Shown in pieces: positions 1-49,404 of a stretch of 49,404 nt of DNA. The notes beneath the pieces were generated by a model. The model saw only the letters and a list, made by a program, of their open reading frames with translations. It was not told the DNA's origin and did no database searches. Location of the stretch: contig WFVH01000030.1 of NCBI GenBank assembly GCA_015491735.1, forward strand, positions 1-49,404. The letters are read 5' to 3'. How positions within the stretch are numbered: position 1 is the first letter of the stretch; every line of letters begins with the position of its first letter. This DNA is from Gammaproteobacteria bacterium (lineage in GTDB: Bacteria > Pseudomonadota > Gammaproteobacteria > Thiohalospirales > Thiohalospiraceae). The position numbers and the translations under genes are program-made.

Positions 1-150
1 AACTATTCAGCATAGTATGAAACAAGCCGGTAACTGTTCAGATTGCCCCTGAAATTCGTCAGTTCAAGGCGAAAAATGGGAGTTTACGCGTGTAAATGAC
101 CATTTTTCAACGCAGAAATGGCGGATTTCAGGGGTGAGCTGAATAGTTAC
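1..150 (+). repeat. MITE copy 1 (subfamily A), left edge cut by window
   Basis: This is a copy of the 152-bp element seen five more times in near-identical form. Only the first two bases (GT) of the left terminal repeat GTAACTATTCAG lie outside the window; the right end CTGAATAGTTAC finishes at 150. Inside, a second GGTAACTGTTCAG (29-41) starts a long imperfect palindrome running to the right end, with its centre near the ACGCGT at 87-92. By analogy with the complete copies, the bases after it, CAACATGA (151-158), should be the target duplication, so the same octamer is predicted immediately to the left. Confidence 0.93.
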
Positions 151-190
151 CAACATGATTCATTTGTATGTTGCTCCCATTATCCGCCCT

Positions 191-403
191 CTAACAGAGA
201 GAGATATCTGCAAGAACTGCGGGTTTTGAAAACAGATCAGAAATAATGTGATCGGCCAGTATCAATAACGCGATCTGATACCCGGCACGAGCGCTCAAAT
301 AGTCGTCACTTAATATTGTGTTTACTCGCGCAATCAGCCTGTTGAGCTGAAACATGCTTGCGGCTGAAAGCACAACAACAATCAGAGCGACCGCTATCTC
401 CAC
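191..403 (-). CDS. small single-pass membrane protein, unknown
   Basis: I do not recognise this 70-residue protein. It has one strongly hydrophobic N-terminal segment (about residues 3-18, AVALIVVVLSAASMF) followed by a mostly polar or amphipathic tail, so it is probably a small inner-membrane protein. The start is GTG at 403, with a good Shine-Dalgarno AAGGAG about five bases upstream. It overlaps the 3' end of the GFA-family gene by 10 bases in another frame, which suggests translational coupling and one transcript. The strong ribosome site inside the upstream gene is the main reason to accept it as real. Confidence 0.55.
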   Translation of the reverse strand: MEIAVALIVVVLSAASMFQLNRLIARVNTILSDDYLSARAGYQIALLILADHIISDLFSKPAVLADISLC

Positions 404-852
404 CGCCGCTCCTTCGGACCCCTGATCTGAACACTTCCGGCCATCTGGTTTTTCTCAACCCCTGTATCTATCGAACAAATGGATGCTATCTCATCCACCC
501 ACCCCAGCTTGCTTTCACACCATACATTAAACTTTGGCATGATATTCTGTGGGTTATCCAACGTACCAAAATAGATCATGCAGGCGCCCGGATATTTCCT
601 GTTCACGTTAAATAGTGGCGTTCCACAAAGCGAGCAAAAATACTTCTTCCCCTCATCTCTTTGATAAACCCCAAGTTTCTCACGCCCTTTGGTGATCCTT
701 AACGAACGGTAAGGCAAGGCCGCATAGGTGGAAAAGGCTGAACCGTTCATGGCACGACAGAAATTGCAGTGGCAATTAACGATGTTTGCAATCTCCGAAG
801 TGAGAGCGTACCCGATTTCACCACAGTGGCACGCCCCGGTATATCTGCTCAT
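394..852 (-). CDS. GFA-family zinc protein (glutathione-dependent formaldehyde-activating / CENP-V fold)
   Basis: This 152-residue cytoplasmic protein has the cysteine pattern of the GFA (Mss4-like) fold: CHCG at residues 8-11, CHCNFC at 27-32 and FCSLCGTPLF at 72-81. These bind structural and labile zinc. Family members have been linked to glutathione adducts of formaldehyde, but most, including this one, have no proven substrate. An upstream TTG at 867 is in frame, but the ATG at 852 has GGAGG eight bases before it and begins MSRYTGACHC as in relatives, so I start there. It overlaps a small membrane-protein gene at its end. Confidence 0.85.
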   Translation of the reverse strand: MSRYTGACHCGEIGYALTSEIANIVNCHCNFCRAMNGSAFSTYAALPYRSLRITKGREKLGVYQRDEGKKYFCSLCGTPLFNVNRKYPGACMIYFGTLDNPQNIMPKFNVWCESKLGWVDEIASICSIDTGVEKNQMAGSVQIRGPKERRWR

Positions 853-879
853 TCGGAATACCTCCAATGTTCTTCAGAA

Positions 880-3204
880 TCAACCTGGAACAGAGACAGG
901 CGCAGATGCAGAAACAGCCCGTTTTTTATCCCGGTCAAAAATCAGCAACAGCGGTGGCAACAGTAAAAAATCGATAATCAATGCCACGCTGATCGCAACC
1001 GCGGTAAGCGCTCCCATCGCCCAGTTTATCTGGAATACCGACTGCGCCAGGATCAGGAAACCGGCCATCAGCGCTGCCGAAGTAACCAGCAGCGCAACCC
1101 CCACCCGGGTAAAGGCGTAACGTACCGCGTCCTCGGGAGAGAGGTTCAGCTCCCGACGCGCCCGCAGATACTTGCTGAGAAAGTGGACGGTATCATCAAC
1201 AATGATGCCAAGCGCCAGGGCGGCAACAATCGAACTGGCCATGCCAATGCGACCCACAAACAAGCCCCACAGGCCAAACGCCATAGCAACCGGCAGCAGG
1301 TTGGGAACCAGGCTGATCAAGCCGAACTTCAATGAACGCAGGGCAACAATCAGCACCAGTGAAATAAGCACCAGCGCCACAATCGTACCACTGAGCATGC
1401 TGTCGATATTACGCTTGCCGATATGGGCAAACATCAGCGTGGGACTGGCACCGGTGGTGCGCAGATCCGGAGTGTTCTCCATCATCCATCTGCCCGCCCG
1501 CTGGTCCAGAGCGATATACTCCCTGGAGGTCAGGTTTTTAACCGTTACCGTCATCCGTGTACTGGACTTGTCCACATTGAGCTGGTTGTTCAGATCCAGA
1601 CCGTAGGGCAGAGACATCTCATAGAGCAGCAGATACTGCGCAGCGAGATCGCGCTGCTCGGGCAGGCGGTACCAGGCGGAATCATCTCCATGCAGGTTCT
1701 TGTTCAGCCGCTCGAAAATATCGGTAATGACGTTGACGTTATGCACCTCCGGCTGCTGCCGGAACCACTCTGCCAACGCCTTGACCTGACGCAGAAATTC
1801 GGGGTTGGCTACCCCGCCCTCTTCACCACTGTTGAGCGAATAATCGATTACCCCCACGCCGGTGAGATGATCATTGACATGATCCGAATCGGCACGGAAA
1901 GCAATCGACTTGTCGAAATATTCGACAAAATTATCATTCAGCTCATTTTTGGGGATAAACAGAATCAGTACCAGCGCAACGCCGACACTACCCCACAGAA
2001 ACAGGGTTCGGAAACGGATCACCTGTTCCGCCAGCCAGGCCATGCCGGGAGAGTCCTGCTTTCTCATCCGGCGGCGGGTCCGCACCGGCAAAACGGCAAA
2101 CAGCGCAGGCAGCAGCAGAATAGCAAGAAAAAATGCGATCACCACACCGATTGCCGTGGTGGTTCCCAGATGGGCAAAAGGCGGAACCTCGGAAAAATTC
2201 AGCGTCATGAAACCGATGGCGGTGGTCAGGCTGGTGAGAAATACCGGCTGAAAATTAATCCGCATGCTCTCACGCAACGCGGTCAGCTTGTCCTCCCCGT
2301 CACGCATACCGTGCAGCGCCGGAATCAGGATGTGGACGCAATCCGCCACCGCAAGAATCAGCACCACCAGCGGCACCGATGCCAGCGGCGGCGTCATCGG
2401 AAAACCGATCCAGCCGGCCATTCCCATCGAGGCCAGAATGGTCAGAAAAATTACCGCAGAGGTAATCAGGGTTGCGGTAAAACTACGGAACAGCAGCAGC
2501 AATACGACAATCACGCCAGCAAACGCCAGCGGCACCAGCGTTTGCATGTCGCTCTGCGATGCCTCGGGAAAGGCGTTGTCCATCATCACGACGCCGGTCA
2601 GATAGACGCGTGTACCGGGATAATCGGCCCGGATCTCGTCCGCCAGCAATCGTGCGGCAGCCGCCACCTCCGGCACCTCGGCACCCGGATCGATACCCGG
2701 CAGTTCCACTGTCACGTTGATCCCGGTGATATCGGCACCGGTCGTGATCAATCGGTTCAGCAGCAGTTTTTCATTGAGCGCAACCTCGCGGATACGGGGA
2801 ATATCCTCTGCCGCCAGCATCTCCGGATCCACCAGATCCTCCACGATGAGGTCATCTCCCTCTGCGTAGGTATGCTGAAAATTCGTTATGGAATCCACCC
2901 GGGTAGAGAACGGCAGTTGCCAGGCTTTTTCGGTAACCTCGGCAATCATCCTGAGGTTGCGCTCGGTAAAAACATTGCCATCTCCCGGTTCAATGGCAAA
3001 CAGCACATTGTCATTTTTGGTGTAGGTTTTCTGCAGCGCCTCAAACGCGGTCAACTGCGGATTTTCCTCGGAAAAAAACACCCGGTAATCGTTGGAGAAC
3101 TCCAGCCGCGACGCCCCGGCGGTCATCGCCGCGATCGCTGCCAGACAAAAGACGATGACCAGCCAGCGCCAGCGAATAACCCAATCGGTATAACGTTCTG
3201 TCAT
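880..3204 (-). CDS. MMPL/RND-superfamily exporter
   Basis: This 774-residue inner-membrane protein has the two-fold repeated architecture of MMPL/HpnN-type RND exporters. One transmembrane helix (about 12-29) precedes a periplasmic domain, then a five-helix bundle from about residue 220 (LVPLAFAGVIVVLLLLF). A second copy repeats this from about residue 400, ending with helices from about 635 (SGTIVALVLISLVLIVAL). Charged residues within helices (ILAVADCVHIL, GIIVDDTVHFL) are typical proton-relay positions. Family members move lipids or other hydrophobic molecules; the substrate here is unknown. The start ATG overlaps the stop of the tetR gene (ATGA), so the two are co-transcribed and coupled. 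No adaptor or outer-membrane partner lies next to it. Confidence 0.9.
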   Translation of the reverse strand: MTERYTDWVIRWRWLVIVFCLAAIAAMTAGASRLEFSNDYRVFFSEENPQLTAFEALQKTYTKNDNVLFAIEPGDGNVFTERNLRMIAEVTEKAWQLPFSTRVDSITNFQHTYAEGDDLIVEDLVDPEMLAAEDIPRIREVALNEKLLLNRLITTGADITGINVTVELPGIDPGAEVPEVAAAARLLADEIRADYPGTRVYLTGVVMMDNAFPEASQSDMQTLVPLAFAGVIVVLLLLFRSFTATLITSAVIFLTILASMGMAGWIGFPMTPPLASVPLVVLILAVADCVHILIPALHGMRDGEDKLTALRESMRINFQPVFLTSLTTAIGFMTLNFSEVPPFAHLGTTTAIGVVIAFFLAILLLPALFAVLPVRTRRRMRKQDSPGMAWLAEQVIRFRTLFLWGSVGVALVLILFIPKNELNDNFVEYFDKSIAFRADSDHVNDHLTGVGVIDYSLNSGEEGGVANPEFLRQVKALAEWFRQQPEVHNVNVITDIFERLNKNLHGDDSAWYRLPEQRDLAAQYLLLYEMSLPYGLDLNNQLNVDKSSTRMTVTVKNLTSREYIALDQRAGRWMMENTPDLRTTGASPTLMFAHIGKRNIDSMLSGTIVALVLISLVLIVALRSLKFGLISLVPNLLPVAMAFGLWGLFVGRIGMASSIVAALALGIIVDDTVHFLSKYLRARRELNLSPEDAVRYAFTRVGVALLVTSAALMAGFLILAQSVFQINWAMGALTAVAISVALIIDFLLLPPLLLIFDRDKKRAVSASAPVSVPG

Positions 3205-3899
3205 GACCTGTTTTCCTTTTCCACACGCAGTCCATTCAGATAGTGAATCAGCCCGTTACCACAGGCATAGAGCATATCCATACTCTGCGCCGCCTTGGCG
3301 CTGCCGACACACCCCTCCAGTGCGGCGAGCACGAAAATTGCGGTCTGTTCCGGATCGATATCCCTGCGCACCTGACCCCGCTCCCCTGCGTTCCGCAAGG
3401 CGTTGGCAAGAGCCACACGCCAGGAGGAGTAAACCCGCTCCACCCGTTCACGAAACCCGTCATCGATGGGAGACATCTCCTGGGCCAGATTATTCAGCGG
3501 ACAACCCAGACGCAGCATCTCGGTACCGGTCTCCTCCGCCGCCTTGTACATCAGTTGGGTAAAGGTTTCGATGGGATCATCGGCGTTCAGCAGCGGCTTG
3601 ATCCAGAAATCCTCGATGGAAGTGGTGATGATCTCGTCCACCACCGCGTACCCGAGCTCGGTCTTGCTGCTGAAATGGTGATACAGCGCCCCTTTGGTAA
3701 CACCGGTATTCTTCAGTATGCGCGACAGACTCGCCGCCTGAAAACCGTATTGGTAAATTTCATTAAAGGCCGCCTCCAGTAACAACTGCCGGGTCTGTTC
3801 GGGACTGGAATCATCATCACAACAGCGATGAAAGATCCATTTGCTTCTCTGGTGGATCGCTTTACCTGTTTCTTTATGTTGAGCAGAGTTCATGGGCAT
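3201..3899 (-). CDS. TetR/AcrR-family transcriptional regulator
   Basis: This 232-residue protein has a TetR helix-turn-helix at about residues 36-82 (ASLSRILKNTGVTKGALYHHF) and a C-terminal ligand and dimerisation region containing LRLGCPLNNLAQEM and FVLAALEGCVGSA, as in AcrR/YxaF-like members. A 30-residue N-terminal extension with a CC pair is unusual. The start at 3899 has GAGG eight bases upstream. It is first in an operon with the MMPL exporter, overlapping it by 4 bases. Two identical palindromes over its own promoter point to autorepression and ligand-induced expression of the exporter. Ligand unknown. Confidence 0.92.
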   Translation of the reverse strand: MPMNSAQHKETGKAIHQRSKWIFHRCCDDDSSPEQTRQLLLEAAFNEIYQYGFQAASLSRILKNTGVTKGALYHHFSSKTELGYAVVDEIITTSIEDFWIKPLLNADDPIETFTQLMYKAAEETGTEMLRLGCPLNNLAQEMSPIDDGFRERVERVYSSWRVALANALRNAGERGQVRRDIDPEQTAIFVLAALEGCVGSAKAAQSMDMLYACGNGLIHYLNGLRVEKENRS

Positions 3900-3912
3900 T
3901 CAAAACCTCATA

Positions 3913-3958
3913 CATACCGGTCGGTATGGACAACAATACATCCATACCGACCGGTATG
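3913..3958. promoter_or_regulatory. two TetR-type operators in mirror orientation
   Basis: CATACCGGTCGGTATG (3913-3928) and CATACCGACCGGTATG (3943-3958) are exact reverse complements of each other. Each is itself a near-perfect palindrome with CATACC/GGTATG arms, and their centres are 30 bases apart, about three helical turns. The match extends one base on each side (18 bp). One site fills the spacer of the tetR promoter and the other covers the likely transcription start. This is the classic layout for a TetR dimer pair. Confidence 0.85.
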
Positions 3959-3962
3959 TCAA
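3933..3962 (-). promoter_or_regulatory. sigma70 promoter of the tetR-MMPL operon
   Basis: On the minus strand a perfect -35 TTGACA (3962-3957) is followed after 18 bases by TATTGT (3938-3933) as -10. The spacer contains one of the two TetR palindromes and the second lies just downstream, so bound repressor would block polymerase at both points. The tetR start codon is at 3899. Confidence 0.7.
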
Positions 3963-4302
3963 TAGCTGGAAACCAGCACCCCGGCGGAGTAGTGGAGAGT
4001 TGCTATCCAGCAACGGCAAGGCGATCCCTCACCTGCCAACTCCCTACCGCATATAAGAGACCATAAACCGTGCAGATAACTGAACTCCAGACCAAAAAGG
4101 CGTCAGCAATATCTGGCTGAATGAAGTAAACAGGTAGAATAGCCAGACCTCTAACCAGATAGATTATCGATATGACTACCAATACCACTTTCAGAAGAGG
4201 CAGTCTTCGTATCATCCCCGCCCCGGAGAAGGCATAAAGCCCCCAGATAAACAGCACCACCGCTATTGCAAACGTTATAAAGCCGGGATACCACAAACCC
4301 TG

Positions 4303-5434
<1,132 letters not shown>

Positions 5435-5468
5435 AAAGAAAAGCCCCGGGGAAGATTTCCCCGGGGCT
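5435..5468 (-). terminator. rho-independent terminator of the beta-helix lipoprotein gene
   Basis: A perfect 12-bp stem, AGCCCCGGGGAA (5442-5453) with TTCCCCGGGGCT (5457-5468), and a 3-base loop are followed on the minus strand by TTTCTTT (5441-5435). It lies about 85 bases after the stop codon of the gene at 5552-7342. The group IIC intron starts at the next base. Confidence 0.9.
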
Positions 5469-5485
5469 GGTACTCCGTTGCACTG

Positions 5486-5524
5486 TTATTAACCCGGCGG
5501 CACACAATGTTACCGGATCAATAA
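5486..5524. repeat. short inverted repeat, TTAACCCGGC family
   Basis: TTATTAACCCGGC (5486-5498) and GTTACCGGATCAATAA (5509-5524) form an imperfect inverted pair. The same end motifs occur at 16083-16156, and single ends at 11030, 14630 and 15791. It lies just 3' of the beta-helix lipoprotein gene, before its terminator. Confidence 0.45.
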
Positions 5525-5551
5525 TCTATCCAGCTCAAAGAGATCGTGCTG

Positions 5552-7342
5552 TCACTCCATGGCGCCCATGCTGGCGATGGAGTTACGCACACTCCCCTGC
5601 AGATGTTTCACATACTGCATGGTGACTGGAGGAACCCCGACAGGAACCGCCTGTGCGGCCGCCTGAAGCTGCGGCGTGTTCAACGGCGCCAGCGTCTCCT
5701 GATCGATAGGCTGCGGCGCTGCTGAGGTATCCAGCAGATTATCCACTCCGTTCAGCGTGGGTGCATCCGATGCAACGCCGTAGTAACAGTTATCCACGAT
5801 GTCAGGCGCTTTCCAGGTATCCGTAATCCAGTTCTTGCCAAGGTTTACCGTGCCGCCATTGGTATCACCGAAACAGAAATAGGCCGGTGTTTCCGTTTCC
5901 TCGCCGGTAAAATAGACGATATTGTTGAACATCTCCACCACTTCACTCGAAGCGGTATCAGCGCCCCGGTTTCCAAGATAGAACAGACGGAATCGCCATG
6001 AATCGCTCTGATCCTGCTGGATGGAAACCGTATTGTTGTAAAAATACAGTGTTCCTGCGCGTGACAGCGCGGGATCGTTGTCACTGCCATAGTGAACAAT
6101 ATTTCCAGCATCCGTCTGGCTCCCTACGTGATGGAAAAAGTTCCCGTAGACATAGCTGCGCCGGTAGAGGCGATCAGCCTCCTGAACCTTCTGCAACCGC
6201 TCTGCATCGATCGCTTCGCAACTTTCGATGGCGGAACATCCCAGTTCGCGCAGATATTCATCGACAAGGTACCAGGCTGCTGCATCTTCAACTTCCACCA
6301 GATCCAGTACCCGGGAGCTACCGCTATCGAACCAGTTGTAACGGATCACAGAGTCCGAAACACGCTCCTTGAGAGTCGACCCGCCAGAACCCGGAGCATT
6401 GGGGCCAAAACGGTTATACTGGTATATCACGCCAATCCCCTGAATGTATGCGCCATGCTCACGGTAACTGCCGTTCTGCCCGTGGCCATGGAGATAGTTA
6501 CCTTCGATAAGCAGATTACGTGTAAGACTGGCTTCGTTGTACCCCTGTGACATGGTAAAGATGCCATTGCCACAGTTCTCCAGTTCATTATCGCGGATTA
6601 CCACGTTATCCGCTGCCTGAATACGAATACAGGCGGCTCCGCTCTCATAGCTTTCAGTGGTGCCATCGGTTCGGGTGAAGGTGTAGGTGTTTTTGACGTT
6701 ACGGATATGCAGGCCATCGATAACAATGTTATGTACCTTGAGATCGTAATCCCGATTCCACAGCATGATCATCGCCAACGCCTCCATGGGACGGTAGCTT
6801 CCGTAGGCGGGAGAATCATTCACATGGTTCACCGCGCCCTCTCCATCCAGCACGGGGCGCTCTCCGTTGGGACCGGACACACCGCATATGCGGATAGGGT
6901 TCTGCTCACTGCCGTCGGTTCTGATGATGATTTTCTCCCGATAGGGTTCGGAACGGTAATGAATACGCACCGTGTCGCCTGGCCCCAACTCTCCCCAGGG
7001 AACATCGGATATCCGGGTATAACGCTGGCCAGGCCCTACCGGATAGTCGCTGCCGGCACCGCTTGGAACACATGCCTCGGCTGCGAAAAAGCGGACACTC
7101 AACACGCCGGGAGCGCTCTCCCCGTCGTCACTGTTGCCTCCCGGCTCTTCCGGAGAAGTGTCATCCGTCTCACCAACACCGGCGTCCACCTCGTCGTTGC
7201 CGGCATCATCGTTGCCAACAGGGTTTTCCTCCGGTGGCGTCTCTTCCCCATCGGTAATCGGCGGCTCGAGTTGACACCCCCCCAACACAAAAACCAGCAG
7301 GACGGCAAATACCGTCCGGCCAGGAACCAGTCTATCGATCAT
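5552..7342 (-). CDS. secreted right-handed parallel beta-helix lipoprotein
   Basis: This 596-residue protein has a lipoprotein signal peptide (residues 1-22, lipobox LGGC with Cys23). An acidic, Pro/Gly-rich low-complexity linker of about 50 residues ([19 protein letters not shown]) tethers a large beta-helix to the membrane. The helix region shows repeated coils of the PbH1 type, for example [30 protein letters not shown] and [16 protein letters not shown]. Such proteins are often polysaccharide lyases or adhesins of the chondroitinase-B or pectate-lyase fold. No catalytic residues can be assigned from sequence alone. GGGGAAA lies before the ATG. It is monocistronic, with its own strong terminator, and is divergent from the GTPase pair. 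Confidence 0.8.
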
Positions 7343-7378
7343 CGCGATTTCCCCACATCGTTTTCATTAAAGACAGAA

Positions 7379-7420
7379 CCGGGCATGGCCCGGGACAACC
7401 GGTTGTGCGCAACCCGGGCC
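7379..7420. promoter_or_regulatory. nested GC-rich inverted repeats between divergent genes
   Basis: Three inverted repeats overlap here: CCGGGC/GCCCGG (7379-7384, 7388-7393), GGCCCGGG/CCCGGGCC (7387-7394, 7413-7420) and the perfect 12-bp palindrome ACAACCGGTTGT (7395-7406) inside the second. The region separates the divergent beta-helix lipoprotein and GTPase genes. It could be an operator or a leader hairpin; no promoter elements could be fixed around it. Confidence 0.35.
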
Positions 7421-7614
7421 TTTCTCCGTTATTACAAACAGCAACTGTTCTCCGAACCATCCAGAGTTTTGCCTGGTCATTCAAAATGTCGACCGAGACA
7501 GGGGCCAACTTTAGGGAGCGAGGCGAAACCGGAATCGTTTGTCCTGTAACTTCGCCATTCCCTGGCCGGCAGGAAACCAATACAATAGAAAGAGATCTCT
7601 ATTGACGAACACAG

Positions 7615-9381
7615 ATGCTTGATTTCATACAGTTACTGATTCAGCGCTACCGGAGCATGGCGAAAAGGGAGAGTGGCAGCCCCGACGAAACCCCGCCATT
7701 CGACAACACCCTCGCCTCACTGACGCTGGCCGAGGCTGCACTGCACAAACTGCAGCTCAACCGCGAGCGCCCGCAGCATGTGCCGCAGATCGCCGTTATC
7801 GGCCCCACCCAGGCTGGCAAAAGCACGGTCGTGAATCTGTTACTGGGCAGTCCACTGGCCGGCGTCAGTGCTCTGGCTGGATTTACCGTCCACCCCCAGG
7901 GCTTCTATATTGGCGGCTCGGCAGACCGGTTTGACTGGCTGCCGCAGTTCTTCCCTGGTTACGAACAACACACCCGCACCGATCTGGCCGGTGCACCTTA
8001 CCGTGCCTACGCCTTGAGCGACGGGGGTAACAGCCCGCTCCCTCCCTGTATCATCTGGGATACCCCCGATTTCGACTCCATCGATGCCAGCGGATACCGG
8101 GACGCCGTGTTGCGCACGATTGCCCTTGCGGATCTGTTGCTGTTGGTGGTGAGCAAGGACAAGTATGCCGATCAGCGGGTATGGGAGACCCTGAATCTGC
8201 TGCTGCCACTTGGCAGGCCGCTGGTGGTGTGCATCAACAAACTGGGGGAGGAGTCCCGCGAGGTGGTTCTGAACTCCTTTCGCAACCACCTGCGGGAGGC
8301 TGGCATCGCAGTGGACAGATTCCCTGTCTGCACCCTTCCCTATAAAAAAAACCTGGACGAAACCGCCCGCGGCATCGATCCCCGGCAGGCAGAGACGCTG
8401 CGGACCCAATTAACCGCATCACTTGGCCGTATCGATCGCGACGGCCAGCCGCGGCACACCTATGCGTTTATCGGGCTGCACTGGCAAGGGTGGATCAACC
8501 CGATTCTGGCGGAGCACGCCGCCGATCAGGCCTGGAAGGAGATGGTTGAACAAGCCATGGAGTCCGCCCTGAGCGATTACCGCCGGGATTATCTCGATCA
8601 TCCACAGAACTATGAAACCTTCCAGCAGGCTATCGCAGAACTGTTGTCGCTGCTGGAAATACCCCTGCTGGCAGACTCGCTCAACAAAGTGCGCCAAACT
8701 GTCACCTGGCCGCTCCGCCAGCTGATTAGCGCCGGAAAATCCCTGTTTGGCAAGCAGCCTGCGGCAGAATTGCGCAACAGCAATCTGGAACAGCGGCTGT
8801 TAAACCAGATCTGCCATCACACGCTGGTTCATCTTTCCGAGGAGTCCCTGCGCATCAGCGAAACCGAGGCCGCGCAGGCGGACTGGTGGAAATCCATCGC
8901 CCGCAGCCTGCGCAGCCAGCGCCCCGAAATCGAGGAGCAGTTTGCCCGGGCGGTCGAGGCGTACCAGAAAGAGTTTCAGCCGGAGATCGAGCGCAGCGCA
9001 CACAGCCTGTATGAAAAGCTGGAGCAGCAGCCCGCGACACTCAACAGTCTGAGGGCCGCGCGCGTCACCACCGACGCGGCCGCAGTGGTGCTGGCGGTAA
9101 AATCCGGCGGTCTGAGTATCCATGATCTCGTCGTCGCCCCCGCCATGCTGTCTCTGACCAGTATGTTGACCGAAAGCACGCTGGGACGTTACATGGACAA
9201 AGTGGCCGCAGAGCTGAAGCAGCGGCAGCTGGAGATGGTCAACGCCGAACTGCTCACCGAACTGCAGCAGAAGATTTTCCGCTTGAAGGAGGCAATCGAT
9301 CCGGCGCAACGCTTCCGGATCCCGCCCGGAACAGTCACGGCAGCGGAACAGGAACTACGGGAGCTGGAAAATGGCAACTGA
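7615..9381 (+). CDS. large dynamin-like GTPase, first of a tandem pair
   Basis: This 588-residue protein has an N-terminal GTPase domain: P-loop GPTQAGKST (63-71), switch/G3 DTPDFDS (149-155) and a degenerate G4 NKLG (208-211) lacking the usual aspartate. It is followed by a long helical region of about 350 residues. A hydrophobic or amphipathic stretch at about 490-525 (AVVLAVKSGGLSIHDLVVAP) resembles the membrane paddle of dynamin-like proteins. Size and architecture (GTPase, long helical stalk, paddle) suggest a bacterial dynamin-like or related membrane-remodelling GTPase. That is inference; no name is assigned. Its stop overlaps the start of the next GTPase gene by 11 bases. No strong ribosome site precedes the ATG. 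Confidence 0.7.
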   Translation: MLDFIQLLIQRYRSMAKRESGSPDETPPFDNTLASLTLAEAALHKLQLNRERPQHVPQIAVIGPTQAGKSTVVNLLLGSPLAGVSALAGFTVHPQGFYIGGSADRFDWLPQFFPGYEQHTRTDLAGAPYRAYALSDGGNSPLPPCIIWDTPDFDSIDASGYRDAVLRTIALADLLLLVVSKDKYADQRVWETLNLLLPLGRPLVVCINKLGEESREVVLNSFRNHLREAGIAVDRFPVCTLPYKKNLDETARGIDPRQAETLRTQLTASLGRIDRDGQPRHTYAFIGLHWQGWINPILAEHAADQAWKEMVEQAMESALSDYRRDYLDHPQNYETFQQAIAELLSLLEIPLLADSLNKVRQTVTWPLRQLISAGKSLFGKQPAAELRNSNLEQRLLNQICHHTLVHLSEESLRISETEAAQADWWKSIARSLRSQRPEIEEQFARAVEAYQKEFQPEIERSAHSLYEKLEQQPATLNSLRAARVTTDAAAVVLAVKSGGLSIHDLVVAPAMLSLTSMLTESTLGRYMDKVAAELKQRQLEMVNAELLTELQQKIFRLKEAIDPAQRFRIPPGTVTAAEQELRELENGN

Positions 9382-11008
9382 CCAACTTCATCGCTTTTAC
9401 CAACAGGCCGGCCACTGGGCGGAACAGGCCCGGCAAGCGGGCTGGTTGTCCGAGGCCGATGTCGAAAACATCAAGTCCGTCGAGGCGCGTACACCGGCAG
9501 AGTTGTTTGATGGCGGTACGCAACGTCCGCTGGTGGTCGCATTTTTTGGCGGCACGGGGGTAGGCAAAAGCAGTCTGCTCAACCGTCTCGCTGGACAGGC
9601 CGTTGCCCGTACCGGCGTCGAACGTCCTACCTCCCGGGAGGTTACTATCTACGTGCACAAAACGGTGCAGATTCAGCATCTGCCCGAGGAGTTCCCGGTC
9701 GACAAGGTCAAGATCGCCCTGCATCAAGATCAGGGCAACCACGATATTCTCTGGATCGACATGCCGGATATCGACAGCGTGGATACCCGTAACAAACAGT
9801 TGGTTCTCGAATGGCTGCCGCATATCGATGTGCTGATTTACGTGGTCAGCCCTGAGCGCTACCGCGACGATCGCGGCTGGCGGATGCTGCGGGAGCATGG
9901 ACACCACCACGCCTGGTTGTTTGTCATCAATCAGTGGGACAAAGGCCAGGAGCCGCAACGGGAGGACTTCACCCGACTGCTGAACGAAGCCGGCTTCAGC
10001 GATCCGATTGTCCTGTGCACCGACAGCCGGGAGCAGGAGCACACAGCCGATGATTTCGGCAAACTGGCGCATACCATCCGCTCCCTGGCCAATACGCATA
10101 CCATCCAGGAGCTGGAAGCCCGCGGTATTTCAAGGCGCATCCAGGATCTGCGCCACTCGCTGGCGCGGGCAACAGAACAGCTTGGGCGGGAAGACTCATT
10201 TGCCACCCTGCGGCAGCAGTGGCAGGCCATCTGGGAGGCGACGGCCACGGAACTGGAGCAGGGATTGGCCTGGAAAACAGGCGCCATGGCGGAAAGCTTT
10301 GCCTCCCGGGACACCGGCCTGTCAGCGCTTTTTAAAAAACCACCAAAGGAGCAGCCGGCCGGCGAGCCGGTTACGGACACGGGCGGGATATGGGACAACT
10401 GGGCTCAAACCCGTTTGAATGATGCACTCGACAACCTGATTGTAGAAGCCGATGCGCTGGGCATTCCCACCGCTCCCCTGCGCCCGGAGTTGCCCGAGAT
10501 CCGTAAAAATGCCGGAGAATGGATAGAAAACCATCTGCAGCGCTCCCTGCGCAGCGCCCTGCAGAAACCGGGTACCGCTCTGCAACGTTTTATCTACCGG
10601 TCGACCGGGGTGCTGGCCACCATTTTGCCGCTGGCCGCGCTGAGCTGGGTTGGTTACCGGGTGTTCGTTGGCTACTATCAAAGCGCCGCGGCGCCCGAAC
10701 AGTACCTCGGCATCAACTTCACCACTCACAGCATCCTGTTGGTGGTAACCGCCTGGCTGCTCCCCTGGATCGCCCACCGCAAACTGAAACCCTCCCTGCA
10801 GAAAACAGCCCTGCGCGGGTTGCAGAACGGCCTCGGCAACGGCCTGGAGGAAATCGGCCAGCAGACCCAACGGATCATTGGAAGGTTACATCAGCAGCAG
10901 CAGGACTTCCGTCAGCGCAGTGAGCAGATTCTGAACCAACTGGCAGGGGAAGAAGATACCCGGCAACAACCGGGCAACGAAACACTAAAACGCATGTTGG
11001 CCACATGA
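9371..11008 (+). CDS. membrane-anchored GTPase, second of a tandem pair
   Basis: This 545-residue protein has a complete GTPase domain: P-loop GGTGVGKSS (60-68), a switch I threonine in RPTSREV, G3 DMPDIDS (130-136) and G4 NQWDKG (187-192). A helical middle region follows. Two hydrophobic segments, at about 411-437 (GVLATILPLAALSWVGYRVF) and 450-472 (HSILLVVTAWLLPWIA), then form a likely membrane hairpin before a short coiled tail. It overlaps the first GTPase by 11 bases, so the two are surely coupled and may form a hetero-oligomer, as paired bacterial dynamins do. Substrate membrane and role unknown. Confidence 0.75.
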   Translation: MATDQLHRFYQQAGHWAEQARQAGWLSEADVENIKSVEARTPAELFDGGTQRPLVVAFFGGTGVGKSSLLNRLAGQAVARTGVERPTSREVTIYVHKTVQIQHLPEEFPVDKVKIALHQDQGNHDILWIDMPDIDSVDTRNKQLVLEWLPHIDVLIYVVSPERYRDDRGWRMLREHGHHHAWLFVINQWDKGQEPQREDFTRLLNEAGFSDPIVLCTDSREQEHTADDFGKLAHTIRSLANTHTIQELEARGISRRIQDLRHSLARATEQLGREDSFATLRQQWQAIWEATATELEQGLAWKTGAMAESFASRDTGLSALFKKPPKEQPAGEPVTDTGGIWDNWAQTRLNDALDNLIVEADALGIPTAPLRPELPEIRKNAGEWIENHLQRSLRSALQKPGTALQRFIYRSTGVLATILPLAALSWVGYRVFVGYYQSAAAPEQYLGINFTTHSILLVVTAWLLPWIAHRKLKPSLQKTALRGLQNGLGNGLEEIGQQTQRIIGRLHQQQQDFRQRSEQILNQLAGEEDTRQQPGNETLKRMLAT

Positions 11009-11095
11009 ACCGAAGTGTAACAAACACCATTAACCCGGCAACAATTGAGTGCAGTTCCAGCAGCGCCTTGCTGCCGGGCCGATGACAGCAGATAC

Positions 11096-11467
11096 TCACG
11101 GCAGTTCTTCTGAAAATTTCGGCTCACCACCAAATGCCTGGCGCAAGTAGCTGACAACATCATCCAGCTCTCTGTCGGTCAGAAACTGCGGCGGCATCGC
11201 TCCTGCCGTGTAGTGCTTTCCTGGCGTCTGGAAACCGTTGCGGACGCTCTCTGCAAGCTCCTCGTCCGACTTGGTAAACCGGTGCCACTCCTGCTGGAAG
11301 TTTGCGGCCATTCCATTATTGCCATCGCCGTTTACTCCATGGCAGACAGCACATCGCTGAGCGTAAATCAGCTTACCCCTTTCCGGATCGCCAAAAACGG
11401 CATAAGACAAACCGGACATACCCAACCACAGAGCTGAAACCATCATGAAAACTGAAACCGGCCTCAT
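11096..11467 (-). CDS. periplasmic class I cytochrome c
   Basis: This 123-residue protein has a signal peptide (about 1-23, ending SYA), one haem motif CAVCH (39-43) and a likely distal Met91 in AGAMPPQFLTD, followed by the C-terminal helix DVVSYLRQAFGG. This is a standard mono-haem cytochrome c of the c5/c551 type, carrying electrons in the periplasm. It starts 6 bases after the stop of the lipoprotein gene 11474-12133 on the same strand, so they form a two-gene operon. The partner oxidase or dehydrogenase is not in the window. Confidence 0.9.
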   Translation of the reverse strand: MRPVSVFMMVSALWLGMSGLSYAVFGDPERGKLIYAQRCAVCHGVNGDGNNGMAANFQQEWHRFTKSDEELAESVRNGFQTPGKHYTAGAMPPQFLTDRELDDVVSYLRQAFGGEPKFSEELP

Positions 11468-11473
11468 AGTAAA

Positions 11474-12133
11474 TTACTCCTGTTTTGAAGATGCTGCATC
11501 CAGTAGTTCAATTTTCACTTCACTGCTGTCGAACGTATTGAACTCCGGATAGTTTTTAAACACCCACCCTTTCGCCACCAGCTTGTCCTGCTTCATCAAA
11601 TGCACCAGCGCGGCGGGGTTGTTCAAGGTATCAGAAGCGGATGTGGCCTTTTCAAAATCACTGGTGTAGTCCGGCAGGAATGCATCCACAAGAAGCACCA
11701 TACCATCAGCCACCTCTGCCTGGCCGCCAATGGGAACAACCAGCTCGTTCCTGCCGTTCTCCTCTCCGGCAGCGATTGCCAATTGAACAGCGGTCCATTT
11801 CCCCTTGATATTGTCGGGGACGACAACTTCAACATCTTTTGCCTCTGAAGAGACAACATCTGGAGGATGGCCCAACATCCCGTTCTCCGCTCCTGCCTGT
11901 GTATATTGAGTGGGTGCTCCACTCTCTCCAGCACTGTCCAGAGGGGGATGATTCGGTGGTAGCGGAGCGCCTGGCTGATAGGGATCGGCAACCGCTCCGC
12001 CTTCTTGCATGGCACTCTCCTCGGGAGCGGGAGTGGATTGATCCTTTCCACAACCACTCAATGAGACGAACAAGACAACAGAACAGATGCCACCTGCCAG
12101 CAGCCTCGAGATGAATCCGGTTTGACTTGACAT
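11474..12133 (-). CDS. lipoprotein with DUF2155-like domain
   Basis: This 219-residue protein has a lipoprotein signal (lipobox LSGC, Cys28) and a Pro/Gly-rich linker of about 70 residues. A globular C-terminal part resembles DUF2155: VVPDNIKGKWTAVQLAIAA, a VPIG segment, LLVDAFLPDYTSDF and a closing GWVFKNYPEFNTFD. This places it in the periplasm, on the inner or outer membrane. It lies directly before a mono-haem cytochrome c on the same transcript, so a role in redox metabolism or haem-protein support is possible but unproven. Family assignment is by pattern memory and moderate. Confidence 0.6.
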   Translation of the reverse strand: MSSQTGFISRLLAGGICSVVLFVSLSGCGKDQSTPAPEESAMQEGGAVADPYQPGAPLPPNHPPLDSAGESGAPTQYTQAGAENGMLGHPPDVVSSEAKDVEVVVPDNIKGKWTAVQLAIAAGEENGRNELVVPIGGQAEVADGMVLLVDAFLPDYTSDFEKATSASDTLNNPAALVHLMKQDKLVAKGWVFKNYPEFNTFDSSEVKIELLDAASSKQE

Positions 12134-12146
12134 TTTTTCTCCAGTT

Positions 12147-12336
12147 GTAACTACTCAGCAAATTGTGAAATGTGACGGTAACTGCCCGGCTTGCCCCTGA
12201 AACCCGCCGGTTTCAAGGAGAGACAGGGAGCGCCCGCGCAGCTGTTCCCACGCAGGCCGGTGCGATATCGCAGGGTAACATCCGGTCTGCCACCATGGGC
12301 CACTCTTCAATACGGCAATGGCGGATTTCAGGATCA
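12147..12336 (+). repeat. decayed MITE relic with internal insertion
   Basis: The left end GTAACTACTCAGC (12147-12159) and the inner GGTAACTGCCCGGCTTGCCCC match the MITE family, closest to subfamily B. The right arm TTCAA...GGCAATGGCGGATTTCAG (about 12307-12333) also matches. The middle is replaced by about 60 unrelated bases, and the right terminus and target duplication are not recognisable. It sits upstream of the DUF2155-like lipoprotein gene and downstream of the DUF4126 gene. Confidence 0.7.
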
Positions 12337-12425
12337 AACAGCCGCACTATCCGGACGAACGGCGCAGATCCCTCCGCCACACCATGGTACAAGTGACAAG
12401 CCGCTGGGGGAAAAATTCCGTGAAA

Positions 12426-13085
12426 TCATTTCAGCCGCTGCTCCGATCCATCCTGTTTTTTTTCCCCATGTATCAGATGAGGCTCCTCTGCCGGGTATCC
12501 AAGCAGCTTCCCCAGTCTATAGAACATCCATCTCACACCCTGCCAGATACGGGGAAGCAGCCAAATCATGAAAACAATAAAGAGTGCCAACAATATCAGA
12601 AACAGCCACGGATAAGTCAAGGCACTCCACAAACCGGCAAACACGGCAACATCCTCGCCGATGGAAGCCGTCCAGTTACTGACTGGCTCGGGAGAGCTGT
12701 TGATAACGATGCGGCCACCCGCCTTGGTGGCGTGAGTTGCGGCAGCCAACCCCCCGCCCGCCAACAGCCCGGCCAGTTCTGCCGCTGGGCTGATCTCGGC
12801 CATTCCGCCAGCAGCCAGCACCGCTCCGGCCGGAACACGGATAAAGGTATGAACGGCATCCCAAGTGCTGTCCACACCGGGTATCTTGTCGGTAAAAAAC
12901 TCGATGCAGTACATGAGTCCTGCCCCGACCAATACCAGCGGGTTGGTCAGAAACTGCAACTCCTGCGGTAAGACCATGTGCCCTGTCGAACCCAGAAACC
13001 CCAGCACGAACACAGCCGCGTAGAGATTAATGCCACTGGCCCATGCAGCCCCCATGGAGAGAGCAATGAGTTCTGTGATCCCCAT
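12426..13085 (-). CDS. DUF4126 family membrane protein
   Basis: This 219-residue inner-membrane protein begins MGITELIALSMGAAWASGIN and contains LVLVGAGLMYCIEFFTDKIPGVDSTWDAVHTFIRVPAGA in pieces, the hallmark of DUF4126. A glycine/alanine-rich core (ELAGLLAGGGLAAATHATKAG) is followed by a strongly hydrophobic C-terminal helix (about 162-180) and a charged cytoplasmic tail. Function of the family is unknown. GGAGAT lies before the start at 13085. It stands alone, downstream of metZ on the same strand with a 76-base gap. Confidence 0.85.
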   Translation of the reverse strand: MGITELIALSMGAAWASGINLYAAVFVLGFLGSTGHMVLPQELQFLTNPLVLVGAGLMYCIEFFTDKIPGVDSTWDAVHTFIRVPAGAVLAAGGMAEISPAAELAGLLAGGGLAAATHATKAGGRIVINSSPEPVSNWTASIGEDVAVFAGLWSALTYPWLFLILLALFIVFMIWLLPRIWQGVRWMFYRLGKLLGYPAEEPHLIHGEKKQDGSEQRLK

Positions 13086-13161
13086 TGGAAATCTCCTGCC
13101 AACCTGCTCTCAAGCCGAACCCCAAAACCGCCTAACCGCCTGAAAGGTTTTTGCCATGATA

Positions 13162-14373
13162 TCATACCCGCTCCCGATCAGCTCCTTCCCGGGGCAGGGT
13201 CCAGCCGATCAGCCCCCGTTCGATATCGGCCTTTATATCGGTAATATCCTCGAGTCCAACCGCGATACGCACCAACCCGTCCCCAATACCTGCATCGAGA
13301 CGCGCCTCTGGCGTCAACCGGCCATGGGTCGTTGTCGCGGGATGTGTGATGGTGCTCTTGGTATCACCCAGATTGGCCGTAATCGAGATCATTTCCGTGC
13401 TATCGATAAGGCGCCACGCCGCTTCCTGTCCACCCCGCAACTCAAAAGCAACCACCCCCCCATAAGCCAGTTGCTGCCGCCTGGCCAGTTCATGCTGGGG
13501 GTGAGAGGGAAGTCCGGCGTAATACACACGTTCCACCTCGGGGCGCCGTTCCAGCCACTGAGCCAGCATCAGTGCATTGGAGCTGTGCGCCTCCATCCGC
13601 AAGCGCAGGGTTTCCAGCCCCTTGAGAAAAATCCAGGCATTGAAGGGACTCATGCTTGGCCCCGCAGTACGCAAAAAACCAAAAACCTTGTCCAGCAGTT
13701 CGCCACGGCCAACAACAGCGCCACCGATCGACCTGCCCTGACCGTCGATATACTTTGTGGCGGAATGAATAACGATATCGGCGCCCATCGTCAACGGCCG
13801 TTGCAGGGCAGGAGTACAAAAGCAGTTGTCGACGACAAGCAGGCAGCCATGTTTTTGTGCCAGCCGGGAGAGCGCCTGGATATCGGCAATTTCCGCAGTC
13901 GGGTTTGATGGCGTTTCGACAAACAGTAGACGGGTATCAGGGCGAATGGCCTGTTCCCAGGCTTCCAGCTCGGTTGGAGCAACATAGCTGGTCTCGATAC
14001 CAAATCGTTTTAAATGTTCGTTGAACAACACCGTAATGGAGCCAAAGATGGCCCTGGATGAAACGATGTGTTCACCCGCATCGAGTAACGCCATACAGCA
14101 GCTCAAAATGGCAGCCATGCCCGACGCCGTGGCCACACAACGCTCTCCACCCTCCAGGGCCGCAAGACGCTTTTCGAAAGTGCGCACTGTTGGGTTGGTA
14201 AATCGCGAGTAGATATTACCGGGCTGTTGCCCCGAAAATATGGCAGCGGCTTCTGCGGCATTGCGGAATACATAACTGGAGGTGGTAAAAATCGGCTCTG
14301 CCTGCTCCCGTTCGCAGGTACGATCCTGCCCGGCCCTCACCGCCATGGTATCGAACTGGTAATCATGTTCCAT
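13162..14373 (-). CDS. metZ: O-succinylhomoserine sulfhydrylase
   Basis: This 403-residue cytoplasmic enzyme of the Cys/Met-metabolism PLP family makes homocysteine from O-succinylhomoserine and sulfide. Visible landmarks are YSRFTNPTVRTFEKRLA (55-71), ATASGMAAIL, the VETPSNP loop and the PLP lysine K207 in SATKYIDGQG. The motif SITANLGDTKSTITHPATTTH near the C-terminus is typical of MetZ rather than MetB. The ATG at 14373 follows GAGGAG with 7-base spacing. About 200 bases of leader carry a SAM-II-like aptamer and a terminator, so expression should fall when S-adenosylmethionine is plentiful. Confidence 0.93.
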   Translation of the reverse strand: MEHDYQFDTMAVRAGQDRTCEREQAEPIFTTSSYVFRNAAEAAAIFSGQQPGNIYSRFTNPTVRTFEKRLAALEGGERCVATASGMAAILSCCMALLDAGEHIVSSRAIFGSITVLFNEHLKRFGIETSYVAPTELEAWEQAIRPDTRLLFVETPSNPTAEIADIQALSRLAQKHGCLLVVDNCFCTPALQRPLTMGADIVIHSATKYIDGQGRSIGGAVVGRGELLDKVFGFLRTAGPSMSPFNAWIFLKGLETLRLRMEAHSSNALMLAQWLERRPEVERVYYAGLPSHPQHELARRQQLAYGGVVAFELRGGQEAAWRLIDSTEMISITANLGDTKSTITHPATTTHGRLTPEARLDAGIGDGLVRIAVGLEDITDIKADIERGLIGWTLPREGADRERV

Positions 14374-14430
14374 GTAGCAACTCCTCGATCAACGGCATGC
14401 CCAAAAAACACGCCACCCGGCAGCACGCGC

Positions 14431-14465
14431 AAAAAAACCCGCTCAGCTCAGGCCAAAGCAGGTTT
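14431..14465 (-). terminator. intrinsic terminator of the metZ leader (expression platform)
   Basis: On the minus strand AAACCTGCT (14465-14457) pairs with AGCGGGTTT (14443-14435), nine pairs including one T-G, followed by a run of Ts to 14431. The left arm is also needed for an alternative hairpin, 14455-14476, in which AAAGC and GGT pair with ACC and GCTTT around a GAA loop. The two structures exclude each other. The terminator lies about 60 bases before the metZ start codon. Confidence 0.82.
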
Positions 14466-14470
14466 CACCT

Positions 14471-14521
14471 CGCTTTAGCTGGATTTGTCAGGCGCCCGCA
14501 AGCTGAATCAAATCGGCGCAG
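14471..14521 (-). ncRNA. SAM-II (SAM-alpha) riboswitch aptamer upstream of metZ
   Basis: Read on the minus strand, the pattern is GCGCC (14519-14515), GATTTGA, a loop with TTGCG, GGCGC (14496-14492), TGACAAAT and finally AGCTAAAG (14480-14473). This follows the SAM-II consensus blocks in order: a P1 stem GCGC/GCGC, GAUUU in the loop, UUGC, UGA.AAAU and the conserved 3' strand GCUAAA that forms the pseudoknot. P1 (GCGCC/GGCGC) and the pseudoknot pairing AUUU/AAAU are intact. The 3' strand overlaps the antiterminator, so ligand binding would free the terminator: an off-switch. Called from remembered consensus, not a covariance-model search. Confidence 0.85.
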
Positions 14522-14578
14522 CTCGAATATCAACCGGCGGATCCTGCCTCAAACCGGCTACTGAAACGAGTAGTTATC

Positions 14579-14607
14579 ATTGTACGCTTGAAATTCGGCA
14601 AAATCAA
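14579..14607 (-). promoter_or_regulatory. sigma70 promoter for metZ leader
   Basis: On the minus strand TTGATT (14607-14602) and TACAAT (14584-14579) are separated by exactly 17 bases, both close to consensus. Transcription from about 14572 would give a leader of about 200 bases containing the aptamer (14521-14471) and terminator (14465-14431) before metZ. The rest of the 14374-14946 gap, between this promoter and the pgl stop codon, holds no recognisable gene. Confidence 0.7.
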
Positions 14608-14946
14608 AAAGCAGCATCGCTGCTCAGTATTAACCCGGCCGCAAGACAGGTTGCACTCAGGGCTTCAATAACAGGCGGGAACAGGGCGCGGCTTGCAGCG
14701 CTCCACTGGCAAAAGCTGCAACGCAAGGCCAGCCTGTTCTTGAAACCGCTGACAGTTTGATTCTGAAAAATCAGCGCCTAACGGCTGAATCCGCGCCTTG
14801 AAAGAGTATATACTGCTGCCGTGTTAACAGGGGGCGATAGCGATAACCACTCGGGTCGCCCTTTGAGTTCCACCCACCGATCCATGGCGAAAACAGGGGT
14901 CAACGGCGAGCAAACAACTACTGTTCAATGCGAAAATGGGGGGGAG

Positions 14947-15732
14947 TCAGGGGCTAACCGGATCGTTGCTGTTCGGTTTGGTCGCTACCGAGTCCGTTTC
15001 AATCTTCCCTGCGGCATCGGCATCCAGATACATCTGCGCCTGGCCAAGCGGGCTGATCATCTGCACCGGAAGCAACGGCCCGGAACGAGAAGGAGAGAGA
15101 ATTTTTTGTATGATGGCCTTTTTGTCCGAACCCGTCACCAAAAAAAGAATATGGCGGGCATGATTAATCACCGGAAAAGTGATACTCATCCGCCAATCGG
15201 CTTTTTGCTTGACATAAACGGCATCGAAAAACCGTTTCTTCTGCTGCAAAATGTCCGTACCGGGGAATAGGGATGCTGTATGGCCGTCAACGCCAACACC
15301 CAACAGAACGAGATCGAATTGCGGAACGTTGTCATCGGTTTCAGGCAGCGTTTCGATCAGACGCTGCTCATAACGGAACGCCGCCTCCCTCCTCTCGCTC
15401 ACCTCGGTCTCAACCCTGAATATGTTGGGCCGGGGAATGGGAACATGTGCCAGCAAGGCTTCTTTGGCCATTCTGAAGTTACTGTCGGGGTGATCACTGG
15501 GGACGGAGCGCTCATCACCAAAGAAGACATGGACACGCTTCCAGTCGATTTTCTTTGCCATTTCGGGCCGGGAAAGAAAACGATACAGCAGCCGGGGTGT
15601 CGCGCCACCTGAAAGCGCCACAAAAAAAGAGCCGCTTTTTTCAACCGACTCCTTATAGATCTCAAACCAGCGTCTGGCAGCTGCTTCGGCAACCCTTTCC
15701 TTGTCTTCAAATATTTTAATCTCTGCGTGCAA
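14947..15732 (-). CDS. pgl: 6-phosphogluconolactonase
   Basis: This 261-residue cytoplasmic enzyme of the NagB/Pgl fold hydrolyses 6-phosphogluconolactone in the oxidative pentose phosphate pathway. Conserved blocks are VALSGGATPRLLYRFL (substrate phosphate binding), VHVFFGDERSVPSDHPDSNF and LVLLGVGVDGHTASLFPG, followed by ARHILFLVTGSDKKAII. Length is slightly above the usual 230-245 because of a C-terminal tail rich in Thr, Asn and Pro. It is not next to zwf or gnd here, and stands alone between metZ and the histone-like gene. Confidence 0.92.
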   Translation of the reverse strand: MHAEIKIFEDKERVAEAAARRWFEIYKESVEKSGSFFVALSGGATPRLLYRFLSRPEMAKKIDWKRVHVFFGDERSVPSDHPDSNFRMAKEALLAHVPIPRPNIFRVETEVSERREAAFRYEQRLIETLPETDDNVPQFDLVLLGVGVDGHTASLFPGTDILQQKKRFFDAVYVKQKADWRMSITFPVINHARHILFLVTGSDKKAIIQKILSPSRSGPLLPVQMISPLGQAQMYLDADAAGKIETDSVATKPNSNDPVSP

Positions 15733-15876
15733 CGCTGTTTCCCCTCAAAAAAGCAGAAAAACCGCCTGCGGTACCCCCTGCAAACGGCTGTTAACCTGGC
15801 AACTATTCCGACCGGCCTCGGCAGCTGCGTACTCACATGCGGCACGTGACAGCGTTCCGGTGCAAGAATCGATAAT

Positions 15877-16021
15877 CACTCACAAGCCTGAAATACGCCT
15901 TTCTTGCGTTGAAAAACGGCCATTCATGCCGAACGCCCCCGGATCTCCAGAAATGGCCTCACCGCAAACTCACGTTTTACGCCTTGAACTGACGGATTTC
16001 AGGGGAAATCCGGGCAGTGAA
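15877..16021 (-). repeat. decayed MITE relic, reverse orientation
   Basis: CACTCACAAGCCTGAAATACGCC, read in pieces through TTGCGTTGAAAAACGGCCATT, matches the right arm of the 152-bp element in reverse. CTCACGTTTTACGCCTTGAACTGACGG and ATTTCAGGGGAAATCCGGGCAGT match the left inner arm. About 30 extra bases separate the arms, and terminal repeats and target duplication are lost. It fills part of the 15733-16175 gap, in which no gene was seen. Confidence 0.7.
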
Positions 16022-16082
16022 TTTCAAGCGCTGCAATCTGCTCCGATTGAATGCGAAACAGGCGCAGTTACAATCAAGCTTG

Positions 16083-16156
16083 TTGACCCGGCAACCCTGC
16101 AACACAGCGCCGGCACATGCCCGAAGCCCTGAACATTTAAAAGGTTACCGGGTCAA
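16083..16156. repeat. 74-bp inverted-repeat element, TTGACCCGGCAAC family
   Basis: TTGACCCGGCAACC (16083-16096) and GGTTACCGGGTCAA (16143-16156) are terminal inverted repeats matching at 13 of 14 positions. Related ends occur at 5486-5524, 11030-11042, 14629-14640 and 15791-15802, always between genes. No target duplication was found. It lies just 3' of the histone-like gene, so it could also serve as a transcript-end hairpin. Confidence 0.5.
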
Positions 16157-16175
16157 TAATATCGCAGAAAAGCCG

Positions 16176-16886
16176 TTACTTGGCCGCCGCCGATCTTTTT
16201 CTTCCGGATGTACGTGGCGCCTTGGCTTTTACCCTGCCTGCCGATGCCCTGGAGCGTGTGGTTTTTGATGCCTTTGGTTTTGCTGCTGGTGAATCACTGG
16301 CTCTTGTAGTTGTTCTCTTTTTCGCCTTTGCTTCTTCCGCATCCCCGCTCATGGCAATAGTCTTCGCGGACTTGTTTTCCCGCTTTTTACGCAAACTGGC
16401 CTTCTGGCGGGCAGCCTTCTTCCTCGCCTTGCGGGCAATCATGCGATCGTAACGTTTTTCCCACTGCGCGGTGAAAGTGGCTATCGCCTTGTTTTTGGCA
16501 ATCTCCTTCTTTTCAGCCTGGACAACGGCGGCCATGTCCGCTTTCACCTCGGCAGCCTTTTCGCGCGCGTTGAGTTTCGCATCAGCCAGCAACTCCGCCG
16601 CGACTGCTGCTGCGCTCCGGGTTTTATCGACCGCTTTTTTTGCAGCGGCGGTCTTCTTTTCCTTGAGCTTCTCCGCAGCGGCCCTGGCTTTTTCCTTGGC
16701 AGTATCGATTTTTTGCTGCGCCTTGACAACGGCGGCCTCTGAACGCTCAAAGGCTTTCAATGATTTTGCCAGCCTGGCTATGGCTGTTGCCTGCTCTTTG
16801 TTTACCGGCGTTTTGTCCAGCATTTTTTTGACGGTAGCGAGCAGTTTACTGGCACGCTTCCTAGACGTTGTATTTTTGTTCACCAT
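16176..16886 (-). CDS. Lys/Ala-rich histone H1-like basic protein
   Basis: This protein of about 236 residues is dominated by Lys, Ala, Arg and Ser, with long predicted helices such as KEKARAAAEKLKEKKTAAAK. The middle has coiled-coil character and the C-terminus is a disordered basic tail with repeated KPKASKTTRSRASAGRVKAK-like segments. This composition resembles eukaryotic-type H1-like or AlgP-like proteins of gammaproteobacteria, which bind DNA or RNA non-specifically. An in-frame TTG at 16910 exists, but I prefer ATG at 16886 because the upstream eight codons read as non-coding and the TTG lacks a ribosome site. Function is inferred from composition only. Confidence 0.65.
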   Translation of the reverse strand: MVNKNTTSRKRASKLLATVKKMLDKTPVNKEQATAIARLAKSLKAFERSEAAVVKAQQKIDTAKEKARAAAEKLKEKKTAAAKKAVDKTRSAAAVAAELLADAKLNAREKAAEVKADMAAVVQAEKKEIAKNKAIATFTAQWEKRYDRMIARKARKKAARQKASLRKKRENKSAKTIAMSGDAEEAKAKKRTTTRASDSPAAKPKASKTTRSRASAGRVKAKAPRTSGRKRSAAAK

Positions 16887-17154
16887 TGCTTTTGTTACCC
16901 ATATTGACAAAAAAACGAAATATGCACCTTCCCACGTAGATTATAACGGCCGTTTATTTTATTTCAATTGATTTGCGGGCAATTGTTAAAAAAAGAAACA
17001 CGCTCAATCTGTCAACCACCGCAGTAGCTGATCAAAACAATCCAAATCCGGGATATCAGGTACAGGCTGAAACAGGGCGTAGCTTGCTCTCGATCAAAAG
17101 GTGGGCTGGCATCAACAGATGAATTTGTGCACTGGTCGATGCTCCCCTCCCTGT

Positions 17155-18489
17155 TTAACCCTCTTTTCCATAACGGCTTTCAACTACCAACGCTTTAATG
17201 TTTTTTTCCGACAGACAATTCTTCAAAAGAAGATTGATGTTTTCAACGGTTTTTTCAACGTGATGAACTACCGGCGTGCGCAACTCGATACTTTGAAACA
17301 ACGCCATCTCTCCGCGGAAAGGAAAAACAATCTCATCCAGCCGAATGGTTTCAATATCTCTTGCAGGAAGCCAACCAGCCGGTTCCCCGGCGCAAACAGT
17401 GAGCAACCGGTGTTTTTCAAGCTGCTGCAGCACCCCGTTTAGCCATGTTTCGGAAACCCCCAGCACACTGGAAAGCCGCTCAGTCGTCCAGGGGGGGGTA
17501 TTGCGATAAAAGTTATCCGCAACAAGCGCCATGGCCAGCAGGGCCAACTGCTCCCTTGGGGGGCCACCACACCCCTCGCTGCCAACCTCTTTCCGGATGA
17601 CTCCCGGGTTTTGTATATAGTAAGCCGTTTGTGCTCCAATCAGCACAATCAACCAGTTCAGGTACAACCAGATAAAAAAAGTAATCAAAATGGCAAAACT
17701 GGAGTAGATGGCGGCATAGTTGGTCGAAGACGCGACAAACGAGGTGAATCCCCAACCGCTCAGTTGCCACAGAATGCCAGCAAACAGCGCACCACCCAAT
17801 GCAGCACTCAATTTGACTTTGGTATTTGGAATGAGCACATAGATAAATGCAAATGCCAATATGGTTAGTAGTTTTGGAGTTGTTTTTCCAGCAAAATAGA
17901 GGACACTGCCAAACGGCTCCATGGTCAAAATCTGCTGTACAACAGTGGTGCTCATCAATGATGTACTCAAGCCGACCGCCGAGAACATCAACACGGGGCC
18001 GATCAAGATCACGCTCAAATAATCACTGAACCGGCGTCCAAAACTGCGATTTTCCTTTACTCTCCATGTGAAGTTGAAAGATTTTTCTATTTTATTTACC
18101 AGGCTGATTACCGTATAGAAAAGCATTGCCAGCCCGACTGATCCCAGCACCCCCACCTTCATGTTTCCTACAAAAACGATGATGTTGTTGGCAACTTCCA
18201 CGCCTTTTGGACCGAGTGGTTCAAGAAACTGCAACAATAGCGGCTCAAGCTGATTGTATACACCAAACGCCTGTAGCACGGAAAAGCTTACCGCCAGAAA
18301 GGGAACCAGCGAAAGCAACGTGGTATAGGATAGGCTTGACGCCCGCAACGTAAGTTGACCCTGAAGAATGTCGCGGCCCAATGCGTAGAAAATACGCAGT
18401 AACCGCACCATATACCGTTTGAGAGAAGAGTTACCTCTGGATGATTCCCCCCAGATAAAGGAGTCTATCTTTTGCGAAGAAAGGGCCAT
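17155..18489 (-). CDS. YihY/BrkB-family inner-membrane protein with C-terminal extension
   Basis: This protein has the YihY (formerly RNase BN/BrkB) membrane domain of six helices: LRASSLSYTTLLSLVPFLAV (helix 1 signature), VGVLGSVGLAMLFYTVISLV, KTTPKLLTILAFAFIYVLIP, ALFAGILWQLSGWGF and YAAIYSSFAILITFFIWLYL. A cytoplasmic extension of about 130 residues carries a helix-turn-helix-like segment (TERLSSVLGVSETWLNGVL), as in many longer YihY proteins. An in-frame codon at 18522 exists, but ATG at 18489 shares a base with the RND stop (TGATG), so coupling decides the start. Family function is unproven; RNase BN activity was reassigned to another protein. Confidence 0.85.
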   Translation of the reverse strand: MALSSQKIDSFIWGESSRGNSSLKRYMVRLLRIFYALGRDILQGQLTLRASSLSYTTLLSLVPFLAVSFSVLQAFGVYNQLEPLLLQFLEPLGPKGVEVANNIIVFVGNMKVGVLGSVGLAMLFYTVISLVNKIEKSFNFTWRVKENRSFGRRFSDYLSVILIGPVLMFSAVGLSTSLMSTTVVQQILTMEPFGSVLYFAGKTTPKLLTILAFAFIYVLIPNTKVKLSAALGGALFAGILWQLSGWGFTSFVASSTNYAAIYSSFAILITFFIWLYLNWLIVLIGAQTAYYIQNPGVIRKEVGSEGCGGPPREQLALLAMALVADNFYRNTPPWTTERLSSVLGVSETWLNGVLQQLEKHRLLTVCAGEPAGWLPARDIETIRLDEIVFPFRGEMALFQSIELRTPVVHHVEKTVENINLLLKNCLSEKNIKALVVESRYGKEG

Positions 18490-21400
18490 CAGATACCTGT
18501 TTTTTTTCCAATCAGTATACAAAACAGGCGCTTTAAATCAAATGAAACCGCCAGGATTGCGGGTATGGCAAACAGTGTGATAACGGTGGCAAATGCCAGC
18601 CCGGAAGAGAGGGCAAGGGCCAGGGGAGAAACAAACGGGTCCATCCCTCCCCAACCGTAGGCGGTCGGCAACAATCCCAGAACGGTGGTTGCCGCAGTCA
18701 ATATGACAGCCCGCAACCGGCGTCTTCCGGCCAGAATAATCGCTTCCCGCCAGACCACCCCCTGTTCAATGGCCCGTTGTACGAACACCAACAGCACCAA
18801 TGCGCTGTTGACCACCACGCCGGATAGAGCCACCATTCCCATCAGAGCGAAAAATGAGAGTGGCATGGGTTTCCACAGCAGATCGTGCAGGTAGAAACTC
18901 ACGACGATACCGATCGTGCCGAAAGGTATCGCCAACAGAACAATCAGCGGATACCCCAGGTTGTTGAACTGGATGGCAAGAATGAAGAATATTCCAATGA
19001 CGGCGAATACAAAGGAAAACATCAAGTCGCGCACCGACTCTTCATTTTTCTCCTCTTCACCACCATAGTTGACTGCGATCTGGCCTCTTTCGTCACCCAG
19101 CCACTGCGGTTCATTTTCCTTCACCAACCGGTTGATTTCGACACTCGTAAGCTGGTCGGTATCGATGTTCGCTGTCACCGTCACCACCCGGATCCCCCCT
19201 TTATGGCGGATCGTAGAGTACCCCGGCAGCGTTTCAAACCGGGCGATCTTCTCCAGGGGAACTTGCCCGCCATGCTGATTCGGGATCTCGACTTTTTTCA
19301 CCTCTTCCAACTGTTTTTTTCCATACCCGGGAAAGTGAATGGTAACATCGACCTCCTCCGTACCCCGCCGCACAGTGGAGACTGTCAACCCATCGACGGC
19401 CGCCCGCAAATGAGTCGCTGCTGTGGCCAGATTGACGCCGGCATAGGCGGCCAATGTTCTGTCCAGAACGATACGCAGCTCGTCATCACCCCGCTGCAAG
19501 CCACTCTCCACCGAGGTGACACCCTCCACACGTTCAAGAAATGCCATCAGACTCCGGGCCGCTGCCTCGCCGGCTTTGCTGTCATTACTGCTGATTTCCA
19601 CCTCCAGCGGACGACCGGTGGGTGGGCCACCCTTTATTTCGGTAAAAGCAATCTTCAGATCGTTAAACAGTGGCGGAACAGTTTTAGCCAGGTTGTGCAT
19701 GTCATCCATGGCGTCATGTTCAGGGCGAGAAACCGATGGCGTGTAGAGAACCCGTATCTGTCCATAACGGGAACCGCGCTGAGTCAGCGGATCGCCCGCG
19801 TCAAGCGCGATCTGTCCGGTAGTGATAATGGTCGCATCGAGATATTGCGGATCGATACTCTCGCGGACTTTTTGATCGACTTTCAGCAGCTTGTCCCGCA
19901 TCTCTTCAAGCGTAATCCCCGAGGGGGCGGTAATGCGCAGTATGTATTGATCCACGCCGGCTGGCGGAAAGAGCTGAAATGACATATGGTTCTTTGCCAA
20001 CCACAAGCTTCCTGCCAGCATGGCGATGGAAAGAATCAACGTCAGCCAGCGCAGCTTGATGGCTAATCTCAACAGCTTTGCGTAACCGTTCTCCAAGGCG
20101 ACAATCCAGGCGCGCTCCTGCACCTTTTTGGCTGGATTGGCAATATGCGCTACATGGCTGGGAAGAATAAAAAAGGACTCCAGAAGTGAAAGAAACAGCA
20201 TCAAAATCACCACGACAGGAATGGCAACGATAAACTTTCCGATAATTCCACTCATGAACAGCAGCGGCAGAAAGGCCACAATAGTGGTGGCCACAGTGGT
20301 GGTGACCGGACCAATCAGCTCCATGGCTCCTTTCACCGCCGCTTTCAGCGGTTTCATTCCCTTTTCCATGTGGTAGGTGATGTTTTCACCAATGATGATA
20401 GCGTCATCGACCATCATTCCCAACACCATGATAAAACCCAGCATGGAGATAAGATTAAGCGTAACGCCTGACAAATAGAGTATATACAGGCCACCAAAAA
20501 AGATTATGGGCAATCCCCAGGTGGTGGTGATGGCGACGGAAGGGCGCAAAAAAAGGAACAGTGACAAAAACACCAGTACGATGCCCGCTGCACCATTGTT
20601 GGTCAAAACCCCCAGGCGCATGCGGGTAAAACGGGAAAAATCCTCAAAAGTTTCAATTTGGATCTGTTCGCCATAGATCGCCGGCACCTGATCCAGATAG
20701 CTCCGCAGTGTATCGACGACATCGATAATGTCCGCATCTGTTTTTTTCAGGATGATCATGCTCAGTGCGGTTTCACCGCTCACATTGTACAGGATGTGCG
20801 CATCCGCCAATGTCTCCTCGATTCGGGCAATGTCGCCAAGACGCAATATGTCTCCGCGATCATTTGCGCGTAGAACAAGGCTGGCTATGTCCTCTGCACT
20901 GCTGAACTCGCCGACCACCCGCAACGCTTTCTGTCCGCTGTGCGTATCCAGCTCGCCAAGGGGGGCATTGATGTTCCAGCCGCGCAGCAACTCGCTAACC
21001 TCGGCAATGGAGACGCGCTGACGATGCATCTTTTGCGGATCGACGATCACGCGAAACTCGGCCTTGCGGTCACCGGGAATCTGCACCATTGCCACTCCAT
21101 CCAGATTGAGCAGATCCTGCTCAATCTGATCACCCAGCCGTTTCAATTCCAGGGGTGAAACAGGCGCCGAAACAGCCAGGCGAATCACGGGAAACACGGA
21201 ACCGTCGATCTCCAGGACATAGGGCTGCCGTGGCAGATCATCCGGCAGTTCTGCGCGGTCCACAGCCAGCTGGACAGCACTGACGATGCGATCCCGGTTA
21301 GTGGCATCGGGATCCAGATCCAGCGTGATGGTTCCCGAACCGGGAAATGACACCGAGACCATCTTGTCGATTCCGTTCAACGCCTTGATCTCCTGCTCGA

Positions 21401-21602
21401 TGGGTGTGATCACCAACTGCTCTATCTCTTCCGGCGTGGCACCGGGGTAGGTCACTCCAATTTGAATTTGATCGAGATTGACGTTGGGAAAGGCCTCACG
21501 GTTTATCTCGAATACCGCAAACAGCCCAAGCAGCATGATTCCGATGGAGATCAGATTGACCAACAGGCCCCGCTCGACAAAAAAACGGATTATATTCGTC
21601 AC
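18489..21602 (-). CDS. RND efflux pump inner-membrane subunit
   Basis: This 1037-residue protein is of the AcrB/HAE superfamily, with twelve expected helices and two large periplasmic domains. It starts MTNIIRFFVERGLLVNLISI and shows the early GVTYPGATPEEIEQLVITPI block. The proton-relay helix 4 has LGMMVDDAIIIGENI with Asp399-Asp400, and the C-terminal bundle has PLSFFALMGMVALSGVVVNSAL. The pump exports small molecules by proton antiport. Its start overlaps the stop of the outer-membrane factor gene (ATGA) and its stop overlaps the YihY start. No membrane-fusion (adaptor) gene is present in this operon, which is unusual for a tripartite pump; substrate unknown. Confidence 0.92.
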   Translation of the reverse strand: MTNIIRFFVERGLLVNLISIGIMLLGLFAVFEINREAFPNVNLDQIQIGVTYPGATPEEIEQLVITPIEQEIKALNGIDKMVSVSFPGSGTITLDLDPDATNRDRIVSAVQLAVDRAELPDDLPRQPYVLEIDGSVFPVIRLAVSAPVSPLELKRLGDQIEQDLLNLDGVAMVQIPGDRKAEFRVIVDPQKMHRQRVSIAEVSELLRGWNINAPLGELDTHSGQKALRVVGEFSSAEDIASLVLRANDRGDILRLGDIARIEETLADAHILYNVSGETALSMIILKKTDADIIDVVDTLRSYLDQVPAIYGEQIQIETFEDFSRFTRMRLGVLTNNGAAGIVLVFLSLFLFLRPSVAITTTWGLPIIFFGGLYILYLSGVTLNLISMLGFIMVLGMMVDDAIIIGENITYHMEKGMKPLKAAVKGAMELIGPVTTTVATTIVAFLPLLFMSGIIGKFIVAIPVVVILMLFLSLLESFFILPSHVAHIANPAKKVQERAWIVALENGYAKLLRLAIKLRWLTLILSIAMLAGSLWLAKNHMSFQLFPPAGVDQYILRITAPSGITLEEMRDKLLKVDQKVRESIDPQYLDATIITTGQIALDAGDPLTQRGSRYGQIRVLYTPSVSRPEHDAMDDMHNLAKTVPPLFNDLKIAFTEIKGGPPTGRPLEVEISSNDSKAGEAAARSLMAFLERVEGVTSVESGLQRGDDELRIVLDRTLAAYAGVNLATAATHLRAAVDGLTVSTVRRGTEEVDVTIHFPGYGKKQLEEVKKVEIPNQHGGQVPLEKIARFETLPGYSTIRHKGGIRVVTVTANIDTDQLTSVEINRLVKENEPQWLGDERGQIAVNYGGEEEKNEESVRDLMFSFVFAVIGIFFILAIQFNNLGYPLIVLLAIPFGTIGIVVSFYLHDLLWKPMPLSFFALMGMVALSGVVVNSALVLLVFVQRAIEQGVVWREAIILAGRRRLRAVILTAATTVLGLLPTAYGWGGMDPFVSPLALALSSGLAFATVITLFAIPAILAVSFDLKRLFCILIGKKTGI

Positions 21603-23014
21603 CGGTAGAGTTTCCCGCGCAGCAGCGCCAGTCGTGCATATCTCTCCAGTAACGCGACGCGTTGTTGATGCAATGCCAGCTCGGCGGCCTGCAACTCCGC
21701 TTCGTGCTGCAACAACTGATTGGTGTCGAGACGCGCACTCCGGTACAGGCGTTCCGACTCCCGGTATTTGAGCGTTTCACTCTCCAGGCGTCGCCGGTAA
21801 CTTTCGACCGTTTTTTGGTTCTCCACTATCTCGGCTACCAGACTGGAGAGCCGGTAGCGCAACTGATAACGTACACTTTCCATCTCCTGTATCACCCGTT
21901 CCCGTTCCAGTCTGGCTTGATAGAGCGCCGCATCAAATCCACGGCGTTCGAGTCCCCGTTGATACTCGATGGAGACGCCACCCGCCCAATCGGCGCTGTT
22001 TACCGACCCTTTGCCGCTGTCACCTGCCAGATTGCGCACGCCGGCGGAAACGACCAGATCCAGCATGTCCTTGCGCCTGTTACGCTGTTGCTCAATCAAG
22101 GCGTCGGCAATCTCCAAACGCCCCCGGCCCCGCATCAGCGCAGGACTGAAAGATTGCGCATCGATGAAAAACGGCTCCATATCGGCGACCGTTACGGCGG
22201 GTTTGTGCAGTGACGGCGACAAACGGATATCGTTGTTCCAGGGCTGTCCAACAAGACGGTTGAGCATGATCCGTTGCTGCTTCCAAACCAACTGCAGCGA
22301 ATGATAGGCCGCCTGCTCCGCCCGAAGCCGGGCTTTCGTCTGAAGCTGATCTTTTTTTTCGGACAATCCCAGTTCGACTCTTTCATTCACATATTTTTCG
22401 AGACGCCGGGCCCGCTCGATGGCAAGCCGGCTGTTGTCGATACGATAGCGGGTAGACAGGGCGGCATAGAACAGATCGATTGCCTGCGATGCCAGCTGCT
22501 CTCGCTGCTCCTTGCGATTGGCTTCAGCAATCTCCACCTGTTTTCCGGCAATGATCAGATTTTGATTGAGATCGGGGTTTCCGTTATCTCGCCAAAACGG
22601 CTTGCGGTAGTTTAAATCGATATTAATGGTACTGGCCGGGTTGGGGTATCCGGGAAAAAATGACCCACCCGAATTGTCCTCCCGCCGGTAAGAGGTGGAC
22701 AAGCCAATACGCTCACCCGTTCTTAACGTCCGCTTCAACTCTCCCGCCACGGAAAAATTGTCACTGGGCGTCCCGATAAAAGAGAGGTCCCGCGAGTAGC
22801 CACTTTTCCCTGACAGAACGAAACCTGTCTGACTCTCGATTTGCGGCAACTCCTGGCGCACATGTTCCACATTGAGATCGGCCAGTTTCAGATCCGGAAA
22901 GTGCTCCAGTGTTTGCTCTACAAGCTGAGGAAGCGTCATTTCATCCAGGGCCGGTGAAACGGCAGGGAACGCCAGCAGCCAGACGAAAAACAGAAAAATA
23001 TGAATTTGATTCAC
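21599..23014 (-). CDS. outer-membrane efflux (TolC-superfamily) protein
   Basis: This 471-residue protein has a signal peptide (about 1-22, ending AVSPALD) and the two-repeat helical architecture of outer-membrane factors. Examples are the N-terminal MTLPQLVEQTLEHFPDLKLADLNVEHV segment, long helices rich in Gln, Glu and Arg, and the C-terminal ESERLYRSARLDTNQLLQHE heptads. It is first in an operon with the RND pump (4-base overlap) and YihY. It is much diverged from the classical TolC encoded at 47795-49099. Together with the pump it would form an envelope-spanning exporter if an adaptor is supplied from elsewhere. Confidence 0.87.
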   Translation of the reverse strand: MNQIHIFLFFVWLLAFPAVSPALDEMTLPQLVEQTLEHFPDLKLADLNVEHVRQELPQIESQTGFVLSGKSGYSRDLSFIGTPSDNFSVAGELKRTLRTGERIGLSTSYRREDNSGGSFFPGYPNPASTINIDLNYRKPFWRDNGNPDLNQNLIIAGKQVEIAEANRKEQREQLASQAIDLFYAALSTRYRIDNSRLAIERARRLEKYVNERVELGLSEKKDQLQTKARLRAEQAAYHSLQLVWKQQRIMLNRLVGQPWNNDIRLSPSLHKPAVTVADMEPFFIDAQSFSPALMRGRGRLEIADALIEQQRNRRKDMLDLVVSAGVRNLAGDSGKGSVNSADWAGGVSIEYQRGLERRGFDAALYQARLERERVIQEMESVRYQLRYRLSSLVAEIVENQKTVESYRRRLESETLKYRESERLYRSARLDTNQLLQHEAELQAAELALHQQRVALLERYARLALLRGKLYR

Positions 23015-23123
23015 TACCTGTGTTGAACTGGTTGAATTGAAATTATAGGCAGGGTGTCAATCTGGCAACAACATGTACCGCATTCAGCCGCCGCATGCCG
23101 ATCCGCTGGCTGCAACATATCAA

Positions 23124-23137
23124 AACGCAAATGCGTT
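23124..23137. promoter_or_regulatory. 14-bp palindrome between divergent efflux operon and folD
   Basis: AACGCA and TGCGTT flank a central AA, giving a perfect inverted repeat in the 218-base divergent region. AT-rich sequence (TGATAATATAAATG, 23153-23166) nearby could be a -10 region for folD. The regulator is unknown and the site may be chance. Confidence 0.3.
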
Positions 23138-23232
23138 CATAGCGCTCATTTGTGATAATATAAATGGTTTGGAATGGTGTAGACAAATTATTCCGGTGAC
23201 CTCCCTTAGGATTCTGAACAGCGCATAACCCC

Positions 23233-24093
23233 ATGACTGCCCAACTCATCGATGGAAAAACAATAGCACAAAAACTTCGTGAAAAGATAAAACAGCGCGT
23301 AGAAATACGCGTCGGCAAAGGGCTTAGGGCCCCGGGACTCGCGGTAATTCTGGTTGGAGACGATCCCGCATCGCAGATCTATGTTGGGCACAAGCGCAAA
23401 GCCTGCGAGGCTGCTGGCATCAAGTCACTCGCCTATGATCTCCCCGCGGATGTCTCTCAGCAGGATCTTCTCGAGCTTATCGACAAACTGAACTGCGCCC
23501 AGGAGATCGATGGTATTCTGGTTCAGCTCCCCCTGCCGGCGCATATCGACAGCGAGACCATTATTGAGCGTATCCACCCGGACAAGGATGTGGATGGATT
23601 TCATCCATACAATATTGGCAGATTGGCGCTGAGGCTACCTATCCTTCGCCCCTGTACGCCATACGGTGTGATGACGTTGTTGAAAAACATCGATCAACCC
23701 GTCCGGGGTCAACATGCTGTCGTGGTTGGGGCATCCAACATCGTCGGCCGCCCGATGAGTTTGGAGCTGCTGCTGGCCGGTTGCACTGTCACTGTATGTC
23801 ACCGTTTCACCAGGAATCTGGCGGCCGAAGTCGAGCGGGCCGATATCCTGGTGGTCGGCGTCGGCAAACCGGGGTTGATAAAGGGAGCCTGGATCAAACC
23901 GGGTTCCATTGTCATCGATGTTGGTATCAACCGCACTGCGTCGGGCAGGCTGGTGGGAGATGTCGAGTTCGAAAGTGCGCGAAACCGTGCTGGATGGATT
24001 ACTCCGGTACCGGGCGGTGTCGGACCAATGACGGTTGCTACGCTGTTACAGAATACGCTGTACGCAGCGGAAAAACTGCACAGCCTGGAGTAG
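23233..24093 (+). CDS. folD: bifunctional methylenetetrahydrofolate dehydrogenase/cyclohydrolase
   Basis: This 286-residue cytoplasmic enzyme interconverts methylene-, methenyl- and formyl-tetrahydrofolate with NADP. Clear blocks are [20 protein letters not shown] with the catalytic lysine region (YVGHKRKAC), [26 protein letters not shown], the nucleotide-binding [17 protein letters not shown] and the C-terminal [19 protein letters not shown]. Length is standard. It faces cysS tail-to-tail with a MITE inserted between them. FolD and GlyA (36148-37404) serve the same one-carbon pool. Confidence 0.97.
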
Positions 24094-24123
24094 CGGAGTC
24101 CACCCAACCATTAATCGATTGTC

Positions 24124-24275
24124 ATAACTAATCAGCATAGTATGAAACAAGCCGGTAACTATTCAGATTGCCCCTGAAATTCGTCAGTTCAAGGCGAAAA
24201 ATGGGAGTTTACGCGTGTAAATGACCATTTTTCAACGCAGAAATGGCGGATTTCAGGGGTGAGCTGAATAGTTAC
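24124..24275 (+). repeat. MITE copy 2 (subfamily A), complete, 8-bp target duplication
   Basis: Full 152-bp element. Its left end reads ATAACTAATCAG, two changes from GTAACTATTCAG; the right end CTGAATAGTTAC is exact. Flanks are identical octamers CGATTGTC (24116-24123 and 24276-24283). It lies between the ends of folD and cysS, where its long hairpin could also terminate transcripts from both sides. Confidence 0.95.
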
Positions 24276-24305
24276 CGATTGTCTTGTTATTAGCAGGGAT
24301 TGGCA

Positions 24306-25712
24306 CTACTCTCTTCGCCAGCGGGTCACCCCGGCATCGTCCTCAAGAATAACACCTTTCGTCTTCAATGCATCACGGATCCGATCGGCTTCGGCCCACT
24401 GCTTCGCCTCACGGGCCCGGTTTCGGGCGGCTATCTGCTGTTCAATTTGCTCATCATCAAGTGCTGGGACTCCGACCACCCCACCATGCTGGAGGAAACG
24501 TTGCGGGGAGTTTTGTAACAGACCAAGCAGACCACCAAGCTGCCGCAAGATAGCGCCTTGCCGCACAGCCTCCGCTGTCTGTCCACCGCTTTGTAACCGG
24601 TTGATCTCTCTTGCCAGTTCAAACAGTACAGCCATGGCTTCCGGCGTATTGAAATCATCGTTCAGCGCAGCATAAAATCTTTGCGCCGTACTGTTTGAAA
24701 CAACATCACCCGGCTCCACCGGCAGATCCAGATCGCGCAGGGATGTATAGAGGGTGATCAGCGCCGCCCTGGCATTATCGAGCTGTTGATCGGAATAGTT
24801 CAAGGGGCTGCGGTAATGGCTGGCCAAAATAAAATAACGCACCACTTCCGCATCGTACTGCTGCAACACATCACGAATGGTAAAGAAGTTACCCAGCGAT
24901 TTGGACATTTTCTCGTCATCCACACGAACAAAACCGTTGTGCATCCAGTAGTTGACAAATTTACAACCGGTGGCTGCTTCGCTCTGCGCAATCTCGTTTT
25001 CATGATGGGGAAACTGCAGGTCCAGCCCCCCCCCGTGGATGTCGAAATGATCTCCCAGACAATGGGTCGACATGGCGGAGCATTCAATATGCCAGCCAGG
25101 GCGCCCCTTGCCCCAGGGAGAATCCCAACAGGGTTCCCCCGGTTTGGCCGCTTTCCATAATACAAAATCCAGCGGGTCATCCTTGGCCTCCTCTACCGCC
25201 ACCCTTTCTCCACTGCGCAGTTCGGCAATCCGCTTGCCGGAGAGCCTGCCGTAGGGTGAGAAGCGGCTGATGTCATAAAAAACATCGCCGTTGCTCCCCT
25301 TGTAGGCATACCCTTTCTCCATCAATATCTGGATCATGGAGATTATCTGCTCCATGGATGCGGTGGCCCGAGGCTCGCCGCTGGGCGGCCGGACACCCAG
25401 CGCCCGCGCATCCTCGTGCATGGCAGCGATAAAGTGGCTGGTCAGATCGGTATAGGTTTCACCCTTTTCCTGTGCACGCTTGATGATTTTGTCATCGATG
25501 TCGGTAACATTGCGCACATAGGTAACATGTTCGCCGCCATAGAGATGGCGCAGATAGCGATAGACCATATCAAACACCACCAGTACCCGGGCATGACCGA
25601 TATGGCAGTAATCATATACCGTCATCCCGCATACATACATGCGAACATTGTCCGCATCTATCGGTTTGAACAGCTCTTTCTTCCGGGTAAGGCTGTTATA
25701 AATATGCAACAT
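24306..25712 (-). CDS. cysS: cysteinyl-tRNA synthetase
   Basis: This 468-residue class I synthetase charges tRNA-Cys. The zinc ligand Cys28 lies in [10 protein letters not shown], the HIGH motif at 37-40 (HIGHAR) and KMSKS at about 266-270 ([11 protein letters not shown]). Further markers are WHIECSAMS and the [20 protein letters not shown] block that binds zinc and excludes serine. The C-terminal half has the usual DALR-type anticodon-binding helices. It lies 51 bases downstream of gltX on the same strand, so the two synthetase genes may share a transcript. Confidence 0.97.
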
Positions 25713-25763
25713 CGCGCTGGCTACCGGGGTCGTGTCCTCTCTCTGAGCAGGTGCAAAAGGGTG

Positions 25764-27179
25764 TCAACGGGTATTTACCCACTTCTCAAGGCGGCAACGT
25801 GCACGTTCGGTACCAAGCAGTGGCAGCAACCGCCCCATTTCCGGACCGTATCGTCTGCCCGTCAATGCCACTCTCAAAGGCATGAACAGTGCCTTTCCCT
25901 TGACAGCGCTGCGTTGGCCAATCTCACTGGCGAGCGCCTTGAAATCAGTCCCGTGCAACACCAGCGCCTCCAGCGCAAAACGAAAAAAATCTCCGTCGGC
26001 TCCCTGCACTATGGCTATCCCTTCGCTATCCAGCTCCAATTCGTTTTTGAAAATAATCTGCGCCCAATCCAGCGCATCTTCGGGCATCAAGATGTTGTCA
26101 CGCACCGCTTCGATGAATGATTCAGCCCTGCTCTCCGGCACAATGTCATGTACTCCGGATCCCGCCCAACTCCAAAGTTCACCGCTGTCTGCATGGCGAA
26201 TTGCCTCCCGTTGCCAGTAGAGCAGACGGGAATCATCGTAGGCAGCGGGTGCGCGAGACAGCTTGTCAATATCGAACTGCTCGGCCAGTTGCTGCAGATC
26301 GAGAAAATCATCATGACCATAATAGTGCCCCATGCGCGCCAGAAAATTGATAATCGCGCTGGCCAGAAACCCCGCCTCCCGCAGCGAAGCAACGCTGAGG
26401 CTGCCATGCCGTTTGGATAGTGGACTGTTGCCTTCCCCGGTAATCAGGGAGATATGGGCATACTGTGGGCGGGGAAGCTCAAGCGCCTCCAGCAGCAGTA
26501 GTTGCCGGGGGGTATTGGTCAAGTGATCCTCTCCGCGCACGACATGGCTGACCTTCATCAGCGCATCATCGACCGCGTTGGTGAAAAAAAATGCCGGCGC
26601 ACCATCTGCCCGACGAATGATGAAATCGCCGATCTCGTCCGTTTTAAAGTATTGTAATCCACGAACCAGATCCTTGAATTCGACGCTTCGCCCCCGGGGA
26701 ACCCGAAAACGCAGCGCGGGTTTGACGCCCCGGCTCAGCCATTTCTGCCGCTCATCCATGCTCAGCCGCGCGCATTTCCCACTGTATCTGGGCGGCTGGC
26801 CGGCATTGAGTTGCGCTTTCCGGGAAACAGCCAGCTCCTCGGAATTGCAGAAACAGGGATAAACCAGACCGGCCCGCTCCAAACGGGTGAAATACGCCTG
26901 ATAGATATCATTTCGCTGTGATTGCCGATAGGGTCCGTACTCCCCTCCCTCACCTTCACCCTCCTGCCACTCCAGCCCCAGCCAGCGCAGATCGACCTGG
27001 ATAGCGTGAATAAATGCTTCGCGGCTGCGCGATGCGTCAGTATCTTCAAACCGCAACAGAAACACACCGTCATGATGGCGTGCCAGCAGCAGGTTGAACA
27101 GCGCGGTTCGGGCATTTCCGAGGTGAATAGAACCCGTTGGACTGGGTGCAAAACGGCTTTTGACGACAGCAGGATGCAA
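25764..27179 (-). CDS. gltX: glutamyl-tRNA synthetase
   Basis: This 471-residue class I synthetase charges tRNA-Glu. It shows RFAPSPTGSIHLGNARTALF (HIGH-like HLGN at 19-22), the FEDTDASRSR block, the zinc-like CxC region shortened as in many proteobacteria, and a KMSKS equivalent SKRHGS at about 250. The start is TTG at 27179 with GGAG seven bases upstream; no better ATG exists upstream. It precedes cysS on the same strand. A subfamily-B MITE is inserted just upstream of the start region (27207-27358), probably between the gene and its promoter or forming part of it. Confidence 0.95.
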   Translation of the reverse strand: MHPAVVKSRFAPSPTGSIHLGNARTALFNLLLARHHDGVFLLRFEDTDASRSREAFIHAIQVDLRWLGLEWQEGEGEGGEYGPYRQSQRNDIYQAYFTRLERAGLVYPCFCNSEELAVSRKAQLNAGQPPRYSGKCARLSMDERQKWLSRGVKPALRFRVPRGRSVEFKDLVRGLQYFKTDEIGDFIIRRADGAPAFFFTNAVDDALMKVSHVVRGEDHLTNTPRQLLLLEALELPRPQYAHISLITGEGNSPLSKRHGSLSVASLREAGFLASAIINFLARMGHYYGHDDFLDLQQLAEQFDIDKLSRAPAAYDDSRLLYWQREAIRHADSGELWSWAGSGVHDIVPESRAESFIEAVRDNILMPEDALDWAQIIFKNELELDSEGIAIVQGADGDFFRFALEALVLHGTDFKALASEIGQRSAVKGKALFMPLRVALTGRRYGPEMGRLLPLLGTERARCRLEKWVNTR

Positions 27180-27206
27180 CTAATATCTCCGTGATAAACA
27201 ATCGAC

Positions 27207-27358
27207 GTAATTACTCGGCGAATTGCAAAATATTATGGTCACTGCTCAGCTTGCCCCAAAATCCGTCGGTTCAAGGCGGGAAATGCAGGTTCACGCATGT
27301 AAATTCCCCCTTTTTCAACGCGGAAATGGCAGATTTCGGGGGCAAGCTGAGTAACTAC
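27207..27358 (+). repeat. MITE copy 3 (subfamily B), complete, 8-bp target duplication
   Basis: Exactly 152 bp and collinear with subfamily A, but differing at roughly a quarter of positions by eye. The left end is GTAATTACTCGGC and the right end CTGAGTAACTAC. Flanking octamers CAATCGAC (27199-27206 and 27359-27366) are identical. The unchanged duplication beside a diverged body means this is a separate active subfamily, not a decayed A copy. The right duplication overlaps the stop codon of the DUF4412 gene. Confidence 0.9.
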
Positions 27359-27365
27359 CAATCGA

Positions 27366-28175
27366 CTAATCGTTGCTTCTGCCAAACTGCTTCATCATTT
27401 GCTCCATTTTGGCGCGCTCCTCGGGAGATAAATCCTTCATCATCTCGTTGATTTTACCCATTGAACCCTTCATCTCCTGGCGCATGCCATCCATCATCTG
27501 CTTCACCGTTGTGCGATTGTATCCCTTGGGAAGCTCGAACATTCCCGGTTTCAGTTCAGCATTTTGCTTGATTGAGACCACCTCACTGAGGGTGTCACCC
27601 TTTGAATTCGTCACTTTCAGCGGAAATCCCTGCTTTAAAACACCATCTCTGGGAAACTGCATCCTGGCTACGTCACAAGGCTCCATCCCGCCACGAAGCC
27701 CCTGCCACATCTCCTCCGGCATGAAAAGCCGGGGATTGAGACCACCTGTGGCTGCCAGCAAACCATTCACATCCTTGATTTCCGTCACCTGCCTGGAAAG
27801 AAGAGCGGTTCCGCAAAGCTGTTCATTCGCCATCAGCTCGAACAGCTCCGTTGCATAGCCCGCTACTTTCGGGCCTTCACCAAGCGACTCGAAACCAATA
27901 TTCACATCCCTGGGAACCGCCTGTTTATCCGCCTTGTCGACGGGAAACTCAATGATCACCTGCTCTGCCGGAACAACCATATAGGCCTTCCGCGCCTTGG
28001 TGTTTACCAGCAGATAACCCTTTCCGCCCCCGTTAACCTCATCGAAACGCGCCCACTCGCCATCAATGCTGATTTTGCTGACTCCCCCTTCGGGATCTTT
28101 GCTCTCAATCACCGTATCGCAATAGGCGGATAGACTGAAAGCAGCAAGAGTAATCGCTGCCAGAACCAAACGCAT
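27366..28175 (-). CDS. exported DUF4412-like protein
   Basis: This 269-residue protein has a signal peptide (1-19, ending LSAYC or YCDT). The central domain resembles DUF4412: DGEWARFDEVNGGGKGYLLV, KARKAYMVVPAEQVIIEFPV, a pair of Cys in the middle (LCGTAL, EPCDVA) that could form a disulfide, and KQNAELKPGMFELPKGYN. The Met/Lys/Glu-rich C-terminal helix (DGMRQEMKGSMGKINEMMKD) ends in a polar tail. Function is unknown; the family is periplasmic or outer-membrane associated. Its stop codon abuts a MITE insertion. Confidence 0.7.
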   Translation of the reverse strand: MRLVLAAITLAAFSLSAYCDTVIESKDPEGGVSKISIDGEWARFDEVNGGGKGYLLVNTKARKAYMVVPAEQVIIEFPVDKADKQAVPRDVNIGFESLGEGPKVAGYATELFELMANEQLCGTALLSRQVTEIKDVNGLLAATGGLNPRLFMPEEMWQGLRGGMEPCDVARMQFPRDGVLKQGFPLKVTNSKGDTLSEVVSIKQNAELKPGMFELPKGYNRTTVKQMMDGMRQEMKGSMGKINEMMKDLSPEERAKMEQMMKQFGRSND

Positions 28176-28301
28176 GAATCTGCCTCCGTGTTACCTGCAA
28201 AAGAGGAAGTATACCCGATATGGACGCATTGGGCAGATATCCCTTTTATCGAATCAACCTGATACTATAAAGACACAATCATGACTGCCCGGAGGATCGT
28301 A

Positions 28302-28889
28302 GTGAACCGTCATTTCAAGATAATACCCCTGCTTCTGTTATTGCTGATATCCCCTGGTTCCGTATTTGGCGCCGAATCCTCTCCCCGGGTCACTCTGCAG
28401 ACCACCCTTGGGGATATCACTGTGGAGCTTGACCGGGAGCATGCTCCAGTCACCGTTAAAAACTTTCTGCGCTATGTGCAGGAGGGATTTTATGACAATA
28501 CCGTTTTTCACCGCGTCATCAACGGGTTTATGATCCAGGGGGGGGGATTCACACCGGACTTCGAGCGCAAACAGACCTACGCCCCCATCGAGAATGAAGC
28601 AGACAACGGACTCAAGAACAGGAGAGGAACCATTGCGATGGCGCGCACCGGGAATCCCCACTCGGCGACAGCGCAGTTCTTCATCAATGTGGCCGATAAC
28701 AAATTTCTCGATCATACCCGCCCCACCCGTAACGGCTGGGGTTATACCGTATTCGGAAAGGTGGTCGGTGGAATGGATACAGTAGACAAAATACGCAAAG
28801 CCCCCACCGGCGCCGGGGGTCCTTTTCCAAAAGATGTACCGGTCGATCCGGTCATCATAAAAAAAGCCATCTTGCACCCATCCAACTGA
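28302..28889 (+). CDS. periplasmic cyclophilin-type peptidyl-prolyl isomerase
   Basis: This protein of about 195 residues starts at GTG 28302, with GGAGG six bases upstream; the in-frame ATG at 28281 would add seven residues and has no ribosome site. A signal peptide ([18 protein letters not shown]) is followed by a complete PpiA/PpiB-type cyclophilin domain: [30 protein letters not shown] with the catalytic arginine, and [12 protein letters not shown]. It isomerises prolines during folding of exported proteins. The next gene is a cytoplasmic paralogue 15 bases downstream. Confidence 0.92.
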
Positions 28890-28904
28890 CAGGAGTTCTT
28901 TGAA

Positions 28905-29399
28905 ATGGTAAAAATACAGACCAATCTTGGTGTCATCACACTGGAGCTGGACGAAGGAAAAGCACCTGAAACAGTCGCGAATTTCCTGCAGTATGCAAGG
29001 GAAGGATTCTATGATGGCACTATTTTTCATCGCGTCATCAATGGCTTCATGATCCAGGGAGGGGGGATGGAGTCAGGCCTGATCCAAAAAGCTACCCGGG
29101 AGCCAATCAGAAACGAGGCTGACAATGGCTTGAGTAACCTCAATGGAACCATTGCAATGGCCCGCACCATGGATCCGCACTCGGCGACAGCGCAGTTTTT
29201 TATCAATGTAGCCGATAACGGCTTTCTGGATCACACGGCGAAAGACAGCCAGGGGTGGGGTTACTGCGTATTTGGAAGGGTGACGGACGGAATGGATGTC
29301 GTGAACAAAATCAAGCAGGTCGAAACGACCAGTCAGGGCGGTCATCAAGATGTACCGCTCGAAGAGATCGTCATCGAAAAAACAATCATTGATGAGTAG
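28905..29399 (+). CDS. ppiB: cytoplasmic peptidyl-prolyl isomerase B
   Basis: This 164-residue cyclophilin has no signal peptide: [36 protein letters not shown] (catalytic Arg, Gln), [20 protein letters not shown] and [18 protein letters not shown] precedes the ATG at good spacing. It shares long identical stretches with the periplasmic neighbour, so the pair looks like a tandem duplication with retargeting. The following lpxH start codon lies inside its last codons, matching the E. coli order ppiB-lpxH with cysS nearby. Confidence 0.95.
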
Positions 29400-30138
29400 C
29401 GGGGTTCTGTTCATCTCGGATCTTCACCTCAGCCCTGAACAACCTGAGACGGGCCGGTTATTCATCGATTTTCTGGAAACAAGAGCAGCTGAAGTCGATG
29501 CGCTGTTCATTTTGGGAGATTTGTTTGAGCTGTGGCTGGGAGATGACGCCATTCTGCCGGCATACCAACCCTATATCGCGGCGCTGCGCTCGCTGACGGA
29601 TCGCGGTGTGGCCCTCCATGTGATGCACGGCAACCGGGATTTTCTTCTGGGTGACAAATTCCAGACACTGACCGGCGCAGAACTTCTGGATGATTACACC
29701 GTTATTGATCTGGGTGGTGTACCCACGCTGTTGATGCACGGCGATCTGCTTTGCACCGATGATGTCGCCTATCAACAGTTTCGCTGCATGGTGCGAGACC
29801 CCAGATGGCAACAGGCGCTGTTTGGCAAACCGATGGAGGAGCGGCTCGAACTTGCCCAACGGTTGCGGCAGGAGAGCCAATCAGCAGCCGGTATGAAGAG
29901 TATCGAGATAATGGATGTCAATCAAGAAGAGGTGGAAAAGACCCTGCGGGAGCACAAGGCGTTACAGTTGATTCATGGGCATACGCATCGCCCTGCCCGA
30001 CACCATTTTGAACTGGACGGCAAGGCGGCAATGCGCTTTGTGTTGCCGGAGTGGCGAAAGCAGGAGGGCGGCGGTCTGCACTATGGCCAGCCAGGTTTGA
30101 GCAAAGAGTTCTATTCATTATCCCGATCCGGGCAATAA
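29392..30138 (+). CDS. lpxH: UDP-2,3-diacylglucosamine diphosphatase
   Basis: This calcineurin-like metallophosphatase of about 248 residues acts in lipid A synthesis, cleaving UDP-2,3-diacylglucosamine to lipid X and UMP at the inner membrane. Metal-ligand motifs are visible: SDLHLS (9-14), GDLFELW (42-48), HGNRD (79-83), [12 protein letters not shown] and [10 protein letters not shown] at 29392 overlaps the ppiB stop by 8 bases and starts [13 protein letters not shown] as expected, so the longer frame from 29350 is not used. The 206 bases after its stop hold one small GCCTGT/ACAGGC hairpin and no gene. Confidence 0.96.
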
Positions 30139-30344
30139 AAACAGCCTGTCATAACGAACAGGCACGGCGCTGCTGCCCCCCCAGGTAACCGGGGAAATGC
30201 CAGACGTCCCGGAGCAAGAGATGGCTCACAGGCAAGGGTGGCGCCTCCCTCGGCCACGAGCTGCAACGCCGGGGCGCGCCGGGTGTCAATACGGTAATCG
30301 CCGGCTACGTTGAAAAAGAGCCGGAGTTCGGGTACAGGGGGAGT

Positions 30345-31394
30345 TCACAGATCGTGACAGTTTCTACATATCTCCCGCGCACCCCGGCGCAGCCGCTTGT
30401 ATCCATCAGCCCCCTTGTCAGCCTCGGGCTTGTATTGAACTCCCCGCTCATGGGGGTTATGGCAAGTAGCACAGAAGATACGGCCTGTTCCCGGTTCAAG
30501 CGGCAGAATAATATGCTGGCGCTCAGCCAAACGTTCCATGTTCGCCCTGATTTTTTCTGGTGGAACCACCAGATGGTCAGGGCCTTCACCTCTTTTGGAA
30601 CCCGCCCATGCTCCCCCGGGATGTGGGCGCCACGGGTGACAACCGGTGCATAGTTTTTTCAGATCTTCGGCCAGGTTGAAACTGACATCATCGATACTGC
30701 GGACCTTGTGCCGGTCAGGATAGGTGTTATGACAATAAAAACACTGTTTTGTAATCAACTCACCTTCATCAGTAATCTGATCGTGGGGGTTGTAACGCTC
30801 ATACATCTTGGGATCATGGCAGTTATAACAGAGTTTGGTGCGGGTCTGGTAAGGCCCCCCCCGGAAGAATAAGGGGTTTATCTTTCTTTCAGGAAAACGC
30901 TCTTGCGTGCACTGAATCGTGAGATCGTGGCATGTAATACAACTGACATCGCCTTCCTGCAGCGAGTTTTTGAAATCATCAGGCATACGCGCCATGAAAT
31001 CATCGGGCGGAGCCATCCCTACAGGATGGATAAACGCTTCCACCAGCTCCTGTTCATGACAGTTCGTGCACAAGCGGTTGGGATCGGCCTCCCGGAGTTT
31101 TATCGGCTGGACTGGTTCTGCCGTTGCATGGCAAGCGATGCACCCGTTTTTCTGCCAATGGGGGTTGGGAATCTCATCTTCGGCAATGGCGCCATCATCC
31201 AGCAATCCTGTAATCCGTTCGGGATGCTCCAGCAACTGCAGCTGTTTCTCGCCAAGCGGCTCCAGCCTGCGCGGCCGGGAGTCCGGCTCTGCCCGTGCAT
31301 TTTGTGCGCCCGCTGTCGTGGTGTACAACTCCGGCGCTGAAGAGCATGACATCAATGCCAATAAAAACAGAGCCCATTGCAAGTAAGCCATCAT
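30345..31394 (-). CDS. octaheme c-type cytochrome lipoprotein
   Basis: This 349-residue protein begins at ATG 31394, just after an AGGA, with a lipoprotein signal (lipobox LMSC, Cys17). Eight CxxCH haem sites start at residues 85, 109, 152, 189, 218, 249, 308 and 343: CIACH, CTNCH, CITCH, CYNCH, CFYCH, CTGCH, CATCH and CRNCH. Extra histidines (for example HPHGG, HDLTI, NPHERG) could be distal ligands. The even spacing with few insertions resembles cytochrome c3/NapC-like electron carriers rather than an octaheme nitrite or tetrathionate reductase; none of the catalytic CxxCK sites is present. Probably a periplasmic or outer-membrane electron conduit. A MITE lies 60 bases upstream. Confidence 0.88.
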   Translation of the reverse strand: MMAYLQWALFLLALMSCSSAPELYTTTAGAQNARAEPDSRPRRLEPLGEKQLQLLEHPERITGLLDDGAIAEDEIPNPHWQKNGCIACHATAEPVQPIKLREADPNRLCTNCHEQELVEAFIHPVGMAPPDDFMARMPDDFKNSLQEGDVSCITCHDLTIQCTQERFPERKINPLFFRGGPYQTRTKLCYNCHDPKMYERYNPHDQITDEGELITKQCFYCHNTYPDRHKVRSIDDVSFNLAEDLKKLCTGCHPWRPHPGGAWAGSKRGEGPDHLVVPPEKIRANMERLAERQHIILPLEPGTGRIFCATCHNPHERGVQYKPEADKGADGYKRLRRGAREICRNCHDL

Positions 31395-31453
31395 CGCATC
31401 CTGTCTCCAGTCACTGGCCCGGCAATCCCGGGATAGCGAACCCAACCATCAGG

Positions 31454-31605
31454 GTAACTATTCAGCTCACCCCTGAAATCCGCCATTTCTGCGTTGAAAA
31501 ATGGTCATTTACACCCGTAAACTCCCATTTTTCGCCTTGAACTGACGAATTTCAGGGGCAATCTGAACAGTTACCGGCTTGTTTCATGCTATGCTGAATA
31601 GTTAC
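31454..31605 (-). repeat. MITE copy 4 (subfamily A), reverse orientation, 8-bp target duplication
   Basis: Full 152 bp with exact ends GTAACTATTCAG and CTGAATAGTTAC. Flanking octamers CCATCAGG (31446-31453 and 31606-31613) are identical. It sits 60 bases upstream of the octaheme cytochrome start, so it probably lies within or replaces part of that promoter region. Confidence 0.95.
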
Positions 31606-31710
31606 CCATCAGGTTACTTTACCATGAACCCGAATATCAGTTGCCCATGGCGTGATGGTTTGTTCCCATCCTCATGGGAAGTGACCTGCACTCCGGTCCA
31701 AAATGCCGTG

Positions 31711-31805
31711 GCAACCATTCAGCCAGTCCCCGTATTTTGTCCGCTCAAAGGCGAAAAATGTGAGTTTACAGTAATCTCGAATGCCACAACTCGCCGGGTA
31801 GTTAC
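31711..31805 (-). repeat. deleted MITE relic, reverse orientation
   Basis: GCAACCATTCAGCCAGTCCCC (in two parts from 31711) and AAGGCGAAAAATGTGAGTTTAC match one inner arm. The end GGCGAGTTGTGGCATT/GTAACTACCCGG (as the reverse of 31790-31805) matches the left terminus of subfamily B. The element is 95 bases long, so about 57 bases are missing. No target duplication remains. Together with copy 4 it fills most of the gap before the beta-propeller gene. Confidence 0.6.
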
Positions 31806-31882
31806 AAGCCACCATGCCCAACCGGTTGAACAGCATTCAGCATTGGCAACCTAAAACTCAGCCCGCAGTTCAATGCCGGCGG

Positions 31883-33001
31883 CTAACGCAGCAGCATTAC
31901 CACGCCATCTTCCGTAACCGCGACGATACCCTGGCGGGACAGGGCCAAGGGGGCCTTGATCGCGCCCGGCAATGTTCGCTGCCAGTATCGTTGCCGGCTT
32001 TGCAAATCGATCGCAAACAGCCTGCCATCGACGGTAGCGATGACCCCGACTTCATTCGAACCCACCACGAACCCGTGCTGAACAGCGCTACCCAGATCAT
32101 CCCGCCATACAATCTCTCCGCTGCCAGCATCGATTCCATAGATCATGCCGCTGCGGCTGGGCACATACAGGACGCCGGCAACCAGAACCGGCGTCCCTAT
32201 CGCCCAGTCGTCCAGCAACGGAGAACGCCATACAACACCTCCCCCCAAACGTTCCAGCGCGTAGACCCGGCGGTCGTAACTGCTCACGTAGAGATGCTCT
32301 CCCGCCAGCAGCGCCGCGCGGTAGACTGATGATCCCACCCCTCGTTTCCATACGAATCGGCCGCTTTCCCGATAGAGGGCATAAAACTCGCCGTCTTTCG
32401 TGCCGATGTAGACCTTGTCGGCATCCACCGTAGGGGCACAGAATATCCCGCTGTACTTGTAACCTTCCGTAAGATAACGCCAGCGGACTTCCCCATTCTC
32501 CAGATCGATGCCATAGAGATAGCGATCATTCGACCCGACATAAACCACTCCTTGCTCGATCACGGGAGAAGAAACTATCTTGCCGCCGGTTTTGGTTTGC
32601 CACCTGATTCTTCCCTGCTGCAGATCCAGCGCCGTCAAAATACCATCCTTGGCTCCAACGACAACGGTATCTCTTTCCACCGCGGGAGTGGTCGAAACCG
32701 CTTCACCCAGCTGCCGCTTCCAGCGAACAGCGCCCGTGGCAATATCCAATGCCCGCACATGCCTGTCATGGCTGGCCACATACACACGCTGACCCGCCAC
32801 AGCCGGACCGGCATACACCGGGCCTCCGATGCGTGTCTGCCACACAACACCCACAGAGGCGGGCACGGAAGCTGAACTGTGCATGGTATGCTGTGGATTC
32901 GCCCCATCCATCGGCCAGTCCGCAGCCGCAGCGGTCATCGTAACCATCACCAGCAACACCCCCGCGACAACGCCTGCTATCCGCTCTGCTCTGTTCGTCA
33001 T
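31883..33001 (-). CDS. exported PQQ-type beta-propeller protein
   Basis: This 372-residue protein begins at ATG 33001 (an in-frame codon at 33040 adds 13 residues without a ribosome site). A signal peptide (IAGVVAGVLLVMVTMTAAAA) is followed by about seven repeats of the PQQ/BamB propeller type, recognisable as VYVASHDRHVRALDIATGAV, VVVGAKDGILTALDLQQGRI and VYVGSNDRYLYGIDLENGEV. No catalytic PQQ dehydrogenase residues are evident, so it is more likely a scaffold or sensor than an enzyme. It is not BamB in the usual der context. It is not clearly in an operon with the nearby octaheme cytochrome because two MITE sequences separate them. Confidence 0.75.
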   Translation of the reverse strand: MTNRAERIAGVVAGVLLVMVTMTAAAADWPMDGANPQHTMHSSASVPASVGVVWQTRIGGPVYAGPAVAGQRVYVASHDRHVRALDIATGAVRWKRQLGEAVSTTPAVERDTVVVGAKDGILTALDLQQGRIRWQTKTGGKIVSSPVIEQGVVYVGSNDRYLYGIDLENGEVRWRYLTEGYKYSGIFCAPTVDADKVYIGTKDGEFYALYRESGRFVWKRGVGSSVYRAALLAGEHLYVSSYDRRVYALERLGGGVVWRSPLLDDWAIGTPVLVAGVLYVPSRSGMIYGIDAGSGEIVWRDDLGSAVQHGFVVGSNEVGVIATVDGRLFAIDLQSRQRYWQRTLPGAIKAPLALSRQGIVAVTEDGVVMLLR

Positions 33002-33215
33002 TACATAACTCTTTGTCACAGCGTTAATTCTCTCTACCAAGGATTATAGTCCCGCTAACCGGCATAGAACAACCGAATTATTGCCAGGCAGACAGTTATC
33101 AACCCCGGCCACCCGAACGGCTCATGCAAACAAAGGCTCGTTTCTGGCTGGCGCCGTTGTCGTAACGACGCCTGTTATAATAGAATAACCGCATCAAATC
33201 AGGGAGAACTATCCG

Positions 33216-34187
33216 GTGTCAGAGAAAATCATCCAGGAGGTAGAGGAGAGGCTTGTGGAAAAAGGGCATCCGCGGAATCCTCTTGTTGCCTTGTTATTGT
33301 CGCTTTGCCCCGGTCTTGGGCAACAGTACGCCGGGTATCTGGGCCGGGGGATCATCCTCTACATCACGCTCATCGTTGTTTCATGGCTGGCGGCCGTTGC
33401 CTTCATGTTTGTAGACAGCCGCATCAGCATGATCTTTCTGGCAGTCCCGTTCATCGGCATCCTGTTGATCGCCGCCGACGCCTGGCGGCTCGCCCGCAAA
33501 CAGCCCGAAACCTATCGCTTGAAGTGGTTCAACCGCCCGATCATCTACGTTGCTGTTTTTGTTTTCCTGCTGGTTACAGTCAATCCGTTGATGGACATGC
33601 TCATTGGTGGAAACATCGTTCGGGCATTCCCCGTCACATCTTCGAGCATGGCGCCCACCGTTTTGAAAAATGACCTCCTGGTCATCAACAAACTGGCGGA
33701 ACCAGGTCGCGGGGATGTGGTGCTGCTGGACTATCGTGGCGATGGCGCCAGCACCCGTTTGTCCGGTGTAATCGATATCGAACTCTTCAACAGGGTCGTT
33801 CACTCGCTCTTCGGGGAGGATGAAATATCCTATAAAGATGGCCAGCTGGTAAGACGGATTGTTGCCGTTGCGGGCGACACCGTCGAGATTCGCAATGGCG
33901 ACCTGTTTGTCAACGGCGAAAAACTGGATGAACCCTATATCAACACCAGCACAGATAAAAACGAAGCTGGCAGCGGACCGTTGTTCAACCAGGCATTTGG
34001 ACCGGAGGTCATTCCCGACGGCAGCTATTTCGTGTTGGGAGACAACCGTAATTTCAGCATCGATAGCCGCATCCTGGGCCCTGTTTCCAGGCAGAAGGTT
34101 GCAGGGAAAGTGACCAAGGTCTTTTGGTCGTGGAATCTCGACGAGAACCATATCCATTGGGAAAGAACCGCCATGCCGGTAAAATAG
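33216..34187 (+). CDS. signal peptidase I-like protein with N-terminal membrane domain, catalytic Lys replaced by Arg
   Basis: This 323-residue protein has an N-terminal TM2/DUF5683-like module (PLVALLLSLCPGLGQQYAGY, 22-41, then two helices at about 46-65 and 72-87). A further anchor helix (109-126) precedes an S26 signal peptidase domain. Box B is TSSSMAPT with the nucleophile at Ser144, and box E is GDNRNFSIDSR (275-285), both standard. Box D reads LVRRIVAVAGD, so Arg213 stands where E. coli LepB has the general-base Lys145. Other LepB copies may exist elsewhere. It is divergent from the propeller gene and stands alone. Confidence 0.85.
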   Translation: MSEKIIQEVEERLVEKGHPRNPLVALLLSLCPGLGQQYAGYLGRGIILYITLIVVSWLAAVAFMFVDSRISMIFLAVPFIGILLIAADAWRLARKQPETYRLKWFNRPIIYVAVFVFLLVTVNPLMDMLIGGNIVRAFPVTSSSMAPTVLKNDLLVINKLAEPGRGDVVLLDYRGDGASTRLSGVIDIELFNRVVHSLFGEDEISYKDGQLVRRIVAVAGDTVEIRNGDLFVNGEKLDEPYINTSTDKNEAGSGPLFNQAFGPEVIPDGSYFVLGDNRNFSIDSRILGPVSRQKVAGKVTKVFWSWNLDENHIHWERTAMPVK

Positions 34188-34229
34188 AGCCGCTACCCGC
34201 CTTTCCCGCAGAGATCGCAGCCAAGCAGG

Positions 34230-34754
34230 TCAGTAAACCAGAAAAGCCGCCAGCTGCATCGTCAACAGCGCATAGAGGCCGGCAATCACATCATCGAGCA
34301 TGATCCCGATGCCACCGGACACGCGTCTGTCCAGCAGGGCGATGGGCCACGGTTTCCAGATATCAAACAGCCGGAACAGCACGAAACCGGCAGCCAGCCA
34401 GCCCCATCCCGCCGGGGCGGAAATCATGGTAATGAAATAACCGACAATCTCATCCCAGACGATACCCCCGTGATCATGCACGCCGAGGGCGCGGCTGGTA
34501 TAAGCACACAACCCAATCCCTGTCAGCAGCATCACCAAGACCAGCAGCAGATAGAGCGGCAAACCGAGCGGCTCGGCCAGCAGATAGAGCGGAACGGCGA
34601 CCAGAGTACCCGCTGTCCCCGGAGCCAGGGGCGCCAGACCGCTGCCAAAACCGAGCGAGAGCAGATGGGCGGGATTCAGCAGCAGGTGAGGCGATATTTT
34701 AGGGGCTGGCAAAATGATCGAATCCTTCGCTGTCGCAATGATAGTGACGACCAT
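34230..34754 (-). CDS. pgpA: phosphatidylglycerophosphatase A
   Basis: This inner-membrane enzyme removes phosphate from phosphatidylglycerophosphate. Conserved blocks are LGFGSGLAPLAPGTAGTL, WDEIVGYFITM, FRLFDIWKPWPI and GGIGIMLDDVIAG, with four membrane helices. Its coding region overlaps the 3' end of thiL. ATG at 34754 gives about 174 residues; a TTG at 34712 preceded by AAGGA gives 160 and is also plausible. A still longer frame to 34829 is an artefact of overlap. It is last in the glyA-nrdR-thiL-pgpA cluster. Confidence 0.9.
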   Translation of the reverse strand: MVVTIIATAKDSIILPAPKISPHLLLNPAHLLSLGFGSGLAPLAPGTAGTLVAVPLYLLAEPLGLPLYLLLVLVMLLTGIGLCAYTSRALGVHDHGGIVWDEIVGYFITMISAPAGWGWLAAGFVLFRLFDIWKPWPIALLDRRVSGGIGIMLDDVIAGLYALLTMQLAAFLVY

Positions 34755-35676
34755 CCGGGTAAAAACAGCGCAACCCCGGTACCTGCTCAATACTGCCGAT
34801 AGCGCTGAGGGGCCAGTTCCGCTGCGCAAAAAGCTGTTCCAGCTCCCCCTTTTTCTGCGCTGGCACGGTGAAGCACAACTCGTAATCGTCTCCCCCGCTC
34901 AATGCCGGCCGATAGCGATCATCCAGGGCGCCCGTACAGGCCAGATAGTGCTCCGACAGCGGAACAAAGTCCAGCTCCAGCCTGGCGCCGACACTGCTCG
35001 CCCGCAAAAGGTGCCGCAGATCCGCCAGCAGTCCATCGGAAATATCGATGGCTGCACTGGCCAGCCTGCGCAACGCGATGCCCTGCATCACTCGCGGTAC
35101 AGGACGATCCAACTGTCGCCGTAACCATGTTGCATGGGGCTGGCCGGCAGATATTTCTCCTCTCAAAATCTGCAACGCCAGCGCCGCATCGCCCAGCGAA
35201 CCGGTAACATAGATGAGATCACCGCAACGGGCGCCGTCACGGCGCAGCGCCTGTCCCTTTGGCACCAGGCCATGGACCTGCAACGTAATGGTCATCAGCG
35301 GTCCACGAGTGGTATCTCCGCCAACCAGCGTCACGCCATACTGCCGGGCGAGGGAAAAAAAACCTTCGGAAAAGCCGCGCAGCCATGAATCGTCGATTCC
35401 GGGCAGGGTCAACGCCAGAGTTGCCCAGGCCGGTTCCGCCCCCATCGCCGCCAGATCGCTCAAACCCACGGCGAGCGCCTTGACGCCAACATCGGCGGCG
35501 GCGGTATCATCAGGGAAATGCACACCTTCCAGCAGCGTGTCCATGGAGACCGCCAGCTCCATCCCGGCGGGAATCTCCAGCAGGGCACAATCGTCCCCCA
35601 CGCCCAGCGCCACCCCCTTGCCACCCGGCGTGGTGAAGAACTCCCGGATCAGATCGAACTCGGAGCCGGCCGCCAT
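34699..35676 (-). CDS. thiL: thiamine-monophosphate kinase
   Basis: This 325-residue cytoplasmic enzyme makes thiamine pyrophosphate from thiamine monophosphate and ATP. Signature blocks are EFDLIREFF, GVGDDCALLEIP, VSMDTLLEGVHF, KALAVGLSDLAAMGAEPAWA, LVGGDTTRGPL and AIDISDGLLADL. The start ATG comes one base after the nrdR stop. Usually nusB and the rib genes lie between nrdR and thiL in this class; here they are absent. Confidence 0.96.
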   Translation of the reverse strand: MAAGSEFDLIREFFTTPGGKGVALGVGDDCALLEIPAGMELAVSMDTLLEGVHFPDDTAAADVGVKALAVGLSDLAAMGAEPAWATLALTLPGIDDSWLRGFSEGFFSLARQYGVTLVGGDTTRGPLMTITLQVHGLVPKGQALRRDGARCGDLIYVTGSLGDAALALQILRGEISAGQPHATWLRRQLDRPVPRVMQGIALRRLASAAIDISDGLLADLRHLLRASSVGARLELDFVPLSEHYLACTGALDDRYRPALSGGDDYELCFTVPAQKKGELEQLFAQRNWPLSAIGSIEQVPGLRCFYPDGRHYHCDSEGFDHFASP

Positions 35677-35677
35677 C

Positions 35678-36145
35678 TCAACATTTCGGTGCCAGTTTCT
35701 TCTCCAGCCGCTCGATCTCCTCGCGAAAGGCGTTCACATCCTGGAAGCTGCGGTAGACCGAGGCAAACCGGACGTAGGCCACCTCATCCATGCGGCGCAA
35801 CTCCTCCATCACCCGCTCACCGATGTCCAGCGAGCTGATCTCCCGCTCGCCGCCGGTGCACAGCCAGTGCTTGATGTGATTGAGCGCGCTCTCGATGCTC
35901 TCCATGGCCACAGGCCGTTTCTCCAGTGCGCGCATCATGCTGTTGCGCAGCTTGGCGGCATCGAACTCCTCCCGCCGGCCATCCCGCTTGACCACGCTGG
36001 GCAGGGTCAGCTCGGCGGTCTCATAGGTGGTAAAACGCTCGCCGCACTCAAGGCATTCACGGCGGCGGCGCACCGCGGCCCCCTCCTCGGCAAGACGGGA
36101 GTCCACCACCTTGGTCTCGGGATCAGAGCAAAACGGGCAGTGCAT
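35678..36145 (-). CDS. nrdR: transcriptional repressor NrdR
   Basis: This 155-residue regulator of ribonucleotide reductase genes has an N-terminal zinc ribbon (Cys3, Cys6, Cys31, Cys34: CPFC...CLEC) and an ATP-cone domain (about 49-139, [20 protein letters not shown]) that senses dATP/ATP. Length is standard. It starts two bases after the glyA stop and ends one base before thiL, so it is in one operon with both. No NrdR box was looked for outside this window. Confidence 0.97.
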
Positions 36146-36147
36146 GA

Positions 36148-37404
36148 TCAGCCGGCATAGACCGGCCGTTTCGCGCAGATGGCCAGCACCGCCTCCCGCA
36201 CCTGGCCGATCACCTGCGTATTGTCAATATCGTCAAGGATATCGCACATCCAGGAGGCCAGCGCAGTGGCATCCTCTGCCGAAAAACCGCGCGTGGTAAT
36301 AGCGGGCGTGCCAACACGGATGCCGCTGGTAACAAACGGCGACTGGGGATCGTTGGGTACGGCATTCTTGTTCACGGTGATGTTGGCCGCTCCCAACGCC
36401 GCATCCGCCGCCTTGCCGGTAATCCCCTTGTCGATCAGATCCACCAGAAACAGATGGTTATCGGTGCCGCCGGAGACGATATTGAAACCCCGCTCGATGA
36501 AGACGGCGGCCATGGCCCGCGCATTCTTCACCACCTGCTGCTGGTAGCTGGCGAAGGCTGGCTCCAGCGCCTCCTTGAAGGCCACCGCCTTGGCCGCAAT
36601 CACGTGCATCAGCGGCCCGCCCTGGATACCGGGAAAGATCATGGAGTTGAGCTTTTTCTCAAGCTCCGGGTTGGATCTGGCGAGAATGAAACCGCCCCTT
36701 GGCCCGCGCAAGGTCTTGTGGGTGGTGGAAGTGGTGACATCGGCAATCCCCACCGGACTGGGGTAGACGCCGGCGGCCACCAGCCCGGCTACATGGGCCA
36801 TATCCACCATCAGCCAGGCGCCCACCTTGTCCGCAATCTCCCGAAAGCGCTGCCACTCCACCACCCGCGAATAGGCGGAGAAACCGGCGACGATCATTTT
36901 TGGCTTGTGCTCCAGCGCCAGCATCTCCACCTGTTCATAGTCAATCTCTCCGGTTTCGGGATCCAGGCCGTACTGCACCGCATGATAGATCTTGCCAGAG
37001 AAGTTGACCTTTGCGCCGTGGGTAAGATGCCCTCCATCGGCCAGACTCATCCCCAGCACCGTATCCCCCGGCTGCAGCAACGCCATGTAGACCGCCGCGT
37101 TGGCCTGAGAGCCGGAGTGCGGCTGCACATTGGCGTAGTCGGCGTTGAACAGCTCCCTGAGCCGGTCGATGGCCAGCTGCTCGGCGACATCCACATACTC
37201 GCAGCCGCCATAGTAGCGCTTGCCGGGATACCCCTCCGCATACTTGTTGGTCAACACCGAACCCTGAGCCTCCATCACTCGTGGACTGGCATAGTTCTCG
37301 GACGCAATCAGCTCAATATGCTCCTCCTGGCGTTTGCGCTCGTCTTCCATTGCGCTCCAGAGCGCATCGTCATATCCGGAGATGGTCATATCTTTACTGA
37401 ACAT
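36148..37404 (-). CDS. glyA: serine hydroxymethyltransferase
   Basis: This 418-residue PLP enzyme converts serine and tetrahydrofolate to glycine and methylene-tetrahydrofolate, feeding FolD. Markers are [63 protein letters not shown] and the PLP lysine Lys230 in [15 protein letters not shown]. It is first in the glyA-nrdR-thiL-pgpA operon and divergent from gph, with about 130 bases between the likely start codons. Confidence 0.97.
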
Positions 37405-37534
37405 TGGCGTATTATCCTGTACTCGATTAGGGTATTAAGAGACCGGTTCGACTCACGGCCGCAAACCCGATATTATGCCAAAACCGGCTGCGAAAGAACA
37501 TGAGGGGAGCTTGATTCCAGTCCAACCGCCCACA

Positions 37535-38239
37535 ATGAGCCAAAAATTGCGCACCCTGTTGCTCGATCTGGATGGAACATTGGTGGATACAGCTCCTGAT
37601 CTGGCGCTTGCGCTCAATCTGCTCCGTGAGGAGAAGGGGCTGCCGCCACTGCCTTTCAGGCGGATCCGCCCCGAAGTATCCCATGGGGGTGGCGCGCTCA
37701 TTCGTCTCGCATTTGCCCGCCATCCCGGTCACATGGAGTTTGAAGCGCTCCGTCAGCGCTTTCTGGCGCTCTATCAACAGAACCTCACCACCCATACCCG
37801 GTTGTTTCCCGGCATGAACAGACTGCTCGATACGCTGGAGCAGCATGGTATCCCTTGGGGTGTGGTAACCAACAAGCCCGGGTGGCTCACCGAGCCGTTG
37901 ATGCGGCAACTGGAGCTGGATCAGCGGGCCGGCTGTATCGTCAGCGGCGATACCCTGGAGCAGAGCAAGCCGCATCCGGCCCCCCTGCTCCATGCCTGTC
38001 ACCTGATCGGCAGCACGCCCCACCAAAGCCTCTATGTTGGCGATGCGCAACGGGACATCGAGGCCGGGCGTGCCGCCGGCATGAAAACGCTGGTGGCCAC
38101 GTTTGGATATATCGGGGAGCGGGACAATCCGGAGCAGTGGGGCGCCGACGGGCTGGTGAGCGAGCCGCTGGAGATTCTCTCCTGCCTCGGCCTCCCTTCC
38201 ACCGGAAAGGATCGCTGTCAACAGACGCTGACCAGGTAA
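37535..38239 (+). CDS. gph: phosphoglycolate phosphatase (HAD family)
   Basis: This HAD-superfamily hydrolase has motif I LLLDLDGTLVDTAPDL (nucleophile Asp11, Asp13 from the chosen start), motif II VVTNK and motif III/IV SKPHPAPLL with YVGDAQRDIEAGRAAGM. Gph removes phosphate from 2-phosphoglycolate formed by DNA repair or, in autotrophs, by Rubisco oxygenation. ATG at 37535 gives the usual N-terminus; an in-frame ATG at 37475 is possible, and neither has a clear ribosome site. The 3' end is close to rmuC. Confidence 0.9.
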   Translation: MSQKLRTLLLDLDGTLVDTAPDLALALNLLREEKGLPPLPFRRIRPEVSHGGGALIRLAFARHPGHMEFEALRQRFLALYQQNLTTHTRLFPGMNRLLDTLEQHGIPWGVVTNKPGWLTEPLMRQLELDQRAGCIVSGDTLEQSKPHPAPLLHACHLIGSTPHQSLYVGDAQRDIEAGRAAGMKTLVATFGYIGERDNPEQWGADGLVSEPLEILSCLGLPSTGKDRCQQTLTR

Positions 38240-38274
38240 CCACCATCGACGGAAAAACCATCCAGAACAACTTC

Positions 38275-39597
38275 ATGCCACCTGTCGAGCCAAGTTTCTC
38301 ACGTTATCTTGTCGAATCTGCCGCTTACTATGCCGACGATGCCGTCGCCTGGTTGCTGCTCGCGATTGTCTGCCTGTTCCTGATTGGATTCGGCGCGCTG
38401 CTGGCCCAGTGGCGGGCACAACGCATCATCACCTCACTGAAGGAGCACAACGCCAAACTGGGTATCACGCTGGATCTGGAACGGCGCGGTTATGAAGAAA
38501 AGCTGGCCAGCCAGCGCGCCGACCGGAACCAGCTGAACCATGTTTTCAACACGCTCGCCGGCCAGGCCCTGCGGCATAACAATGAAACTTTTCTCAAACT
38601 GGCCCGTGAAAACCTGCACCACTTCCAGCTTCAAGCCAGCAACGAGCTGGCACAGAAAGAGCAGGCAGTGGAAAACTTGATCACCCCGATCAAGCAAGCT
38701 CTGGAAAAAACCGAACAGCAGCTTCGCCGGATGGAAAACGAACGCAAGGAGGCCTACGGCGCACTGAACAAACACCTGGAAACACTGGCCCAGTCCCAGC
38801 AAATGCTGCAGGATGAAACCCGCAACCTGGTTCAGGCGCTGCGTCGGCCGGAAGTGCGCGGTCAGTGGGGAGAGCTGACGTTGAAGCGCCTGGTAGAGCT
38901 GTCCGGCATGGTAGAACATTGCGACTTCTACCAGCAGGAGCACACCCTCACTGATGACGGCGCCATCCGCCCCGACATGATCATCCGCATGCCGGACGAC
39001 CGCGAAATCGTGGTGGATGTAAAAACCCCGCTGGACGCCTACCTGAGCGCGGTCGAGGCGCCGGACGATGCCCACCGCCAGAAACAGTTGTACCGCCATG
39101 CCCGCAAGGTGCGGGAGCGGGTAAAAGAGCTGGCTGGAAAAGCCTACTGGAAACAGTTCAAGAAAGCGCCGGATTTCGTCATTTTGTTCATTCCTGGAGA
39201 GCAGTTTCTGAGCGCGGCACTGGACACAGACCACAAGCTGCTTGAGGATGCCCTGGCGCAAAAAGTCATCCTCGCCACTCCCACCAGTTTCATCGCCCTG
39301 CTGCGTGCCGTCGGCTATGGCTGGCGCCAGGAGCAGCTGGCAGAGAACGCCGAGCATATCCGCAATATTGGCGAAGATCTCTACAAGCGCCTGCTCACGC
39401 TGACCGACTATCTGGCCAAACTGGGCCGCAGTCTGGAAGCCAGCGTCGGCCATTACAATAAACTGGTAGGCTCCTATGACAACCGTGTTCTGCCCGGCGC
39501 CCGCAAATTTACCGAGATGGGGATCGACATGGGTAAAAGCCTGGACAGCTCCGAGCAGATCGAAAAAGGGGTGCGCGAAGTCGCATCAAAAAAATGA
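38275..39597 (+). CDS. rmuC: DNA recombination protein RmuC
   Basis: This protein of about 440 residues has one membrane helix (about 22-45, DDAVAWLLLAIVCLFLIGFG) and a long coiled coil (about 50-180). The RmuC nuclease-like domain contains RGQWGELTLKRLVELSGMVE, IVVDVKTPLDAYLSAV and FVILFIPGEQFLSAAL. RmuC limits inverted-repeat-mediated rearrangement, which is of interest in a genome with many hairpin elements. The open frame extends upstream to 37855, but that part overlaps gph and is not RmuC-like, so I start at ATG 38275; its ribosome site is weak. Confidence 0.92.
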   Translation: MPPVEPSFSRYLVESAAYYADDAVAWLLLAIVCLFLIGFGALLAQWRAQRIITSLKEHNAKLGITLDLERRGYEEKLASQRADRNQLNHVFNTLAGQALRHNNETFLKLARENLHHFQLQASNELAQKEQAVENLITPIKQALEKTEQQLRRMENERKEAYGALNKHLETLAQSQQMLQDETRNLVQALRRPEVRGQWGELTLKRLVELSGMVEHCDFYQQEHTLTDDGAIRPDMIIRMPDDREIVVDVKTPLDAYLSAVEAPDDAHRQKQLYRHARKVRERVKELAGKAYWKQFKKAPDFVILFIPGEQFLSAALDTDHKLLEDALAQKVILATPTSFIALLRAVGYGWRQEQLAENAEHIRNIGEDLYKRLLTLTDYLAKLGRSLEASVGHYNKLVGSYDNRVLPGARKFTEMGIDMGKSLDSSEQIEKGVREVASKK

Positions 39598-39780
39598 ACG
39601 CGATGCCCGGCTGTTCCTGTTGTCCCGGGACCTGCATGTTCAGCTACCGGAATTGATGGATCTGACCCGAATACAGCAACCACGCGCCGCTGGTTTGAAC
39701 CGCCACGAGGCGAATAGTATAATCACGGGAAGGATTTGCACTAGCAAAAGATAATAAATCAGACAGCAAAGGAAACAACA

Positions 39781-40194
39781 ATGGATATTATGAAATTAGG
39801 CGCATCACTCCTCATGGAAAAGCTGGGGAGCAGCGACGGCAACCTGGACAGTATCACATCCGCTCTGGGCGGCCTGCTTACCGATAGCAGTGGCAATCTT
39901 GATCTGGGAAGTATCGTCTCCGGCTTGCAGGAGAAGGGGCTGGGTTCCATCGCGGAATCGTGGCTTGGCGATGGTGAAAACGAAGCCATATCCGCTGATT
40001 CGGTCAAGGATCTGTTTGGCAGCGAGAAAATTTCACAAATCGCGTCGCAACTGAACACCGATGAAGGAAGCATTCTCAATGGCCTGTCCGAAGCGCTGCC
40101 GCAGATCATGGACAAATCCAGCAGTGGCGGCTCCCTGCTCGACTCGATCGGCGGCATGGATGGCGTATTGAACATGGCCAAGAAACTGTTTTAG
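39781..40194 (+). CDS. DUF937/YidB-like protein
   Basis: This 137-residue protein has a clear ribosome site (AAGGAA before ATG 39781). It is rich in Gly, Ser, Leu and Asp, with repeated short helices: LDSITSALGGLLTD, LGSIVSGLQEKGLGSI, FGSEKISQIASQLN and GSLLDSIGGMDGVLNMAKKL. This pattern matches the DUF937/YidB family, whose function is unknown. It has its own terminator 15 bases after the stop, so it is monocistronic. Confidence 0.75.
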   Translation: MDIMKLGASLLMEKLGSSDGNLDSITSALGGLLTDSSGNLDLGSIVSGLQEKGLGSIAESWLGDGENEAISADSVKDLFGSEKISQIASQLNTDEGSILNGLSEALPQIMDKSSSGGSLLDSIGGMDGVLNMAKKLF

Positions 40195-40208
40195 CCCCGC
40201 AAACAGAC

Positions 40209-40243
40209 AGCGCTCTGACACAGCCGCGGCAGAGCGCTTTTCT
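40209..40243 (+). terminator. rho-independent terminator after the DUF937-like gene
   Basis: AGCGCTCTG (40209-40217) and CAGAGCGCT (40230-40238) form a perfect 9-bp stem with a 12-base loop, followed by TTTTCT. It lies 15 bases after the stop codon at 40194. Confidence 0.85.
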
Positions 40244-40378
40244 CGCCGGTTGCTATTGTGCACCAGCATGCGGCAAGGCAGCACACTGTTGCAAACCTTG
40301 GCCTGGAAACGCACTCCGCCCGGCAGCGCGCCGTGGTCAAAAGCCGGAATACAACAGTTTCCCGGCACAACAATCCTT

Positions 40379-40530
40379 GTAACTATTCAGCTCACCCCTG
40401 AAATCCGCCATTTCTGCGTTGAAAAATGGTCATTTACACGCGTAAACCCCCATTTTTCGCCTTGAACTGACGAATTTCAGGGGTAATCTGAACAGTTACC
40501 GGCTTGTTTCATACGATGCTGAATAGTTAC
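40379..40530 (-). repeat. MITE copy 5 (subfamily A), reverse orientation, 8-bp target duplication
   Basis: Full 152 bp with exact ends. The flanking octamers CAATCCTT (40371-40378 and 40531-40538) are identical, and the right one overlaps the stop codon of sdhB (TAA at 40539-40537). It lies in the convergent gap between the DUF937-like gene and sdhB. Confidence 0.95.
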
Positions 40531-40536
40531 CAATCC

Positions 40537-41241
40537 TTAAAGAATATGCTTGAGCATCGTCTGCTTGATGCGCCCTATGGCCTTGGTTGGATTCAGCCCT
40601 TTGGGGCACACCTCTACGCAGTTCATGATACTGCGGCAGCGAAACAGCCGGTAAGGTCCTTCCAGTTCACTGAGCCGCTCCGCAGTGGCCTGATCACGGC
40701 TGTCTGCCAGAAAACGCCATGACTGCAACAGCGCTGCCGGACCGCGAAAACCATCCGGGTTCCACCAGAACGAAGGACAGGATGTGGTGCAACAACCACA
40801 CAGAATGCATTCATACAGGCCATCCAGCCGATCGCGCTCGTCAGGGGATTGAAGGCGCTCCACCTCCGGCTCGGGATCGTGGGCTACCAGGTAAGGCTTG
40901 ATCGAGCGGTAGTGTTCAAAAAAACGGTCCATATCCACCACCAGATCGCGGATTACCGGCATTCCGGGCAGGGGGCGCACCTCTATCGGTTGTTTGAGAT
41001 CAGTCAGCGGGGTGATACAACCCAGTCCGTTACGCCCGTTGATATTCAAGGCGTCTGAACCACAAACACCCTCTCCGCAGGAGTGGCGAAATACCAGGGT
41101 TTCATCTATTTCCCTGATACGCAGCAGAGCATCGCGCAGCATCATTCCCGGCTGGATATCGTCCAGCCGATACTCCTGCATGTAGGAGCCACCATCTATC
41201 TCGGGGTTGTATCGATAGATTGAAAAACGTGCACTGCTCAT
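40537..41241 (-). CDS. sdhB: succinate dehydrogenase iron-sulfur subunit
   Basis: This 234-residue subunit carries the 2Fe-2S site (HSCGEGVCGSDALNINGRNGL with Cys55 and Cys60; Asp63 replaces a cysteine as in E. coli), then the 4Fe-4S and 3Fe-4S ligands CILCGCCTTSCPSFWW and CRSIMNCVEVCPKGLNPTKA. It passes electrons from SdhA to the quinone site. It is last in the sdhC-D-A-B operon, six bases after sdhA. Its stop codon lies within the target duplication of a MITE. Confidence 0.97.
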   Translation of the reverse strand: MSSARFSIYRYNPEIDGGSYMQEYRLDDIQPGMMLRDALLRIREIDETLVFRHSCGEGVCGSDALNINGRNGLGCITPLTDLKQPIEVRPLPGMPVIRDLVVDMDRFFEHYRSIKPYLVAHDPEPEVERLQSPDERDRLDGLYECILCGCCTTSCPSFWWNPDGFRGPAALLQSWRFLADSRDQATAERLSELEGPYRLFRCRSIMNCVEVCPKGLNPTKAIGRIKQTMLKHIL

Positions 41242-41247
41242 CGCCTG

Positions 41248-43014
41248 TCAATAAACCCTGGGCTTTGGCGGAAAGGGGGCGACCGTCAGCGGTTTGGTGC
41301 GTACCGGTTTGTAATCGAGCTTGCGCCCCTGCTTGAAAAACAGACTGTGCTTGAGCCACTGTTGGTCATCCCGCTCGGGGAAATCGATACGCGAATGCGC
41401 ACCACGGCTCTCCTTGCGGGCCAGTGCAGAGCAGACGGTGGCAATGGCGACCTCCATCATGTTTTCCAGCTCCAACGCCTCGATGCGGGCGGTGTTGAAA
41501 ACCCGGCTGTGGTCGGTCAGCGTGGCATTCTGTAACCGCTGCTCCAGAGCAAGCACCCGTTCCACCCCTTCCGCCAGCACCTCTTCGGTACGAAACACAC
41601 CGCAGTAGTCCTCCATTGTCTGCTGTAGTTCACGGCGCAGCTGCGCTACCGATTCACCGCCACGCGGCTGCTCCCAGCGGGCCAGACGGGAGAGCGCCCG
41701 CTCGACGCTATCTTCATCGAGAGGCAGATGATAGCGGCTCTGCAGCAGATAATCAGCAATGTGGTTGGCGGCCGCACGGCCAAATACGACAATATCCAGC
41801 AGCGAGTTTCCTCCCAGACGGTTGGCGCCATGCACCGATACACAGGCACACTCCCCTGCCGCGTAGAGGCCCGGGATGGCCTCTTCCGGACCATGGGAAA
41901 AGGGAACCACCACCTGACCATTCCGGTTGGTGGGAATCCCGCCCATGGTGTAGTGCGCTGTCGGAAATACCGGAACAGGCCGGTCCACCGGATCCAGATG
42001 CAAAAAGGTCCGCACCAGGTCACGAATGCCTGGCAACCGTTTGGCCACGACCCCTTCACCAAGATGATCCAGTTTCAGCAACACATGGTCGCCCTTCTTC
42101 CCGCAACCACGCCCTTCCCGCACCTCGGAAGCTATCGCCCGGCTGACCACATCACGGCTGGCAAGATCCCTGGCGTTAGGGGCATAGCGCTCCATGAAGC
42201 GCTCCCCATCCTTGTTGATCAGATAACCGCCCTCACCCCGCGCGCCTTCGGTTATCAACATCCCCTTTCCGGCAATACCGGTGGGATGAAACTGGAAAAA
42301 CTCCATATCCTGCAACGGCATTCCGGCGCGCAGCACCATGGCCATCCCGTCACCTGTGTTGATCCGGGCGTTGGTGTTTGTGCGGAAGATCTGCGCGGCG
42401 CCGCCAGTGGCAAGCAGGGTGCAGCGAGCCTCGATGAGAATCGGCTCGCCGCTGGCAATCTCCAGCGCCACCGCGCCGAGAACATTGCCGTCGTCATCGC
42501 TAATCAGATCGATGGCGAAGTATTCATCAAAAAAGTGGGTGCGGGCCTGAATGTTCTGCTGATAGAGGGTATGCAGAATGGCATGACCGGTCCGATCCGC
42601 GGCAGCACAGGTTCGAGCCGCCTGTTCGCCGCCGAAATCCTGGCTCTGCCCGCCAAAGGGGCGTTGATATATTTTGCCGTTCTCCCGCCGCGAGAACGGC
42701 ACTCCGGCATGCTCAAGTTCGATGACCAACTCGGCGGCGGCTCGGCACATGTATTCGATGGCATCCTGATCACCCAGATAGTCACTGCCTTTGACCGTAT
42801 CATACATATGCCAGTGCCAGTCGTCGGGCAAAACGTTGGCCAGCGCCGCATTGATGCCGCCCTGCGCCGCTACCGTATGTGAACGGGTGGGAAACACCTT
42901 GGATACCACCGCCACACTGGCTTCCACCCGCGCCAGTTGGAGAGCGGCGCGCAAACCACCGCCCCCGGCGCCAATCACCAGAACATCGAATCTGCGCCTG
43001 CGCAGACCGTTCAT
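41248..43014 (-). CDS. sdhA: succinate dehydrogenase flavoprotein subunit
   Basis: This 588-residue FAD subunit has the dinucleotide fold [20 protein letters not shown] (10-29) and the covalent FAD histidine His46 in [16 protein letters not shown]. Catalytic and substrate regions are [24 protein letters not shown] and [20 protein letters not shown]. The start ATG overlaps the sdhD stop (ATGA, 43014-43011), which decides it. A longer open frame to 43227 overlaps sdhD and is not real. It oxidises succinate in the TCA cycle at the inner face of the membrane. Confidence 0.97.
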
Positions 43015-43352
43015 GCCGGCACCACACGCTGCATAATTTGCAGTATCCAGGCCGCCATTGCCAACAGCAGCACCATCATCGACAGACGCAACACAAAGCG
43101 CAGCCACACGGGCTTGACATAGTCCATGAACACATCCCGCATACCCACCCAGACGTGCGCCAGCAGCGCCACAAAAAAGAGTATAAACGCCGTTTTCACC
43201 CATGGCTGCGCTACCCACGCATACCACTGCTGGTAATCCGCGGGTGGATCGAGTATCAGATGAGCCGCAAACCAGATGGTAAATAGCGCCAGGTAGCCCG
43301 CGCTGACACGCTGCAGCTCCCAGGTTCTCAAACCGCCGCTGGGAACCCTCAC
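43011..43352 (-). CDS. sdhD: succinate dehydrogenase membrane anchor SdhD
   Basis: This 113-residue protein has three membrane helices (about 15-33, 51-69 and 84-106). The haem- and quinone-site segment [17 protein letters not shown] carries the histidine haem ligand and the Asp-Tyr pair typical of SdhD. Its start overlaps the sdhC stop (ATGA) and its stop overlaps the sdhA start, so the whole operon is coupled. Confidence 0.93.
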
Positions 43353-43729
43353 CAGACAGCTACCAAGGCTATCAACAACATGATCAGACCAGCGCCGATG
43401 GCCAGACCGGCGCCAAGCCTCGCCTGCTCTCTTTCCACCCCGATCTCCATATCGAGCAGCAGATGACGAATCCCCGCAAACAGGTGATGGGACAGGAACC
43501 AGGCATAGGGAACCAGCAGCAGCTTGAACAACGGCTGCGCAACCAGGGAGCTGACCCGGTCATACCCCTCGGCGCTCTGCAGCGACAGCCCGAACAGATA
43601 AAGCGCAACGGGCAGAGAGGCAAACAGCATCACCCCGCTGACGCGATGGCCAATGGAAACCAGCGCTACGGCAGGAAACCGGATCCGCCTCAGATCAAGA
43701 AACACAGGTCTGTTATCATTGGTATCCAC
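43349..43729 (-). CDS. sdhC: succinate dehydrogenase cytochrome b556 subunit SdhC
   Basis: This 126-residue membrane subunit starts at GTG 43729 as [20 protein letters not shown], matching the usual N-terminus NRPVFLDL. The open frame continues upstream to 43795, but those 22 residues (Arg/Cys-rich) do not match the family. Three helices follow; [12 protein letters not shown] and [14 protein letters not shown] hold the quinone-site serine/arginine and the haem histidine. First gene of sdhCDAB. Confidence 0.9.
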
Positions 43730-43903
43730 AGCGTTTGCCCTGTTGCGGGGACGGCAGCTCAAGGTGGCCCGATACCGTCCGGATTGCCTGCACACTGCCG
43801 GAAAACAGGCAACCCTCCCCGGCTTTCAGGAGAATCGATCCCTTGCTCGGCGCGAAGGAACATTTTGACCTCTTCATCGGACAAACAGGGGTAACTTGAA
43901 CCG

Positions 43904-43931
43904 TTATCATAAAAAAAGCGCCCACTTGCAA
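43904..43931 (-). promoter_or_regulatory. candidate promoter of the sdhCDAB operon
   Basis: On the minus strand TTGCAA (43931-43926) and TGATAA (43909-43904) are 16 bases apart. It would give a leader of about 170 bases before sdhC. The divergent gap 43730-44171 shows no gene, and no strong promoter for ygfZ could be fixed, though TTGACG and AT-rich sequence near 44137-44155 are suggestive. Confidence 0.3.
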
Positions 43932-44171
43932 ACAATTGGCTGGCAACCGCCCGGAAGCAAGCGGGGCGGTTACATAAAACACCGGGTACCATTGCCCCGG
44001 CAAAACGATATGCCGCATTCAGAACGTCAGGAACAGACCGCCGCACCGAACCCGCCCGCTCCTGAAACCGCCGGCAAATTGCCTTTAATGGAAAAGCGGT
44101 ACGCAACGGCTGAATACCGCATCCATTGTTGACGGATTAATATATACCAATACCACAGGAAAACAATCAAG

Positions 44172-45233
44172 ATGAACAGTGAATGGCAGAAATTTCTCAA
44201 CCGCACCGGGGTGCGGATCGATAATGACGCCGTGCACCCTGGCAGCACGGCCCGCCAGGAGGCGGAGGCCGCCACCAGGGAGACCATTATCACCACACTT
44301 CCCTACCTGGGGCTCATCCGTATTGGCGGCAAGGATGCAGCCACCTTCATGCAGAACCAGTTCACCAATGATGTGCGAGAGGTTGCCAGCGACAAAAGCC
44401 AGCTCAGCGCCTGGTGCAGCCCCAAGGGCCGGGTACTGGCCTGCTTCCGTCTGTTCAGAACGGGGGAGTACTACTATATGCAGCTGCCCCGGTCCCTGGT
44501 TCTGTCCACACTGGAGCAGTTGCGCAAATATATCCTGATGTCCGAGGTCTCGCTGGAGGACTGCAGCGACGCCTTCGCCACCATTGGAATCGCAGGCCCA
44601 CAGGCAAAAACCCTGTTGGATGAACTACTCCCTGCCATGGCTGCAGCGGTAGACGAGGTGGTTCACCTGGATGATTATCTATCGATTGCGCTGCCAGGCC
44701 GCTCTCCCCGTTTCATCCTTATTGGCGAACCAGGCCGGATGATGCCGTTATGGTCATCCCTGAAAACCCTGGCGCAGACGGTGGGCAGCAGTAACTGGCG
44801 GCTGCTCGACATTCACGCCGGCCTCCCCAATATCTATCCGGAAACCGCCGGGGCGTTCGTACCCCAGATGCTCAACCTGCAGGCAATCGGGGGGCTCAGT
44901 TTGACCAAAGGGTGCTACCCCGGACAGGAGGTGGTTGCGCGAATGCAGTACCTGGGGAAACTGAAACGCCGCATGTACCGGGCAGTGGTCGATACCGCCA
45001 TCTCCATACAGCCAGGAGACGCGCTCCTTATCGCCGGAAGCGAACACGGCACGGGGAAAGTCGTCGATGCACATCCGGACGCTTCCGGTGGATATGAACT
45101 GTTGGCGGTAGTGGAGATTGCCACCGTGGAAAGTGGCAAAAAAGTCTGCCTGGAGAGCAATAACGCAGCCGTGGTCAATTTTGTGGATCTGCCCTACGCA
45201 GTGGCTGAACAATCTCCCGGAAGCAAACAATGA
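44172..45233 (+). CDS. ygfZ: folate-binding iron-sulfur assembly protein YgfZ
   Basis: This 353-residue protein of the GcvT/COG0354 family has the diagnostic KGCYPGQEVVARMQYLGKLK (about residues 246-265), with the essential cysteine, and an early YLGLIRIGGKDAATFMQNQF segment. YgfZ uses tetrahydrofolate to help maintain certain Fe-S enzymes, including succinate dehydrogenase, so its divergent position beside sdhCDAB makes functional sense. A MITE sits 70 bases after the stop. Confidence 0.95.
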   Translation: MNSEWQKFLNRTGVRIDNDAVHPGSTARQEAEAATRETIITTLPYLGLIRIGGKDAATFMQNQFTNDVREVASDKSQLSAWCSPKGRVLACFRLFRTGEYYYMQLPRSLVLSTLEQLRKYILMSEVSLEDCSDAFATIGIAGPQAKTLLDELLPAMAAAVDEVVHLDDYLSIALPGRSPRFILIGEPGRMMPLWSSLKTLAQTVGSSNWRLLDIHAGLPNIYPETAGAFVPQMLNLQAIGGLSLTKGCYPGQEVVARMQYLGKLKRRMYRAVVDTAISIQPGDALLIAGSEHGTGKVVDAHPDASGGYELLAVVEIATVESGKKVCLESNNAAVVNFVDLPYAVAEQSPGSKQ

Positions 45234-45302
45234 AATTGGCAGCCCAAACGAAATGCCGCTATTCCGGCATGTCCAGCAAGCAACGCGGGAGCATTGAAAC
45301 GG

Positions 45303-45454
45303 GTAACTATTCAGCATGGTATGAAACAGGCCGGCAACTGTTCAGATTGCCCCTGAAATTCGTCAGTTCAAGGCGAAAAATGTGAGTTTACGCGTGTAAA
45401 TGACCATTTTTCAACGCAGAAATGGCGAATTTCAGGGGTGAGCTGAATAGTTAC
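45303..45454 (+). repeat. MITE copy 6 (subfamily A), 8-bp target duplication
   Basis: Full 152 bp with exact terminal repeats GTAACTATTCAG and CTGAATAGTTAC. The flanking octamers TGAAACGG (45295-45302 and 45455-45462) are identical. It lies in the gap between ygfZ and the asparagine-synthetase-like gene, in the same orientation as copy 7. Confidence 0.95.
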
Positions 45455-45562
45455 TGAAACGGTATCTACCGGGAAAAACGGAAAACCGGTGCGCAAGGAA
45501 ACCGGTAAAGATGTGACACAACAGTCTTGTTAATTGCCAAACCCGTGAAGGGAGCAAAATAT

Positions 45563-47305
45563 ATGTCCAAAGTTTTATATGCCTGTAGCCGAAATCATAA
45601 TTTCACCAAAACCACCGAGAACAAGTTGCTTGAGATTTGCAATGAGCTTGTACCCGATAACGTGAGGAGATGCCCCGAACATGGAGTAAGAGTGAACGGC
45701 CGCCTGGCTTATGCCCTGTGTATGAACAACTGCGCACTCCAGGAATCCGGCATGAGCCTGTTATTGGGGTTTCTTTATGCAAAACCCGGGGAGGACTGGA
45801 CGAAACCAGGGCACAACCATCCAGACGGAAATTATGCACTGTTCAGAAACAGCGATGATGAAGTAGAAATCCTGAGTGATGCCGTTGGATCAAGGACAAT
45901 CTGGTACTATCATGATAACGAGCTATTTGTTGCGTCAACATCGCAACGTGCAATCATACTGTTTTTGGGGACATTTTTTTTTGATGCAAGAGTAATCCCC
46001 TGGGTACTGTCTACCGGCTCATTGGGGCCACAGTTTTCCTGGGACAAACGGCTGCAGAGACTGCAGCCTGACTCCTCTGTGTTGCTCAACAAAAAAACAT
46101 GGGATCTATCCGTGAATCAGAATCCTGTCGTTTTTTCCGAAGCAAAACGCCCACGGGAAGAGCACAAAAGGCTATTGAGTAATGCAATAAGGCAAACAGT
46201 CAACTTTCTTGAGCCCATTGACTTTGCTCATTGGGTGCTACCACTTTCTGGTGGATACGATAGCAGGGCAATATTGTGCTTTCTCAAGGAGCAACTTGGC
46301 ATCCCCAAAGACTTCAAGACAGTAACATGGGGATTGGAATCATCAGCACATAAAGATGGAAATGATGCAAAAGTTGCCAGGGAAACAGCTCGCTCTGTCG
46401 GAGTACAACACAGTTACTACCATACCGATATATCTTCCGAACCCATAGAAGAGATTATTGACAGGTACCTTCTTTGCAGCGAAGGTCGCATAGATCACCT
46501 TGCAGGATACATGGATGGAATGGAAATCTGGAGAAAATTTCATGATAGCAATATAGCCGGAGTGATTAGAGGTGACGAAGGATTTGGATGGACCCGGGTG
46601 TCGTCAGAACTGGATGTCAGGCTATCTGTTGGGTGCCCATTATGTACTGACTATGAGAACATAAAGAACATCATTGGGGACTTTGATTTGCCATCGCAAC
46701 AACTGCCACCGGAGTTTATAAAAAAAGAAGAAGAAAGCCTTGGTGCATGGCGTGACCGGCTTTACCATGCATACCGAATACCAACCATACTTTCTGCTTT
46801 GTCAGATATTAAGCTTTCATATGTAGAACAGATTAACCCTTTGCTTTCCAAGAAAATACTAACTGTCGCAAGAAGCCTCCCGGATAACCTAAGAACAGAC
46901 AAAACGCTTTTTAAAGAAATAGTTGGCGCAATCGGGCCGAATGTTCCCTTCGCCAATAAAGGCGCAAATGCAAATCCAAAACAGATACTCGGAAGCAAAG
47001 CGCTTGTTGAACTCCTTAAAAGCGAGATTGGCAGCAATTATGCAAACAGTCTCTTTGGGGAGATGTTTGCAAAGTATATTTTTGACGGAATCAAGGAAAG
47101 CCAGCCGAAAGCGAAAACTCGACGACAAAAATTCAAGGAAGGCATCCGCTTGATTCTGCCACAATTCATAAAGGACTTTATTCGCAGTAAAACATTACGT
47201 CCAAGAATCGATAGTAATGTTTTGGCATTTCGTGTTTTTATCATCATCAAAATGCACAAAACTCTTGAGGCAGACGCCGCAAAATCAACCCGTAACACAT
47301 CGTAA
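45563..47305 (+). CDS. asparagine-synthetase-like protein without glutaminase cysteine
   Basis: This 580-residue protein starts at ATG 45563 with AAGGGAG about nine bases upstream. The C-terminal half has the PP-loop SGGYDSR (229-235) of asparagine synthetase-type adenylating enzymes, then TWGLESSAHKDGNDAKVA and GDEGFGWTR. The N-terminal half keeps the class II amidotransferase outline (HPDGNYALFRN, ILSDAVGSRTIWYY), but residue 2 is Ser, not the nucleophilic Cys, so glutamine use is unlikely. Such variants include beta-lactam synthetases and lasso-peptide cyclases as well as polysaccharide-modifying enzymes. The gene is visibly AT-richer than its neighbours, suggesting transfer, and a MITE provides its stop codon. 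Confidence 0.75.
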   Translation: MSKVLYACSRNHNFTKTTENKLLEICNELVPDNVRRCPEHGVRVNGRLAYALCMNNCALQESGMSLLLGFLYAKPGEDWTKPGHNHPDGNYALFRNSDDEVEILSDAVGSRTIWYYHDNELFVASTSQRAIILFLGTFFFDARVIPWVLSTGSLGPQFSWDKRLQRLQPDSSVLLNKKTWDLSVNQNPVVFSEAKRPREEHKRLLSNAIRQTVNFLEPIDFAHWVLPLSGGYDSRAILCFLKEQLGIPKDFKTVTWGLESSAHKDGNDAKVARETARSVGVQHSYYHTDISSEPIEEIIDRYLLCSEGRIDHLAGYMDGMEIWRKFHDSNIAGVIRGDEGFGWTRVSSELDVRLSVGCPLCTDYENIKNIIGDFDLPSQQLPPEFIKKEEESLGAWRDRLYHAYRIPTILSALSDIKLSYVEQINPLLSKKILTVARSLPDNLRTDKTLFKEIVGAIGPNVPFANKGANANPKQILGSKALVELLKSEIGSNYANSLFGEMFAKYIFDGIKESQPKAKTRRQKFKEGIRLILPQFIKDFIRSKTLRPRIDSNVLAFRVFIIIKMHKTLEADAAKSTRNTS

Positions 47306-47453
47306 CTATTCAGCATAGTATAAAACAAGCCGGTAACTGTTCAGATTGCCCCTGAAATTCGTCAGTTCAAGGCGAAAAATGGGAGTTTGCGCGTGTAAAT
47401 GACCATTTTTCAACGCAGAAATGGCGGATTTCAGGGGTGAGCTGAATAGTTAC
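47302..47453 (+). repeat. MITE copy 7 (subfamily A), 8-bp target duplication, supplies a stop codon
   Basis: Full 152 bp with exact ends and identical flanking octamers AACACATC (47294-47301 and 47454-47461). Insertion cut the asparagine-synthetase-like gene: its TAA (47303-47305) is bases 2-4 of the element. Removing the element and one octamer restores a frame that continues ACA TCC AGC ATC AGG and stops at a TAA near 47492, seven residues longer. Confidence 0.95.
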
Positions 47454-47555
47454 AACACATCCAGCATCAGGAAGTCCGTTATTTAAGGTTCGTCACGCAA
47501 CTATGTGCATCGTTTCCGACAGAGGCAGGTCAGCCATGCAGTAACATGTAGTAGT

Positions 47556-47570
47556 TCAGACCTGGTCTGA
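47556..47570. repeat. 15-bp palindrome
   Basis: TCAGACC and GGTCTGA flank a single T as a perfect inverted repeat in the gap 3' of the small peptide gene and of the asparagine-synthetase-like gene. It could be an operator or the core of a weak terminator; no T-run follows. Confidence 0.3.
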
Positions 47571-47573
47571 CAG

Positions 47574-47741
47574 TTACCGCCCTGAAATAGATGTTATCTC
47601 AAAACCGGCTGAGACAGTAACAGGTTGACACACAGGGCTACTTGCCTCCTCCTGGCCAGAAGCCACTTCGGACGGCTGCCCGCCGTTCACTCCCGATGAG
47701 GTGGCTGGAGTGCTGATTTGCAATTGCATCGGTGAACCCAT
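47574..47741 (-). CDS. small Ser/Gly/Gln-rich peptide, unknown
   Basis: This frame of 55 residues starts at ATG 47741 with AGGAG six bases upstream, a strong ribosome site. It reads MGSPMQLQISTPATSS then a Gly/Gln/Glu-rich centre (NGGQPSEVASGQEEA) and a C-terminal half with one Cys. No helix or membrane segment is apparent and I do not recognise it. It starts 54 bases after the tolC stop on the same strand, so it is probably in the tolC transcript. It faces the asparagine-synthetase-like gene. A secreted or modified peptide is possible but purely speculative. Confidence 0.45.
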   Translation of the reverse strand: MGSPMQLQISTPATSSGVNGGQPSEVASGQEEASSPVCQPVTVSAGFEITSISGR

Positions 47742-47794
47742 CTTCTGCTCCTGTCTGTTCACAAACAACGGAGCAAATCATATGCCACTGCGCA

Positions 47795-49099
47795 TCACTG
47801 CAGCCAGCGGTTCACCTGCTGCAGGTCCTCGACCCCCAGCGTGCCAGCGGCCTGCTTCAGGCGCAACGTGGCCAGCAGATAGTCATAGCGAGCTGCGGCA
47901 TGGTCACGGCGGGCGCGAAACAGCTCCTGCTGAACATTCAAAACATCAACGATGGTACGCGTTCCCACCTCAAAACCCGCCTCAATAGCCTCCAGCGCTG
48001 TCCGGTTGGAGGCGAGCGCCTGCTCCAGCGCTTTCACCTGACTGATTCCAGCGATGACGCTCCGATAGGCATCACGGGCTGCCCGCAGCACACGCCGCTG
48101 CTGCTTCTCCAGATCATCACTGGCCTGCCGGTACTGAAACCGGGCCTGCCGGGTGCGGGAGCTGACCCCACCCCCCTGATAGATGGGAAGATTCAGCTGC
48201 AGGCTGAGGCTGGTGAGATCACCAGTAACAACATAGGGGATTGCGCCGGCCTCACTGTGCTGATAGCTGCCAACCAGGCTGAGTGACGGATAGTGTCCGG
48301 CAGAACGGCGCTTGATCTCCTGCTGCGCCACTTTGGCTGCGTGGCGGGCGACCTGCAGCTGCAGATTGTTTTCCCGTGCTGCCTGGACCCAGGCTTCAAT
48401 ATCATTCGGCTGCGGAGAGAGTAGTGGAATCTCCCGCGAAAGGGGATTCAGTTCACCGCTCTCGGCACCGGTAAGTTCATGCAGGGCTTCAACGGCACTG
48501 TCCAGCCTGTTGCGGGCGGTTATCTCCCGGGAAGCGGCACTGTCATGACGGGCCTGTGCCTCCTGAACGTCGGTAATTGCAATCAGCCCGGCATCAAAAC
48601 GCTGTTGCGCCTGTTCAAGCTGGCGCCCGATGGCAGCCCTTTCGGCCTTGTTGAATTCCAGGTTATCGATTGCCGCCAGAATATCAAAGTAGCGTTGCGC
48701 GACATCGAGAATGATATTTTGCTGGACCACACCGTAGGCCGCTTCTGCCTGCGCCACCCGTTCCCCCGCCAGGTCAAGCTGTACCTGGTTGGCACGATTG
48801 TAAAGGGTTTGACTGAGACTTAAACCGTAGCTGTGAGTGCTGTAGTCGTTGGTCTCGCCCGATTTCAAAGCCCATCGATCGGCACCGGCTTTAATACTGG
48901 CGTCAAGACGCGGCAGCCAAAGCGCCCGGCTCTGCGGCAACAGCTCCCGGTTGGCCAGCCGTTCAGCATCCGCTGCCTTCAGGGCAGGCGCATTTTCCAG
49001 CGCCTGTTGATAACTCTCCATCAGATCTACTGCCGGAGTTGCCTGAAAAAACAGTAGCAGAGTCAAACCAATGCCTGATCGCAACAAGTTTTTGTTCAT
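47795..49099 (-). CDS. tolC: TolC-type outer-membrane channel
   Basis: This 434-residue protein has a signal peptide (1-23, ending FQATPAVD) and classical TolC repeats: LMESYQQALENAPALKAADA, LPRLDASIKAGADRW, QTLYNRANQVQLDLAGERVA and AQRYFDILAAIDNLEFNKAE. The C-terminal repeat has GFEVGTRTIVDVLNVQQELF and RRDHAAARYDYLLATLRLKQ. It is far closer to E. coli TolC than the other factor at 21599-23014 and is the likely partner for type I secretion and several pumps. Its 3' neighbour is a small peptide gene. Confidence 0.94.
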   Translation of the reverse strand: MNKNLLRSGIGLTLLLFFQATPAVDLMESYQQALENAPALKAADAERLANRELLPQSRALWLPRLDASIKAGADRWALKSGETNDYSTHSYGLSLSQTLYNRANQVQLDLAGERVAQAEAAYGVVQQNIILDVAQRYFDILAAIDNLEFNKAERAAIGRQLEQAQQRFDAGLIAITDVQEAQARHDSAASREITARNRLDSAVEALHELTGAESGELNPLSREIPLLSPQPNDIEAWVQAARENNLQLQVARHAAKVAQQEIKRRSAGHYPSLSLVGSYQHSEAGAIPYVVTGDLTSLSLQLNLPIYQGGGVSSRTRQARFQYRQASDDLEKQQRRVLRAARDAYRSVIAGISQVKALEQALASNRTALEAIEAGFEVGTRTIVDVLNVQQELFRARRDHAAARYDYLLATLRLKQAAGTLGVEDLQQVNRWLQ

Positions 49100-49145
49100 G
49101 ATTAAGTTCTCAACCCGATAGATAGCGCAGCGCCATCACCAAAAA

Positions 49146-49404
49146 CTACTCGGTGTCCTGCTTGCCATAGAAATGCTCCTGCAGCGGTTTGCGGAAACTA
49201 CGGTGACACTCGAAGCAGCTGCGCTGCAGTGCCGCGAAGGTGGAGATGACGGTCGGGGCATCCCGATGCGCCGCGGCCTCCGCCAAACGCCGCGCGATGT
49301 CGTGCGTCTTGGTATCGTGCCCCTTGAATCGGGCCATATCCTTGCCGAACAAGGCCATGATTTTCGCCCGTTCACTCATTGGAGGACGCGGATGATCAGC
49401 GATC
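49146..49404 (-). CDS. class II cytochrome c (c'/c556-like), 5' end outside the window
   Basis: The last 77 or more residues of a four-helix-bundle cytochrome are visible, ending with the haem site CFECHRSFRKPLQEHFYG near the C-terminus, as in cytochrome c'. The frame stays open upstream of the ATG at 49379 to the window end (…HPRPPMSERAKIMALFGKD), and TCCTCC rather than a ribosome site lies before that ATG. This suggests the true start lies beyond 49404. The preceding helix (THDIARRLAEAAAHRDAPTV) fits the family. It lies 46 bases upstream of tolC on the same strand. Confidence 0.8.
   Translation of the reverse strand, partial: IADHPRPPMSERAKIMALFGKDMARFKGHDTKTHDIARRLAEAAAHRDAPTVISTFAALQRSCFECHRSFRKPLQEHFYGKQDTE

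What the first reader, a model, noticed from the sequence alone, without database searches (positions are those of the whole stretch)
24116..24283. A dense family of 152-bp MITEs with 12-bp terminal repeats and perfect 8-bp target duplications
Seven elements of one length, 152 bp, occur in 49 kb: 1-150 (two bases outside), 24124-24275, 27207-27358, 31454-31605, 40379-40530, 45303-45454 and 47302-47453. Ends are GTAACTATTCAG and CTGAATAGTTAC. Each complete copy has identical flanking octamers: CGATTGTC, CAATCGAC, CCATCAGG, CAATCCTT, TGAAACGG and AACACATC. The six octamers differ from each other, so these are true transposition scars. Most copies are nearly identical, implying recent movement. 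Inside is a second left-end copy and a long imperfect hairpin. Ends beginning GTAA with 8-bp duplications fit the IS66 family, so an IS66-type transposase elsewhere may drive them (inference).
Basis: partly seen in the sequence, partly recalled or inferred. Interest (0 to 1): 0.88.

Follow-up and report, generated by a model that had tools for sequence, protein, structure and literature searches.

The report
IS66-driven mini-transposon with doubled end
A tiny gene-less jumping DNA, present in about 216 copies in this bacterium and in many relatives in two bacterial classes, carries the end sequences, scar length and target preference of one branch of the IS66 transposons, and keeps an unusual doubled left end and a conserved hairpin that nobody seems to have described.

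Summary
Seven 152-bp elements are in the window; the six complete ones have perfect, mutually different 8-bp duplications. The genome (2.43 Mb) holds about 216 copies. In 783 kb sampled, 43 of 65 full copies have perfect duplications, all different, and sit in a WW-N8-WW target. The IS66 guess is right and can be narrowed to the single-gene (tnpC-only, ISBst12-type) branch. Several such ISs, including ISGst1, share the 12-bp end, the 8-bp duplication and the A/T-flanked target; ISDge4 of that group has the same ends and duplicates 8 bp (PMC12898284). The window genome keeps only a wrecked IS66 gene, whose left end is exactly GTAACTATTCAG. The element is not an internal deletion of any IS seen. 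New here: the layout outer end, about 31 bp, inner end, 121-bp hairpin recurs in two classes. Spacer sequence is free while spacing is nearly fixed; the 121-bp part also jumps alone; the hairpin covaries strongly, with one-strand wobble bias.

The parts
1..150 (+). MITE copy 1, missing its first 2 bases at the contig edge; core 30-150
   Evidence: left half with CAACATGAGT found at the end of contig C61
151..158 (.). right target duplication CAACATGA of copy 1
24124..24275 (+). MITE copy, outer left end mutated to ATAACTAATCAG, inner end consensus; octamers CGATTGTC at 24116-24123 and 24276-24283
24124..24135 (+). outer left terminal repeat
24155..24275 (+). 121-bp hairpin core, beginning with the inner left end 24155-24166 and ending with the right terminal repeat 24264-24275
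27207..27358 (+). old MITE copy (about 79% identical), octamers CAATCGAC; uninterrupted at the same place in congener G004
31454..31605 (-). MITE copy in reverse orientation, octamers CCATCAGG
40379..40530 (-). MITE copy in reverse orientation, octamers CAATCCTT; duplication overlaps the stop codon of ORF 40537-41241(-)
45303..45454 (+). MITE copy, octamers TGAAACGG
47302..47453 (+). MITE copy used as query, octamers AACACATC; its GTAA end supplies the TAA stop of ORF 45527-47305
15875..16021 (-). decayed MITE relic
   Evidence: cmsearch with model R1, 37.7 bits, E 2.8e-8
12147..12350 (+). decayed MITE relic
   Evidence: blastn 12147-12230; 12178-12350, E 0.0012

Best explanation
This is a type II MITE: a non-autonomous transposon that shares only its terminal repeats with its driver. 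It is moved in trans by tnpC-only (ISBst12-type) IS66 transposases. The transposase recognises GTAACTAYTCAG at the ends, inserts into A/T-flanked sites (WW-N8-WW) and leaves an 8-bp duplication. Shown here: copies, duplications, target preference, the matching IS family and a wrecked IS66 gene with the same end. Inferred: trans-mobilisation itself. The left side carries two end motifs 31 bp apart (about three helical turns; 21 bp, about two turns, in two copies), most likely a tandem transposase-binding site. The inner motif works as an end by itself: 121-bp solo copies have their own perfect duplications. The 121-bp core folds on itself over its whole length and has kept that ability through many paired substitutions across two classes, with G.T/G.U wobble on one strand only. 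I infer that the hairpin matters to the element as a single strand (ssDNA or RNA), not to neighbouring genes, because copies show no orientation bias.
For: TSDs. About 216 copies. WW flanks 156/172 against 50% background, p about 3e-30, repeated in other genomes at 26, 24, 23 and 26 of 28. tnpC-only ISs with the same end, 8-bp TSD and A/T flanks: L058, L060, L062, L063 and ISGst1. IS66 relic with exact left end in the own genome; 81%-identical 476-aa relative L044 with both ends; IS66 fragments with exact right ends in congener G002 and in MITE host G327. ISDge4, ISBst12 group: ends GTGACTACTCAGCA/GTAACTGCTCAGCA, 8-bp DR, shown to move (PMC12898284). Empty site. Left arm 31 bp in 27/37 copies while spacers are only 36% identical. 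Solo 121-bp copies with TSD: L093, L114, L125, L163. Covariation: 26/44 pairs changed on both sides, 96.9% paired, 0/500 shuffles. No orientation bias, 24 vs 20.
Against: No intact driver in the own genome, and several MITE-rich genomes, including the 10-contig G147, show no IS66 gene. No IS seen carries the hairpin core, so descent from a specific IS is not shown. L044 itself has no duplication. 17 of 65 full copies lack duplications, presumably recombined or eroded. The 21-bp spacing rests on two copies of one genome; three other-class copies have 30, 32 and 34 bp. Strand bias by site is only 6 vs 0 (p 0.03).
Confidence: 0.85

Rival explanations
1. The MITE is driven by another transposase family that also makes 8-bp duplications (for example ISL3, IS1595, ISAs1), and the IS66 end match is coincidence.
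For: The own genome has only a relic IS66 gene; some MITE hosts have none. Other families with 8-bp scars exist (general knowledge).
Against: Twelve matching end bases, the same 8-bp scar and the same A/T target flanks recur in several independent tnpC-only IS66 elements, including one from Geobacillus and ISDge4 (PMC12898284). Other transposase families were not searched in the own genome.
Confidence: 0.07
2. The element is domesticated: the hairpin serves the host as a 3'-UTR structure, terminator or small RNA, and copies are kept for that.
For: 63 of 65 copies are intergenic or at gene edges, with most per kb in convergent gaps. Deep covariation.
Against: No orientation bias relative to genes (24 vs 20); no terminator or promoter match; no Rfam match; changes scattered among single copies show no G.U preference (40 vs 33), as expected of neutral decay after insertion. 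Intergenic location follows from selection against gene disruption.
Confidence: 0.12
3. The paired substitutions are not selection on a single strand but arm-to-arm DNA correction (gene conversion or hairpin template switching), which keeps the arms complementary mechanically.
For: Such correction is known for long palindromes (general knowledge); arms of young copies are still imperfect.
Against: Conserved mismatched internal loops (TCAAGGCG facing CAACGCAG) persist across two classes, and wobble mismatches lie on one strand only (132 G.T against 20 A.C cells in a strand-neutral register); correction should erase both.
Confidence: 0.2

Closest known systems
ISBst12-type (tnpC-only) IS66 elements: ISDge4, ISGst1
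   Same: terminal repeat GTAACTATTCAGC or GTRACTRCTCAGCA, 8-bp duplication, single tnpC gene, A/T-flanked target
   Different: They carry a transposase, no 121-bp hairpin core and no second end motif seen 31 bp inside.
QMITE2 of Coxiella burnetii (PMC5896051)
   Same: 150-190 bp, duplications of 7-11 bp, hairpin, intergenic and 3'-UTR sites, relatives in another class, short forms
   Different: TIR of about 22-26 nt, GTAG-REP-like core, duplications of variable length, no driver named. Sequences were not compared here.
MITEAba12 (PMC6382973)
   Same: short MITE driven in trans by an IS with matching TIRs, spread over one family
   Different: 113 bp, 16-bp TIR, 9-bp duplication, ISAba12 driver, few copies, no doubled end
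MITECca01 of Cardinium (PMC9769881)
   Same: very high copy number in one genome (169 copies, 3.5%), mostly intergenic
   Different: derived from IS982-family ISCca4, parent still intact, lineage-specific

Membership tests
MITE (bacterial) | short, no coding capacity, terminal inverted repeats | tested here: met
   152 bp, 12-bp TIRs; too short to hold a transposase
MITE (bacterial) | target-site duplications of fixed length | tested here: met
   43 of 65 perfect 8-bp, all different
MITE (bacterial) | many dispersed copies and empty orthologous sites | tested here: met
   about 216 copies; uninterrupted site in G004
IS66, tnpC-only (ISBst12-type) as driver | same terminal repeats | tested here: met
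   ISDge4 in PMC12898284
IS66, tnpC-only (ISBst12-type) as driver | 8-bp duplication and same target preference | tested here: met
   target flanks known for only five ISs
IS66, tnpC-only (ISBst12-type) as driver | a driver in the same genome | tested here: inconclusive
   one truncated tnpC gene with matching left end; repeats are often lost from a 101-contig assembly
IS66, tnpC-only (ISBst12-type) as driver | TnpC actually moves the element | not testable with these tools
   needs a transposition assay
Internal-deletion derivative of an IS66 (type I MITE) | subterminal sequence shared with the parent IS | tested here: not met
   end comparison shows 12-14 shared bases only; core absent from 17 IS loci
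Known Rfam RNA | covariance-model match | tested here: not met
   no match at E up to 1 over the copy at 47302

The most novel reading that the evidence does not exclude
The 121-bp core is a single-strand nucleic-acid module (RNA or ssDNA) with conserved internal loops that takes part in transposition or its control, for example by presenting the two ends or recruiting a host or transposase protein. The doubled left end at a fixed helical phase would be a second, tandem transposase site. If so, MITEs can carry selected structural parts of their own, maintained across bacterial classes, and are not mere leftovers of an IS.
Probability: 0.3. Interest if true: 0.78.

Novelty: new variant of a known kind. 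Interest (0 to 1): 0.6.

Why it matters
Bacterial MITEs are usually seen as short-lived internal-deletion derivatives of one local IS. This family is found in many genera of two classes, often where no matching IS66 gene was found, yet it keeps its end spacing, hairpin and loops. It gives the poorly studied ISBst12-type IS66 branch a natural minimal substrate (152 bp, or 121 bp), a target rule (WW-N8-WW) and testable predictions about end recognition. It also breaks assemblies: many contigs of this genome end inside a copy.

Tried and rejected
Host-serving terminator or UTR role: no orientation bias, no terminator call, no Rfam hit. Phage or plasmid carriage: no hits in IMG/VR, INPHARED or PLSDB. 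Internal-deletion origin: no subterminal identity and no core in IS loci. Swapped flanks as proof of MITE-MITE recombination in TSD-less copies: no partner in the third of the genome sampled. Tight co-occurrence of MITE and tnpC genes: weak in the sample. Literature search for the end sequence: nothing; the 2024 MITE review does not mention IS66. The empty-site query I pasted lost about 93 bases in its third segment, so that segment was not used.

Full report
OBSERVATION. Two copies (31454, 40379) are in reverse orientation. Copy 24124 has a mutated outer left end; copy 27207 is an old member. The window is exactly contig 30 of a 101-contig, 2.43-Mb genome, so it begins inside copy 1 because the assembly breaks in this repeat. 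A search of the genome finds CAACATGAGTAACTATTCAGC once with no mismatch, at the end of contig 61, followed by 146 bases identical to the start of the window. The test is passed.

GENOME SCALE. A 40-base core pattern finds 216 copies with at most 3 mismatches and none for the reversed control, about 1.35% of the genome. In 783 kb taken from the genome there are 65 full interior copies: 43 with perfect octamers, all different, 5 with one mismatch, 17 without. Forty-seven of 65 are at least 95% identical to the query copy. At the 27207 copy, congener G004 has the same locus uninterrupted; its octamer region aligns as a single diverged copy. Sixty-three of 65 copies are intergenic or within 30 bp of a gene edge in sequence that my simple ORF model% coding. 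In gaps between genes of one direction, orientation is 24 against 20; density per kb is higher in convergent than in divergent gaps.

TARGET. The four bases just outside the duplicated octamer are A/T in 156 of 172 cases against 50% in nearby flanks (p about 3e-30). In other genomes the same positions are A/T in 26, 24, 23 and 26 of 28. The target is therefore WW-N8-WW.

DRIVER. The only IS66 gene in the genome is a truncated tnpC, apparently interrupted by an IS200-like transposase gene; 270 bp upstream lies an exact GTAACTATTCAG and no tnpA or tnpB ORF. Its 81% relative L044 is an intact 476-aa single-gene IS with GTAACTATTCAG and CTGAATGGTTAC ends (Pfam IS66). More distant single-gene relatives have the same or similar ends with perfect 8-bp duplications and A/T flanks: L058, L060, L062, L063. 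ISGst1 of Geobacillus plasmid pGS18, annotated as IS66-like, has GTAACTATTCAGC and duplication AAAAGAAC. The literature gives ISDge4, an ISBst12-group IS66 with ends GTGACTACTCAGCA/GTAACTGCTCAGCA and an 8-bp repeat, seen to move (PMC12898284). I conclude that the driver belongs to this branch. The MITE shares only 12-14 end bases with these ISs and its core is in none of them, so it is not a simple internal deletion.

ANATOMY. The element is 31 bp of left arm followed by a 121-bp core that begins with a second end motif (GTAACTGTTCAG) and ends with the right terminal repeat. The core folds over its whole length. Of 37 copies with duplications from other genomes, 27 have an arm of exactly 31 bp, two of 21 bp, and three have none. 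One more 121-bp solo copy with its own duplication, CCGGGCAG, lies in the own genome at L093:3506-3626. So the inner motif is a usable end. Spacers are 36% identical between genomes while the terminal repeats are 95% identical: spacing is kept, sequence is not. Steps of 31 and 21 bp fit a helical phase, but the 21-bp case rests on two copies of one genome.

SPREAD. All seven other genomes of the genus examined carry it. So do 18 of 369 genomes sampled in the class (own genome included), in about a dozen families, and 20 genomes outside the class in a phylum sample. There the same layout recurs with perfect duplications and inner ends at 30, 31, 32 and 34 bp. No match in plasmid, phage or viral collections.

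HAIRPIN. In an alignment of 29 cores from both classes, 26 of 44 pairs have changes on both sides, 96.9% of cells pair, and no shuffle of 500 reaches any measure; slid registers pair at most 47%. Two unpaired internal-loop segments, TCAAGGCG and CAACGCAG, stay nearly constant. The + strand folds better than the - strand in nearly every copy. With a strand-neutral choice of pairs there are 132 G.T against 20 A.C cells, and six G.T-rich sites against none (p 0.03). Sporadic changes inside single copies show no such bias (40 against 33), so individual copies decay freely. I read this as selection on the moving lineage, in single-stranded form. This is inference. Arm-to-arm correction is the main rival, and the kept loops and one-strand wobble speak against it.

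STATUS. As a MITE it meets every feature tested. As an IS66-branch passenger it meets end, scar and target tests; mobilisation itself is untested. No described family with this end was found, and the 2024 review of prokaryotic MITEs does not mention IS66; only open-licence papers could be searched. I rate it a new variant of a known kind.

Noticed in passing
window 5017-5304 (-): Group II intron RNA domains (RF02001, 147 bits; RF01998, 69 bits).
   Followed up: no
window 31711-31805: Sequence starting GCAACCATTCAG and ending CGGGTAGTTAC with a core fragment (AAGGCGAAAAATGTGAGTTTAC): a decayed, shortened MITE about 100 bp from the 31454 copy; seen by eye, not reported by model R1.
   Followed up: partly
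window 28584-28717 and 29103-29236: Two 134-nt stretches 76% alike, 519 bp apart, inside neighbouring ORFs: a diverged duplication.
   Followed up: no
window 47302-47305: The GTAA end of the MITE provides the stop codon of ORF 45527-47305; without the insert the frame runs 25 bases past the insertion point.
   Followed up: partly
L031 (G000:C39:10070-13333): The IS66 relic is followed directly by an IS200-like (REP-associated type) transposase ORF, flanked by repeats of ACACATGGGGTCAGGTCTTG.
   Followed up: no
L084:3044-3195: MITE copy whose two flanks read nearly as reverse complements (CATCATTT / CAAATGAT), a possible trace of inversion at the insertion site.
   Followed up: no
G476 (another class of the phylum): 445 first-look candidates for the MITE in a 2.0-Mb genome: possibly an even denser infestation than in the window genome.
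   Followed up: no
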